Source of the DNA: Wolfiporia cocos | Lineage: Eukaryota > Basidiomycota > Agaricomycetes > Polyporales > Phaeolaceae | DNA length: 64,000 bases | Direction: 5' to 3' | Assembly: GCA_029448655.1 (NCBI GenBank) | Contig: JACCLO010000023.1 | Coordinates: 124,001-188,000 of the forward strand | In this document: positions 1 through 64,000 of the stretch, piece by piece | How the letters are laid out: every line of letters begins with the position of its first letter | How positions within the stretch are numbered: position 1 is the first letter of the stretch | Notes under the pieces: model-generated | Database searches by the model: none | What the model was told of the DNA's origin: nothing | Seen by the model: the letters and a program-made list of their open reading frames with translations, nothing else | Made by a program: the position numbers and the translations under genes

Positions 1-843
1 ATACGGAGTCTCTCGTCTTGTGACCAATGTCAGTACATTATCTCATTCCGAATCAACAGCCTATACGTACTCTCATTCTTTGGCTTGTGATCGATACTCA
101 AATGCGTTGCCAAACCCTTCGCACTCAACACGGACCGCGAATCGCCTGCGTTTGCCTACGGCAACTTCTGTATTCAAAGCGCAATCCTTCCAAAATCTTA
201 AAATTACCGACAACGAATATTTTGCCATCCACTGTGAGAAGCGCAGAAATTGCTGTGCAGCCATCGCGATGGTCCTCCCGTAGGAACCACGGATCTGTCA
301 AGCACAAGTCATTATAGGCAGACATATCATGAAACGAACACCGTTGCGTGCACGTACTATTCCGCATGCCCTCGTCTGTGCTGAGGAAAGCATTCTTCAA
401 TGCCAAACGATATTCCTTGTTGCGGTATGCGGGATCTTCAACCAGCCGTCGATACAGGCTCTTAGTGGCATACCATGCTGCCATACATCCTGCGTTGCAC
501 GGGTCAGACCGCTATATGTATGCAGTGCCAAGGACTAAACGCACAGCAATGGCCATCGTACACAGCAAAGAATGCATTTGTGTTTCCTTGTTTTCCATCG
601 GCGCCAAGCTTGAAGGAATATTCGTCCTCCATCGCTTTAAAAAAAGTACGTGAGATTCACCGGAAGACATGGGGGGAGAATTGTGCTCTAAGCCAGCTTT
701 AACAGCGTAAGGCTGTATGCTTGTGCCAAAGCAGAGACAGTGGCCATAATGAGGTGAGGAGCGGGACATACATTCTCTCCATCCTTGCATTGCGGTTATG
801 GCAAAGTGGTACAGGTCGTTTCCTCCCTGCTTTGTCGCCTTAT
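1..843 (-). pseudogene. PP2C-type Ser/Thr phosphatase relic, 3' part beyond left edge
   Basis: Successive minus-strand segments (843-772, 634-545, 489-358, 294-212, 155-71, 16-1) are bounded by plausible splice sites and keep one phase. They spell the PP2C order: AMQGWRESMED, FFAVYDGH, WYATKSLYRRLV, GCTAISALL, KIFV/ANAGDSRSV, SIDHKPKNE. PP2C enzymes are metal-dependent phosphatases that use the Asp residues in these motifs. Here the metal-site motif, normally DGHGG, reads DGHC. Joining 545 to 489 creates an in-frame TGA exactly at the exon junction. No first exon with a start codon is visible upstream of 843. I therefore read it as an inactivated copy. The alternative is an intact gene with a splice choice I missed. 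The remaining C-terminal exons would lie left of the window. Confidence 0.7.
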
Positions 844-1069
844 CTGTAACTTAAGACTCGTAGAAGTGAGGCACTGTACGTAGTATACAATTGGGCTGCA
901 CGCACTGGGACTACCTAGCAACATTATCTTCCCCTATGGCCATGACGATGGTTTGATTCCAAAGAACATAACGTCAGAGTCGGCAACTCACTATGGATTA
1001 TACCTAATTATTGCAGATCTTGCGCCAAATGCGGCTGGTCGCAGCAGAAGACGATGATGGGATAGGAGG

Positions 1070-1600
1070 CCTGCAGACGGAGGTAGGTTTAGGGTGACCG
1101 CATCTCGTGACCGCATCTCACATCTCAGGACGCGCACTTGAAAGCACCCTCACAATGTGTCGTCCTCACTATTTCCCCACAAGAAAACATCCGAATTTAA
1201 TAGGCATGACCTCACTGCTGCTCTTGAAGCAGCTCGTACTAAAACTACCAAGTACTCCGTCGCAACACGTCAAAAATCATCAGCGAGTTCGAGCGTATAT
1301 TTGGCCCCGATAGGGTACCATACGAATGGCAGCTAGGCATCGCTGAGGCGATCCTGCCACGTCCGGATGTATCACCTAAAGCCCGCATGTTCTCTCGCAG
1401 TCGCCGGGTGCGTTCTCGCTATAGCAGTGGTTTCGGCGTCTGTAGCGTCGTCATTATATTTACACACGTCGATATAACAATCGTCGGCGTTGGCAGGCGA
1501 CGCTGAGCCACACGCGCGCGTCCGAGCGCGATGTCCCGTGAGGGGTTACCCACGTCCACCCTACCGAAGTCTACCAGACGCTCTACAGCGCGACCCTAGC
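1070..1600. mobile_element. Diverged copy of a TIR element (second copy at 35.7 kb)
   Basis: The left arm near 1083-1125 and the right arm near 1538-1585 are weak inverted repeats. Both resemble the long terminal inverted repeats of the element at 35738-36422, sharing a GGTGACC...CATCTCGTGACCGC pattern. Ends and target duplication could not be fixed. The rest of 854-2127 holds no convincing gene. Confidence 0.35.
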
Positions 1601-2127
1601 ATTTTTTCCGATGTCCGCTGGGTGACCGCCGCGCGCTGTAGAGAGGCTGGAACGGAGACTAGCGTTGAGTCTGCCTTCGCTGCGAAGGTTATTTTGTCAA
1701 ATTCCCGATCATTCTCGATCATCTTGTGGAAGAACGGCGATCGTATGCGAGCAATAACGCGAACGCCACAACCTCATACCAGATTCCCGGAGGCGTGACT
1801 GGCCGCACCTCCGTTATCGTTCCTTACAGTCAGGGTCGGCTACAATCGTGGACTCGAAGCTCCCACTTCTCGCTCTCAATGGACATGCTGCACAAGTGCG
1901 CTAACCCACAACAGTTAACCCTGACTCTGGTATTGTTTTGATCACGGGGGGCAAGCACGCGCACTCTGAACGAATAGCGCTGTTCTCCGCGCCGTAGCCT
2001 GCAGACTCGGAGACTCAGAGAAGCTGAGGCACGCGCGAGGCACGCGCGACGCGTCGTACGCGATCACGCGGACGCGTTTATTATTACTCCCACGGCCACT
2101 TGCCTCTCTCTCGCAGCCACGACCGCG

Positions 2128-5100
2128 ATGCCCCCGCCGCCCGACGCCTTCGCAGCCGTCTTCTTCTTCGTCTCGCGCACACTCGATCCCACCCGCCGCA
2201 CAGAGCTCACCGACACACTCGCTGCTGCGGGCGCGACCGCAGTGCCACTCGCCGACGCCCGCCTCACCCACCTCATCACCGCCTCGCTCCCGACAGACGA
2301 CGCGCTCGAGGTCCTCCCCGAAGGCTCGTCCGCCTCGCTCGTCACGCCGACATGGGCAGAGCGCTCGCGCGTGCTCGGTGCGCCACTGGCGGCAGAGCAC
2401 TTCTCGCCCGACCCTGCGATGCTCTTCTCGGGCGTGACCGCGAGCGCGGCGGACCTGGGCCAGGCGGACACGGAGTTGCTCTCTGCGGCGATCACCGCGC
2501 TCGGTGGCCAGTGGCGCACTGCGCTGACGAAGGACGTCACGCATCTGTTTGCGCTTGCGCCCGGCGGCCAGAAGTACGCCACGGCGATGCACTACCGCGC
2601 GCAGGTCGGCATGCGCGTGCTCGTGCCCCACTGGTTCGACGATTCCGTTCGCCTGGGCATCAGGGACCTTCCGACGCGCGACTATGAATGGCCCGAGCCC
2701 ATCGTGTTCAAGAGTGGCGTTGAGCTGGAGAAGCAAGAGAGAGAGTATAGCATCCCCGAAGAGAAGCGCGCATTCTACGAGACTGCCCTTGCCACTGGGA
2801 ACGACCTCCCGTTCGTGCGGGCGCCGGCAAAGAACGTTTGGGACGGGAAGCGCGTTCTGATCAGTGCGTCCCTGCAGCTCAGCCCCAGCCAGCGCAGTGC
2901 GCACGAGGACGACATTCGCCGCGGGGGTGGCGTGCCCGTCCCGCTTACGCTTGTCAACATGAAGGGCATGTCACCCCGAGAGATTGCGATGGAGGAGGTG
3001 GAAAAGATCGACGAGACGGATGTGCTCGTGACACGTTATAGAGCAGGGCCAGCTTATGTGAAGGTGCGCGGCAGGGAATGGGATATTATATGCGTGGTAT
3101 TTACAGCGGAGCAGGCATACAAGACGAATAAGACTATCGGCAGCCTCGCATGGCTCTGGTGCGTGCGTGCCTCGGGCGCACTCTCCCGGCCAACCGACCA
3201 GCTTCTGCACTACCCCATCCCCCGCAAGCCGATCGAGGGCTTCGACAAGCATGTCCGTGCAGTCGTGCTACACTATTTTGGGAGAGTTCTCACTGTCCAC
3301 AGGTGATCACAATCACGAACTACACGGGCAAGCACCGCGAATACATTAAGAAGCTCATCTGCGTCATGGGCGCGCAGTTCACGCCGAGCATGTCGAACAA
3401 GAACACCATACTGGTTGCCGCGTAGTGCGTTCCCGTCCTCCCTCTTCCCTCCTCCCTTGCTTTGTATCTTTCCCGCGCTACTCACGCTGACCGGTCACCG
3501 ACACCTGCAGCTTCGGCGGCACGAAGACGACCAAGGCGGCCGCGTGGTCCATCCCCATCGTGCACCACCTCTGGCTCGAGGACTGCTTCGCGCAGTGGCG
3601 CGCACTCACGCCCGCGCACGCGCGGTACATCGGCTTCGCGCCCGGCGTGGACTACAGTAGCTTGCTCTCCGGCGCAGGGAGAGGCATGGGCGTCGGCGGT
3701 GCCGGCGTGGGTGGGGCAGGATTCAGCGAGGAGGAGCTAAAGGCATTGGAGGAAGACTTTGGGGAAGAGGAGGAGGAGGAGGAGGAAGAGGGGGCGGAGA
3801 TCCCGCAGGGGAGCGCGGCGAGCCTGCGCGAAGTCGAGGAGGCAGTGTCGGGTATCCACCACGGCATACAGGGGCTCGTGGTTGCAGACGTCAGTGCAGG
3901 TGGGTACTTAGACGTCGATGGTGACTTTGAGATGAGGAGTGTCAGGGAGGAAGTGAGCAGGGAGGAGGTCGGTAGGATGATGGACGAGGAGGACGAGGAG
4001 GACGCGGAGGAGGAAGAACGACTGAGGAAGGTAGCTGCTGTGAAGGTGAAGACGAAGGCGGGGAGGGAACACAGGAAGGGCAAGGGTAAAGCGAGGGCTG
4101 CAGCAGAAAGTAGCGACGAGGATGACGGCCAGGAGGCTTCCAAGCGCCAGCCGGCAAAGACGAGGACATCGACCGTGGCCGAGGCTGCTACGAAGGCGAG
4201 GCGCGCTAGCAAACGATATGGTCGCCGGGCGAGGGAGGAGCAGTCTGACGCACACTCGGAGCTCGAGTACGAGTACGAGGACGAGGACGAGGCGCCGTCA
4301 AAAGCGAAGGATAAGGGCAAGTCCAAAGCGAAGCAGGCTGAAAAGACAACAGGACGTGCACCGGGTGCCAAAGCCGCTGCTGCAGCAAAACCATCTGCCA
4401 AGGGAAAGCGGAAGAGCCTTCATCAGGAGGAAGATATGGAGCACGAAGAAGATGAGCCTGTGGATGGACGCACGAAAACGACTTGGGGGGGCAAGGGCAA
4501 GGGCAAGACTGCTACTGCATTTGCGTCTAAAGGTCAGAGCAGCAACGGCAAAAAGCCGAAAGCGGCCGTCAGCGACACAGACGAGGAAGGTCAGCAGAAG
4601 GGATCCGAGGAGGAAGAGGAAAGGGAAGGACCCAACACACCCAGCAGATCCGCCGCTCCAGCCAAAGGCCGCACTCCTAAGCGGCGGCTGTCCGTCGTCC
4701 TCCCCACCGCCGCCGCTGTATACTCGCCATCGAAGTCTGCCGCGGGGCCGTCTGCATCCCAATCGGATATGACGAAAGGGAAGGGTGGTCCACACACACA
4801 CTCGCAACGCACCAATGCAAAGAAGGCGGTCATGCCGTCCCCCAAAAAGGCTGCAGGGAAACCACAGGCTTCGGCTGACTTGGAATCAGAATCGGACATG
4901 GACTCTCCGCTTTCGCCGCCACCTGTACGACAAGCTCGTAGGAGCGATGCCTCTGCAGCTGTGCGCAAGGAGCCTGCGCTGACAGCGGTCGCGGGACCAA
5001 GTGGGCGCGAGCCCAGCCCTACAAGTGCGACCACGAGTACGAGGGGAAGGCGCTCGGCGGCGAACAAAGCGACGCAGAGGCTGCACGAGGAGATCATGCC

Positions 5101-6280
5101 AGACGTGATGAACTTCGAGAAGGAGATGAAGCGCGGAAGTGTGAGGCATATGTGGGAGGAAGAAAAGGAGAAGACCAAGGAGCAGAAAGCAGAGAAGACC
5201 AAGGCAAAGAAGCGGACGTCTGCTGCGATGGAGGAGCTTCAGAGCGAAGGAGAAGAGCCTGGCAGGAAGAAGAAACGCTTGAGTGAAGGGAGGAAAGATG
5301 GAAGGCGGTTGTCGACGAACCGCCAGAATGAGGAGTCCGAAGAAGGGGAAGAAAGCGATGGTGGTAAGAATGAGCCTCGAGAGAAGGGAGCCGCCAAAGG
5401 CAAAGGAGCCGCGGCAATAGCGGGCAACAAAGCCAAGTATGTCTAGCGCACACCAAGGGAATATTTACTAATTACAAAATTACAGCAGCAAAGCAGCACA
5501 AAATGTTAGAGTATTGACAACCCAAGTCACTGTTTCGGATGAGGTGATCAAGGTATGTGCGGGCGCACGGGCGATATGCAAGACCGATTTGAATGTCTTG
5601 CAGGCTTTGACAAGACTTGGGGTCAAGATGACAACAAAACCCTCGGAGTGCACTCACTTGGTTGCCAAAAGCATAGTGCGCACAGAGAAGTTCCTTTGTG
5701 CCATGGCTGTTGCGCCGTTCATCCTGAGCGAGAAGTGGCTCGTTGCGTCGGCAGCTGCTAAAACCCTTTTGCGTGAGTAGCTTGCCTCATGTGCATTAAC
5801 AGCAAACCGATCATGTCCTGGCAGCGGAAGATAAATTCTTCCTCACCGACCCAGCGACTGAGAAGAAATGGGACTTCAAACTCTTAGATGCCCTGCAGCG
5901 GTCGAAGGAGACCGGTGGCAAGGTATTCAAGGGAATGAGCTTTTATGTCACGCCGAAAGTGGGTATCGACACGAAGCTGCTCAAGAATGTCATCACAGCA
6001 GGAGGCGGACAGGTCAGTTCACAACGCAGCTGCGGCTGGAGAGAAGATAAGACTGAATCCCTCCCTGCAGCTCCTTAACCAGACCCCGACACTACGCGTT
6101 TTGAACGGACACGATAGTCGCTTTGTTATCTCATCACCAGCAGACGTTTCAATCTGGCGACCTCTCGCACAATCGGGCTACCCTATCTACACGCAGGAAC
6201 TTATTCTGGATGGCGCGCTCACGCAGGAGATTGACTGGGAGTCACCGTCGAATAGGGTAGAAGGCTCCATTAGCTCATAG
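2128..6280 (+). CDS. brc1: Six-BRCT DNA-damage scaffold, Rtt107/Brc1 family
   Basis: Exons 2128-3063, 3115-3252, 3303-3421, 3511-5436, 5486-5552, 5604-5772, 5825-6013 and 6072-6280 give 1250 residues. Four BRCT-like modules occupy roughly residues 1-480; typical signatures are TIGSLAWLW and the final WxxDCF-type helix (LWLEDCF). A long Lys/Glu/Ser-rich linker, largely one exon, follows. Two more BRCT modules lie at about 1045-1250, with TKPSECTHLVA and FILSEKWL. The 4+2 layout with a disordered linker is that of yeast Rtt107 and fission yeast Brc1. In those proteins the C-terminal pair binds phosphorylated H2A and the N-terminal modules bind repair factors at stalled forks. The intron at 3064-3114 is in frame, so a naive ORF includes it. 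The start is the first ATG of the BRCT-encoding frame. PTIP-like scaffolds are the alternative family name. Confidence 0.86.
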
Positions 6281-6578
6281 CTTTGTCACTTTGTAACATT
6301 ATCTACATGCATATCATACTGGTATCTGTCGGAAGCATCGTTCAATGTCAAAAAACTAGGGGATACGTTTGCGCTCTAAAATACATAGGCCTATGTACGA
6401 TCGTCCGATAGCCCGTCGTAACATATCCCTGGTGGTATCTTGGTATGAGGTTCAAGGAAACAACACAAACGGCCGAGTACGAAGGCTATGCGCAAGGAAG
6501 AAACAGCGCGGACATCCCATGTAAAATTGAGGGTGAGACAAGAGGGCGGGCGAGTGGTTCTTTCGCAACAGCACGTTG

Positions 6579-9500
6579 CTAGGCTTTCGGAAGTGAGATA
6601 GAGACAGAGCCCCGAGGCAACGCAGCGGGGTTTGCGCGACTTTGTGTTTGACGCTTGACTTGAGCCTCCAGTTTAGCGCGTTGCTTGCGTAGATCGTCGT
6701 CGTTGACTTTCAACGATAATGCCAGCTCGATGAGCGCATCGGGTGTTGGCGGTAAACCTTGGGTCGATCGTTCTCCCAAGAGAGATAGGGTGCGCTCACG
6801 GTCTACGGCTTGCAGCAGTAATGTGCGGCGACACGATATGAGAGCCAGGCCCATCCGGATCATAAATGAGACTCCTACTGACAGTCAATGATAGCTGAGA
6901 GAATATCAGTATCTGTAGGCTTGCCTTCAAATAGGAATACATCCCAGGCACGATGCAAATACTCCGTCGGCAAAGTGTCGACAAAAAGCGATGTAAACCT
7001 GCCGAATTGTCAGTCCATGTCAAGTGATGTGATGAAGTGATTGTTGGAATGTAAAAGTCGTGTATCCGAGTTTTCATATACAAACAAGCACGTTCCAAGC
7101 AATAGATATAGCCATACCAATGTTTACAAATGGACACTGGTGACAAGGCCATATCCACAAATATCCTTCTTGCTAAGGGAGCATCCAATGACTCCAGTGT
7201 CTTGGCGAAAAGAGAGGCATCGACATCCAGACGAACAGATTGCGGGGAGAAAAGGGGGCGTAGATGGATATCCATCATGGATACCAGGGTCCAGAAAGCG
7301 TCTTCCTCCGGAGATTGAACCAAAAGTTGACCTGTGATCGCAGCAAGACCTGTGCACATGAGATGAGCGCACGTATGCAGCTTCCTTGTTGATGACCAAC
7401 CTGTGCAATATTGTACGTCCGGCACCATAGACAAATATGATTGCAGAACATTGACTAACGACTGCTTTTGTAGTGGCTGCTCGCTAAATATCCGCGCGGC
7501 ATCTCGCTCAATGTCGGCAAAAGACGCGACTCTTTGCCGTTGGCACAGTCGCGGGTACAATCCATCCAGACGCTTTGCCTTGCTGTCCGTCAGATGCGCC
7601 CAGACAAGATACCGGACAGATGCAGGCACGCCCTCCAGCACTAGCTTCCTGACTTTCCTGCTCTTTCTGGCCTGCGATGCTGAAACAGATGACATCGTTG
7701 AGATCCATCTCAGCTCCCGTTGTCGATGTGCCGCTATATCCGTCGGATCAGGTGGCTGTGCTGAATTTATTTCCGGGTGCGTTTGGTCCGTTGACGGCTG
7801 TCTCAACGACTTTGCGGAACTAATTATGCTCGCGGAGTCATCGCCAGGACTTTGCCCGGAAAATGGCAGAGACTCGACACTACTCATCGCCAAAGGCGAG
7901 CGAGGCAGCGACGGTTTGACTAGCTCGAAATCCATATCCTTCACAGAGACCGTTTGCGGGTCATGCCGCTGTTCAAGCGAAGAGACACTCAACACAGGAC
8001 TGCGTTCACTTTGCATTGAAGGTCGGCTATTATTGTGTGTGCGGAGTATCGATAATGTAGAGCGAGATGATGGTGCTCGTAGGGATGGAGATTCCGGCTC
8101 CGATGTATCTGATATGGACGTGGAAGTAGTCAAATTTAGTCGCGAGCCCTGGGGATTCACCGCCTCGCCGTCGTTCAACGAGCGGCCATGCGGCGGTATA
8201 CACGAAGGAGACGGTGAGTCTCTGGCGGTGGCCTTTGCGCCAGGCAGAACAGACGAGCGGATGCGTCTGATCACGGGAAACGTGCCCGATGGAGAGGATG
8301 GGGACCGTGGGGATGGTGGGGGACTAGATTTCGAAGATTCAGAACCGAGTGTGCCTTTTGACAGATGGCGAACTAATGTCCCACCTGCAGGATGAGCCTC
8401 CATTCGATATGGGCTGCTTGGCGGCCCCCTATCGAACGACATTGCTCCAGGTTTTGGCGACATGGAATGCATGGGAGGATATCCAGCTCGCGGGCCCCCG
8501 GGAGACATGGGCGGTGATGGAGCGGCCACCATGTTCTCCGAATTTGAGAGCGGAGAAGGTCTCTGAACAGACCGAACCACCGAAGCGGAATGAGAGACTG
8601 TAGCACGCTGGGGAGTGGGCACAGGAACAGAAGACATCGCAGCAGCAGGGGTAGCAGTCGCAGACTTGGTTCGCTTCGTGATCACAGGCGGATACGGACC
8701 GTGAGGGCTGCCGATCATCTCGTCGCCGCTATAGAAAAATTCAGATCACACATTGTGTCAAACGCGGAGTGACTTGCCTGGGCACATTCGCCAAGATATC
8801 CGTCGAAGGTGCTTCGAACCCTGAGAAGGATCTTGAGCGAGGGCGATTGGAGGGGGCTTGGGGGGTGAAATTCGGCCGCTGAATGACGTTGCCCGGCGGA
8901 GGATGCATGCCTTGAGGATGTCCCATACCTTGGGGAGGTCCCATACCTTGAGGCCCCATACCTGGATACGGGCCCTGTGGCGGATACGGGCCCTGTGGGG
9001 GGTGCATACCTAGCGAGTTCATGCCGGACGGAAGGTGCATGCCCGGCACCTGGCCGTGATACCCCGGCCGTGGCGACTCGGTTCGGGCGCGGTGCAGGAA
9101 CGCGCGGTCGTCGCCAAACGTCGCAGGGGACGCCGACCTCGACGCGGGGTTCTGCGGCGCCATATTGCTATTGCCCGGGCGCGGCGACTCCGTGTGCGCG
9201 CGGTGCACGCCCATCGCGTCGCCAAACGCAGCCGGCGAGCCCGCGCGCGAGCCCGGGTGCTGCGCGCCGCCGAGCGGCCGGTTGGCAGGCACGTTGTTCT
9301 GCGGCTCGAGCGCGAACGAGACCGGCACCGGCCCGGTGGAGCTCGCGAGGTCGTGCTCAAACTGGCCGTAGATCGTCGTCGCGCGCGCGCGCGACATCGC
9401 GATCGCCATGTGCATCGTCGGGATCGCCGAGCCGGGCGGGGGGCCTGTGGGCCGCTGGGACGGCATGGGCGCCGGCATGGGCTGGCGGCCGTACATTGGA

Positions 9501-11889
9501 CCGGCAGGAACCTGGGCGGGCTTGGGGGCGTGCGGATGTGGCATGAAGAGACTGGCTCGGCCGGCTGGGTTCGCGGCTGGCCGGTTAGGGTCGACTGGGC
9601 GGGCTGTTGGCCTGCCAGCCATCAGAGACGCCGGCATTCCTGGAGTCAGTGACGCAGGCAGGGCACCAGAGGTGAGCGACGGCGGCAGTATGACAGATCT
9701 GGTCGGAGTTGGAGGCACCTGCATTGACGATACCGCTGTGTACGGGGGCGGCGCTGGCGTAGTAGGAGTGGGAATTTGCTCCTCGGCCAGCGGCGACAGT
9801 GGTCTGTTGAAGGATCCTATCGACGTGGGAGAGTCGACCTCGTCATCTTCAATCACGATGTTCTGCGACACTTGCCGCTGGCCCGCGCTGTATTGGGCAT
9901 ACGCCTCCTTGCTCGGTCGTCTGGTCGGAGTTTCCAGCCGCGGAGGAGCATCTTGCTGTTCCTGGAAAGACGTCGCCGACGCCCCGCTTGGCAGAGACGA
10001 CTCACTCGTGGGTGTATCAGGAACGGGATGGATGAACAAATCCATCGACAGAGGCGTCGTCGTGCTCTGCGGCGAGCCAAACGACGCATGGAGCAGCGGC
10101 GAGGGCGAGCGCGCGAGCTCGAGCGGCGCAGGCCGGTTGTTCCGGAGCATCCGCTCAATAGACTCGGTCGCAGACATGTCCGATTCGGAGGGTCGTTTGC
10201 CCTTGTCGCCAGGAGGAGGTGTGCGTTCGTCGCCAGAGGGCTGTACCTGTTGGCCATCGGCAGGCTGCCCGTCATGGCTTTTAGAGTCTCGCGCGTCATG
10301 GTCATCATCGCGGACGAGATTGGCTTGCGCCGCATCCGCAAGCGAGTTTGCCGACGGGTAACTGCGCAGACTCGGCGGCGGCGACGGCGACGGCGACGAT
10401 GGCGACGATGCCGGCGCGGCCTGCTTGTCCGCGCCGTCGCCTCTCGGCGCCTGCGCGCTCTCCATGGGCACAAGAAGCACGTCCGCGCCTGCGCCAGGAG
10501 GGAGGAACGAGCCCCGCGACATGCGCGACGCCGCCTGGGGCGCCATCGAGAAGCGCGAGTACCGGTAGCTGTCGTAGAACGAGCCGCCCTCCCAGTCGGA
10601 GCCGTCCAGCGAGTCGGTGCTGGACGGCTGCAGCGAGCTCCGCGGCGAGTACGGCTCGCCCTCGCGCGCGAACGCGGGGGCCGGCGGCTGGAAGTCGGAC
10701 AGCGGCCGCGACGCGAGGCTCTGCGGGGAGGAGCACGAGGAGTAGTACGACTCGGTCGGCGCGACCGAGTGGATGCTCGGCGTCGGGCCGCCGTGGGCGG
10801 AGTGCGGCGAGTCGGCGCGGCTGTCGCTGTGCTCGTCTGCGTCCTCGTCGTGGTCGCCAGCGCCATCGTGCTCCCCAACAGGCTCGCCTTCGTCGTCGCT
10901 CTCCTCGAACCTTGGCGTGTCGCTCCGGTGGCTGAACATGGATGCGTCGTCGTCGTCGTCGTCGATGCCGCCGACATAGTCCTGAAGCAGAGACAGTCCG
11001 ATGCCCTCCGCTCCTTCGGTCAGGTCCAGCGAGAGCCGCGAGCTATCGTCAGCATCCAAGTCCACCGACCCGTATCTCGCCTCGGGCGTCGGGTGGCGCG
11101 CCTCCCTCGGGGAGGAATGTTTGCGTATGTTCAGCGGACTTACGGTGGGTGTCGGAGGCGGCTCCAGCTCGTCGTCGGGCGGGATCAGCGCAGAGAGCCT
11201 GGCGCCCAGGGACTGCATGTCCGGCTGCCGCCACGCAGAGCCGCTCAGGATCCGCAGGGCGCTCTGCTCCTCGTGGGTGCTGTCCGGTGTGCGCAGAGCG
11301 GAGGTCGGCGCGGTCGAGCCCGCGTCGACGGTCAACTGCGACGAGATGCTGTCCCCAGACATCGAGCGCCGCAGCGTGCGCGGCAGAGATGCGTGGACGG
11401 ACGAAGACGAGGACGCGGAGCCGAGGCTGTAAGACGTACGCGGCGTGCGCACGCACTCGGGCACAGGCGACTGCTTGAATGACAAGTCGTGAGCGCGGAG
11501 CGTCGCCGTGCTCAGGGCAGACTCGGGGCGGCGCTTGGTGATGACTGGTTTCTTGAGGCGGCCGTGGAAGCGCACGTCCTCGGCGTGGAAGAGGCCAATG
11601 ACGCCCTCGCAGTAGCCCTGGAATTTGTGAGGCAGCGGGAGAGAACTGGGAGGAGGAGCACGCACGAGGTAGACGAGATCTTCGCCGTCTTCCCACAGCA
11701 TCAAGACGGTGATCTCGTCGCCCTACAGGCGCCGATCACGTGACATGCACTGCAGTTCGCGCACAAACTCACCCTCATGAACATCAGGTCGTCGTCCGTC
11801 TCAGCTATGCAGTCCTGCAGGGCGGTGCCCTTGCCAATCCCGCCTTTGGCTGCGAAGCGAGCCCAGCGGCCGAGCTCTTTCGCATACAT
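6579..11889 (-). CDS. SH3-TBC domain protein (putative Rab GAP)
   Basis: Exons 11889-11773, 11722-11666, 11617-8778, 8728-7401, 7349-7118, 6998-6925 and 6874-6579 give 1647 residues. An SH3 domain spans about 13-75 (ALQDCIAETDDDLMF, then YLGYCEGVIGLF); the 48-base in-frame intron 11665-11618 must be removed to complete it. A Ser/Pro-rich disordered stretch of about 1200 residues follows. A TBC domain covers about 1340-1570, with EGVPASVRYLVW, the arginine-finger motif IERDAAR, DVFLFEGVSFMI and a short C-terminal coiled coil. TBC proteins accelerate GTP hydrolysis by Rab GTPases. Here the glutamine-finger motif YxQG reads YCTG (1445-1448), so classical dual-finger catalysis is doubtful. Introns 8777-8729 and 6924-6875 start with GC. 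The ATG at 11889 is the first in frame after a stop, but an additional upstream exon cannot be excluded. Confidence 0.85.
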
Positions 11890-12377
11890 CACGCGTATCC
11901 GCTTTACGGTCACGAGGTACGATATTAGATAACTCTATCACGTCGAGTTGGCGACCGAGAAGTCGAAGCAGAGAAGCCAGAGCCGACTGCAAGGATTTCG
12001 GAATCGCGCCGGAGAGAATTAAGAGCTTGACAGGCGTAGGCGTAGCGGCGAAGTCTATGAACGAATGCAAGTGGTAGGACGACCCGGGGACACCGTTGGA
12101 GACGGCGAGCTACCACCAGGGGATATTGTATGGAGAGCCAAGAAATTATGCGGCGTCGTACGAATATGCGCGGGGCGCGGGTCGGGAAGCAAGCAAGTAA
12201 GGAACGATGGTAAAGTAAAGAACGAACGCGCTGTGCAGGGCAGCGGCGACGACGACGGAGGTGCAGAGGCAGGGCAACGATCCGGGCGAGGATCACTCCC
12301 AAATAGGAAGCCCTCAATTAAATATGCTTATGTAAACCAGTTCACTCCGTCTTGTCGGCGACTCACCCGCAAGCACC

Positions 12378-12950
12378 ATGTCCGCCGCCGTCCTCGCGCT
12401 ACAGGAGCGCCTCCAGGCCGCGTCGGCCGACTACCAGAAGATCCAGGAGGATGTCTCGACCGCAGTAGAGGCCCGCCAGCGCCTCGAAGGCCAGCTCTCC
12501 GAGAACGAGCTCGTCAAGAAGGCATGCCGCTTTCCGTCGGTGGGCCATGCCGCTGACTACGTGCGCAGGAATTCGCGTCGCTGGCAGAAGAGAACACGGT
12601 GTACAAGCTGATCGGCCCCGTGCTCGTCAAGCAGGACCAGGCGGAGGCGAAGAGCAACGTCGAGACCCGACTCGAGTTCATCCGCTCCGAGATGTGCGTG
12701 CGCGCGCGCTCCATCTGTCTCTGTTCGCTTACGGGCCGAACTGCAGCAAACGGGTAGAGACTCAGCTCAAGGAGCTCGACGGCAAGTCAGAGAAAAAGAA
12801 GACGGAGGTGAGTGCATGCGTCCGTTCGTGCGTGGTGCGCTATATATGAGCTATCGTCCGTGACACACGCGTTCTCAGCTCGTGGAGATCCAAGCTGCGC
12901 TGCAGCAGCAGGCCCAGGGGCCGAATGCACCAGCAGCCATCGCCGCGTAA
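12378..12950 (+). CDS. YKE2: Prefoldin subunit 6 (Yke2)
   Basis: Exons 12378-12521, 12569-12693, 12747-12807 and 12879-12950 give 133 residues, the usual size of beta-type prefoldin 6. Two coiled-coil helices flank the conserved beta-hairpin segment around VYKLIGPVLVKQDQAEAK. A short Gln-rich tail closes the protein. Prefoldin is a cytosolic hexameric chaperone that passes nascent actin and tubulin to the CCT chaperonin. The first intron, 12522-12568, begins with GC rather than GT. Only removing it gives the family sequence NELVKK-EFASLAEEN. The gene diverges from the SH3-TBC gene and converges on the uS17m gene, leaving 177 bases between stops. Confidence 0.93.
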
Positions 12951-13127
12951 ACGACACACCAGATCAATCATCCCTCTATCCATAGCGCTTCTGCTTCCTG
13001 CATCCTGCGTCCATCCATACAACTGCTCCTCGACTAGCTGAGTTGAATGAAATGGCCATGTTGTGCGATTTTTATGGCAACCGACGTGTATGGGGGCCGG
13101 CCGTGGTCGTCGTGAGAGAGGGGCAAG

Positions 13128-13584
13128 TCATGCGGCGGTAGTGGTGGGAGGCACACTCGGCGTGGCGCCGGCACCCTGCGCATTGATTTTAGAGGCCGCT
13201 GCGGCCATGCGCGCGTGTGCCTCATCGCGCTCTTCGTCGGGTCGCTTGATGATTTGCTCGAGCTTGAACCGCTTGCGTGCGGAGATGGGTGGGCAGTTGC
13301 GGATGAGGACGGTGTCGCCGTGCCGCAGTTCTGATGCTTGTCGGAAGCAAGTCACGCTGAAGAAGAGCATATATACACGCACCGTTGCGTTCGTCGTGAG
13401 TTAGGTACTTCTTGCTCCTCTCCATCCGCTACAACCCAGGTCAAATGGCGCGGATTCACGCATGTGCGAAGGCACACACCTTCCCCGTCCGAGGGTGCAT
13501 GATCCAGCGGGAGACAGTGACTGTCGCAGTCTTGTTCATAAAGCCGACCTTGGTGACGACTCCGGTGAACGCCATCGGCGGCAT
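13128..13584 (-). CDS. MRPS17: Mitochondrial ribosomal protein uS17m
   Basis: Exons 13584-13480, 13428-13383 and 13330-13128 give 117 residues. The bacterial S17 pattern is clear: GVVTKVGFMNKTATVTVSR, then HPRTGK, RMERSKKYLTHDE, and HGDTVLIRNCPPISARKRF. uS17 binds small-subunit rRNA early in assembly. The short N-terminus and Lys/Ala-rich C-terminal extension fit a fungal mitochondrial version rather than cytosolic uS17. The first in-frame ATG with the family start (MPPMAFTG) is at 13584; a second at 13575 is possible. It shares a 164-base divergent promoter region with VTI1. Confidence 0.9.
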
Positions 13585-13748
13585 GGTGGGCAACGAGCGG
13601 GAGGTCCTCGAGGTCGTCGGCGGTGGCAGAGACACAATTGCCAATTCAGCTGCACCGTAGGGTTAGGGGCAGCCAAACAGGCATCAATACGACTCGTGCC
13701 TGCTGTGGGAGCGCCGCAGTGGCAACTCACCCACACAGGCTTACGACG

Positions 13749-14661
13749 ATGGACAACTCGCCCACCGCGCTCTTCGACTCGTATGAGCAGGACTTCCAGC
13801 AGATCATACAGAGCATCCGCGAGAAGGTCGAGGGAGATGTGCAGGGCGAGCAGGCGGGTGAGTCGCCCGTTGCCGCTGTGCACTGCCGGGCTCACACCAC
13901 GCACAGAGCAGCGCAAGGCCGCGCTGCGCAGGGTCGAGATGGAGCTCGACGAGGCGGACGAGATGGTGCGTGCGCCGCCGCCGCCGCCCGCTGACCCGCC
14001 CCGCTGACCCGCCCGCGCCCGCCAGGTCTCGCAAATGGAGATAGAGATCCAGGGCATCCCGCAGTCCATCCGCCCGTCGTACCAGACGCGCATCCGCGGC
14101 GCCAAGGCCGAGCTGCAGCGCTACAAGAAGCTCGCGAAGGACCTCCACGCGCAGCTCGCGCGCGCGGACCTCATGGGCCCCGCGCGCCCCGGGATGGGCG
14201 CGCTCTCGGACGACCCGTACGGCGCGACGAGCGACCGGACGCGGCTGCTTGCGGGTACCGCGCTTTTGGAGGATGGGACGAGGAGGCTGGAGGAGAGCCA
14301 GCGGATCGCGCTGGAGACGGAGGAGCAGGGGTCGGATATTCTGAGGAGCTTGAGGGTGCAGCGGGAGCAGATTCAGAACGCAAGGGACACGGTGAGTGCA
14401 CCGTCGGTGATGGGAGGGACCGCCGCTGATTGATGCTTAGCTGGGCCGCGCGGACACCTCGATAGACCGGGCATCGGGCACGCTGAAGAAGATGATCAGA
14501 CGGTGCGTGCGCTTCGTGTGCTCTGTGTTGGTTTCCAAACGGCTTATAGCTGGATTTGACGCGCGTGCAGGATGTACCAGCAGCGTGTGGTCACCGCGGC
14601 CATCATCGTCGTTCTTGTCTTCTTGATCCTCATCATTCTATGGGCCAAACTCTGGCGTTGA
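13749..14661 (+). CDS. VTI1: Qb-SNARE Vti1
   Basis: Exons 13749-13857, 13907-13965, 14026-14391, 14441-14502 and 14571-14661 give 228 residues. An N-terminal three-helix bundle starts MDNSPTALFDSYEQDF. The SNARE helix runs from about 130 to 195 and contains the central-layer Gln in SLRVQREQI. It is followed directly by a single C-terminal membrane anchor (VVTAAIIVVLVFLILIILW) with only a few residues after it, the tail-anchored form expected for Vti1. Vti1 takes part in Golgi, endosome and vacuole fusion complexes with Qa, Qc and R SNAREs. Length and architecture match fungal orthologs. Confidence 0.94.
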
Positions 14662-14953
14662 CGCGGCTCCATGCGCGCGTAGGAGCGTGTTTGGGGTGGT
14701 GATGCTTCGGACGCGGGTGGCGGATTCTGGACGGCGCGGACGTGTTTCTAGCATGACATTATTTATGCATATCCTTTGTATTGCTTCTCTTTCTGTACTG
14801 TACGATCCCTTCCTTTCAGACGGGACCGAATGCAAGCTCCGGACAACGCGCGCTCATTGGACGGGCGCGCGCTCACATGATGCGGCGCGTGCGGACCGTA
14901 GGAAACGGGCGCGTCTCAAGGTTTGCATGCTGCTGTACAGTCCCTTACCCTCA

Positions 14954-14960
14954 TATAAAA
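14954..14960 (+). promoter_or_regulatory. Possible TATA box for the Mpv17-family gene
   Basis: TATAAAA lies 169 bases before the ATG at 15123 in a pyrimidine-rich leader. This is position and motif only. Confidence 0.3.
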
Positions 14961-15122
14961 TGACCCGCCCCATTTTCCCCGCACTCACCCCTTCCCCACA
15001 TCGCTTCCTTCTTCCCGTCACTCCCTCGCCTCCGCTCGCTCTCGGCGACCCCGTATTCGACTTGTGTCGCCAGCTTGATCCATCGTAGCTTCTCCGCTCT
15101 CGTATACTGAATATACTCCATT

Positions 15123-16079
15123 ATGGCCTCGTTCATGGCTGCTTTCAAGTGAGCCCAGTGCTTGAGCGGTGGACACGCGGCCGCCAGAGACTGACCACAT
15201 GGAATCCGTAGCGCGTCCCTGGTGCGCAGGCCGATGCTCACGCAATGCGCGACCGCTGGCTTCCTCTTCGGCATGGGTGATGTGGTCGCGCAGCAGGCCT
15301 TCGAAAAGAAGGGATCAAACCACGACGTGAGGCCTCCATCCACTGTCTCACCCCTATGCGAATCTGACAGCGCACAGCTCATCCGCACCGTGCGCACGAC
15401 GTTCTACGGCGGCGCCCTGTTCGGCCCGATCCTCGCCAAATGGCTCGGGTTCCTCAACCGCCTCCAGTTTTCCACGCCGCGCAAGGCGATCATGTATAAG
15501 GTGCGCTGGCATTGTTGTAGTCCTGCAGCGGGCATCACCTCACCACGATCGTTGATCAGGTGTACATGGACCAAGGGCTCTTTACCCCAGGTATGTGTCG
15601 TCAGCGCGCGCGGATCGACGTGAAATGAACACCCTCGGACGCTTTCCAGCCGTGGTCGGCTTCTTCTTTACGTCCATGACCCTCATGGAAGGAAAAGGCA
15701 TCGCGGACGTGCAGGACCGCATCAGCAGCGTGCGTTACTTCCCACCGATCATAGCTGTCAATGACGAGACTGACGCTCGCGATGCGCACAGTCGTACGCC
15801 CCGACGCTGCTGCGCAACTGGTGCGTCTTCATCCCGACGCAGGTGATCAACTTTGCGATCGTGCCGCCGCACCTGCGGTTCTTCACCATCGGCATCGTCT
15901 CGCTGTTCTGGAGTACGTCTTTGGCATGTATGCTGATGGATGACCTGCTGACTGGTGGTGCTGCAGATGCGTACCTCAGCGCTGTCAACGCGAGGAATGC
16001 TCGTGCGGCTGAGGCACTCTCTGCGCGGATGGTCGAGACCGTCAACGCTTCTGAGCTGGGCGCCGCAGAGAAGCTGTGA
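15123..16079 (+). CDS. Mpv17/PMP22-family organelle membrane protein (Sym1-like)
   Basis: Exons 15123-15148, 15212-15326, 15378-15500, 15560-15590, 15650-15729, 15792-15912 and 15967-16079 give 202 residues. Family signatures are RRPMLTQCATAGFLFGMGD near the N-terminus, a D(Q)GLFTP exon, GFFFTSMTLMEGK, and NWCVFIPTQVINFAIVPPHLR in the C-terminal signature region. Four hydrophobic segments are evident. Mpv17 and Sym1 sit in the mitochondrial inner membrane and PXMP2 in peroxisomes; sequence alone does not decide which applies here. The first exon is only 26 bases, and its splice to 15212 gives the usual N-ASLVRRP start. The 31-base exon is flanked by canonical GT-AG introns. Confidence 0.9.
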
Positions 16080-16572
16080 GCGGCTCGCATATACAACGAT
16101 CTAAACCGACAATGTTCTTGAATGCTCTATCTATTCTCGAGACCTAGAAAGCACATTCTGTCGCATATACCCGATAGACATAGACGACCACGCAGCTCAT
16201 AGACTTTCTTGTCATTTATTGTACGATTCAACGAGTGCGTTGTCCCCATCATATCGAGAATAACGCCAGCTGTTGAGTGATCGAGTCTGTGAACAGCCTT
16301 GTTTGAACCTACCGTGCTTGTGACGATCATCAATGATCGCATGCTACCAGACTCTTACCTGACGCGCAGAAATAAGATTGCCAGGCCTGGTCTAGGCCGC
16401 CATGAGGTGCTTCGATCGGTGCATGTCCCAGAATGGAAACAGACCTTCTAAATACGGAAGTTTCTGTGGTTAACTCGCTGTCAAGCAGCAGCTCTCCGCT
16501 CTAATTGACCGCCTTATATGACGGACCCTACAATGACGTCTTTCTCTCCATCCCTCACTCACTGCCGCAGCC
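16080..16572. other. Spacer upstream of nitrate reductase
   Basis: No gene is visible. It contains the 3' flank of the Mpv17-family gene and the presumed promoter of the nitrate reductase gene. I found no regulatory motif I would defend. Confidence 0.5.
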
Positions 16573-19500
16573 ATGCCCCGCTCACCCTCATCAGCGTCGA
16601 AGCAGCAGTTCCGCCCGCCCTGGAGCACCCCGCACACCGTCCGCCTGAAAGACCCGGAGGAATACCCAGCCTCGACGTCCAACTCTTCAGGCGCGAACGA
16701 CCCCTCGCAGCACCGCCCCGGCGCGCGCACGGGCGAGGACGGTGGCAGGAAGGCGGGGTCGTACGGCGACTTTGAGGAGAGGCAGGGCGTGCACCCCGAT
16801 GAGGACGAGCGCGTGACGCGCGAGCAGACGCTGCGCGATTCGCAGAAGAGCTACGAGCGGAAGATTGAGGAGGTGAGGGACAGGGGGGGTCTGGAGGCGC
16901 TGTTGAAGGATCCGAAGGTTGTCGTTACCGTGAGGGATGTGAAGCAGGCGGTTCCTAAGTGAGTGGGTTGTTCGGCGGTGGAGGTGCTAATGCTGATTTT
17001 GTGCGTATAGCTTTAAGCTCCTGGACCCGAGGGTATGTTTTATTGCGATATACGCGATGAAGAGCTAACGTATTTAGCGCGTTAGCACCATGCGTTTGCG
17101 CGTTTCGTTCTCCCCATCGCCGAGTCTGCGATCAAGTCTCAGGAGTGGCCAGGGAAAGAGCATTCTGAGGATAAAGAGGCCAAAGCAGACGACAAAAAGG
17201 GAGGGGACGAGGAAAAGGACGGTGAGAAGGAGCAGGATGACACGCATAAAACCGAAAAGAAGGACCAGGGGAAAGAGAAAGATAAGAAGGACGGTGATGA
17301 AAGCGACATTGATCCTGAGACGGAGCGTATGCTCTCCATTATCATCGAGGAAATACGCGCTGCGAAAATACTCTCTAACAACGATGGCAGGGTGCACACG
17401 CCGCTCAAGCTATTAGATGATGACGCGGAGGAACAGCTCGAGAGCAAGATCAGTGTCGACGATCAGTAAGCGCCCAACTAACCACAATCCGCGTTATATG
17501 CAGGCATATATTAACCACTACTGACAGAGCAACTCCGGACTCGTGGATCCCGCGCTCGAAGCATCTTCTGCGCCTAACGGGAAAACATCCTCTTAATGCT
17601 GAACCTAACCTCACCGCACTCTTTGAGGCGGGTATGATCACTCCGACCAAGTCTGTACCTCGCTGCTTTGCCAGTCTCTACTTCCTAACCGCAGTCGCAA
17701 TAGATTGCACTACGTTCGGAATCATGGTCCAGTTGCTCTCCTGGATTGGGACTCGCATCGACTGTCTGTATCCGTATACACCGATCCCGAGCTCAAGGGC
17801 GAGGGAGTATCGGAGAATACCAAATTCACGACCGACGAAACCGGCGAGTCTGTCGCGACGCGTGAGTGGTCGATGGACGAGATTGCAGACGGACAATTCC
17901 ATGTCGTCGAGCTTCCCATCACGATTGCTTGTGACGGGAGTAAGCGTTGCGTCCATAACTCCATTTGAGAGCATTGTTGACCCTCGTGATGATTGTAGAT
18001 CGACGCAAAGAGGTGAATATGATCAAACGCTCTGCTGGTTACGACTGGTCTGCTTCCGGTACGTTGGGGGGGATCTCAGCCGATGCTTTGCACTGAATTG
18101 GTCCAGGCGTTTCTACTTGCATCTGGCGCGGGATATTCCTACGCGACTTGCTCTTGGCGACTGGTCTCAAGACTGGATTCGAAAGTGAGGACTGGTGAGT
18201 AGTAGTGCTCATATCGTCGGAAGAGTGTAGTCAATGATGTGCTCGCGATTCAGGTTTCTTCATATGGAAGGTTCGCTCTGCGTGCATCTTCTATCGGGAT
18301 CTGCTTTCTTAGCGTGTACATCAAATCAGGTGCGGACCAATGCTCCGAGGGAACATATGCAACGTCGATACCTCTAGCTCATGCAATGGATCCCACGAAT
18401 GACGTGATGCTCGCGTTTGGGCAGAACGGGCGGGTTCTGCATCCCGATCACGGTTATGTATGTCCCAATCGCTTCAAAATGTATGCAAATTCGGCAAACA
18501 CTGATGACTTACCTCCCAAAGCCACTACGCATCATCATTCCAGTACGTTGCGGACAGCTCTGAGCTCACAAACCATTCACGACCGTCAAACAGGGTTTCG
18601 TTGGAGGACGGCAAGTCAAGTGGCTGAAGAAGGTAGCTGTAGCAGTGGATGTATGTGCTTGAGACGCTCACGTATTAATTCAACAACGGTCAGATATGGA
18701 TCGCCAAGGAGGCCAATACTTCACACTATCGTACGTCATTTCAACATGTCTTGTATCACTGATGTTTAATGTGCGAACAGACATCTGGGATAATAAAGTG
18801 AGAGGTTCCAAACTGCGTCGTGCGGCCTTACATACGCGATGCGACAGGTCGTTCCACCAATGATTGACTCAAAGGAACATCCTCTGGCGAGTGCATTCTT
18901 CTATCTCGAGGATTCTGGGTGCTATGAGCAAGTAAGAAGTGACAAGCGCGCCAGTATCTAGTGACTAAATATCGACCGCAGATCCTGCAATCTATTATCT
19001 GCAAACCAAGTCATGATGAGCGAGTGCCTCTTCCCACCGGAGAAGGCGGGTTCGACCAACTCTACAAAATCGAAGGCTTTGCGTACGACGGGGCCGGAAC
19101 AAAGATTCAACGCGTGGAATTGTCCCTTGATGGTGGTAAGACGTGGAAGTATTGTCTGAGACAATTCTTGGATAAGCCATTGAGGTGGATGTCGTGGACA
19201 CACTCCCTGCCGTCGGCTGATTGTTTATCGTACTACAGGCATGGGACGAAACATTGGGCCTGGGTATTCTGGTAATGTTCCGCCTTACTCGAAGGGCGCT
19301 GCGTTCAGAGACTGACCTTAATCTAGGTCTTGCGAAGTTCGCTTCGGCGACTTGGCGAATTGCCAAGAGATTATTGTAAGAGCATTTGATACCAAGAAGA
19401 ACACGCAGCCTGAACAGTGCGCCTTCATCCTTGATCGTATTGGCTGTCGACTAATATGAATTAATGTTTCGCATCAGCCTGACTTGGTATGTCCACATTC

Positions 19501-21570
19501 GTCCCGGCCTACCTCTCCTATCTGACCACAAATTGCAGGAACGTCATGGTGAGCTCCATACGCGCTACATTTCCTCATAATTGATAGTTTGGCACCCACA
19601 GGGAATGATGAAGTAAGTGAATGTCTCGCCTACATTTACTTCTAGCACACCGTCTGTATCTACAGCAACTCTTGGTATCGCGTTCGGCCTTCCCTGGAGA
19701 CCGATCCGAAGACGAAACAGCTTGTCCTCCACTTCCGCCATCCCGTCGCTCCGGGTCAGGACAAGGGAGGTTGGATGAGACCGAACAAGGTAGAAGAGAT
19801 CCAATCGCAGTCGCAGAGCTCGTCCAATAAGACATTCTCGCTCGAAGAAGTGCGAAAGCATGACAAGAAAGTGAGCGATATTTTAAGATGTAGACCAGTG
19901 AACTAATTCAACAATGCACCACCGAGGATGACGCCTGGATTGTCCTCGATGGAAAGGTGTATGATGTCACATCTGTACTAGAGTGGCACCCTGGTGCTGC
20001 ACTCCTTTGACTTTGCTTCAGACATACGCTGACGGCAATCACACAGGTGGAGCTGGCGCAATATTGGGCTACGCAGGAAAGGCCACCGTTGAGGCGACAA
20101 ATGAGGTACGCAAAATCGTAGCTGCAGAGATGTCAGTGGTATGACAACCGCGTTCCCATCTCCAGTACAATGGCATCCACGATCAGTGTACGTCCACCTA
20201 CATCCCGTCTCCACTTCGTGATTTGGACCTTGTCCACCAGATGCGAACAGCAAACGAGATGAATGTTTTATCGGCGTCCTTTCGAAGGAGGGCATGGATG
20301 CGATGCGCAAAGATGCTGAAAGGGTCTCGAAGGAACTGGCGAAGCTCAAAGAAGAGCGCAAGGACTACGCACTCCAACCGGACTCGTATATTGCAGTTAA
20401 GCTGGTAAAGCGCAAGGAGATCACGCACGATACGAGGTAACGTCTACTATTTATAAGCTCAGTATCCGCAAGTGTTTTACTCTTGGACGCAGACTATATA
20501 CATTCGAGCTTCCGAAGAGGCCCAACGGTGAACACGGCATTCTAGCTCTACCGATCTGTCAGCATATCAAGATCGTAAGCGGATCTGCAAATATATATTG
20601 TCCTGATATGCTAACGTGAAATGCGCATATATAGGCGCTACATTTCGAAGATCAAGCTGTGTTACGGTCGTACACTCCCGTCAGACCAGTCCTACCACAT
20701 GAGGAAGATGGCACCTTCGATCTCCTGATCAAAGCATATCTGCCGACCGAAGATGGCCCGTTCCCCCCTGGAGGTACTCTATCAAATTACCTCGATGTGA
20801 TGCAAGAAGGTAAGTATTCGGATTATGGTGTACTGCTGGCGCATTAACATGAGGACACCGCAGGCGAGGAAATCGATATCCGCGGGCCAAATGGTCATAT
20901 CGTCTACAAAGGGCATGGTGAATTTAAAGTCGACGGCAAGTCGCATTGTTTCAAGAAGGTGCTTGTTTGCGTACTACTAATGTGCAAATCCCAACCATCA
21001 TGCTAATCGCCGCAGGTTAATCTCGTCTCTGGAGGTAGTGGACTCACACCACACTGGCAACTCATACATGCGATACTCAGCGATAAGAGCGATGAAACGC
21101 TGATCTCAATCATTGATAGGTTTGCGGATCAGCACTCGATAACGAAAGATAACTCATTGTTTCCGCACAGCAACAAAACATACGAAGACATTCTCATGCG
21201 CGAGGAGCTGCAAGAGTACGCAGACAAGCATCCGAAGAGGTTCAAGCTATGGCATTGCCTGTCGAAGCCACCCGAAGACAAAGAATGGAAGGTTAGTGAC
21301 TACGAAGTAGCACACGCTGCTCATACTAATATATCCTGCTCACCCCGTCTAGCATACAAAAGGGCATCTCGACAAGAACATCATGTAAGTGCGTTGGTCG
21401 CGGCGTGATCACATACTGATGTTCAAACTAGGGAGGAGCATTTCTATGCAGCACACGATGGCGACACTGCAACATTCCTTTGTGGACCTCCCGGCATGAT
21501 TCAGAAGGCCGCAGTACCCGCGTTGAAAGAGATGGGTTTCGAATCAGGCAAGACATTGTTCGGCTTCTGA
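16573..21570 (+). CDS. niaD: Assimilatory nitrate reductase, 32 exons
   Basis: Exons: 16573-16958, 17011-17032, 17086-17465, 17528-17650, 17704-17939, 17999-18058, 18107-18194, 18254-18270, 18330-18457, 18522-18542, 18594-18650, 18694-18730, 18781-18797, 18848-18931, 18982-19184, 19239-19271, 19327-19416, 19478-19486, 19539-19548, 19602-19612, 19666-19870, 19927-19993, 20047-20105, 20166-20187, 20241-20436, 20493-20574, 20635-20809, 20864-20958, 21016-21119, 21171-21291, 21353-21384, 21432-21570. They encode 1102 residues. The molybdenum cofactor domain starts near 265, with cofactor Cys380 in ACDGNRRKE. The dimer region contains GMMNNSWYRV. Cytochrome b5 has HPGG at His760. The FAD site is RSYTP at 892 and the NAD(P)H site includes GGSGLTP and CGPPGM. 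This cytosolic enzyme reduces nitrate to nitrite. An N-terminal extension of about 263 residues includes a Lys/Glu/Asp-rich stretch. No nitrite reductase or nitrate transporter is adjacent. The acceptor at 19926 (GAG) is the least certain junction. Confidence 0.93.
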
Positions 21571-21813
21571 ATTGTGAATCCCACCGGACCGGCCAGGTGT
21601 TAGTCTATGTATAATCACGGTTTGTGGTGTAATGAAGGCTGTGAATGTTAAGTGACTATGGTACGATTATAGAATATGTACAGTAGTAAAACAACCAAAG
21701 CGGATCCGTCCAGTAAAGAAAGCAGAGCAACCAGTAGGCAGGATGTATGATGTATTACAATATCAGAGAGTGGATGTCATAATTGGAGTCTGGATGTCGT
21801 GAGATGCAATCGT

Positions 21814-24800
21814 CTATGCGTCTTTCACCGGTCGATCAGTACTGTAAGCCCGGTTGACATCGGACAATCCGATCCCATGTATGTGGTACTGTTCACCGAC
21901 AAGCTCTTTTGTAGCCACCATAAGTTTGTCCAGTCGTAGGACAATGCCGAAGGCGGTCGTGATGCCCACGGCGAAGGTTCTGTACGATAGAATATGAATG
22001 AGGAGCGTGGAACGGGCGAGATACGATGAACCCACAAATATTGCTCATTTTCAAGTGTATCGATAGTCATGGTACGAGGCAGGCCATAATCATCATCAGC
22101 CTCATGTCTGACGATGTTCAGCCCGTGTGTGTGCACCATGAAGCGATCGAGCAGCGGACACGGTGTAATTTGCGGCAGCGGATTGCCGGTGCGCAACGCC
22201 GTAGATATCAGGCCTGCATAACAATGAATGACAAGTGTCGATCAAGTGAATGTGTACGCACTGATCACAGCGAGGACATCGCCCTGGAAGTCGGCATCCA
22301 AGAACCGTGTGCGGCGGAGGAACGCTCGAGACCATGCCGGCTCCAATTTCTCAACGACAGACATCAGGTGGGACAGGTGGAACGCAATCTCCCTAAGCTC
22401 ATGTCAGAGTAAGTTTACGAATAGCCTAGCTGACATACATCTGAAGCTCGAGGATTCGTTGATACCGGCTTGCAGGCCATTTACCGCGTAGAGAGAACTG
22501 CGGAACGGTGAGCCATCACGCGGCCTCTATCTGTCTCATACTGACCTCGTAAATGATATTGGTCTTTAGTACCACCGATCGCTTGAGCTTCATCCGGATC
22601 GCCACCAGCGCTTGCACGATCTGGCCTTTGTCGAGTTCATGACGCCCGCGAGTGTTCGCAAAAGAGACTATCGAGCAGTACGCTGAGCCCAGCTCGGAAA
22701 CTGTGGTCGACAGCATCGCGCGCTGATAGCGGCGGAGTGTGGTGGACGGTGGGAGCAGAGAGAATATGCTACGTAGGAATGAAGATGTCAGCAAAAGGTC
22801 TCTCGATGATGTTCAAGCCAACTTACAAAGCTGCCGTCACACCACACACGACGAGAGTGAATCTCCTCTGGTACAGACCGTCAGCCAACGCAACCAAGCG
22901 AATGCACATTGAGAGAGCACTCACCCAAGCAAGGTCCCATCCGTAGAAATGGAAGATCAGAGGATAGTGTGAATTTTGCCACGAGAACCCGTAAACCTAT
23001 ATAAGCATCGTTTTAGAATTGTCAATCCGGGAAGAACTGGAAAAAGCTCACAAGCGAGATGTTGACAAACAGCAGAATATTCGTCATGGCCGGGACAGGC
23101 CAATATAGACGCGCATAGTAAACGAATGGGAAGCACACTCCAAAAGTGGCCGCGAAGCCGTACGGATTTCCTGTGCCCCTGCCAGCAGAGATATACCTGC
23201 AGTGCAATGTAAATCGGAAAGTCACTTTCATGAGTTGAATGACCCACCATAGCACCAGTCCAACCACAGCTCCCGTGAAGGTAGCGAAGAAACGCGCTAC
23301 TAGCCCGAAGGTAGTGTCTCCACGAAAACGAGCAAGAGTGAGTTGCCCCATGAAACTGCGCGTCGCCGTTGAGGACAACCCAAACAGAACTAAGCAGAAA
23401 CTCACATTCCCCACACAAAACGCTCCTCTGTGGAGACGTCAATAGACGCGGCACGTCAGTGAACGGAATGACGCACCATATGCAAAATGAGCAGTGCTCT
23501 TCAGGAAACTTGGAATGGACAATATGACTGTAGATGAACTTAGCAACAGTCATTTCTGAGTATAATGGAGACGTTACCCGTCAAGAGCCCGGCCTTGACG
23601 GCGAACATGACATTCCCGCCACCAAGGGAGAATATGGCTGTGTGCACCCATGCCATAATGTGTTCAAATAGATTTGATGGCGGAAGTGCGTCCGGGTGCC
23701 GCCGAGAAGCCATTCCGAGGTCTTCATCCCACTCGGTTTCCATTCCCGGGATAATATCTGAGTGATTGTGAATATAACGGAGAGCAGACAGGGTCATCTC
23801 GACTGACCAGGGTCCTCGTCATCATCTTGCTCGGCTTCTATCGTGTTTTCATAGCGTCCGGTTTGCCAAACCCTTGAAAGAGGGAAGCTCGGAAGCCACA
23901 ACCGCGCCTTTTTGTTCTGCTCTTCCATTTTGGTGATCGCGTCCAACTGTAATATCTGAGTGCGCATACTTCGGAGACTCTGATGGAACGACGTACGACT
24001 TCGATGAGAATGCAGGCAACCTGGATAAGGTGATACTGGTACATGTAGCAATGGAATAGATAACGATGTGGCGGCGGTTCGATGGTGCCCTCCGGCGAGC
24101 CAACGTGAGTGGGATCGAACGCGGAACGGTATGGATCCAGCACACGCAGCCTGGGCAAACGTCAGCGCGCAAACGACACGACCAGACGGCTGCATACCGG
24201 TAGTCCTTGCGGAAGCGAGTGAGCGCGTCGACGATGTTGTCCTTCATGCGCATCAGCTCCGCCAGGTGCAATGCTCTGATGTCCTCGATCGCGGTGCGCC
24301 CCGCAAAGCTGCCCGAGCGCACGCGCGCGATCCACGTCTTGACGTGCCTGAGGACGTCCGTGCACGCGCCGAGCAGCTCGTCGCAGCTCTCACTCAGGAG
24401 CACGACGAACTGCTCCGTCGTGTCGGGCATGTCGGGGTGCGAGAGGCGCGTCGCCTCGAGCGCGAGGTAGCGCTGCGACTCGAACACGGCGACCGCGGCC
24501 TCCGCGGAGTCGGGGTGCGGCCCGGCGAGCGAGTGCGCGAGGTGGAGGAGCGAGAAGTGCAGGCGCTGGTTCTGGCTGTCCTCCTCGTGGCGCCGGAGGC
24601 GCAGGTTGATGTGCCGCGAGAGCGTGAGGCGGAGCGAGGACCCGCTCGGGTTCCGCCGCCCGTGCGCGCCGCGCTTGTGCCCCCGCCCGCGCTCGCCGTC
24701 GGGGCTCGCGGGGCGGGACGTGACGGGCGTCGTGCTCCACGCGATGGCGTCCGCGCGCGCCTGCACGGGCGTGGCCGGGGGCGAGGCGAGCGGCGTGCTC

Positions 24801-26531
24801 GGGCGGGAGGCGACGGGCGTGATGGGGCGCGAGCCCGTCGGCGAGCCCGGCTTGGAGGGCAGCGGCGTGATCGGGAAGCGCTCGCGCGTCGGCTCGATGA
24901 GCGTGAAGAAGATGCCGAGCCCGTTCGCGCGCGTGACGAGGCGGCGGGCGAAGAGCTGCAGGCCGCCGAGGTCTGTCGGCGCGAAGCGCCCCCAGACGAC
25001 GTCGTGCTTCACGAGCCGCAGCACCGCCGCGGCGGGCGCGAGGCCGGCCTCGGACTTGTTGACGGACGCGGTGATCTTGGCTACCGTGGCGGAGAACTCG
25101 GAGCCGCTCGGTGTGAGCTTCAGCACTGCGCGGTGGTCGATGAGAGCGGATTCGAGCGAGCCGAGCAGGCCAGAGAGCGCAGCAGCATATTGTGCAGAGA
25201 TGGTCGAGGGGAAGATGAATGCGGCGGCGGCGATACAGAGCGCGGCGTGGAAGATGAGGGGGAGCACGATCGCTCTGCCGACCACGTAATATGGGTAGGG
25301 GAACAGGACGGAGGTGATCATCGAGATGTCGATCGTGATCGCGCCGAAGACAGCGGGGAAGAGAGTCGGGCCAGGGCCTCGCTTGCCCTTGATGAAGAGG
25401 AATGCTGCCACGCCGAAGAACAAGAACACAGCCAGGATAACAGTGGGGCCCGCCTCCACATATTGACCAGACAGCACGGCCGTCAGCGACGCGTTATAAT
25501 CCGTGTGCGTTCGCGCGAGGCTGGCGAGGAAGATTCCAAGACAGCTCCATCTGGGGGGATGGTTAGCTGATCGCTGAAACTGTTCGACTGCCCACTTACG
25601 CCCAAGCGATGGTGACGAACAATCCGAAGAAGAGCTCTCGTTCCAGTACCGCGACAAATGGATCGCTAGGTGGGTCAATCAACGCGGCTAGAAAGCCAAG
25701 TTAGAAAGCTCCTCACAGAAAGGATGTGATGAGTGCTTACCTACGAGGATGAGGAATGTCGCCTGGATGTGGCGAATGAGTTAGTCAGATATCATGGCGC
25801 CGTACGGAAAATGAAACCCCTCTAGTGAACCCGATAGGAGTCATAATCGCGTTATCACAACCTGATGCAGGTTTTCACATTCCAAGTCTTTAATCCGCAT
25901 AATCGAGCAGCCGCGTCCCGTCCGTGCCGGACCATGCAGATAAGCCCGAAAGCCATACAACCAATGCCACGTCGGAAGAAAACTGTCCGCGCGTCAAGGG
26001 CAGTCGCGGCCGCGAGAGCGCGACCGTTGCCACAGGGCGACGGAATGAGGGTCTCACCCCCAACACAGTCCCGAGGGAGATGAGAGCAAGCCATACACGC
26101 ACCTGTCCGAGAACAGCCTCTGTGCGCGAGAATACCATGAAGAGGATGGATACCCAGCCGAGGAGAGCGCATCGAATGACAGGCTTGAGTTTGGGCCATG
26201 ACCAGTTGTTTGGGATCCATTTGAGGTCGAGGGGAAACTTGTCTACGGCGGTCTTGCCTAGCTTGCGCCACTGGAACGACAACGGTTTTCGCTCCTTGTG
26301 GAGACGATCGGTCTTCTCCTGCTCGACAGAGGTCGCCTGGGAGGGAGCGCGCCAGGAAGGGGTCTCGATACGGACGTGTCTTGACGCGTGGCGGTCGTGA
26401 GCACGCTCGTCGTCGGTGTCGTCCTCGTCGCCGAGGCGGGGGTCATAGCGCAGGTTATGTCTCCAACTGATGTCAATCACCTCAGGAAACGATGCATCGG
26501 AGCCAGAGTTCCACTGGCCAGCGACAGACAT
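21814..26531 (-). CDS. ArAE/FUSC-type multi-pass membrane protein, 18 exons
   Basis: Exons 26531-26103, 25762-25741, 25687-25600, 25550-24198, 24150-23997, 23946-23808, 23757-23578, 23527-23477, 23427-23406, 23355-23248, 23196-23052, 22996-22925, 22867-22827, 22768-22546, 22497-22439, 22392-22262, 22213-22036 and 21979-21814 give 1186 residues. An acidic N-terminal tail precedes WPKLKPVIRCALLGWVSILF and a cluster of membrane helices. A cytosolic Pro/Ser-rich loop follows. A second helix cluster contains GQLTLARFRGDTTFGLVARF and YISAGRGTGNPYGFAA. This layout fits the fungal 'putative ER transporter, six-TM N-terminal' and aromatic-acid-exporter families (PF10337/PF10334); substrate is unknown. 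Intron 1 (340 bases) is unusually long for this window. An ATG at 26666 could extend the N-terminus. Confidence 0.82.
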
Positions 26532-26739
26532 GGCAGAGACACTCACTGAGGGCGGGGGAGCTGGCCATTCGCGCTCTGCATGACACCTGCTTTGAAATCC
26601 TGCGCAAGGCCCGAGTAATGTCGACCTCGGCGAGTACGGACGCAGTGAGCGCCACCGACGGATCATCCGCTAGCCGCCCAGGACCCGCGTCCTTCCCACG
26701 ATTGCGACTTCGAATCCAGCCACCATCGTCTCCGACACC

Positions 26740-27143
26740 ATGGACGACCTCACCCCGCCCCCGCCCCCCGCCGATGATCATGCACCCCCGCCGCCCCCGC
26801 CCTCGATGACGGGCTCCCCCACCGACTTTCTCAAGGGTGTCGTCGGCAAGCGCGTCGTCGTGCGCCTCGCCTCCGGCGTCGACTATCGCGGTGCGCATAC
26901 CTCCCTCCGCGTCCATGGTGCCGTTTGACAGACCGCGCGGCTTTTACAGGGGTCCTGTCCTGCCTTGACGGCTATATGAATATCGCCCTCGAGCAGACCG
27001 AGGAGCACGTCAACGGCGCTGTTACGAACCGCTATGGCGACGCGTTCATCCGCGGGAACAACGGTGGGTCCCGCAGCTGTGCCCGCCCGTATGCGGCTGA
27101 CTCTCCCGCAGTGCTGTACATCTCAGCTGCCGAGCCGCTGTGA
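26740..27143 (+). CDS. LSM6: U6 snRNA-associated Sm-like protein Lsm6
   Basis: Exons 26740-26890, 26950-27063 and 27112-27143 give 98 residues. The Sm fold is obvious. Sm1 includes GKRVVVRLASGVDYRGVLSC, followed by LDGYMNIALEQTEEHVNG, and Sm2 reads RYGDAFIRGNNVLYI. The extended EQTEE helix and IRGNN form are diagnostic of Lsm6 as opposed to SmF. Lsm6 belongs to the Lsm1-7 decay ring and the Lsm2-8 ring on U6 snRNA. A Pro-rich, low-complexity N-terminus of about 22 residues is additional to yeast Lsm6. It diverges from the ArAE-type gene across about 208 bases. Confidence 0.95.
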
Positions 27144-28295
27144 CCGACCGCGCAAACGGTCGTTTGAAACACCCGTGGCGCAGCATGCTCGGCTCTCGTG
27201 TTTCAATCAAAAGAGTCCCACCGCAATACTCGTCTCCCCGACAGGTCCGTCGGCTGCGGCGGCGCGTCGGCTGCTCGGATCCCCGCAACGATGTCTGACA
27301 TATCCAGTGTACTTCACCGCCGTCGCATTGGCTGATGGCATCAATATGATCTCCGCATCTGCCCGCAGACATCTCGCGCTTCAGCAGCTTTGTACGCGAC
27401 TTTGTCGCATTCGTAATCACGACTGGTGTGCGCAGTACAAATACGCAAGCTGTCCATCACGATGTTGTCTCTGGATGCCGACAAAGTGCCTGCTAAGCAA
27501 CAGCTGTTTACCGATGCAGCGCTTGCGATGGTTTGTTGCGACTACTCACTCCTTGTTTCAGCTTCTCGGACTCGAGTCGATGCAACGACATACTTGATGC
27601 CCAGCGTATTGAGTGTAGCCATCTTAGGCGATGACGATCACGCCTGTAACACTGCTGCCTCTAGATGTCTGCACCACAATTATCACAAGGCATTGTGGCG
27701 GCAACTACTCTACAACGTGTCACGCTGCCATATTCACCTACCTAGATTAAGCTACAGCTCTGGTGCGGTAGGTGATATGACCTTTGCCGCAGCACAAACG
27801 TCTGGACTTGTGAACGTTTATACGATGACAAGTCTAAATCTTCTGGTAGGGGATGTGATTGTGCACTGATACTAGTGTTAGAACAGCCTTGTAAGCTTTG
27901 GCAATGGTACTGGCGAGACGAAGAACAATGCTACTCGATCTGTCCAGCTCACAGTCAATCAGGCCATCGATTTATCGGCAGGATCATAGAATACTTCAGC
28001 AATTTAATATATGACATTGTATAGGTAGGATTATCATCTTAGAACTTGTACTGAACCGCTCCCCACAACATATGCGGCGTCTAGATTAGGTGGTAAAGTG
28101 TTCTCTACAGACATTAAATTCTCGCAATCTCGGTCAATACCTATCCACAATCCCTTTGGTGATGCCGAGATCGGCATGCTTTGCTGCGGCCGGGATTCAG
28201 CCATTAAGAAGAGACATACTGGCTACAAACGACGCATGACTAGCAGAATTGGTTAGGAAACATCACAGGTCGCTGGTGTACAAGGTAACTCACCT
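27144..28295. other. Intergenic region without a supported gene
   Basis: One open frame at about 27426-27869 has no family features, biased codon use or plausible splice partners. I see nothing else structured. Confidence 0.5.
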
Positions 28296-29842
28296 TCACA
28301 CAGTGTGACGTTTCTTCCGCCCCATCAGCCTCTGGTAATCTAGCTTCTCAATCTTCACATCCTTCGGAGGCACGAACAGGCATCGCTCTTGGCCGCCGCA
28401 AGAATCTGCGAGATGGACGTATCCCATGATCCGGAAATTCCACAGCTGTTCGTGCTCGATTTTGATTTCGTGCATGGCGATCGGCACCCAGAACCTCATC
28501 TTCAGCCCCCACACTTGCTCTTTGCTCCCTGGAACGGACACCAGCTGCGTGCGGTAGCCTTTGTACCCGTACAAGATGCCATTATCCGGGGTCATCACCG
28601 AAGTATTCGTCCCGTCTGTCGTCATGTGTTCCCACTTGACCTTGAAGCAGGGCTCGTCGGTCATTGCATTCATGTATCCGCGCGCGCTTGGGACCGAGTG
28701 GCAATACATGTACGTCACACAATTGGGAGCGTGCGGTAGCCGCACGTCCTGCGGGGTCACTACACAAATTTCGCACTCAAAGGAGAACGTGTCCCTGTCC
28801 GAGCACGAGCATCAGCACACGAACATACTAGAAACCACAAGCGCGCCACTCACGGGACCTCGTTGACATCGAACGTGGTGCAGTCTTTCTCCGTGCGCAC
28901 GAACGCGTGGTACTCGCCCGGCCCGACCTGCGCGTCCTCATACAGCGTTTTGTCAAGCCCGTGCACCCTATGCAGCTCTTCGCGGGCAGCCCACAGGTTG
29001 GCCGGCGGGACGCCCACGCTCACGTCGTCGTGCACGCTGACCGCCGCGACACTGACCGCGACCTCGCGCTCGCACACAGACTCCGAGCGCAGGAGCGGCC
29101 GCCCGCTGCGCGCAGCCGCCGCGCGCGTCCAGCGCGACGGCGCCAGCCCGGGGTCGGGGAACTCCGCGTCCGTGCCGTCCTCGCCCACGGCGATGCTCCC
29201 GTAGTCGTCTTCTGCCTCCTCGAGCTGCATGTCCTGCGCCTGCCCGTCGGCCGCGGCCGCGGCCTCGTCCCCTGGCTCTTGCGCTTGCTCGCCGTACTGC
29301 TGCCTTTCGTACTCGGCGGCTGCAGCGTCCCAGCTCCGCGGGCCCGCGGCGGACAGCTCGAGGACCGTCGGCTCTTTCTTGGAGTACATGTCAATCATGG
29401 ACGCACGGGTGATGCGCGCGGACGAGCGCATCGGCGAAGGCGACCTGAACCTGACCCGCCGCGTTTCGGTCCTCTTGATGTCACGTCCCCTGCCGCCGGC
29501 TCCTGCGCTGTTCCCTGTGGCCATCTTGCGAAAGCTGTCCGTAAGCCGCTGCACCTCGTGCTCGATGCTGTTCTTGGGGGAGTGGCCCATGTCCGGCTCG
29601 TCTTCATGATTCTTCCTGGAGCCAGCATCAGAGAAACGGTCAGTGTCCTGCTTTGAGCGAGCGTCAGAGGATGCGCGCGATGCGCGTGTAAAGTCTTCGG
29701 CAACAACAGTTTCTTGGCTGTCGCTGCGGCGCCGCACATGACTCTTGTGCCAATACTCGTCCCCGACAGAGCTGACCCTTGGGAAGTCGACATGCCCTCG
29801 CAGTGCATGCGGCTTTATGGCATAGATGATCTGAGCGACCAT
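28296..29842 (-). CDS. Unrecognised two-exon protein
   Basis: Exons 29842-28854 and 28794-28296 give 495 residues. I do not recognise the family. The N-terminal half is polar, with an Arg/Ser-rich patch (RVRFRSPSPMRSSARI) and acidic Glu/Gln/Ala-rich runs, and looks disordered. The C-terminal 200 residues are compact, rich in aromatics and Cys (FSFECEICVV, MYCHSVPSARGYMNAM, MRFWVPIAMHEIKIEHEQLW), and end in basic GRKKRHTV. This suggests a folded beta-rich domain. The intron 28853-28795 is canonical and phase-correct. An upstream TTG lengthens the frame, but 29842 is the first ATG. Function is unknown. Confidence 0.72.
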
Positions 29843-30589
29843 GTGTATCTCGCAGTCGGGTGGGTCTATTAGCAAGCAAGCAGCACAGCAAGACGGCCAG
29901 CGGACGTGTCTGTCGAAAGTAGGCGAGGCAGACGAGCAAACACCAGAGGAGACCAGTGTGCTGGGTACCGTCAGCGGAACTCTGTAGGGCAGTACTTATA
30001 CTCCCCTTGAGGAGAGCGGCCACAGAGCCGCCCTGCCATCGCGACGCGCTATCTGAAAATCGAGGTGGTGGCCAGCAGCGCATGCGAGCTTGCGCCGGGC
30101 CATGCGCGCGCGCTGACCTGCTTGGGGTCCGCGAGGTGGTTATCCGGAGAGGCGCCTCCGCTGCCGCTGTCAGCTGCGTCGCTACGGCCAATGCGCGAGT
30201 GTTACCGCCACAATGCGCATGGGCCACTTGAGGCAGCTCGCTCGTGGGGGCACAATTGCAACGCGATGAATTGCAATTCTATCCCCGATCGTGCATGTCC
30301 CTGAGTTCACGGCCAACTACCAGAGGTGATCACTCGGATCTGGATCGGTGTGGCCCACAGTGCCACAGTGCCATGCAGGTCGTCTCTCAATCTGGCTTCA
30401 CCGATTATGAGACTCTACCCGCGCGAGTTCATGCATAAGCGAGTATAAAGTGGCCAGTGTGTGTTCATAATACCCGGCAACGCAGGAGATGATGCCCAAT
30501 GCTCATAAGCAGCACCGGTTCTGGATCAAACCGTTTTTGGGCCAAGTGGCCATGTATCTGAGTAGGCGGTGCCAGGTAGTATTCCGACG

Positions 30590-31155
30590 GTGTGTAGCCC
30601 TGCTCCTGAGGTAATAGGCGAGAGGGTAAGGACCTTTGTAAGGATCGAGGGCTGGGACATTTCCTGACACAATACTGCCCAACGCCGACAATTTGCTGGG
30701 AATGTGGATGCCTTGAGAGATGAAACAATGACCGCTCCCAACTCACGGTATCTGCATTTAACACCCTGAGTGATCTCAAGTCTTGGACTTCATTGAAACC
30801 ATCTATGTGGATGCGAAGATCAAATTGCTCGATATACATCCGAGTGGAATATCCCGGATGGGATTTCTTCCAAGGTTTGAATTGATGCTATCACCACCTT
30901 ATGTGAGTAGTTCTTGATGTGACAATATTGTCAGGAGACGACTCCCCTGGCAACAACATAATCCAAATCACGGAACAGATGTCACCCAAAGCTATAATGG
31001 ACTATATTGACGAAACGTACCGCGAGGAGGATTATAAAGTTAAAGCTTTCAATACTAGAGGCTGTCTTAAAAGCAAGGTTGTATTTCCGCTATCTCCCAG
31101 AGTAACGCAGGCTACCTGCCTGCAAGGCATTTACATCCGCTCAAGGTCAAACTGA
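30590..31155 (+). pseudogene. Decayed partial copy of the 37.7-41.0 kb repeat gene
   Basis: Bases 30590-30890 align with the exon at 39978-40256, including the CTCCTGAGGTAA start, GGCTGGGA, and GTTTATGTGG-like and TATCCTGGATGGG-like ends. Bases 30935-31155 encode GDDSPGNNI, MDYIDETY and FNTRGCLKS. These match exon sequence at 40315 onward and around 40890 (GNDSPGNNI, IDYIKQL, FNTQGWIKN). Frameshifts and stops interrupt the first part. The copy lacks the insertion of about 430 bases present in the other copy. Confidence 0.72.
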
Positions 31156-32048
31156 GCTCCTCTACATGCTACTGCGAAGACAAGGGGCTCCCTTACCATT
31201 CGGTGCATTGTTACTACTATTTTACTACGCGAACTCTGCTCGTGTTGGGCACTAATCTGTTCATTATCTGCCTGCAATACGTGGTTAGCAGACAGTATAC
31301 TTCTTGCCAATTCATTCGAGCGCCTTGTATTGGTACATCATGCGATTCTTCGTTTACGTCGGAGACAAGGACAGATTGTTGCCCTGTGCTGACACTTCAT
31401 ATCACTACACAGTAGAACACATCGCAACGAGTGTCCATGTCACAAGCAGAAGCCGAGACCACGACCTAACAATGCCCTGACACGTCTTCACATCGCCTGG
31501 CTCAATCTCCACACCCTTATAGTCTCATGCCAAATATACATGAGTGGAGTCTAATGGTCAGAATGCGCACTAATTGCCTCAAACACAACGATAGCACTCA
31601 CACATCTATCGCATCGATCACGATGCCAGGGGCCAGTACTTCAGTGGCCGTACATCCAAATGTGGCACCAAAAGATCGCGATTACCATGCCTCTTTCCCA
31701 GGCCTATCTCTGATAGATTCATGTCCTCCATTACCATCTAGTGCCCCCACTCATCTTGAGCGGCGGATCTTCTGTGAGTGCATTCCTGCTTCTATCTTCG
31801 CTGGTTATTGAACGGTCAAACATATATGTGAAATAATAGGGCTAAAGAACGAGGAGTGGAGCAGGGAATAAGATCTGACATATTATGCGACAGCGGTGAC
31901 TATTATGATTATGAGGCAAAAATGTACGTGACAAGACTCTTTCGGCTGATGAGAAGTAAAATTGTAGTGCAGTACGTTATGCATGCTTTAGAGTATAGTG
32001 AATGAATCTTCCCGATTTCCTCTTTCATGGGCAAGAAGTTTATCCGAG
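31156..32048. other. Non-coding spacer with a short duplicate of 41.9 kb
   Basis: About 31640-31690 resembles 41865-41910 (shared CCAAATGTGGC / CCCAATGTGGC context). This suggests the duplication seen at 30.6 kb originally extended this far. No gene is supported. Confidence 0.45.
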
Positions 32049-32870
32049 GTAGAGTTTCAGTCAATTATCTTAATCTGCCAACTGCCCTTCGCTTAAGAAA
32101 TCGCAGTTGCGAGCTAGGTTTGCACGCAGTAGTGTTGCCGAAGTTCAGTTCGGTTCAGGTTCAGGGGGGTCTAGGGCTGAACCCAGAACCGAACCGACTG
32201 CAGGGAGCCTGAACCTGAACCTGGACTGAACCTGGTGAACTGGTTCATCAGGTTCGGTTCATGGTTCGAACTAGGTTCGAACCGCTTGCTTCTATAGAGT
32301 GTAAAAATAATAATTTAGACACCAACTTCATGCACCTTTCTATGTATACCAATTGCTCTCTATTGCCTACCTCATTCCCGGCACTATTGAACCCACTAAA
32401 GTAATCACACTTCAAGTTCTGCAGTGCCTCCATTTGGTGTCTATTGGGCTGAATTCCAAAGTGGCTCTTAATCTTGATTAGAGTGGTAAACATAAATTTT
32501 AGATGCACAATAATCACTCAAGGCAGCCATCTTGAGCAGTTCAGTAATCAGAGTTTATGATTGTGAATTAGCCTGAGGCAAACCTCAATAACAAACCATT
32601 CTTAGACAACACTGTATATAATCTAGGAAAGCATGGTGATCCCAGCATGGGGTTGAGCCCTTGCCATATTGGGAGACTAGAGTATATGAGTGCTGGTGCT
32701 TGCTATGGTGAAGCCAGCTATCCATAACTTACTGCAACAACACTATAGCAAAGATGGCAAGAACATAATTGTAATTGATGCTTATCCACCAGTGGCTACA
32801 CAGAATATGTTAATGCTATGTGGTTCAAGGTTCAGTCCAGTTCAAACCTGGTTCAAGGGTACCCATGACC

Positions 32871-34119
32871 TGTTACGGTCCGTACAATTTCGCATGTCTT
32901 TGACGCCTCACTGGAGAGGAGGACTTAGCGTTCAACCGCATCGCTGTGTGTTTATTTCCAGGGTTCTCTGTTCAACCAGCGACCCCGTTTCATGTACAAC
33001 AGCCCTAAACCCATAGTCCCATAGTGTATCAGGTTCTAGTTGATATCTTGTGTATAACCACAGAGCTTCTGCGTTTCAGCCACTGTTGCACTCAACCGCA
33101 ACGTTTCAGCTTAGTTATCGTAGCGTACTAACCTTATGGACTTAGTGGTAGCAGTACCAAGGACACTATGACCTGTTACGGGTCGAATACCCGTTCGTAT
33201 ATTCGAATCGCGAATATAGATCGTTCTTCTGCACGTAGGCACGTCGCCGTATGCAAGGCAAATACTCGTTAGATGCCTTCGGGTCCTAAGTGAAGTCCTT
33301 AGGAGATTGGTTAATATCCAATACACGTTAGAGGATATAATCTGTTCAAGTGCGAGTCTGATAGAATATAAGACTCGCCTAAGTCCGAGAAGTCAGTGTG
33401 CACTTCGAGGACTTAGTCGTTCGGTTGCTCGAGTGAGAAATACTGAGCGTAGTTTCCTACGTTTGAGAACGAGTATAAGACTTCTTGTTTATACAACAAG
33501 GTCGAGCTGAAGAGCCTCGACAGTAGGTACATTAGTTTATATACTACGTTGGGTTTCAGGGGTCAAGTCCGTCCCAGATGTCACCGATACTATCTACGCT
33601 ATAGTACCAAACGTTTGATAGGTATGTAGTGATATACCTGAGACGATAGATAGGAATGATGGCGGTTGAACGCCATCTGTTAGCTAACAAACGATGAACA
33701 TGAAACGGTGGCAGAGTTGGATCTGCCAAAGATGAAACGCGCCCTATAGACTAGTACAACTGGGGGTACGCCCAGTAGAGTCACGAGTAGCCAGGGGAGT
33801 TGGTTGTGCAACAAGTCCCTGTATCGTATTCGCCCAGTGGTGAGTTCTGCCGATATTCGAAAAATCAAAATAACCGTAACATGACCCCGATTACAGAATC
33901 GTAGTATAAAAACCCTGCTGTAAATACTGGTCGAGTTCCTCAGCTCGACCTTGTTGAATTACAAGGATCCTATACTCGTTCTCAAAGGCTTGAACCAATA
34001 AAGCCTGCAGCTAGTATATCGACGCTCAACTCTGCGGAGTCTGACGAATAGTGCGCTATTCAACACACTGAGTAACTCGACTTAGTTATTTCAGCTGAAC
34101 GGATATTCGATCCGTAACA
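32871..34119. mobile_element. Solo-LTR-like insertion in the hAT element
   Basis: It begins TGTTACGG and ends CCGTAACA, flanked by TGACC at 32866-32870 and 34120-34124. It contains a TATAAAA near 33905 and AATAAA near 33999 on plus, as expected in an LTR. It interrupts the GGTTCA-rich hAT subterminal region. No coding domain is present. Confidence 0.65.
33174..33881 (-). mobile_element. Second solo LTR, nested and inverted
   Basis: It has the same TGTTACGG...CCGTAACA ends and the same flanking TGACC (33169-33173, 33882-33886). An internal block around 33463-33522 is the inverted match of 33930-33990 in the enclosing LTR (CTCGACCTTGTTG motif). It is therefore the same family in opposite orientation. 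Confidence 0.6.
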
Positions 34120-34902
34120 TGACCCCCCTGAACCAAGAACTGAACCTTGATGTCCTACCCTGAACTGGACCTGGACTGAACCTGAACCTAGGTTCAGTTC
34201 AGGTGGTTCAGGTTCTGAACCTTGGTTCTGAACTGAACTTCAGCAACACTAGCATGCAGATTAATCTGCTAGCTGCGGCAGATTAATCTACTGTGACAAT
34301 AAAATGGTACATTCAGGATTTGAACCAAGGATCTTAGCACAGATCAGAATAAGAGCATCGCAGCGTAATTAGCCAGCTGAGCCATACTGGCGACAGTTAC
34401 CTGTGACCAATCAAAATATATATAACGCAAATTTTACACACAATTTCCGCAAATCATCAAGGCAACTAACTGCTACAACAAGCATAAAGAAATCAATGAT
34501 AGTGGTAGCTTGATTTACCATGCTTGACCTGGAGCAACTCACCATGAGAAAGCTGAATACACTGGAATCACAGGTCTTTAGAGGCAGATTCATTTGTATT
34601 TGTGTTATGGAAGATGTTAAACTGCGAAAATGAAGTTTACAAAATACTCTATATATTGCTTAAAATGGGGCAAACACTGATTGCACTGTAGCTCAGTTGG
34701 CTAACGTATGCTGCGATGCTCTTATTCTGATCTGTGCTAAGGTCCTTGGTTTGAATCCTGAATGTACCATTTTATTGTCACATTAGATTAATCTGCCGCA
34801 GCTAGCAGATTAATCTGCGTGCAAACCTAGCTCGCAACTGCGATTTCTTAAGCGAAGGGCAGTTGGCAGATCAAGATAATTGACTGAAGTCCCTCATCCG
34901 AG

Positions 34903-35737
34903 ACCATACAAAAGTCTGATGTCCCAAGGGCCGGTTGATCACTGTAGCACCAGACGCAATATACAGTATGCATGATGTAGGATAGCATGAAAAATTCGTC
35001 CCAAACAAACACTGCTCAATTTCGATGCATTGTAGTATTGACAACATTCATGCAAAAACGACTGTAATATAAGAGGTGTATGTCCTCGTGAATCACGCGT
35101 GCACAGAGCGTAGCTTTGGAGGAGGCCTGAAGCTCCGAGGCTTTCGATGGCACTTCCACAAAAGGACCTCGGCCTTATCCTACATATATAAGTCTGACCC
35201 AAAAGGCCTTTGTTCTGTGTGCACAAAAATCCGCTCAAAATAGCACCAGGTATTGAACTTCTAATAGTCGGAGATAATCGAAAAAAACTCTCATAGATTG
35301 TTCGAGTCATATCGACCACCCCAGGTATATTAGACTATTCAACGCTACCGTCATCCTCTTACTCACTCTCAGCGATGTCTATCCTATCAGCAACAACCTC
35401 TGTTACAGCCCTGAGCCCTTGCTGGCACTGAGATATACTCTGCATACTCTGCCTTTCCAGCAAAAGCTCGATAATGTGCTTGATCTGGTCCGCAAGGCCC
35501 TATAGAACCTACAAGGCAGCAAAGCACATCGCCACCTGAGAGTAGTGTCGGACCTGCCATCATTTGTGAATCAGTGCCTGGTACTATGTGCGCAGACCTG
35601 TTGAATGTTAAACTTCACTCTTCGATTACTCGTATCGCCACAGTGTTAAATTTGCGTCCAACAACGGATGACTCTCTGGCAGCAATTCTCAGTTCCAGAC
35701 CTTATACCTGTGGCACCTGCAGCCCAGACATGTCCGG
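34903..35737. other. Non-coding spacer
   Basis: No frame with family features is visible. I see nothing to annotate beyond flanks of the neighbouring elements. Confidence 0.45.
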
Positions 35738-36422
35738 GCGGAGTGCGAAAAACATATTGCAGGCACCACTGGTATAAGGTCTGGTGGGTTTTGGTAGGGC
35801 AGGTGTAGGTGACCCCATCTCATGACCGCAATACCAACGCCTACAGTGCGCAATGCAGTCATACTCAATGAGCTCACAAACGCGAAGCCTAGCTGGCCAT
35901 GTCTGTAATGTACTGTACCATCTTATAACTCCAAAACATAATGTCTGAGCTTGACGATGATGTCAACGACTGTGTTCTCCGTCTCATCAGCCAGTACCAA
36001 ATGGCATAGTTTTGCTCGCTCCTAAGTGCAGGACCAGTGCCTCAGTGGCATCAAGCCACCAGTCATAAGCACTCTGTCAGGCCCAATACTTTCTCAGTGA
36101 TTAAGCGGCATGTATTTGCAGACGCGTATTGACGATTTTTTCAGCCACAATGTGCACTGCATTGAGCATATCCGTGAATTTGCTAATACCGCGATTGAAC
36201 AGACTCCCGTGAGTTTACTTAGATGACATTATGACAGTCTATCAAAAAGACCAGACCCGATACAGGTAGCACGTAAGTACAATTGTGAGGATGCATACGC
36301 ACACCGCATCGCGCTGTACGTGCCAGCGTCGCAGTCACGAGACGGGGTCACCTACACCCACCCTGCCGAAACCCACCAGACCTTGTACAGTGGCTGTTTG
36401 CAATATGTTTTTCGCACTCCGC
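35738..36422. mobile_element. Non-autonomous element with long inverted repeats of about 100 bases
   Basis: The left arm 35738-35835 and right arm 36325-36422 are inverted copies. They begin GCGGAGTGCGAAAAACATAT and contain GGTCTGGTGGGTTT and GTGTAGGTGACCCC. The internal sequence has no transposase. I could not find a convincing target duplication, so the exact ends and superfamily are open. Confidence 0.65.
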
Positions 36423-36499
36423 TTGGGTTCTCCCGAGCAGCAGCAGCCATGTGCAAGGGCTGGGGACAAGACTACAATTGTACGTAATAGCCAGCTCGA

Positions 36500-37189
36500 G
36501 AGGGACTTCAGTCACAGAGATTAATTTGCAAACTGCCTTTCATTAGTGCTGTGCAGTACCTGATGTGCATATCAATCCGGCATAGATTAATCTACCATTA
36601 TGATAAAATAAACTGCCAACTGGGGGATTGAACCTTGAACCCCGGAGTCTGGCAACCTGGCGTATAGACAAGCCTACCACTACACCACTGCACAATGCAT
36701 TCATTGTTGTATTGTTGCATGTTTAATATCATGTGCCGACACCAAAGAAATTTTCAATCAACCAAAAACTGAGATTAATTTATTGACTGGCTTCGAAAAG
36801 TTGGTCAGATAGAGCACTAACTACACTGAAATTACACTGCAGTCATAGTTCCACATTCCACATAGAGCTAATGAGTCCACGAGCTGAAAAATTGATGAGA
36901 TTATTGTGTCAGGACAGAGTTTTGTAGAGCAGAAATTATCCGATATATATTTCAGATCCTCATCTTGTGATTAGCCTTTGTAGTTTAGTGGTTATATTGT
37001 GTGTCTATTGCTTGTGTTGCTATGGTCGAAAGTTAGATACCGGCTCATGTAGTTTTTAGAAATTCAAGCCAGCTTGATCTGCTCAATGCAGATTGATCTG
37101 ATTTCTCCAGTGCTAGCAGAGCACATCGGTAACTGCAAAGCACTAACGAAAGGCAGTTGGTAAATCAATTTGAGTGACTGAAACTCTAC
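36500..37189 (-). mobile_element. Outward-facing tRNA-arm element, copy B
   Basis: It starts GAGGGACTTCAG and ends CTGAAACTCTAC, the reverse orientation of copies A and C. The flanks are AGCTCGA at 36493-36499 and 37190-37196. The left arm on minus carries TGTAGTGGTAG and GGTTCAATCCC. The right arm on plus carries TTTGTAGTTTAGTGG and a degenerate B-box-like ATGGTCGAAAGTTAG. Palindromes TAGATTAATCTA and CAGATTGATCTG occur in the arms. Length is 690 bases. Confidence 0.75.
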
Positions 37190-37690
37190 AGCTCGAAGAC
37201 GGAAGTCTACTGTGTTAGTACGGAGGTGTGCTGCGCTCTCAGGAAGTTCTGTGCACGTGTACACTATGGTCGGAGATGGGAATCCAAGGGCTGCATCTGC
37301 CCGCATGCGAACCCTGCCACGATCAAACCTCGAGCAATATTTGGTTGAGATGTCATCATCTGGGTTGGAGAATTTCTATTGGCATCAGGATCAGACAGGA
37401 TCCTATGCTGAAGCAAACGCCCTCGGCACTTTCAGAAGCCTAGTACCTTTTTCCGGTGCCTCTGAAGTTTCTATATACTATCGATGACACCGTGGCACCC
37501 AAATTGATATATTATGGTGCAAATGCCAGACTGTGCCACACTCATCTTTCCACATTTCCTCAGTGCCGTTGCTTGGACCAAAGGACCACTCCCTAAGTTG
37601 TTCTCAGTTAGATGATGATGCTTTATATATCAGGACTTGGGATATTCTCACACTACATGCAGGTTTACCTGACATTACAGTCTGAAGTAG

Positions 37691-40600
37691 GTGAAATATG
37701 GTCACAATATATCCGATCAGCCAGCAGATGCGGTCATCGACATGACTGGCACCAGTAATGACATTAACCATGGATTTACTGGTGAGTACGTTGTCCCTTA
37801 CTCCATTTGGTTGTGTCTCAATTATATCTGGAGACATGTATGGCTTGTGCCAGAAAGGACAACAAATCCTACATATGCTGTCAGTCACTTTGAACTTGTA
37901 GTGCAGGGCATCAGCAATGCTTCGCTCTGGGACTTGGCAAAAGGTGCAGGTGGCAAGTACCACTACCTGCTTCCACTGAACAATGCTGGTCAAAGGGGCA
38001 AGATTATAAGTGTTCATTTATTAAGATCACCTATTGAAATTCGCACAGTTCCTCCAAGATATAGCGGAATGACTGGTAACATCAACAAGGACTGTGGTGG
38101 ACAATACCATTACCTCATTTGGACCACAACATCCGTGATACCATCTCCCATGCTCTATGTCTCTGGGTTTGATGTATGTTCTAATTGCTGACTGGATGCT
38201 GGATGGCAAGATATCACAGGCTGATGTCACCTTCTCAGGTGGTTTATGGAAAAGAGCCGTCTGAGGAGCCTAAAGATACAGTTGCCGAGATAAAGGGAGG
38301 AGGAAACAATATCAATACATCCTCCAAGGGAAGGTATGGTCTACTCATCCAACAACGTAGAGTTTCAGTGCCACAGATGCATCTTTAGAGACACTGCAGA
38401 TGCATCTGGGGCACTTTAAGTTATCGGAATTAGGTGCCCGTTAGTACCAAAATAAAATGTCACATTCCGGGAATCGAACCAGGAACCATGAGACCTCAGC
38501 GAAACAGCAACTGAAACCACTCAGCTAAAGCAGTTAGTGAAAGGAAGATCTTGTGCAAATATATAGTCAGTACTTGATATAATAACGGTTGTAAAAAAAA
38601 TTTAACATTCTGCTCATATGTCAGTAAGCTCAAGTGTTCCTTGAACTCAGAATGCATCTCTTTATTAATGTATCCCACAACCCATATGTATCTGCAATGA
38701 GGTAAAGATGCTGTCATAAATTACCTACAGGGCAATATGGAACATTGCACTAAGGTGTGACTTGACAATTAACAGCTACGGCAATGAAAGGATATTAAAT
38801 GGATCATATTGACAAGTATGTGACTGGATACTACGACCATTTGGCGAAGTGGTACAGGTTGCGACTTCGCTGATCCCAGGTCAAGTGTTCGAACCCTGCA
38901 CAGGTATTTCTTGCGCAGATGCATCTTATTTTATTCAGATGCATCTAAGCAGCACGCTTCGGCATTAAGATTGCTTAGAGAGCCCCAGATGCATCTGCGG
39001 TGTCTCTAAAGACGCATCTCCGGCACTGAAGTCCCTCCAACAACAGGTTCAATAAATGTCTTAGCAGTATTCCAGATATGTGTGGATCGTCCCACAATTC
39101 TCTACCGACATAGATTTTGCATGCACTGCATTTCAGGTCGTCATTCAAAACAGCTACGATAGCAAGTGCTGGGATCTTGCTTATGGCGCGGGTGGGGCCT
39201 ATCAGTATTTACTCCCTTTCAGTGACATCGGTATCGCTCCAAAGATTGTGAACATTGAACTTCTACGCTCGTCATCTCCTGTCAATATGCCTCCAACCGG
39301 CTATAGCGGGATGACAGCAAACATAAATCAAGACCTAAGCGATGATTGCCTATACTTGATTTGGCAAACAACAGATGTGATTCTTCCGGCAAGGTATATC
39401 TCTGGTTTCAAAGTAAGTCCTTTCCAGTGTTGACATTCTTCTCACAAAGCTGAAAGCCCCTCATAGATCTGCTATGGAGACATGTTGTCTCATGAACCGT
39501 GTAACGCGGTCACCGAAATTCACGGCAAAGGCAACAATGTCGACATGGGTTTCGGCGGCAGGTATTTAACCCTGTTCTAGCGTATACCGTTGCATACTCA
39601 TGGGGACGATCATCATGTAGTCATGTCTGGATCATTCCAGATTATACCACTGAAGCCCTCATTGCAGCTACCAGCTTCATGGTCATCATCCCGGGCAGTA
39701 GCGACTCCGAGCATGAGGATCCTGGTAATGGTGCAGCTGAGCTGTACCGTCACCTCAAACAAACTCCACACCAGACCACCCGGACAAGATATCTTCGATT
39801 CGCCTTCTGAGTTCGACAACCGCAGTGTCTCAACCACCGGATAGATATGCCGGTATAACCTCTAACCTCAACACAAGGAGAGGAGATCTAAACCGCTCTC
39901 ATCTGTACGTTATATGGGAAACTGGTGGGTCTAATCATTAACTATTCTCTACCTCTCCCCAAGTTGATGACATGCAGTCTTGGCTCCTGAGGTAACCGGC
40001 GAGTGGATGGGAGACTATGTCATGATTGGAGGCTGGGATATCTCGGGGCACAATCTTGACTACCATCCACAGCTCGCTGGGAATCTGGATGGTATTGTAG
40101 AATTAGCGTCGCGCAAGTCTACCTCATCCTTCTCTGCGTTCAACATATCAGGAAGATTCAAGCTATGGACCTCCTTAAAGCCGTTTATGTGGATCAAATG
40201 CCCTGAAAATGCTTTGTTTATCCCCGTCAAGTATCCTGGATGGGTATTTGTTCAAGGTCAGCGCTTGGGTTGCCATTCACTCGGGGAGCATGATCCTCAT
40301 TATATTCCCCGCAGGAAATGACTCTCCTGGTAACAATATTGAGCAGGTTACTGGCCAAAATTGCCCTCGGTCTATAATCGACTACATTAAACAGCTGACA
40401 CAAGACGCCATGGGCGTACCGTCATCCAAAGACCCTTCTCCTTAGGCAATGGTAACCTATGGGTACAATGCCGGGAGTGGCGAGGTGGATCCCCAGACTA
40501 GCACGCATGACTCATGGAGTAGAGAGGGGACTTGCCCCGACGTCGAGATTAACAGTTCTGGGGAGTAAGCCCCAGAACATCGCAGCTTAAGTACATGGGA

Positions 40601-41030
40601 GCGCATCAGCTATCTACTAGAGACCCGCCCTAAAGGCAGGGTCTGTGCGTGTGCCGGTCGCTAGTGCCGGTCGCTATCTAGTCATGTGCTACTTAGGTAA
40701 GCTATAACCATGTGACCATAACATGCAGGGGGGGCGTCCATACCGCTGCGCTACACTAAACAATGTCCATTCTGTGACACGTGACCTATGTACCCTAAGT
40801 CCCTTGGTTCGAGACAGGGGGGGTACCTATTTCTGAGAGTCTGTGACAACAGCATTATGAGGCAGACACGGAGAAGGGGAAGTCGTGGCCTTCAATACTC
40901 AAGGTTGGATCAAGAATAGGATTGTGCTTCCGCTTTCCCCAAGCCCAAACCCGGCAACTTGCCTGCATGGGATATACATCCGAGAAGTATTCCTATCCCA
41001 GTCGTACCTCCACCCAAGAGGCTTCGAACT
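37691..41030 (+). CDS. Modular-repeat protein of unknown function, possibly disrupted
   Basis: Three repeats follow an exon pair rule. A 95-base exon (37691-37785, 38239-38333, 39467-39561) is followed by a longer exon (37834-38173, 39076-39412, 39621-39924). Each repeat contains YG...P..AV..I.G..N(D/N)(I/V), then VW(L/I)(V/I)P, DLA.GAGG.Y.YLLP, LLRS and GYSGMT.NIN. A distinct C-terminal part follows (39978-40256, 40315 on), with YPGWVFVQGNDSPGNN and FNTQGWIKN near 40890. No signal peptide or catalytic motif is seen, and the 5' end (upstream of 37691) is unresolved. The third long exon needs a frame change near 39780. The 3' part is interrupted by about 430 bases at 40410-40850. It may be a decaying gene. 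I do not recognise the family. Confidence 0.5.
38357..39037 (+). mobile_element. Outward-facing tRNA-arm element, copy C (in an intron)
   Basis: It starts GTAGAGTTTCAG and ends CTGAAGTCCCTC, flanked by CAACAAC at 38350-38356 and 39038-39044. The left arm on minus has TTTAGCTGAGTGG and GGTTCGATTCCCGG. The right arm on plus has TTTGGCGAAGTGG and GTTCGAACCC. Arms carry CAGATGCATCTG palindromes. It lies in intron 38334-39075 of the repeat gene. That intron is 742 bases, and removing the element plus one duplicate leaves 54. Confidence 0.8.
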
Positions 41031-41049
41031 TCATCTCAAGGTTTCGGAA

Positions 41050-42294
41050 CCTTGCCTGGGATGTGTTGTCGTTTGAAAAGTGTGGCGGTGGGCTATGGCG
41101 GTGGACTATGGCGATGGGCTGTGGGCTGTGGCAGATGTAGATAACTCTTCAAATGGAGAACTCAAAGCATGATATTGTCTATTTCATCACGAGTATCTCG
41201 CCAGTGTATTGTAGCTACTGTGCTTGATCTATGCAGCATATTCCGCCTCCTTGCTGTCTACCAGCCGGGGACCGCAGTATTCCTTAGGAATTACGTGTAG
41301 CTTACATTTTGAGAACGATGCTGTGCTGTGCGCATTCATAGGAACTGATTATTGGGACGGATGCTCAAATTGGCCGTTAGCGAACATTTCGCTACCACCT
41401 ATAGTTTGTATATGAAATGTGATCATTGTTACCCAACTAATGAACTATTGCGCCACATGCGGTCCTAAGTATTTCATTACTCACTACTTCCATCCTGGCA
41501 ATTGTAGAGGTGACTACGTGCCACCATTCTTCTCGCTTTAACTAATCACGGAATGAAGTCCTTTGGTACAACACAACAGATGGACATCATGCCTGCTGAG
41601 CGAATCAACAGAATGCAAGTGCGAAATAGATTGAAATAATATACGGAGCAACAAGCCACTATACGGTGCAACATGCGTTGACACTAACATCATCAGGTAT
41701 CCATCGCGATGCCATGGTGGTCGAATCCAAAGCTTCAAACCTCAGACCGCGCTGGCGCTCGTCTGTGTGCATGCGGGAATGATTCAATCAGAGCTTATGG
41801 TCACAGCTTGGCGACACAAGGGACACACTCACAAGTACCTCGCCTTCATAAGCATGCCTGTCAGCGGCCCTACGTCCCAATGTGGCGCCGAAATGACGCG
41901 AGGCCCTGGAGCAAAAAGATATGTGGGCCGGCTGACTGGCTTGTCTAATAAGCATAATTGCGAGTTAGTTGGCACGAATCATGTGCACAAGAAATATTGA
42001 CCCAGTTGTCTGTTGCCGTGCACTAAAAACGGCGGTCAGTGCCTAACCGAGCTTCTCACGAGATATGACGTACAGGAGCTGCGATGCGACAGAGGGGTAA
42101 GACCGGGTGTACTGCACGTCCTGGAGGTTCACTGGGATCGTGTCTACTACTCGTCTCCCGTCCGGGAAGCTATGCGAAGGTAGTCAGTATCACCCGTCGC
42201 AGCATTGATGGCGGTTGCGGCTGACACTAATGGCATACTACGCGCTTGGGCAGGCAAATGGAAGATGGGAAGTGCGTCCTTGAGTGCTATCCTA
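41050..42294. other. Non-coding spacer after the repeat gene
   Basis: There is a short GGGCTATGGCGGTGG-type tandem near 41085-41135, plus the 41865-41910 block shared with 31.6 kb. No gene is supported. Confidence 0.45.
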
Positions 42295-43081
42295 TCCATA
42301 ATATAATGGGAGCTCGCGCCGTAGGCGCTCACGTGTCGCTAGCGTGCAGCTAGCGTGTCGCTCGCGTGTCGCTCGCGTTTTGCGCACATGGCGAGCACGT
42401 TTGCCGCGTGGCGTCCATGCGCGTCGTTGATCCTCCTCCCATTAGATGGGGCGCCTGCCATCCGCGGAGTTGGCCGGTGGATTCCCACGCCCGGCGCCTG
42501 CAAGGTGCGCGCGCTGTTCGTGCCCCGCACCACGGGGATTCGTGCCCCATGCCACGGGGATTTGTGCCCCACACCACGGGGATTCGTGCCCCACACCACG
42601 GGGATTCGTGGCCCATTCCATGGGGGTTTGTGGCCCATGCCACAGGGATTTGTGTCCTGTGGCATGGGGATTTTGTAATGTAAATACCCCACACCACGGG
42701 GATTTGTACCCCGTGCCACGGGGATTCGTGCCCTACACCACGGGGATTTTTGGCCCATGCCATGGGGGTTTGTGCCCCATGCCACGGGGATTCGTGCCCC
42801 ATGCCACAGGGATTTGTGTCCTGTGGCATGGGGATTTTGTAATATAAATACTCCACACCACAGGGGTCTGTACCCTGTGCCACAGGTATTTGCACCCCAA
42901 TGCCACAGGGGTGAATTCCCACACCCAGAGCCTGCAAGGCATGCGTGCCAGTTACAGATTCTACAAGCAAAGCGACAACGATACCGAGCATCAGCGAGGT
43001 GGAGGAGTGGCTGAGTAGGCAGAGGCTAAAATATATTCCTAAGACATAACATTTGTGGCGAAGCCACAGGTAATTAAGCTA
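42295..43081 (+). mobile_element. Helitron-like unit 1 of a tandem array
   Basis: The 5' end is TC, followed by ATAATGGGAGCTCGCG. The 3' end has the hairpin GTGGCGAAGCCAC about 11 bases before a terminal CTA. A body of GC-rich TCGCTCGCG repeats, a minisatellite, and the shared block GAGGTGGAGGAGTGGCTGAG lie between. Helitrons start TC, end in a hairpin plus CTRR, and leave no target duplication. Confidence 0.45.
42518..42905 (+). repeat. 22-bp minisatellite with about 165-bp higher-order repeat
   Basis: The unit is close to GTGCCCCACACCACGGGGAT(TC), repeated about a dozen times with drift. A marker (GTCCTGTGGCATGGGG then TTTTGTAAT) recurs at about 42653 and 42818, giving a higher-order period. 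Open frames across it are artefacts of the repeat. Confidence 0.85.
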
Positions 43082-43411
43082 TCTGAACTATAATGGGAGC
43101 TCGCGCCGTAGGCGCTCGCGTGCAGCTAGCGTGCAGCTAGCGTGTCGCTCGCGTGCAGCTAGCGTGTCGCTCGCGTGTCGCTCGCGTTTTGCGCACATGG
43201 CGAGCACGTTTGCCGCGTGGCGGCGCCTGTAGGGCGCCCATCGAGTGCGCGCCGGCGCCTGCAAGGCGCGCGTGCCGGTTGCAAAGGTGTTACAAGCGAA
43301 GCGACGACGAGGCTGAGCGTTAGCGAGGTGGAGGAGTGGCTGAGCGGGCAGAGATAAGCAATACAAGTTTTAATTACAAAATTGTGGCGAAGCCACAGGT
43401 AATTAAGCTAG
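43082..43411 (+). mobile_element. Helitron-like unit 2
   Basis: It starts TCTGAACTATAATGGGAGC directly after unit 1 and ends with the same hairpin, then GGTAATTAAG and CTAG. The minisatellite is absent, so this is the shortest copy, about 330 bases. Confidence 0.45.
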
Positions 43412-43924
43412 TCATATAATAAAGGGACGACCGTTGCGTGGGAACTGCCATGTGCTTTTCCACGTGCGCCACGTGCTGTCCGTCGTCCCATAGGGCTCGC
43501 GCCACCGACCCGGGGAGTTGGCCAGTGTATTCCCACGCCCGGCGCCTGCAAGGCGCGCGTTCAAATCCCTTCGGCGAAAAACGTTTTGCGCGTCCTCCCT
43601 GCGCTGTGCCACGGGGATTTTGTAGCTGTTGTAACGTAGATGGCCTGTACTGTATATACACGCGATTAATTAAGAGAATTCAGGGAGTTTTTTGAGGCAC
43701 CACACAATGTTACAAGCGAAGCGACGACGACACCGAGCATCAGCGAGGTGGAGGAAGTGGCTGAGCGGGCAGAGAACAAAGGACAGGTGCAACAGGGTGA
43801 TCACACACCCTGGAGGTTGGGTGGACTCATAATGTCTCCATCCAGTGTTTTTTTCCCTTATTCTATTAGTTATCTCACTTAAGTGACAATTGATATTCGT
43901 GGCGAAGCCATGGGTAATTAAACT
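43412..43924 (+). mobile_element. Helitron-like unit 3
   Basis: It starts TCATATAATAAAGGG immediately after the CTAG of unit 2. It contains the shared ACAAGCGAAGCGACGACGA and GGTGGAGG blocks. It ends in a mutated hairpin (GTGGCGAAGCCAT) followed by GGTAATTAAACTCG. Confidence 0.4.
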
Positions 43925-43987
43925 CGTACGCAAACTCAGATGTGTCTCTCTTTGGCAAGGAGTATGCTGTGAGATTGCGCTCACGGA

Positions 43988-44614
43988 TAGTGATGTGCCA
44001 GGCCCGGCCCGGCTCAAAAGCCCCGGCTTTGGCCCGGCTTTGGACGGCCTTGGCTTTTCAAAACCTCAGGCCGGGCCCCCATTGACGGCCCACGGCTTGG
44101 CCCGGCCCGGCCTGGGGCTTGCCCGGGGCCTGGCACTGTGAGGATGATTATCACTGTAGCCACACAAACTCATAACGTACCTTTTCCAACTATCTTCTGA
44201 CAAAGCCAAGCTCCAGTATCCTCAATAATTAGTGAATTATAGTGTGAAATCATCATTTCACCGGCACGGTGCTCTGTGGCGCGCATTCCAAATGGGGCAT
44301 CGTATAGGCGCCCAAAAGTGAGCGACAGGCTTCAGCACCAAGAATTCAATCCATGGGACTATCCTCTTGCTAGGATTTAATATAGACATACTACATTGGA
44401 ATATGGCATACCGCTACTATATATCATAGTTACTAGACATTTTATCTGTTAGAGCTTTCAGGCCCGGGGCTCACGGCTTGGCCCGGCCCGGCTTGAGACA
44501 CAAGCCGGGCCCTGGGCCGTCTCAAGCCGTGGTGTAGGGCCCGGCCTGGCCCGGCCCAAGTAGGGCTTGGCCCGGCCCGGCCTATGGCCCAAAGCCGGGC
44601 CTGGCACATCACTA
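43988..44614. mobile_element. Non-autonomous hAT element (627 bp)
   Basis: The terminal inverted repeats begin TAGTGATGTGCCAGGCCC. Flanking sequence is a perfect 8-base duplication CTCACGGA at 43980-43987 and 44615-44622. GGCCCGG-rich subterminal repeats at both ends surround an A+T-rich centre. No coding capacity. The element is well preserved, which suggests a fairly recent insertion. Confidence 0.9.
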
Positions 44615-44622
44615 CTCACGGA

Positions 44623-45450
44623 GAGTGCGCTGCAGCAGATATGGCAGAACTGCTCGGAGATTAGAATGATGGCTCTTTTCAGTTCACGGATTGCGATTCG
44701 TACCGAGCTACAAAGCTCTCGAAGTCGTTGCGTCTCATAGATTCGAGGTAGTCACTGGCGAGCGATATGACTGTCAGAGCTTATTTGACAATTTATGGCA
44801 AAATCGTTTACTCGATAGATGGTGTCGCCAGTGCCGGAATGATCAATGCACAAAATGCAACAAGGACAGAAGTAATAAAACGCATCGTGAGCTATGCAGG
44901 GGAGATAAAGAGAACAGCTGAAACACAGCCTCAGAGTCTACATTTGTTGTTGTTGCCAAGAAGAGAAGCACTCACAATGCGAAGGGTCGAACCAATGGAG
45001 GGCCTGCCTGAGGACCTGGCATACAGCCAGAGAACAGACTATTTATATATATGCGGAATTCGTTTCGTGACCGATCTATCTTTGAAGCAAAAGATGTATC
45101 TCTGAGGATCACCGCCTGGCGGCCCATCTGATTCCGTTTCATGGCCGCTGGATTTTTTCAGAGATAACAGATGAATAGCCTCGAGTTATTTGTAGACGTA
45201 TCTTGAGGTATACAGAACTCCCCGTGATATCACGTTGCAGGAGAGCACAGCCAACACAGCCTCGTGCGATATTGAGCTCCGAGTCAGGGCTCAAGTACTC
45301 ATGAATTGTGCCAAATCTTGACCATCGCCTGTGACACAGACAGCGGAAATAATTTTGAGGGTTGACGTTGGACTGATCGGCAAAGGTCAGCGGTAAGCTT
45401 ACCTCTTCGACTAGCTATAGCATCCTCTTTTCTCTCAGGTCATAAGTGAC
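44623..45450. other. Spacer between hAT element and coding relic
   Basis: Short open frames at 44691-45105 lack family features. Nothing is supported. Confidence 0.4.
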
Positions 45451-46710
45451 ATGGCAGCTTTTACGAATCGACAGGATGAGTCATCCATGCATGACGAGTA
45501 CGATGAATTTACCGACGATAACAATGCGGTGTCCACGGATAATGAAGCTTGAAGACGGAGGTGTGCTCCTGGAGGGCTTACTCGACCAAAACTCAGCACA
45601 AACAATCGATGTGGTCTCCACGGGTCCTAATGAGAAGACAGAGGCACCTACGCGCGCGCTAAGAGAACTCGTATACAAGCGGCGCGCGGAAATGACTGCG
45701 GTCGACCCAAGCGACGGCCAACTGCGCTGCAAGAGCGCGTGGATGCTCGCCCACGGTGCAGAGTGGTCTACGGCAGAATTTTCATGGCGCAACCGCCCCA
45801 CGGGACTGTTTGCTTTCCAGAACGGCCACAAGGGATGTCGCGATCTCATTCTGGCGCATACCGCCTTGCAAGGTATGTACCACTCGTGTATATCGATGCC
45901 GATTATGGCAAATTCTACGCCTGCAGGGTACGAATGGTTCAACAAAGATGAGGGTATCATTCTCGAGCAACCTTCCGCTGCCGCGTCCAAAAAAACGTCC
46001 GGACAATAAGGCATGAGCCGAATACGCAGAGCTCGAATACTAGGAAGATGTCGTGTTCTCCAGGAACCTGGTCGTGATGATGGAATGGGAGCGCCCTACT
46101 AGTATGAGCCGCTCATCCATGTCCATGTCCAAAAGTCTGTATCAGCTGATCATGTCATACAGTGAAAAGACGATCACAAACCTCCCCTTGGAGGGACCCG
46201 GCTCGCTTAATAAGGTGCTGAACATCGGCTTGAGCCTGGGAATAGTACGCGATCGACTGATCAGCACCCTTACGCATCTGACACAGCCTGCACGCACGCA
46301 TACAAATCAACTCGCACTTCAAGTCGCACAACCCCGAGCAGCACACCATCATCGAGGCTCACTTGACGTGCCTCGAGCACATGCGCCGCACCGGCTGGTG
46401 TGACCGCCGAATGTGCGCGTCCTGGCAAGGCTTCCTCCTTCCGCGTGGTCACGCGCTCGAGCCCGGCGCGCTGTCCGTTCCGCGGGAGGCCATCGGCGTG
46501 TTCGTCAACTGGGGCCTGCACGACTTCATGCGCTGCGCGCCGCGCCTGCTCGTGAACCCAAACACGCGGCTGTCGTTCTTCCACGCAGAGGGCCAGGCGA
46601 ACATGTTCTCCTACGACGTGCGTGCGTGCTACGGCAATGTCACTGATGCGCAGCGCTAGCAGGTGTACACGCAGGTCGCAATGCAGCACCTGCGCGACGT
46701 CGGATTGGAG
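45451..46710 (+). pseudogene. Unidentified coding relic, frames disrupted
   Basis: After a good acceptor, ATG 45451 opens an acidic frame (MHDEYDEFTDDNNAVSTDNE) that stops at 45550. A second frame continues at once with LEDGGVLLEGLLDQ and runs to about 46009 (CRDLILAHTALQGMY, PAGYEWFNKDEGII). From about 46330 to 46658 a third, GC-rich frame reads MRRTGWCDRRMCASWQGF, GVFVNWGLHDFMRCAPRLL and FFHAEGQANMFSYDV. Codon bias suggests former or intron-split coding sequence. I recognise no family. It could be a live gene whose introns I failed to place. Confidence 0.4.
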
Positions 46711-46786
46711 ATCTATGGTGTGGCACTCCAGGTAGGATTCCAAATCTAGATTCAAGATATATGTTGTAGAAATTTGCAAGCCCTTG

Positions 46787-46878
46787 GTCCCTTTCGATTA
46801 GTGGTTAGATCATCACGTTGTGGTCCAACGAGTTTGGATAAACCCGTGAAGACGGAGGCTCGAATCCTCCATGGGACA
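46787..46878 (+). tRNA. tRNA-His(GTG) with an intron of about 20 bases
   Basis: The acceptor 5' strand GTCCCTT faces ATGGGAC with one T-T mismatch. The D arm contains GATTAGTGGTTAGATC. The anticodon stem TCACG pairs with CGTGA, with loop TTGTGG...C and anticodon GTG. The intron lies after position 37. The T arm is GGAGG-CTCGAAT-CCTCC. Discriminator A ends the gene. Without the intron the anticodon stem does not pair, which supports this fold. Confidence 0.8.
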
Positions 46879-46995
46879 TGTATTTTGCACCACTTTAATT
46901 TTTTGTATCCAATCCGGATATGCTTATGTAACGAGGTTAGCCCCAGCGCTGCATAGCATAGCGCTCGCTCTTCTTCGCCCCCGGCGGTCTCCTGG

Positions 46996-48848
46996 TCATC
47001 CCAGCATGTCGAATCTGAGCTGGCAATGCAGACGACACGCAGTATTCCTGGGCGGTCTGCTCGAATGGCTAGTGGTGACAAGGCAGAAGCGCAATCGTAC
47101 TACTAGTCGTACTGCTGACGCTCCTTGACTTCGATAGCTACCTCGTGAATGAACGTTTGAACGTTGGAATAATGGTACATGTAGAATGCCTTGTCCTAAA
47201 GCTACGGCTTCTTGATCCATCCCTCCAAAGTATTCTTCTGTACCGGTGCCTCTGCCGCCCTGCGTTTCTTCCTTGGACGTTCTAGCGCGTATGAGGTCAG
47301 CATACCAGGAGAAGGCGAGCTCGCACAAGGAACATGCACTACCGTCTGTTACTTCGGGCTCAGCAGCAAGCATCGCGGCCCATAGTCTCTCAAACTGCTC
47401 TGTGCGCACTATACCACCACTAGCCTGCTTGTGCCCCCGCGCAAAGTCCTCTCCCATTGCCTCCTGCAGCCCGGGCACTCGCGCAGCGTAGCCCTTCAGC
47501 ATCTCGATGATGTTGATGCCGTCCTCGCCTACATCTGCAGACTGCACGCGCGTCTTTGGCTTCGCGCGGGATAGCGTGCAGCGCGCGACGCGGCATGCAA
47601 AGTTCGTTACACCCACGCCGGGGAGGTATCCGCTGTTCGCGCACATCACCATCTCGAGCCGGGCAGACTTGAGCGTCGACGCCCAGCGCGTCGCGATCAG
47701 CTATGCCAACTCCGGTCAGCGCGTTCATGCGTGGGGCGCGGGGAGGAGGAACCAGCAGTGTGGGAGGGAACTAGCGGTGACGCACCGGGTGGACCTGCGC
47801 GCCACTGGAGATGCGGACGAGCGCGACGCGGCCGTCGCCCGAGAACACGGGTGCGGTATGCGTGCAGCGCTCGACCTCAGCGCGGACCTCCGCGCGCGCG
47901 TCATAGAGGCGCTGCGCGTGCGGCGAAGAGGGGGAGACGAGTGCACGCGGGGAGGGCGCGTCCCAGAGCGCGTCCCACGCCGCGCGGACGTTGTAGCGCG
48001 CACAGCGCCGGGCTGGGCGTGAATGTCCATCAGTTCCGAGCCAGACGTCGAACACAGGACCCTGCGCGACTCACGCGCGTTAAGGAGGCTGACAGCGTCT
48101 CCGAGCACCTTCTTCGTCCATTTCTTTGTGCAGGCACGCATGTCCGGGAACGGCGGCTCCCACCTGAAGGACGTGCCGAGATCGCCCATCGTGCCCATCA
48201 CGCAGAGGTACTCGAGTTTCTCCATGATGTTCCCAGGGGCCGTGGGCGGGATCAGCGAGCGGCAGAGGAGGTACGCCAGCGTAGAAGAGGTTGCGACCGG
48301 CTCGTGATGTGCCGAGGACAGCACGAAGGCGCCGTTGGGGAACTCGTTACTCAGGTGATGGTCCACTATCAACGTCTTTGCTTCCGGGTGATTGACGATG
48401 GCAGGCCCTGGGCGGCTCCCCTGGTCCGCAAGCACGACGTATCGGGCATCGAACAGGGCGATCTGTGCGCGCTCCTCGGCGGAGTGGACATTGGAGCCTT
48501 TCGCGACAAAATGGACGGAGAGAAGGCTGGGCGGAAGGCCGAGCGCCAGAAGCGTGCAATAGAGGATTAGTCCGCTGCAGAGCCCATCTGCGTCCTTGTC
48601 TGGCAGGATGAGAGTGGGCAACTTTGCTGCTGCGCTGGATCGAAAAAAGATATGTCAGCTGCTCAACGGCGAGCACGAAAACCCCACCAATCCCGGAGGA
48701 ACGTGCGTGCTACATCCATGGCTTCTTTGCTGCAGGGCCATTCTCTCGTTGCAGGACTTCCCTCGTCGGAAGAAGACGAATGGTCTGAGCGGGCGGATTG
48801 TCGGGGGGCTGTGGTTGCGTATGTTCTCCTTCCGCTCGATGTGACCAT
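46996..48848 (-). CDS. DHH-family phosphoesterase
   Basis: Exons 48848-48688, 48634-48075, 48012-47786 and 47700-46996 give 550 residues. The metal-binding motifs of the DHH superfamily are present: LPDKDADGLCSG (Asp66, Asp68, Asp70) and LIVDHHLSNE, followed by a helical linker with LCVMGTMGDLG. Members include RecJ-type nucleases, pyrophosphatases and oligonucleotide phosphatases; this sequence does not decide the substrate. A later region with GYLPGVGVTNFACRVAR suggests a DHHA1-like substrate-binding domain. The last 70 residues (from about 47210) look unlike coding sequence, so the true 3' end may differ. The N-terminus lacks a clear targeting signal. Confidence 0.78.
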
Positions 48849-49432
48849 TGTTCCAAATTCTCTCTGACCGTGTATGTGAACGACTGACTTGCGCCGACTG
48901 GATGAGCGGTAATCTTCAGCATGCGGATTCGATCGGTCACCTGGAGCTGCGGCCAGCAACGCAGCGCTCAGACGGCGCAGGCCTCGTTGAGATGGATGTG
49001 CGTGTGCACCAACACCAGTGGCGACAGACATCGGTGGCTGACACAACCTTCTCCTCCTAACCCCAGGATAGGGTCGGGTTTGTAACCTCTCGCATGTCTC
49101 ACTGAATGCCATCACCAGTATCGCATCGTCCCATTCTGATGTGCAATTGAATATAAGTTTTGACTGGGCTGCACCACGAAATCAATTGCGCGCCTCCAAC
49201 GCGAAGAATTAATATTGGTAGCGCCCCGGCGCTCGAATATCACCGAAGCAGCGCTTCATCATGACATTCTGTTCCCAGGGGTCGCCTTAGTGCTCGACTC
49301 AGGGTACGCAACCATCGCGTTGTTGCTGCTGCAGTCTCAACGAACCGACGCTCGGATCTCGCGAGGGACCATCAGCAGGATTTGAAGGCGGACCAGAGTA
49401 CAAACGCGTGCCCAGTCACGAGCTATCAGGGA

Positions 49433-49438
49433 TATAAA
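49433..49438 (+). promoter_or_regulatory. Possible TATA box of the b5/FMN dehydrogenase gene
   Basis: TATAAA lies 105 bases upstream of ATG 49538. The rest of 48849-49537 is a divergent spacer with no gene. Confidence 0.35.
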
Positions 49439-49537
49439 CGTCCGTCGGCTTAGTGAGTTGCACTCTCTCGTACGTTCACGCTGCCCCCCGCCGATCCCGA
49501 GGTAAGGCATAGATAATTCACGAGCACAGGCATCACC

Positions 49538-51732
49538 ATGTCTCGGACGTGGTCACTGGACGAGGTTTCGAAGCACAACACGACCAAGTAAGCTCCCGTT
49601 GATCCTGCACTCCATGCGCTTTTCTGAACTCTGACTCAGGTCATGCTGGGTCATCATCAAGAACAAGGTCTATGACGTGACAGAGTTTCTTCCCGTGAGT
49701 TCTGAGCGGAAAAGACAGAAATGGCGTTCATATGACCTGGCACAGGAGCACCCAGGGGGTTCTAGCATCATCCTAAAGTATGCAGGCCGTGACGCGACTA
49801 CAGCGTACGAACCGATCCACCCTCCAGACGCGCTTCACAAGAACCTCCCTGCCCAGAAACACCTCGGAACGCTCGACACTCAAGGTGCCGAGACGCTGAA
49901 GAAGGCGAACGAACAGCGGCGGAAGACGAAAGATGAAATTCGCGTGGAGCAAGCACAGAAAAAGAAGCCTCCTGTCAGCAGGATTCTAAGTGTGAAGGAG
50001 ATGGAGGTGAGCGGCAAGTGGTCGCTCCATGCGATTTTGAAATCTCACAGCGGCTCGGCACCAGGACGTCGCGCTGCGGGTCTTGTCCTTCAAGGCGGCA
50101 GCGTACTACTCGACGGGCGCTGATGATGAGATTAGTGCGTCGGCTCAAGTGCTACCTCCGCCTGCGTCATCCTAAGTCATCGTGTAGCGCTTTCCGAGAA
50201 TGCTCGCGCCTTCAGCCGTTTCTTTTTCCGTCCGCGCGTGCTCAGGCCAATCTCCAGCGTTGATCCGTCTACAACAATCCTAGGCTTCCAGTCCTCCCTG
50301 CCAATATTCGCGAGCGGCACCGGCCTGGCCAAGCTCGGCCATCCTCTCGGTACGTCGCCGTGTACTTACCATGCCATGCGTGCTCAACTTCCCAGGCGAG
50401 GCGAACATCACGCGCGGCTGCGGGCGCACCGCGCTCATCCAGATGGTGTCCACCTACGCCTCGCTCTCCGCTTCCGAGGTAGCCGCGGCGCGTCTCTCGC
50501 CCGCGCAGCCGCTCTTCTTTCAGCTCTACAAACATGCGGACGACGCGCGCGCGGCTGCGCTCCTCCGCGAGATCGAGACACTTGGTTACAATGCTGTCTT
50601 CCTCACCGTCGACGCGCCCGTTGCGGGAAACCGCGAGCGCGACGTACGCGCGCCATTTGAGCTCGAGGCGCAGGAGCGCGAAATTGAAGCCGAGGCGCGC
50701 GGTGTGGCGGAGACGGAGGGGCTCGAGGGCGAGCCTGAGATGCCGGACCAGGGAGTAGACGAAGACGACGGCGGCACGGCAACGCCGTTCTTGAATATCA
50801 CGGACCATAATATGACGTTCGAGAAGACGATTCCGTGGTTGAGGCGGAATACGAAGCTGCCAATCGTGCTCAAGGGTGCGTGCTGACGTATCGCATGCGA
50901 GATGGACTGAATAGAGTCGCGTGCAGGCATCCAGTGTGTAGAGGTGAGCGCACGCTCTCTGAGCGTGACCATGACTTTGTTCTCTGATATGCGTTTCTAG
51001 GACGCCGTTCTGGCTGTTGAGGCAGGAGTCGATGGCATCCTGCTATCCAATCATGGTGGTAAGTGAAGCTCATATGTCAAGTATTAATTCTCTGAGCAAT
51101 GGCAGGTCGTCAGCTGGAATAGTATGCCCGCGAGTTTGACAACCTGTGTCAGCATTCTGACTGTAAACCGCAGCTCTCCACCTCCTCTTGAGGTTCTGTA
51201 CCAGCTTCGCCAGCAGAGACCCGATGTTTTCGATAAGCTCGAGGGTAAGCTACTTGGATGCCATGCGCTCTGTGATATATATAAATTCGACACATGCAGT
51301 GTACATTGATGGGGGTGTGCGTAGAGGCACCGGTGAGCAATCCTTGGTCTCTTCGGCAGCACCCTGCTGATGTGCCAGGGAAAAGACGTGTTAAAAGCCC
51401 TCTGTCTGGGCGCAAAGGCTGTGGGCTTGGGGCGCGCATTCTTGTACGCACAAAGTGTCAGTTCACTTGCCATAAATATCATCGCTCGCTTGCTTATATA
51501 CACTCTGTAGGCATACGGTGAAGCCGGCGTTGTCCAAGTGGCTCGAATCATGCAACGCGAGATCGTTCTCGGCATGCGCCTACTAGGCGTTACAAGCGTG
51601 AGCGAGCTACGGCCTGAACTGGTGCGTTGCGCGAATACTATGTGATTCCTCCACGTTCTCACGATAACATCCTTCTCTTGATAGATGGAGAGAATTGACT
51701 GGCAGCCATCACTGCCTCGGGCTAAGCTGTAG
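49538..51732 (+). CDS. Cytochrome b2-type L-lactate (2-hydroxy acid) dehydrogenase
   Basis: Exons 49538-49587, 49640-49694, 49746-50006, 50065-50134, 50188-50349, 50396-50875, 50927-50943, 51001-51058, 51106-51121, 51174-51244, 51300-51332, 51386-51456, 51511-51621 and 51685-51732 give 500 residues. An N-terminal cytochrome b5 domain (VYDVTEF, heme ligand His37 in EHPGG, second His in KHLGTL) is fused to an FMN-dependent alpha-hydroxyacid dehydrogenase barrel ([36 protein letters not shown] with catalytic His383, [16 protein letters not shown]). Yeast Cyb2 oxidises L-lactate and passes electrons to cytochrome c. No mitochondrial presequence precedes the b5 domain, so location and substrate may differ. 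An insert of about 40 acidic residues follows RDVRAPF. Confidence 0.9.
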
Positions 51733-52141
51733 TACACCTCGTCTTTAGTTCAAGCGCTTATTGTATAGCTCTGTGTCATCACCCTGTCTTATTCTATTCA
51801 CTCGTCTAATTGTCACTGCCGCTGAACGCAGTGGCTGAAACAGTTGTGGGCGCCTGTGGGCGCATGGGCGCTTCTACATGCTATGGCTAATTATAGAGCG
51901 CCACGTGAGTTGAGCCGCATCTGCGCAGTCTCCCGTTTCGGTCTCTCCTTTCATCGTCGCCGTAGTTTTCGCCTGCCGCCATCCTCCGTCGTGTGTATGC
52001 GGAGCTAAGTCACAAGAGCATCCTCTTTGCATTCTTGCCGTCCGCCGCTCATTAACCATTGTAGGTTGTGGCGATCAGCTTGTGACGATGCTCTGAACTA
52101 AGTTAAATCCGTGTGTTTTTGCAGGAGTCAACGAGTCGCAT

Positions 52142-53142
52142 ATGGCTATCAGCGATGAAGCCCCGGACCACGACGAGAGCGGGCTTCATGTGCTCGTACG
52201 GTCCTTTGCTATGATTATTTTCTCCGAGATCGGAGACAAGACTTTCCTCATCGCAGCGATCCTCGCCATGCGCCATCCGCGTCTTGTGGTCTTCATGGGT
52301 GCCTTTGCCTCGCTCATCCTCATGTCGTTCCTTTCCGCCGAGCTTGGGAACCTGCTGCCTACGCTGATCCCGAAGAAGTGGACTCAGGTGTCCGCCGCAG
52401 TGCTCTTCCTTGTGTTCGGCGCGAAGATGATGCAAGAGGCACGGCAGATGCGGCCGGACAAGATGGAGGAGGAGATGAAGGAGGCCGAGGAAGACATCGA
52501 GGGGGACGACGCGGAGCATGACAGCACGGGCATGGTGGCAGATGCCAGCGGCGACGTCATCCCGTTGGAGGAGGTTGAGGAGGGCGGCAGGCCTGCTGCG
52601 CGTTCTCGCGGCCTGAGCATCAGCTCTAACGGCGGCGCGTTGCACGGGCGGCTTCACTCTCAGATAAGAAAATACACCGAGTCCGTGCGAAATTTCTTTA
52701 GTCTATTCCTTGGCCCGGTTTTCGTGCAGGCGTTTGTTCTGACATTCCTTGGGGAGTGGGGAGACCGAAGTCAAATCTCCACGATCGCATTGGCCGCAGC
52801 ACATGTGAGTGCGACTTGCTGGACCGTCGTGTGCATGAGCAACTCATGAGATTTGTCCTTACCAGAATGTCTATCTCGTGACGCTCGGAACTGTCATGGG
52901 TCACTCCTGTTGTACAGTGCTGGCGGTCATAGGAGGGCGGTATGTCTCCACGAAAATCTCGGTGAAACACGGTTAGTTGGTTAACAAGTTCGCGTGCGAA
53001 AGGACGGCCTGTGCTGACCAGCTCAATTCCCGTAGTGACGTTGGCTGGCAGCGTCCTTTTCCTCGCATTCGGCATAATCTATCTCTACGAAGCATTTCTT
53101 ACGATAGATACGGACAGCTCGGACTTTGATCCAACAAATTAA
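52142..53142 (+). CDS. GDT1: Gdt1/TMEM165-family cation transporter
   Basis: Exons 52142-52804, 52866-52971 and 53036-53142 give 291 residues. The two UPF0016 signatures are present: EIGDKTF (Glu29, Asp32) and EWGDRSQ (Glu205, Asp208). Each sits in a three-helix half, and the halves are separated by an acidic cytosolic loop. Gdt1 and TMEM165 are Golgi Ca2+/Mn2+ transporters whose duplicated acidic motifs form the ion site. A strong acceptor lies 17 bases upstream of the ATG, so a 5' exon exists. It is either untranslated or encodes the N-terminal signal segment seen in some homologs. Confidence 0.93.
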
Positions 53143-54252
53143 TGGCTACCCCATACTCGCATATTTATCTACGGTAGACCGGAGCGCAATGTTACCATTT
53201 TTCTCGCGCAGGAGAAGCGAGAGACCAACATGAACCCCGCAGCTGCCAACGATGTTGTCGCCTTCTCCTCACTCACTCACTCCCGTAGTGCCATGTAAAG
53301 TACGAAAGTCCCTTGAATCCTATTGCATATGGCTCTTGCGGTAAGTGGTATTACCTCCAGAGATTCGAATGCGCTCTTACGCTAGAACTGTGCGGGCTAC
53401 AGATGTCCCATCGTGCGTCACTCCACGGTCATCAACTTCTCCTTGAAATGATGATTGAACGGCGCTCCGCCTACTTGACACATTGGTGTGTCGAAAGCCA
53501 AAACGGCGTGAGAACGAATTTGACCAGAACAAGCCAGCGCTGGACATCAAGGGATCCTGAAGCCAAGGAGGGAGGTTCTAGGACGTGAATTGTTCGTCTC
53601 CGCGGAACGTTCGGCGCGTTTGGCGACTCGAAACCACCAGGTGGAGAGAGAGCTTCGTTAGGTATGCCTAGCCACAAACCACAATAGGCTTCACGTCTTC
53701 GCGAGAGCAGGTTTGCATCCGGCGCACGGCGAGAACGCACGAAGCGCCATAGCTGCACGCAAACGCCCCACTCCGACCCGCGATGGGACGACGGTACCCT
53801 CGCGTCGGGGGCAGTAGCCACATGCACTGGCAGCGAGAACCACGTTCCGCGGGGAATTGCAGCGAACACGGTTAGCAGCGGTATCGATTCCGTTGCTTCG
53901 CTCAATGGCCTTCTATCCGTGCGCGTCGTAGTGCCGGGAATCCAGATAAGCTTACCCGTGGATAACTCAATCAGTACCGCGTACGCCTAAGGGTGCGTTC
54001 TTTGAACGTCGCCCCAGACCGAGTCGATAGCGTCCAGCGCAGGAAGATCTGCTGCGTCTCTTATCGGTACGGCGGTGAATCATGCTCGTAGATGCTGCTT
54101 TGCCTGATGCGCCTGCGTCGTAACGCCGCCGCGGCCGTTGTTTTCCCTCTACTTTGGGAGTACTAATTCATTGATTCATTAATGAGTGTCTGGCTCGAAT
54201 GTAAATGACAGTAAAAGCCTAACATAAATTATAACGAACCGTTCACTGTCAG
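53143..54252. other. Spacer without a supported gene
   Basis: A GC-rich minus-strand open frame (about 53905-53471) has no family features. The rest is unstructured. Confidence 0.4.
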
Positions 54253-54333
54253 TCCCTGGTAGTATATCGGATAGTACACGCGCCTGTCATATAACGTGCG
54301 CGCGAAAGCGGGGTTCGACTCCCCGCCAGGGAG
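54253..54333 (+). tRNA. tRNA-Asp(GTC) with a short intron
   Basis: Acceptor TCCCTGG pairs with CCAGGGA. The D arm is GTAT/GTAC. The anticodon stem CGCGC pairs with GCGCG, with loop CTGTCA and anticodon GTC. An intron of about 9-10 bases (TATAACGTG) lies after position 37. The T arm is CGGGG-TTCGACT-CCCCG and the discriminator is G. Confidence 0.85.
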
Positions 54334-54734
54334 TTAATATTTTTATTCGGTTTATGTCGTTGATCTTTGTTTTCGCCTTTTGCTGAGCACCATTGGTATT
54401 GTCCATATCGAGAGAAATTATGGAATGTACCTTAGCATTTCTAAGCGTATGCGATGACTATGGACGGCACAGGCCATCTTTGTATGTGATCTGAATCTGA
54501 TTTGATACCCCGTGAATGACTGTCTGCGTGCAGTTTGCGTGGGCATTTCGACTTCAGTGATTTGCATCGAACACTCCATGGTGCCGCATTGTATGGATTG
54601 AGCTACCAGTGCGCTCCGTCTAGAGGTATGTATGTGATCACCCATCAAGAGTGCACATACATCATATCATCTTGCTGTGTTGAATTTCCCACACGCTTCC
54701 CGCCTCCCCGTGTAACCTCTGACAATAACAGGAA

Positions 54735-56181
54735 TTAAGCAGGGAAGAGGGGTAGAATGATATCACATGCCTCTGGTTCTATCTTGAAACTCGTCAGGGC
54801 CTCCAAGACAGCCCGGCCAGTCCAAGCCTCAACATCAGCAACCTGCTCAGGCGTAATAAAGTCCTGTGAAGTGCGCGACGCGAACACCATTTGTGCTGCA
54901 GCCGCTCTGATCCGCGGCCTCGGTTCGAGCAGGGCACCTCCCAGAGAACTCTCGGATATATTCTCCGGTTGATCTTGGCTTGACGGCGGCGGGGAAGTCG
55001 ACACGGCCGGCTGCACGGGCAGGGTGCTCACCGGCGGCCATACGATCTGAGGCCGATGGGTGGAGGCAGGCCAGTTGGCGGCGAGGTGGAGGATGTGGAA
55101 GGTCTCCATCTGCCAGGATTATTCAGTCCAGATGGTCTGCACGTGGCCGAGCGAAGCGATACCTCAAGGGTGGCCAGGTCAGGGTGCCGCTCCCTCAAGT
55201 GGCTAATGAGCCCGTCGTTGTGATCGGGGAAGGATGTCTGCCTACCCTGCGAGGAATAGAAGCTGCACGAGGCTCGACGGCGTGAATGAATGAATTCTGA
55301 GGCAGCTCATCACGGACCTGTCAGCAGAAGCATTGATATATTGATCGACAACGCTGCCTTTCAGAGTGGCCGGACGTAGCCTGACGAGTGCATCACGGAC
55401 CTGGAGCGCAGTTAGCACCTGAAATGTTCACTTGGTAGAATTCCATCAGCAAAATTGACTCGCCGCAAGACGTAATTCAAGGTCAGCATCCACCTGAGGG
55501 CACGGTCGATCAGCTGTAATTGAAAAACGATAGCAGGGTCACGTACTGGTTTACTGATTCTATAAGCCGGTTCTTCTGACTGGCCAGTTTGAAAATCGAA
55601 GTCGTAATTTCTACTGACGGCAATGCTTGTTCTGGGAACAACCACGGTACCAACGGGTACATCTATTAATGCGCCGCAAGAGCCTAGCCTTCGCCATTGT
55701 CAGAGGCTTCACGAAGACCAGGGATGATGCCAGGATGCTATTGACCTAACGACCACCATGTCGCCGCGGAGGCACTCCCTGACCTCTCGCACGAAGAAGT
55801 CGGCATTGGGATACCCCATTCCTATGCTCACAATGGAGACAGGAATGCCATTGTAGCGTCCGCTAATGGTCGTAAAACCACGTTCCGAGTGCAGCACGAA
55901 TGGCTTCGGGGTGCGGTCCAAGTACCCCGCTATTCCATGTGCGCGCGAAGGCGATCCTACAGTGACCTGGTGGCGCAGATCAGTAATTACACCACGGAAC
56001 AGGCGAGAAGCAAAGAACCTACGATGCGGTTGGCAACTTCTCCTGCACGAATGCCAAGATGGTAGACGCGCTGATCAATTGTCCTGGGGAAATCTGCGAC
56101 ATTTTAAATGTTCAAGTCAAAATCCTGCTTGTGTCTGTGAAAGGCACAAGGCTTACTGGCATCTACTATAAGATCCTTCAT
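54735..56181 (-). pseudogene. Uridine-phosphorylase-like gene with frame disruptions
   Basis: Exons 56181-56157, 56093-56023, 55966-55746 and 55688-55547 join cleanly. They spell MKDLIVDANFPRTI, RVYHLGIRAGEVANRIVTVG, SERGFTTISGRYNGIPVSIV, MGYPNADFFVREVRE and RLGSCGALIDVPVGTVVVP, which is the uridine phosphorylase/PNP fold. Later pieces are recognisable: 55493 on (VDADLELRLAA), about 55400 (LVRLRPATLKGSVV), about 55210 (FYSSQGRQTSFPDHN), and 55109-54735 (METFHILHLAA). They do not join in one frame. The VDADLELR to VRLRP step needs another phase. The exon ending ACC-TTG-AG before METFH appears to lack one base of the expected TTGGAG. I favour a recently broken gene. Wrongly placed splice sites are the alternative. 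Confidence 0.65.
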
Positions 56182-59100
56182 CCTTCTTTGAAACGCTTAT
56201 TCCGCTAATTATTTAGAGAGGAGGGCCCCAAGCCCGCGGAGAAGACCGGGGTACTGATCGAGGTTGCCGATCAGTTTGATGCCTATCCTGTTACACCCTG
56301 TGGTCACTACCTAAAGTCACAGCAATTTCCCGTCACGCTTTCCACGCTCACTTCGTACGACATTCCAGCAGTCTCCCCGAGAAGGGTTGAAGAATCATCT
56401 GACTCAGGCCCAAGCATCTGTTGGCCGAAACGGCCTGCTGAAGACGGATATGCTTGTCCTAGTCTTGGATAGAGTTTACTGCGGCTGATGGAAATGCGCC
56501 GTTCAGCCGGCAAACCACGCGGGAAACGTGTTTAGCCAAGGACTGATGTGAATTTGTCTCCCCGCATACCCGCCCAATAACCGCGACCCGAAATGTTCAA
56601 GAAACAACGTACAGATGCTTCCAAGACGTCAACGCGAAGCAGCGCATGTACCCTGCACATTCGACCCGACAGGACTCCAGTCTCAAACGAGCGTTCCTCT
56701 GCGTCAGCCTGAGCCCACGTTCCCGCCCAATTACCTCAAGAGCCTTCAGGACCAAGCATGGCTTTCATCTTGCCACGTTATGGCCTTCATCGTGGCACCC
56801 GCTCTTGCCCTAATTTCAAGTGTTTGATGCTGTGTGGTCGATCTGATAGGATATCTGGTTCATATCTAGGTTCTATCCTCTCCCTGATGAGTCGTCTATG
56901 GAAACAATTTGATCATCAATGATTCATGAAAGCGTTGCGTCCCAGAGAGAATAACCGCAAGACGTTTGCCGTTGGTGTTCGGCTGCACACATCGAGTAAT
57001 CTGACAAACCCTCCACGGATAGCCTCGCGCTTGGGCAAGGTGATGGGCTGCCCTGCGACCACTGCGCAGAATACCTCACTCCGACTACATGTGGCTTATG
57101 CCATCTTCTGGGCGTTCCGACTGACCGCCAGAACGCGCAAGCATTCGACCGAGCGCCGCTTTGACCCCTGTTCCGTTCTGGCATGGACTGGCACCCGCGC
57201 GCTACGAGCTTTGATTTTGCTATGGCCAGCGGCTAATTTCCTCCATCGGTCGATGACATCACGTCAAGAATGTTTATCACAAGACCTCTCCGTCACATGT
57301 GGCGATTGTGCCTTTTCGTCCAGACTTAGCAGGCGACAGAGGCCTCATGACTATGCATCGGCATTGTGCCCACAAGGACGGTCTCCGAGGCTTTGCTGAC
57401 ACGCCCCAGTGGGACAGGAACGTCCGAGAAACTCAGGTACGTGGGCACCCTCCGGCTTAGCGCATCATCACATGCGCCGTGCATCGGTACACTTGCAGCC
57501 TGTCCTGGTCACTTGCTTAGCGATACTTCCATCTTCGACGAAGCGGCACGGTGGAGTAGTTGCTGTTCTCCCTCGATCAAGGCGCGCGGCCGGCGATGTC
57601 TAGATTAAAATAATACCCGGACTCTATCTCAGTGGCCGCACGCACATTGCTTCTGCCAAGTGGGCAGACCTGCGAGGAATATCGGCTTTGCATCAGCTCG
57701 AGCGCACGGTGCTGCCGCTCTGCTTGCTTCTATGTCCAGGATGTAGCCCCATATCGTCTGCAATCTGATATCGATGACTTGTGGCTTCAGACGCTCTGCC
57801 AGAAAAACTTTGCGAGCGTAGCGCAGCGCCTTCGTCATTGCCTTGCCTAGCAATGGAAGCACACTTGTCCGTTACTGGACTACAGGTTGCTCGAAATTGC
57901 AATGCGCTTACTGGTCGCACGGTGAGCGGTTTCACCCGTACGCTTTGGGACGGGTTGATCGAATCACTCCAGACTTTATCGAACTGAGCGACCCAAATCA
58001 GTCGAACTGTGGTCTGCCCCGTTGCACTGTCGGATGACTTGCGCAATTGGTGAGGTACGGGTGCAGTGAGCTTGACGGACATTCCCGAACCGCTACGATA
58101 TCACGTCAATGTCAGATGACGTCAGACAAGGAAGGTGCGGTCTGTCTCCGATTTAGAAGCGTTCGTGATACTAGCGCTGCGGCAGGCCAGGCTTTCCACC
58201 CAGAGCGTCTGAGTTCATGCCGACCGCCGTACGCGCTGCGGCGTTATGATGGCATCGTGCAGGATGTTTCCTGCGGACTCCCAGAGTCCTTGACATATCG
58301 AGCGGGCGGGAGGTCATGCACAGTGCTCATGTTCTGCCCTGTGACCCAAATCATAGCTCTGGGGCGGATTTGGGCTTCTTATGATGTCGTGGAACCTGAA
58401 CTTGGCACCCACGCTGCAGGCGTGACTACTTCGCGTTCCCTGCAGCCGAGTTGCAGAATCGGTCGTTGACAGGTAGTGCCTATCTCTTGGTCAAGAGAAT
58501 CCTATTGGCACCGATGGGGTCGATGGGGTGAGTTCGGGGCTAGTACGGGAACACGGTGATTCGCACTGCACAGACGGGACATACCGGCCTAAAGGCGCCC
58601 GAAGGAAGTGCACACTTCCTGCTTGCACCGCTCTGTCCACCCACCACAACTTCTATGAGTGGAATTGGACAGAGGGCAAGAGAGTGGACGTTGGGAGCGA
58701 ACTATCTCGTCTTCCCAAATATGGAGACGTCAGCATCCCGGTCGAGTTCCGCGAATCCTGGATGTTTTCCGCCGCGAAGTAAAATCCCACGCGGAACATT
58801 ACCTGTGGTCCTGGATCACTCCGATACCCGACTGCTGCTGTGACATCGGCCGTATGCCGTGTCTCGCCTGTTAAAAATACTGTACATCCTTGACCAGAAA
58901 CGAACTCCTGGAAGTCAACGATTTGTTAACAGAGCGCAGCTGGGCATCATTCTCACATGGTGTTTGAAAACTGCTGCATGTCGTGAGGTTAACGGGCTTG
59001 CTCACCCACCTGGCATGTCAGGAGACTTTGTCGTCTTCAGCGCTGCTCCCTGGCGAGAAGAACGCCCGTATCGACACTAGCCGCATCTGGGATCGAAAAG

Positions 59101-59536
59101 CCTAGACGGCCACCAAAGCAGTAGGCCGCTCAGCAGATCCGGAACTTTTCGACCATTTCGCCAATTCTGGGTAATCCACCTGCATCCACAAGCCCAATTG
59201 GCCCAGCATGTTTTGGTGCCCGGCGGTCTCAAGCGCGAACATCAGCCGCTCCGAGGCTTTGAATTGTGACCTGATTTGCTTTTACAAACAATGCGGCTTC
59301 TCTTAACCACCTCGGTTTGACCGACACTCAAAATTGACTTCTATAGACCCGCAGATCGCAGTCATCCAGGCGTCCATATCTCCCCCGTCCAATCCTTGGC
59401 GGGCGTCTTACATAGTGGACGCTCAGTTCAGCTGATCCCATTCGTACTTGTTCCCGACTGTCTACGTGGGTATCAGCAGCTGGAATTACGAGCCGTCTCT
59501 GAACTATCGTACAGGCACCGCGACATTGTGGCCCTC
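56182..59536. other. Long gene-poor spacer
   Basis: Only short unconvincing open frames occur on both strands, without intron-joinable domains. It presumably includes upstream control sequence of the HMG-box gene. I saw no clear transposon termini. Confidence 0.4.
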
Positions 59537-61176
59537 ATGAGCTGCTTTCCACCAGGCATATACTACAGCGAACAGGATGAGCCTGCCTCAGCCTACGCTG
59601 ATACACAACATTACGACAGCCACGAGAGAGAGGGATCGATGTCCGGCTCCGAGAACGGCTCCACCTATGCTTACTTGCCAGGCCTCAAAAGCGGGTCTGA
59701 ACTGGATGGTCAGTGGACCGTGCTATGTTCAACACTCTTGTAACGTTATACTGCAGTGGATCCACATATGGCGTTGACGTCTCAGACGCTGAATGCAGAT
59801 GGGACGCCCAAGCGTCCCATGAATGCATTTATGATCTTCGCGCGGAAGAGAAGGCCAGAGATATCTGCGGCCAACCAGATGATGCGCACAGGGGACGTCA
59901 GCAAAATCCTAAGTAGAGAGTGGAACACGATGAGTATGGTATGTGGCATGTATACTCCTCCTGAAAATCGTTAATGATCTGCATACAGTCAGAGAAGAAG
60001 TTCTATCTCGACCAGGCAAAGAAGCTGAAAGATAACTTCAACTCCAAATACCCCGACTATGTTTATCGCCGTCGACCGAACAACTCGCGCAGAAAACGAA
60101 AGCCTGATCCGGATCACGATGCGACGCCAGAGCACCCATCCGCCCTTGACATGGAGGATGCGATGGAGGAAATCTCTCCAATAGGCACCGATGATATTGC
60201 AATCGACTCGCAGGGATATCAGTATGGCGTTACGTCACCATATGGCGGACACTCAGACTATGCTTCGTCGCAGTCATCTAATCTTTATTCTAACACGGGA
60301 GTTCCTATTTCCCCCCGCTACGGACAGCAGCCGGCTCCTACTACCCATTCGTCTTTGCCGTACTCACTTCAGTCGATGCCAGGAGTCGTCGGAGAGCAGA
60401 GACTTCCTCCTATAGTCAACTCCAACACTATGTCCCAAGGATTCCATGGATCCTTGACGCTTGGACACTCGTCCGTTTCGTATCCTTCCTCGGAACCACC
60501 TAGCGGATCCGATCTATGGGACGGCAGTAGGACCAATGAGACGAGGACCAGTTGGCCCCTTCTCCCTGCGTTAGACACGGATTTGGCCCGCCAGAGGGCG
60601 CGTTCGTTAGCCGGTATTAAATGGTCCGACTCTCCCGAGCTTAGTTACCGCTCGTGGTCGGCAACGACACCATCGACTCCCTTCAGTAGCTCTAGTTCTT
60701 CACCCGGTCGCTCTGCCAATGCCAACGCAGCATTCCCAACCTTGACTTCGCCGTTCGTCCCAAATCCTTCGCCGCCACAGTCGGCCGCAGATTCGCTGCA
60801 GTCGCCAAGTTCGCGACAGAACATCGCGCCGGAGTATCACTCCCCTTCCTCTCCGCTGGCACATCGCGGCATGGCTTCCTCGGGAAGGAACGGTGATGGT
60901 CAGCAACATCGTGGGTTTACTCAATCTAACGTCCTTCCCCTGCCCTCGGCAAATCCGTACCAATCCCACACTGTCTCTAACCAATTTGACCACATTCATT
61001 CACAATATCGCACAACACCTGGCTCTCCCTCGCTTCCGCCACCGCTTTTCCCTATTACGACGATGTCACCTCAATCAACCTCGCCGGCGGCTACATCATC
61101 GTCTAGCTCGGCGTCGGGACCTGGCTCGGCGTCTAACCTGGGATTTTGGGAAAGGCAGCCGTTCGATGGACGCTAG
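59537..61176 (+). CDS. HMG-box transcription factor
   Basis: Exons 59537-59708, 59757-59938 and 59989-61176 give 513 residues. The HMG box spans about 75-142. It starts PKRPMNAFMIFARKRRPE and continues LSREWNTMS, KKFYLDQAKKLKDNFNSKYP and YVYRRRP, ending in a basic RRKRKPD tail. The RPMNAFM form is the sequence-specific (SOX/MATA) class, as in fungal mating and development regulators such as Prf1-like factors. The remaining 370 residues are Ser/Pro/Gln-rich and likely activation or disordered sequence. The intron at 59939-59988 falls inside the box. Target genes cannot be inferred. No mating-type homeodomain or pheromone-receptor gene is in this window. Confidence 0.9.
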
Positions 61177-62990
61177 TGCGGAGATACGGATAGAAATTTC
61201 TGCATAGGACAGATACTCACACATTGCCTTTCACTCCCCGTTTGATCTACGTTGCTACCCTGCTATTTATCGCTGTATATGATTACTCTGTGACATCGGC
61301 ATTTTCAGACTTTATGAACGTTCACGCTGGCTATCACTTCACGAGCATCGCATCCGCATCCATAAAATTAGGCAAGTCAAAACTCGGTGGTATGTCTCAG
61401 TCGCTTGATTTCTGCAACCACGACATAACAACTCCACGTACACCGAACACAGTAACGGAATAGAAACCGATCATCATAAGCTGCGAGGAAGGGCTCGGAA
61501 TTTGTCTCTGTTGTGTCTGGGTGCTCTAGAATCCTAAGATGTTGTGGAGTGAGTTCTGGAATCACTGGCATGCGGTATCATAACTCTAGCGTAATCCGCG
61601 GTCTCGCGCGTTCAACCTGAGTCCTGACGGTTCCATCGCAGCAAGACAACCATAGAGCGTCACGGCCAAGGGAGCCCCATGACAGTCCCTATACCAAGCT
61701 CCGTGCCGCACAAACCATGTCATTTGTTCCAGACCTGTCATGCCTGAAGCACGAGGAAGTCAAAGCACAAGAGTGTGCGGAAGAAATGTTGAGGCGCTGC
61801 AGATTCACCAGCTGATCCCACTTCTGGCTCAGGTGCATGTCCTTCACGGATGAATGAAGATCGTGCCCCCACTGGCGGTACCATCACAATTTCCATACTC
61901 AAAGTTCGGGTTCTGGACCGTTGGCGTGCGCGGAAGCCGTCCCAGTGCCCTGACTATCTCCAATTTTCGGACGATCATTGCTTCTGCCTAGATTGGACTG
62001 CGTAGCGGACCGTCCGAAAGGAGGCAACTTCGATCTCTCTGAAACGACAGCTTGCATGTCACCGTCTCAAGAAGCAGAACCGTGGTAAACAAGGCACGCT
62101 GTTACGGCTGCCACCACGATGTGTCCTGCGAGAAAGCCTCTTTGTACCATGTGGAAACTGTTACACATACTTCGAAGGCGTCTGAGCCGAAAGATGATAA
62201 TCGTTACAAGCAATGATGAAGTTGGTGTGTGCCGTAGGAAGGTATCTCACGCTTATGGTCATCAGGTAGCCTGATACAGGACAACATACGCCGGCGTGGA
62301 TTTAAGGGGGCAATTTTCGTGCATAAGCAAACGTTGGCCTCGAACGGTAGCATCACGAAGTGATCGCGCAACCATTAACTCTAGGACAGTGTTGACATAA
62401 GACCGAGAACGGGTGCACGTACATCGGAGACTTACAGGTACTTTGCGGCTCACGTGGAAGCGTCACTACATAATATTGCCGGATCAATGCACTTAGAGGG
62501 GCGTAGGTAGACATTGGCCCCAGATGTTTCGCAGACTGAAGTTCGGATGCTTTGAGACGATGCGAAGCATCACGAACAGACCACTTTCGAGATGCACCCC
62601 GGGCATCGCTACCTGATCGTACACCAACTGGGTAAGTTCTTAGCGGATACGAGAGATGCCACACAATCTCCTGCACCTTTGACTTTCTCACCGCAACACA
62701 TTCAGCTGACACTGCGTCAGGCACCCAGGGACTCTGATACCGAACTTCAGGGAGAATACAAAACGGTCATTAATGTCACATATATATAGCGGATCTACTC
62801 GCTGAGATGTATGCTGCTCGTACTGAATACGGCCTTGATCGCACTGAATTCCGGGTACTAGGTGAGCGGGAAAACTGAGAGAAACTTGTTGAGAGACACG
62901 AACTCGGACCGCTCACGGCCCGACGCGCTAAGTGGCGTCCGCCATTAAGGCGCCCGTAACTGCACTTGCCACCCACGCTCTCTAATAGAT
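61177..62990. other. Spacer between HMG-box and reductase genes
   Basis: No supported coding sequence. A minus-strand open frame at about 62724-62353 lacks family features. Confidence 0.4.
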
Positions 62991-64000
62991 ATGGCTGCTT
63001 ATGTGTCGCCCGTCGCAGACTCCGCTACCATCTTCAAGGATGGCTTGTTCAATGGGAAGGTTCTGTTCTGCACAGGCGGCGGTTCTGGTATATGCAAAGG
63101 CATGACTGAGGCGGTGGTATGTCAACCCTTGCCGGTGTCGCGAGCATGTCCGAGTTTGACAGAATTTACAAGATGCGCCACGGAGCAAACGCGACAATAG
63201 TTGGGCGAAAGTATGTTTTACGCAATCATCAACTATTGCCGCACACATACCTTCCCTTGTGCAAATAGACTGGATCGCCTCATCGCTAGCGCCGATGAGC
63301 TGGCCAAGACAACGGGCAGACAATGCCTCGCAGTTCGAGGCGACGTTCGCGAGCCTGATCAGCTGAAAGATGCTGTTGCCAAGACGATTGAAAAGTTCGG
63401 CAGAATTGACTTCGTGATCTGCGGTAATGCAGCTGGCTGATAAGGAGTATTCATGCCTGTTGCTTACGCGCAGAGTGGCAGGTGCCGCGGGTAACTTCCT
63501 TGCTCCCATCTCGGGCCTCTCAGAAAAGGGGTTTAAGACTGTTATTGACATTGATACTGTAGCTCTACTTGTCAACTTAAAGGTGCTCGATATTGACCTA
63601 CGACTGTAGATTGGCACATACAACACAATTAAAGCAACACTGCCCTACGTTAGGCAATCTAAGGGCTCGTACATCCACGTCAGTGCCACCCTACACTACA
63701 AAGGTCAGTCTCTATGGCATGATATTACATCATACTGACTGAATCGCTAATAGCAACCCCATATCAAATCCATGTTTCTGCCGCTAAAGCAGCAGTCGAC
63801 GCCGGTTAGAGAACACCTCCATTTAGGGCTGCCGCCTTGTATTGACAGATTGCTTTAGCCTCTGCTGTTCTAGCAGTAGAAGAAGGTCCCTGGGTTAGCA
63901 TGATATCAACTATGATACTAGTTGGCGTGTGAACTGACCCACTTGACAGGGTATACGCTCCAATGTGATTGCGCCCGGACCCATCGCGGGCACGGAAGGA
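62991..64000 (+). CDS. Peroxisomal-type 2,4-dienoyl-CoA reductase (SDR), 3' end beyond window
   Basis: Exons 62991-63116, 63173-63210, 63269-63423, 63482-63558, 63610-63703, 63754-63804, 63859-63893 and 63950-64000 (open) are in phase. The nucleotide-binding TGGGSGI (residues 28-34) is followed by GANATIVGRK, RGDVREPDQL, CGAAGNFLAP, DIDTIGTYNTIKATLP and HVSAAKAAVDA. The catalytic Lys appears without the usual SDR Tyr four residues earlier. The sequence ends NVIAPGPIAGTEG. The missing Tyr and the APGPI.GTEG segment are typical of DECR2/Sps19-type reductases, which remove double bonds during peroxisomal beta-oxidation of unsaturated fatty acids. A C-terminal peroxisomal signal would lie outside the window. 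Confidence 0.88.

Follow-up and report, generated by a model that had tools for sequence, protein, structure and literature searches.

Short Wolfiporia elements with two unlike ends and paired outward pol III-type units insert as single units that duplicate 7 bp

Three repeats, copies A, B, and C, were found in a 64,000-nt stretch of the Wolfiporia cocos genome (the window). They are members of a high-copy family in the genome of this wood-decay fungus of the order Polyporales, and the family inserts as one unit, duplicating 7 bp. The ends are fixed, the duplication has a constant length, and one empty site is perfect, all pointing to a non-autonomous DNA transposon whose two ends are not equivalent; we regard a cut-and-paste mode of movement as very probable. 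Pol III promoters are usually regarded as a sign of SINEs, elements that move via RNA. In this family, pol III-type promoters sit paired and facing outward in DNA-transposon-like elements of three subfamilies that share little else.

Copies in the window and their family

The elements are about 590 to 720 bp long and have two non-equivalent ends, GTAGAGT-TTCAG and GAGGGAC-TTCAG (the GTA and GAG ends), both of which are fixed to the base. They differ in their outer 7 bp, and a terminal inverted repeat of 57 to about 205 bp begins at base 8. A sequence-only reading of the window had described three copies with shared asymmetric termini, each with its own flanking 7-mer and with B flipped relative to A and C. 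The coordinates, termini, 7-mers, and orientations in Table 1 agree with that description. Copy A spans 2847 bp because another element, outside the family, inserted within it; after removal of this insert and one duplicate, copy A measures 717 bp, the size originally given. The inverted arms of about 200 bp ascribed to all three copies are present in A-type copies (bases 8-212 against 521-718, 92%) but not in B and C, in which the inverted repeat near the ends covers only 57-62 bp from base 8 and the two promoter heads, left and right, differ in sequence.

Table 1. Positions in the window of copies A, B, and C and of the features within them
Feature	Position	Strand	Details
Copy A, subfamily T1	32049..34895	+	GTA end left, GAG end right; ATCCGAG duplication
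Nested element inside A, outside the family	32130..34251		TAGTGTTG...CAACACTA ends; 8-bp duplication GCACGCAG/GCATGCAG, one mismatch
A left palindrome pair, AGATTAATCT	34258..34289		At 34258 and 34280; right pair at 34785 and 34807
A left unit, outward	34301..34384	-	A box 34373-34384; B box 34316-34326; TTTT 34301-34304
A right unit, outward	34689..34773	+	A box 34689-34700; B box 34748-34758; TTTT 34770-34773
Copy B, subfamily T3	36500..37189	-	Low-coordinate end GAG, high-coordinate end GTA; AGCTCGA duplication
B palindrome, AGATTAATCT	36584..36593		Partner AGATTGATCT at 37090
B low-coordinate unit, outward	36605..36687	-	A box 36676-36687; B box 36624-36634; TTTT 36605-36608
B high-coordinate unit, outward, weak B box	36981..37056	+	A box 36981-36992; B box 37031-37041; TTTT 37053-37056
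Copy C, subfamily T2	38357..39037	+	GTA end left, GAG end right; CAACAAC duplication
C left palindrome pair, AGATGCATCT	38375..38407		At 38375 and 38398; right ones at 38917, 38937, and 38987
C left unit, outward	38454..38527	-	A box 38516-38527; B box 38470-38480; TTTT 38454-38457
C right unit, outward	38842..38932	+	A box 38842-38853; B box 38886-38896; TTTT 38929-38932

The 12-base termini are abundant in the 64.4-Mb genome. The end GTAGAGTTTCAG has 268 + 266 exact matches, compared to 7 + 4 for the reversed pattern, and the end GAGGGACTTCAG has 274 + 290, compared to 2 + 5. These totals of 534 and 564 copies, where the reversed patterns reach 11 and 7, set the termini well apart from chance. 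Positions 34252-34895 of copy A match at least 39 other places at 93-97% identity (40 of 530 candidates scored), and the left part of the nested element matches at least 39 at 96-97% (40 of 801 scored). Copy B has at least 7 other full-length places at 81-94% and at least 10 near-full-length places at 68-71% among the 40 of 92 candidates scored; relatives of copy C include L022, L032, and L019.

Three subfamilies unrelated in sequence, T1, T2, and T3, share the ends and use five different promoter heads. Among the first 30 GAG ends of C1, an unbiased count, 20 are T1, 7 are T2, and 3 are T3. The 57 copies analyzed below are a non-random sample, chosen to have both ends within one mismatch and including 29 loci (L040-L068) fetched for their likeness to A. 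In A-type copies the interior has been repeatedly inverted relative to the ends. Bootstrap support in the tree that we built was unsettled.

Insertion as a single unit

Within the 10.3 Mb covered completely by both end lists, 65 pairs of ends are spaced 500-900 bp apart, and 63 of them combine a GTA end with a GAG end. A target duplication of 7 or 8 bp (with up to 2 mismatches in 7) flanks 55 of the 57 sampled mixed-end copies, the other 2 being without one, and none of 5 like-ended copies (Fisher p 3e-6). The proposal that the head-to-head pair, rather than the single arm, is the moving unit is thus borne out, and no single arm with its own duplication was seen among the copies looked at, a part of the genome's total. 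With an apparently strict requirement for both ends and freely flipping interiors, the family makes this requirement legible in the sequence itself.

The duplication is an exact 7-mer in 41 of the 57 copies and an exact 8-mer in 1, whereas pairing the flanks of different copies yields a 7-mer in 0.06% of cases, so that the flanking 7-mers are not a product of chance. The targets of the 41 copies with an exact 7-mer show a weak, symmetric CY-N7-RG bias. One perfect empty site, of the kind that the sequence-only reading had suggested looking for, was found: the flanks of a T1 insert nested in L075, less one 8-bp duplicate, match L032, another T2 copy, at 72 of 72 nt.

The outer 7 bp of each end equal the duplication in length and may be a captured old duplication. 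A search for T1 arms with other outer 7-mers found only 2 in the genome without G at both collar positions 1 and 4, and therefore the collars belong to the element.

Promoter-like units and palindromes in the arms

In a scan with a matrix built from 40 host tRNAs, each half of all 57 copies contains an outward A-box/B-box pair that exceeds the 99% threshold set by shuffled sequence; no copy has an inward pair that does so. The outward promoters claimed for both arms are therefore present at the sequence level throughout the sample, although 2 of 14 representative arms (L019 right and B left) score under every host tRNA gene. A TTTT run follows the B box within 45 nt in 109 of 114 arms (24% in shuffled sequence), giving each arm a predicted short unit of about 85-110 nt with a start and a stop. 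In consensus arms that have a T-run, the likely pol III terminator stops 92-133 bp short of the terminus, and a normal transcript would therefore exclude the element's end. Because four Ts in a row terminate weakly in some fungi, read-through of some transcripts could occur. Most of the predicted transcripts fold no more stably than shuffled sequences do.

The arms do not form a tRNA cloverleaf as judged by a covariance model: the Rfam tRNA model RF00005 gave no match at E≤5 in positions 31900-39200 of the window, nor at E≤10 in 16 loci. ARAGORN at default settings found none in the window and none in 7 consensus or representative elements; at relaxed settings, it gave some low-scoring matches in these 7. 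No clear parent of the heads was found among host tRNA genes (40 of 49 tRNA matches compared). For 5 of 14 heads, the score against the host tRNA matches slightly exceeds that of the best among 60 box-preserving shuffles, and a distant origin from tRNA genes is therefore possible.

The boxes have diverged less than the remainder of the element: between T1 and L079 they are identical at 41 of 44 positions, compared to 440 of 647 elsewhere (random blocks as good in 170 of 20,000), and between T1 and L017 at 41 of 44, compared to 425 of 647 (35 of 20,000). The T3 pair gives a weak signal, with 36 of 44 identical (856 of 20,000). The sequence between the boxes of the diverged T1 copies is unconserved, with 62 of 95 and 56 of 95 positions identical. 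This pattern hints that the tRNA-making machinery may aid survival or movement of the element, and it may instead reflect mutation bias. Taken together, we think it highly likely that the arms carry real, constrained pol III-type units.

Each arm also carries AGATNNATCT palindromes outside the pol III-like units, most often paired about 20 bp apart. At least two are present in 57 of 57 copies, compared to 0.09% of shuffled sequences.

Proposed mechanism, alternatives, and search for a transposase

The explanation that we favor, and hold to be somewhat more probable than the others combined, is that these are non-autonomous DNA transposons mobilized in trans, with pol III factors on their arms. 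A transposase supplied in trans would bind the palindromes, cut at the ends, and require one end of each kind. TFIIIC and TFIIIB would occupy both arms and keep the element in open, insulated chromatin, so that its ends remain accessible in a genome rich in repeats; the short transcripts made by pol III may themselves be irrelevant. This chromatin role is a tentative component of the model, rather less likely than not. Slightly more doubtful is the extension to a transposon lineage dependent on the host pol III machinery, in which paired outward TFIIIC/TFIIIB platforms would be required and repeatedly re-acquired from different sources, with two distinct ends having to meet across them for transposition. 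tRNA genes act as chromatin barriers bound by TFIIIC/TFIIIB, and the proposed way of working would be analogous, although here the cloverleaf is not conserved. If the boxes are needed for mobility, they would directly link pol III factors to cut-and-paste transposition, and the family could serve as a natural test case for the idea that sequences resembling tRNA genes maintain the accessibility of a transposon. Its copies would also distribute divergent pol III sites, in their hundreds, across a fungal genome. No description of this design, a DNA transposon with paired outward pol III-type units, was found in the literature searched.

The SINE framing of the sequence-only reading did not hold up. 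Like tRNA-derived SINEs, every sampled arm has a tRNA-type A box and B box, and the promoters lie at the inner side of each arm with its other end at the terminus, as would be expected of two tRNA-derived SINEs joined and retroposed as one. However, there are two outward heads per element, the T-runs fall well inside the terminus, both ends are fixed, and the duplication, which depends on one end of each kind, has a constant length of 7 bp (8 bp in a single sampled copy) rather than a variable one. No SINE-type 3' tail was noticed in the copies, and we reject such a pair as highly improbable. The family is closer to MITEs and other non-autonomous class II elements in being short, high in copy number, and non-coding as far as read, with subterminal motifs, a precise empty site, a duplication of constant length (7 bp in 41 of the 42 copies whose duplication is exact), and three subfamilies with common ends. 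It differs in that every sampled copy has two outward pol III-type units and that the ends, both of which are apparently needed, are unlike in their outer 7 bp. Non-autonomous elements commonly capture host sequence, and the silence of the Rfam tRNA model would suit plain MITEs in which captured tRNA-like sequence has passively left behind pol III-like units that play no role. This is unlikely, given five heads in three subfamilies, all outward, in both arms, and with T-runs, and given that, when diverged copies are compared, the boxes are better conserved than the remaining element sequence.

A functional transcript, such as a small RNA that counters silencing or acts with the transposase, would account for a start and a stop in each arm, but the unconserved sequence between the boxes and the mostly unremarkable predicted folds make this improbable. 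Less probable still is a Dada-like transposon whose arm units are flanks of an older insertion into tRNA genes. A published account of Dada transposons (PMC8869645) describes 6-7 bp duplications, insertion of many, not all, families into multicopy RNA genes, tRNA genes among them, and flanking 6-mers that can travel with the element. On that account, Dada resembles the present family in its duplication length, its link to tRNA genes, and its short mobile flanks, and the outer 7 bp, the sole part of the arms outside the inverted repeat, match the duplication length. In contrast to Dada, the pol III-like units here lie within the element, the 41 exact duplications show the weak target bias given above rather than insertion into RNA genes, and the scarcity of T1 arms lacking both collar Gs also argues against old flanks. 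The favored trans-mobilized transposon has a partial counterpart in Tn7 and the P element, transposons with functionally different ends, which share the apparent need for one end of each kind; the present ends differ from theirs in being otherwise inverted repeats.

The 7-bp duplication does not assign a superfamily, and it departs from the 8 bp of hAT elements. Matches to MULE, KDZ, Plavaka, and hAT were checked by eye against the end lists (C1, C2, and C3 up to 1.73 Mb), the approximately 16% of the genome for which both lists are complete. No transposase partner with the same ends was found there, and no MULE, KDZ, or Plavaka transposase was enclosed by the family's ends. The only enclosed transposase match in the region compared is the hAT in L071, a 4559-bp copy with a duplication, which we rejected as the partner because this hAT, read by eye, is nested and has its own 8-bp duplication. 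L070 (4453 bp, with a duplication) owes its extra length to a nested insertion, and L072, a 9188-bp interval, carries a Gypsy-type retrotransposon; both were likewise set aside. A further hAT match, at C2:853311, sits 0.8 kb inside a GAG end at C2:852505, of which only the first 19 bp are T1-like, and two sister hAT matches have no such GAG end at the corresponding places (121-bp stretches).

Of 40 mostly unpaired ends compared over 80 bp, 31 match a known subfamily across at least 71 bp and 9 do not. A 20-mer common to two odd GAG ends (L136 and L156) occurs in the genome at two exact and two one-mismatch places.

The moving unit and its target duplication

All three window copies of the paired-arm element, A, B and C, have the structure first described for them, with an exact 7-bp duplication at each; A is interrupted by a nested element that has its own near-perfect 8-bp duplication and that we take, from its ends, to be hAT-like. 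The genome search proposed in the sequence-only reading (64,431,438 bp, 76 contigs) returned hundreds of exact 12-base ends. There are 534 of one and 564 of the other, whereas reversing the two patterns gave 11 and 7 hits. The termini are non-equivalent and are named GTA and GAG after their first bases. Both end lists are complete on contigs C1, C2 and C3 to 1.73 Mb; over these 10.3 Mb, 195 exact ends gave 65 pairs at 500-900 bp spacing (nearest closing end), of which 63 have one end of each kind, two are GTA/GTA and none is GAG/GAG.

The sampled loci include 57 distinct mixed-end copies, with at most one mismatch in each end. An exact 7-mer duplication flanks 41 of these, an exact 8-mer flanks one, and 15 have neither; flanks taken from different copies match at seven bases in 0.06% of cases, which speaks against the possibility, raised at the outset, that the 7-mers arose by chance. 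With up to two mismatches allowed in seven, the duplication is present in 55/57 mixed-end copies and in 0/5 like-ended copies (two GTA/GTA, three GAG/GAG; Fisher p = 3e-6). It goes with having one end of each kind, and the pair is the unit that moved. For the like-ended copies, recombination between elements is the best reading. Target sites have a weak symmetric bias, CY-N7-RG, the expectation for a dimeric transposase or integrase. An empty site of the kind initially sought was found at L075, where a T1 element is nested in a T2 element and bordered by an 8-bp duplication; once one duplicate is removed, its flanks are identical to the intact T2 copy L032 at 72/72 nt. The duplication, mixed ends, target bias and empty site are marks of a DNA transposon.

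We found no description of such elements in the open-access full-text collection that was searched. The W. hoelen repeat table includes large unclassified MITE and DNA classes (PMC9503964), in which we saw no description of this family.

Subfamilies and flipping interiors

The family divides into three subfamilies, with A belonging to T1, B to T3 and C to T2, which have ends and plan in common and little sequence; the first 30 GAG ends on C1 comprise 20 T1, 7 T2 and 3 T3. An inverted repeat begins at base 8 in all of them. T1 has about 205 bp of it, T2 and T3 have 57-62 bp, so that the inverted arms of about 200 bases originally reported hold for T1 and not for the other two. Two T1-like loci, L079 and L017, are only about 71-73% identical to A, indicating both an old origin of the family and recent activity. 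At least two AGATNNATCT palindromes are present in 57/57 copies (mean 3.9, versus 0.02 in shuffled sequence), often paired at 19-23 bp spacing and outside the promoter units; they are likely transposase sites.

Relative to the outer 7 bp, the interior lies one way in 38 T1 copies and the opposite way in 11 others, and the two orientation consensuses match in reverse at 99.3% over bases 8-710. A central-region tree of these 49 copies requires 8 orientation changes by parsimony and at least 4 by well-supported branches, with as few changes in 20/500 label shuffles. The interiors therefore flip repeatedly, and recombination of one arm with the other is the presumed cause; duplication-bearing copies nonetheless keep one end of each kind.

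Outward promoter units

With a box matrix built from 40 host tRNA genes (out of 49 tRNA matches in the genome), outward A-box/B-box pairs exceeding the 99% level of shuffled sequence were found in both halves of 57/57 copies and inward pairs in 0/57, in agreement, at sequence level, with the outward pol III-type promoters previously noted in both arms. Representative arms score inside the range of the matrix-building genes (21-33) in 12/14 cases; the right arm of L019 (15) and the left arm of B (20) score below it. TTTT lies within 45 nt past the B box in 109/114 arms, compared to 24% in shuffled sequence, and in five arms no such run occurs ahead of the terminus; consensus arms have the T-run 92-133 bp inside the terminus. 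The Rfam tRNA model did not match the units with E cut-offs of 5 and 10, and ARAGORN called no tRNA with its default parameters, although relaxing these gave some low-scoring hits; judged by these models, the units are not tRNAs.

The heads are of five different sequences: T1 has a single one, in both arms, and T2 and T3 have two each, and none aligns well with that of another subfamily. The paired outward arrangement is therefore more than a by-product of the inverted repeat. The boxes are also conserved. Between T1 and L079, 41/44 positions in the four boxes are identical and 440/647 elsewhere, a box identity equalled by same-size random blocks in 170/20,000 draws; for L017 the values are 41/44, 425/647 and 35/20,000, and for T3 (L012 versus B) 36/44, 391/600 and 856/20,000. 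Because the sequence between the T1 boxes (62/95 and 56/95) is no better conserved than the rest, the conserved feature suggests factor binding rather than an RNA, although mutation bias may also account for box conservation.

Source of movement and neighboring features

The genome contains 62 MULE, 129 KDZ, 67 Plavaka and 48 hAT matches, and no partner that moves the family was found among those compared. By eye, over the 10.3 Mb (about 16% of the genome), none is enclosed by family ends except a hAT at L071, which was rejected as partner since it is nested and carries its own 8-bp duplication. On the sequence evidence, a transposase acting in trans would bind the palindromes and join one end of each kind. 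TFIIIC/TFIIIB on both arms might keep the element open and insulated, a role that box conservation makes worth testing.

Features of the window and two further loci
Feature	Position	Remarks
A	32049-34895	T1
Nested element in A	32130-34251	ends TAGTGTTG...CAACACTA; 8-bp near-duplication; at least 39 other places at 96-97%
Inverted repeat between A and B	35711-35850 / 36310-36449	arms of 140 nt with 74% complementarity, separated by 459 nt; possibly another foldback element
B	36500-37189, minus	T3
C	38357-39037	T2
Two similar domain-like frames	37889-38176 and 39137-39412	flank C; no Pfam match above cut-off
GC-rich tandem repeats	42517-42890	22-bp unit plus higher-order periods; open as repetitive reading frame
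HMG-box protein	59974-61173	100% identical to Wolfiporia cocos MD-104 SS10 protein
L136	C1:4856448-4856527	GAG end
L156	C3:1249597-1249676	GAG end

Given the similar frames on both sides, C may be intronic, within a gene whose domains are repeated. The GAG ends at L136 and L156 have 20 bp in common, GAGGGACTTCAGAGCTCAAG, beyond which they are unlike each other and unlike T1, T2 and T3. Of the 62 MULE matches listed, 44 are one MULE-domain frame with an identical score. Almost all of these are on small contigs, C30-C33, C37-C44 and C57-C63 among them, which suggests a tandem or unplaced array carrying a transposase.
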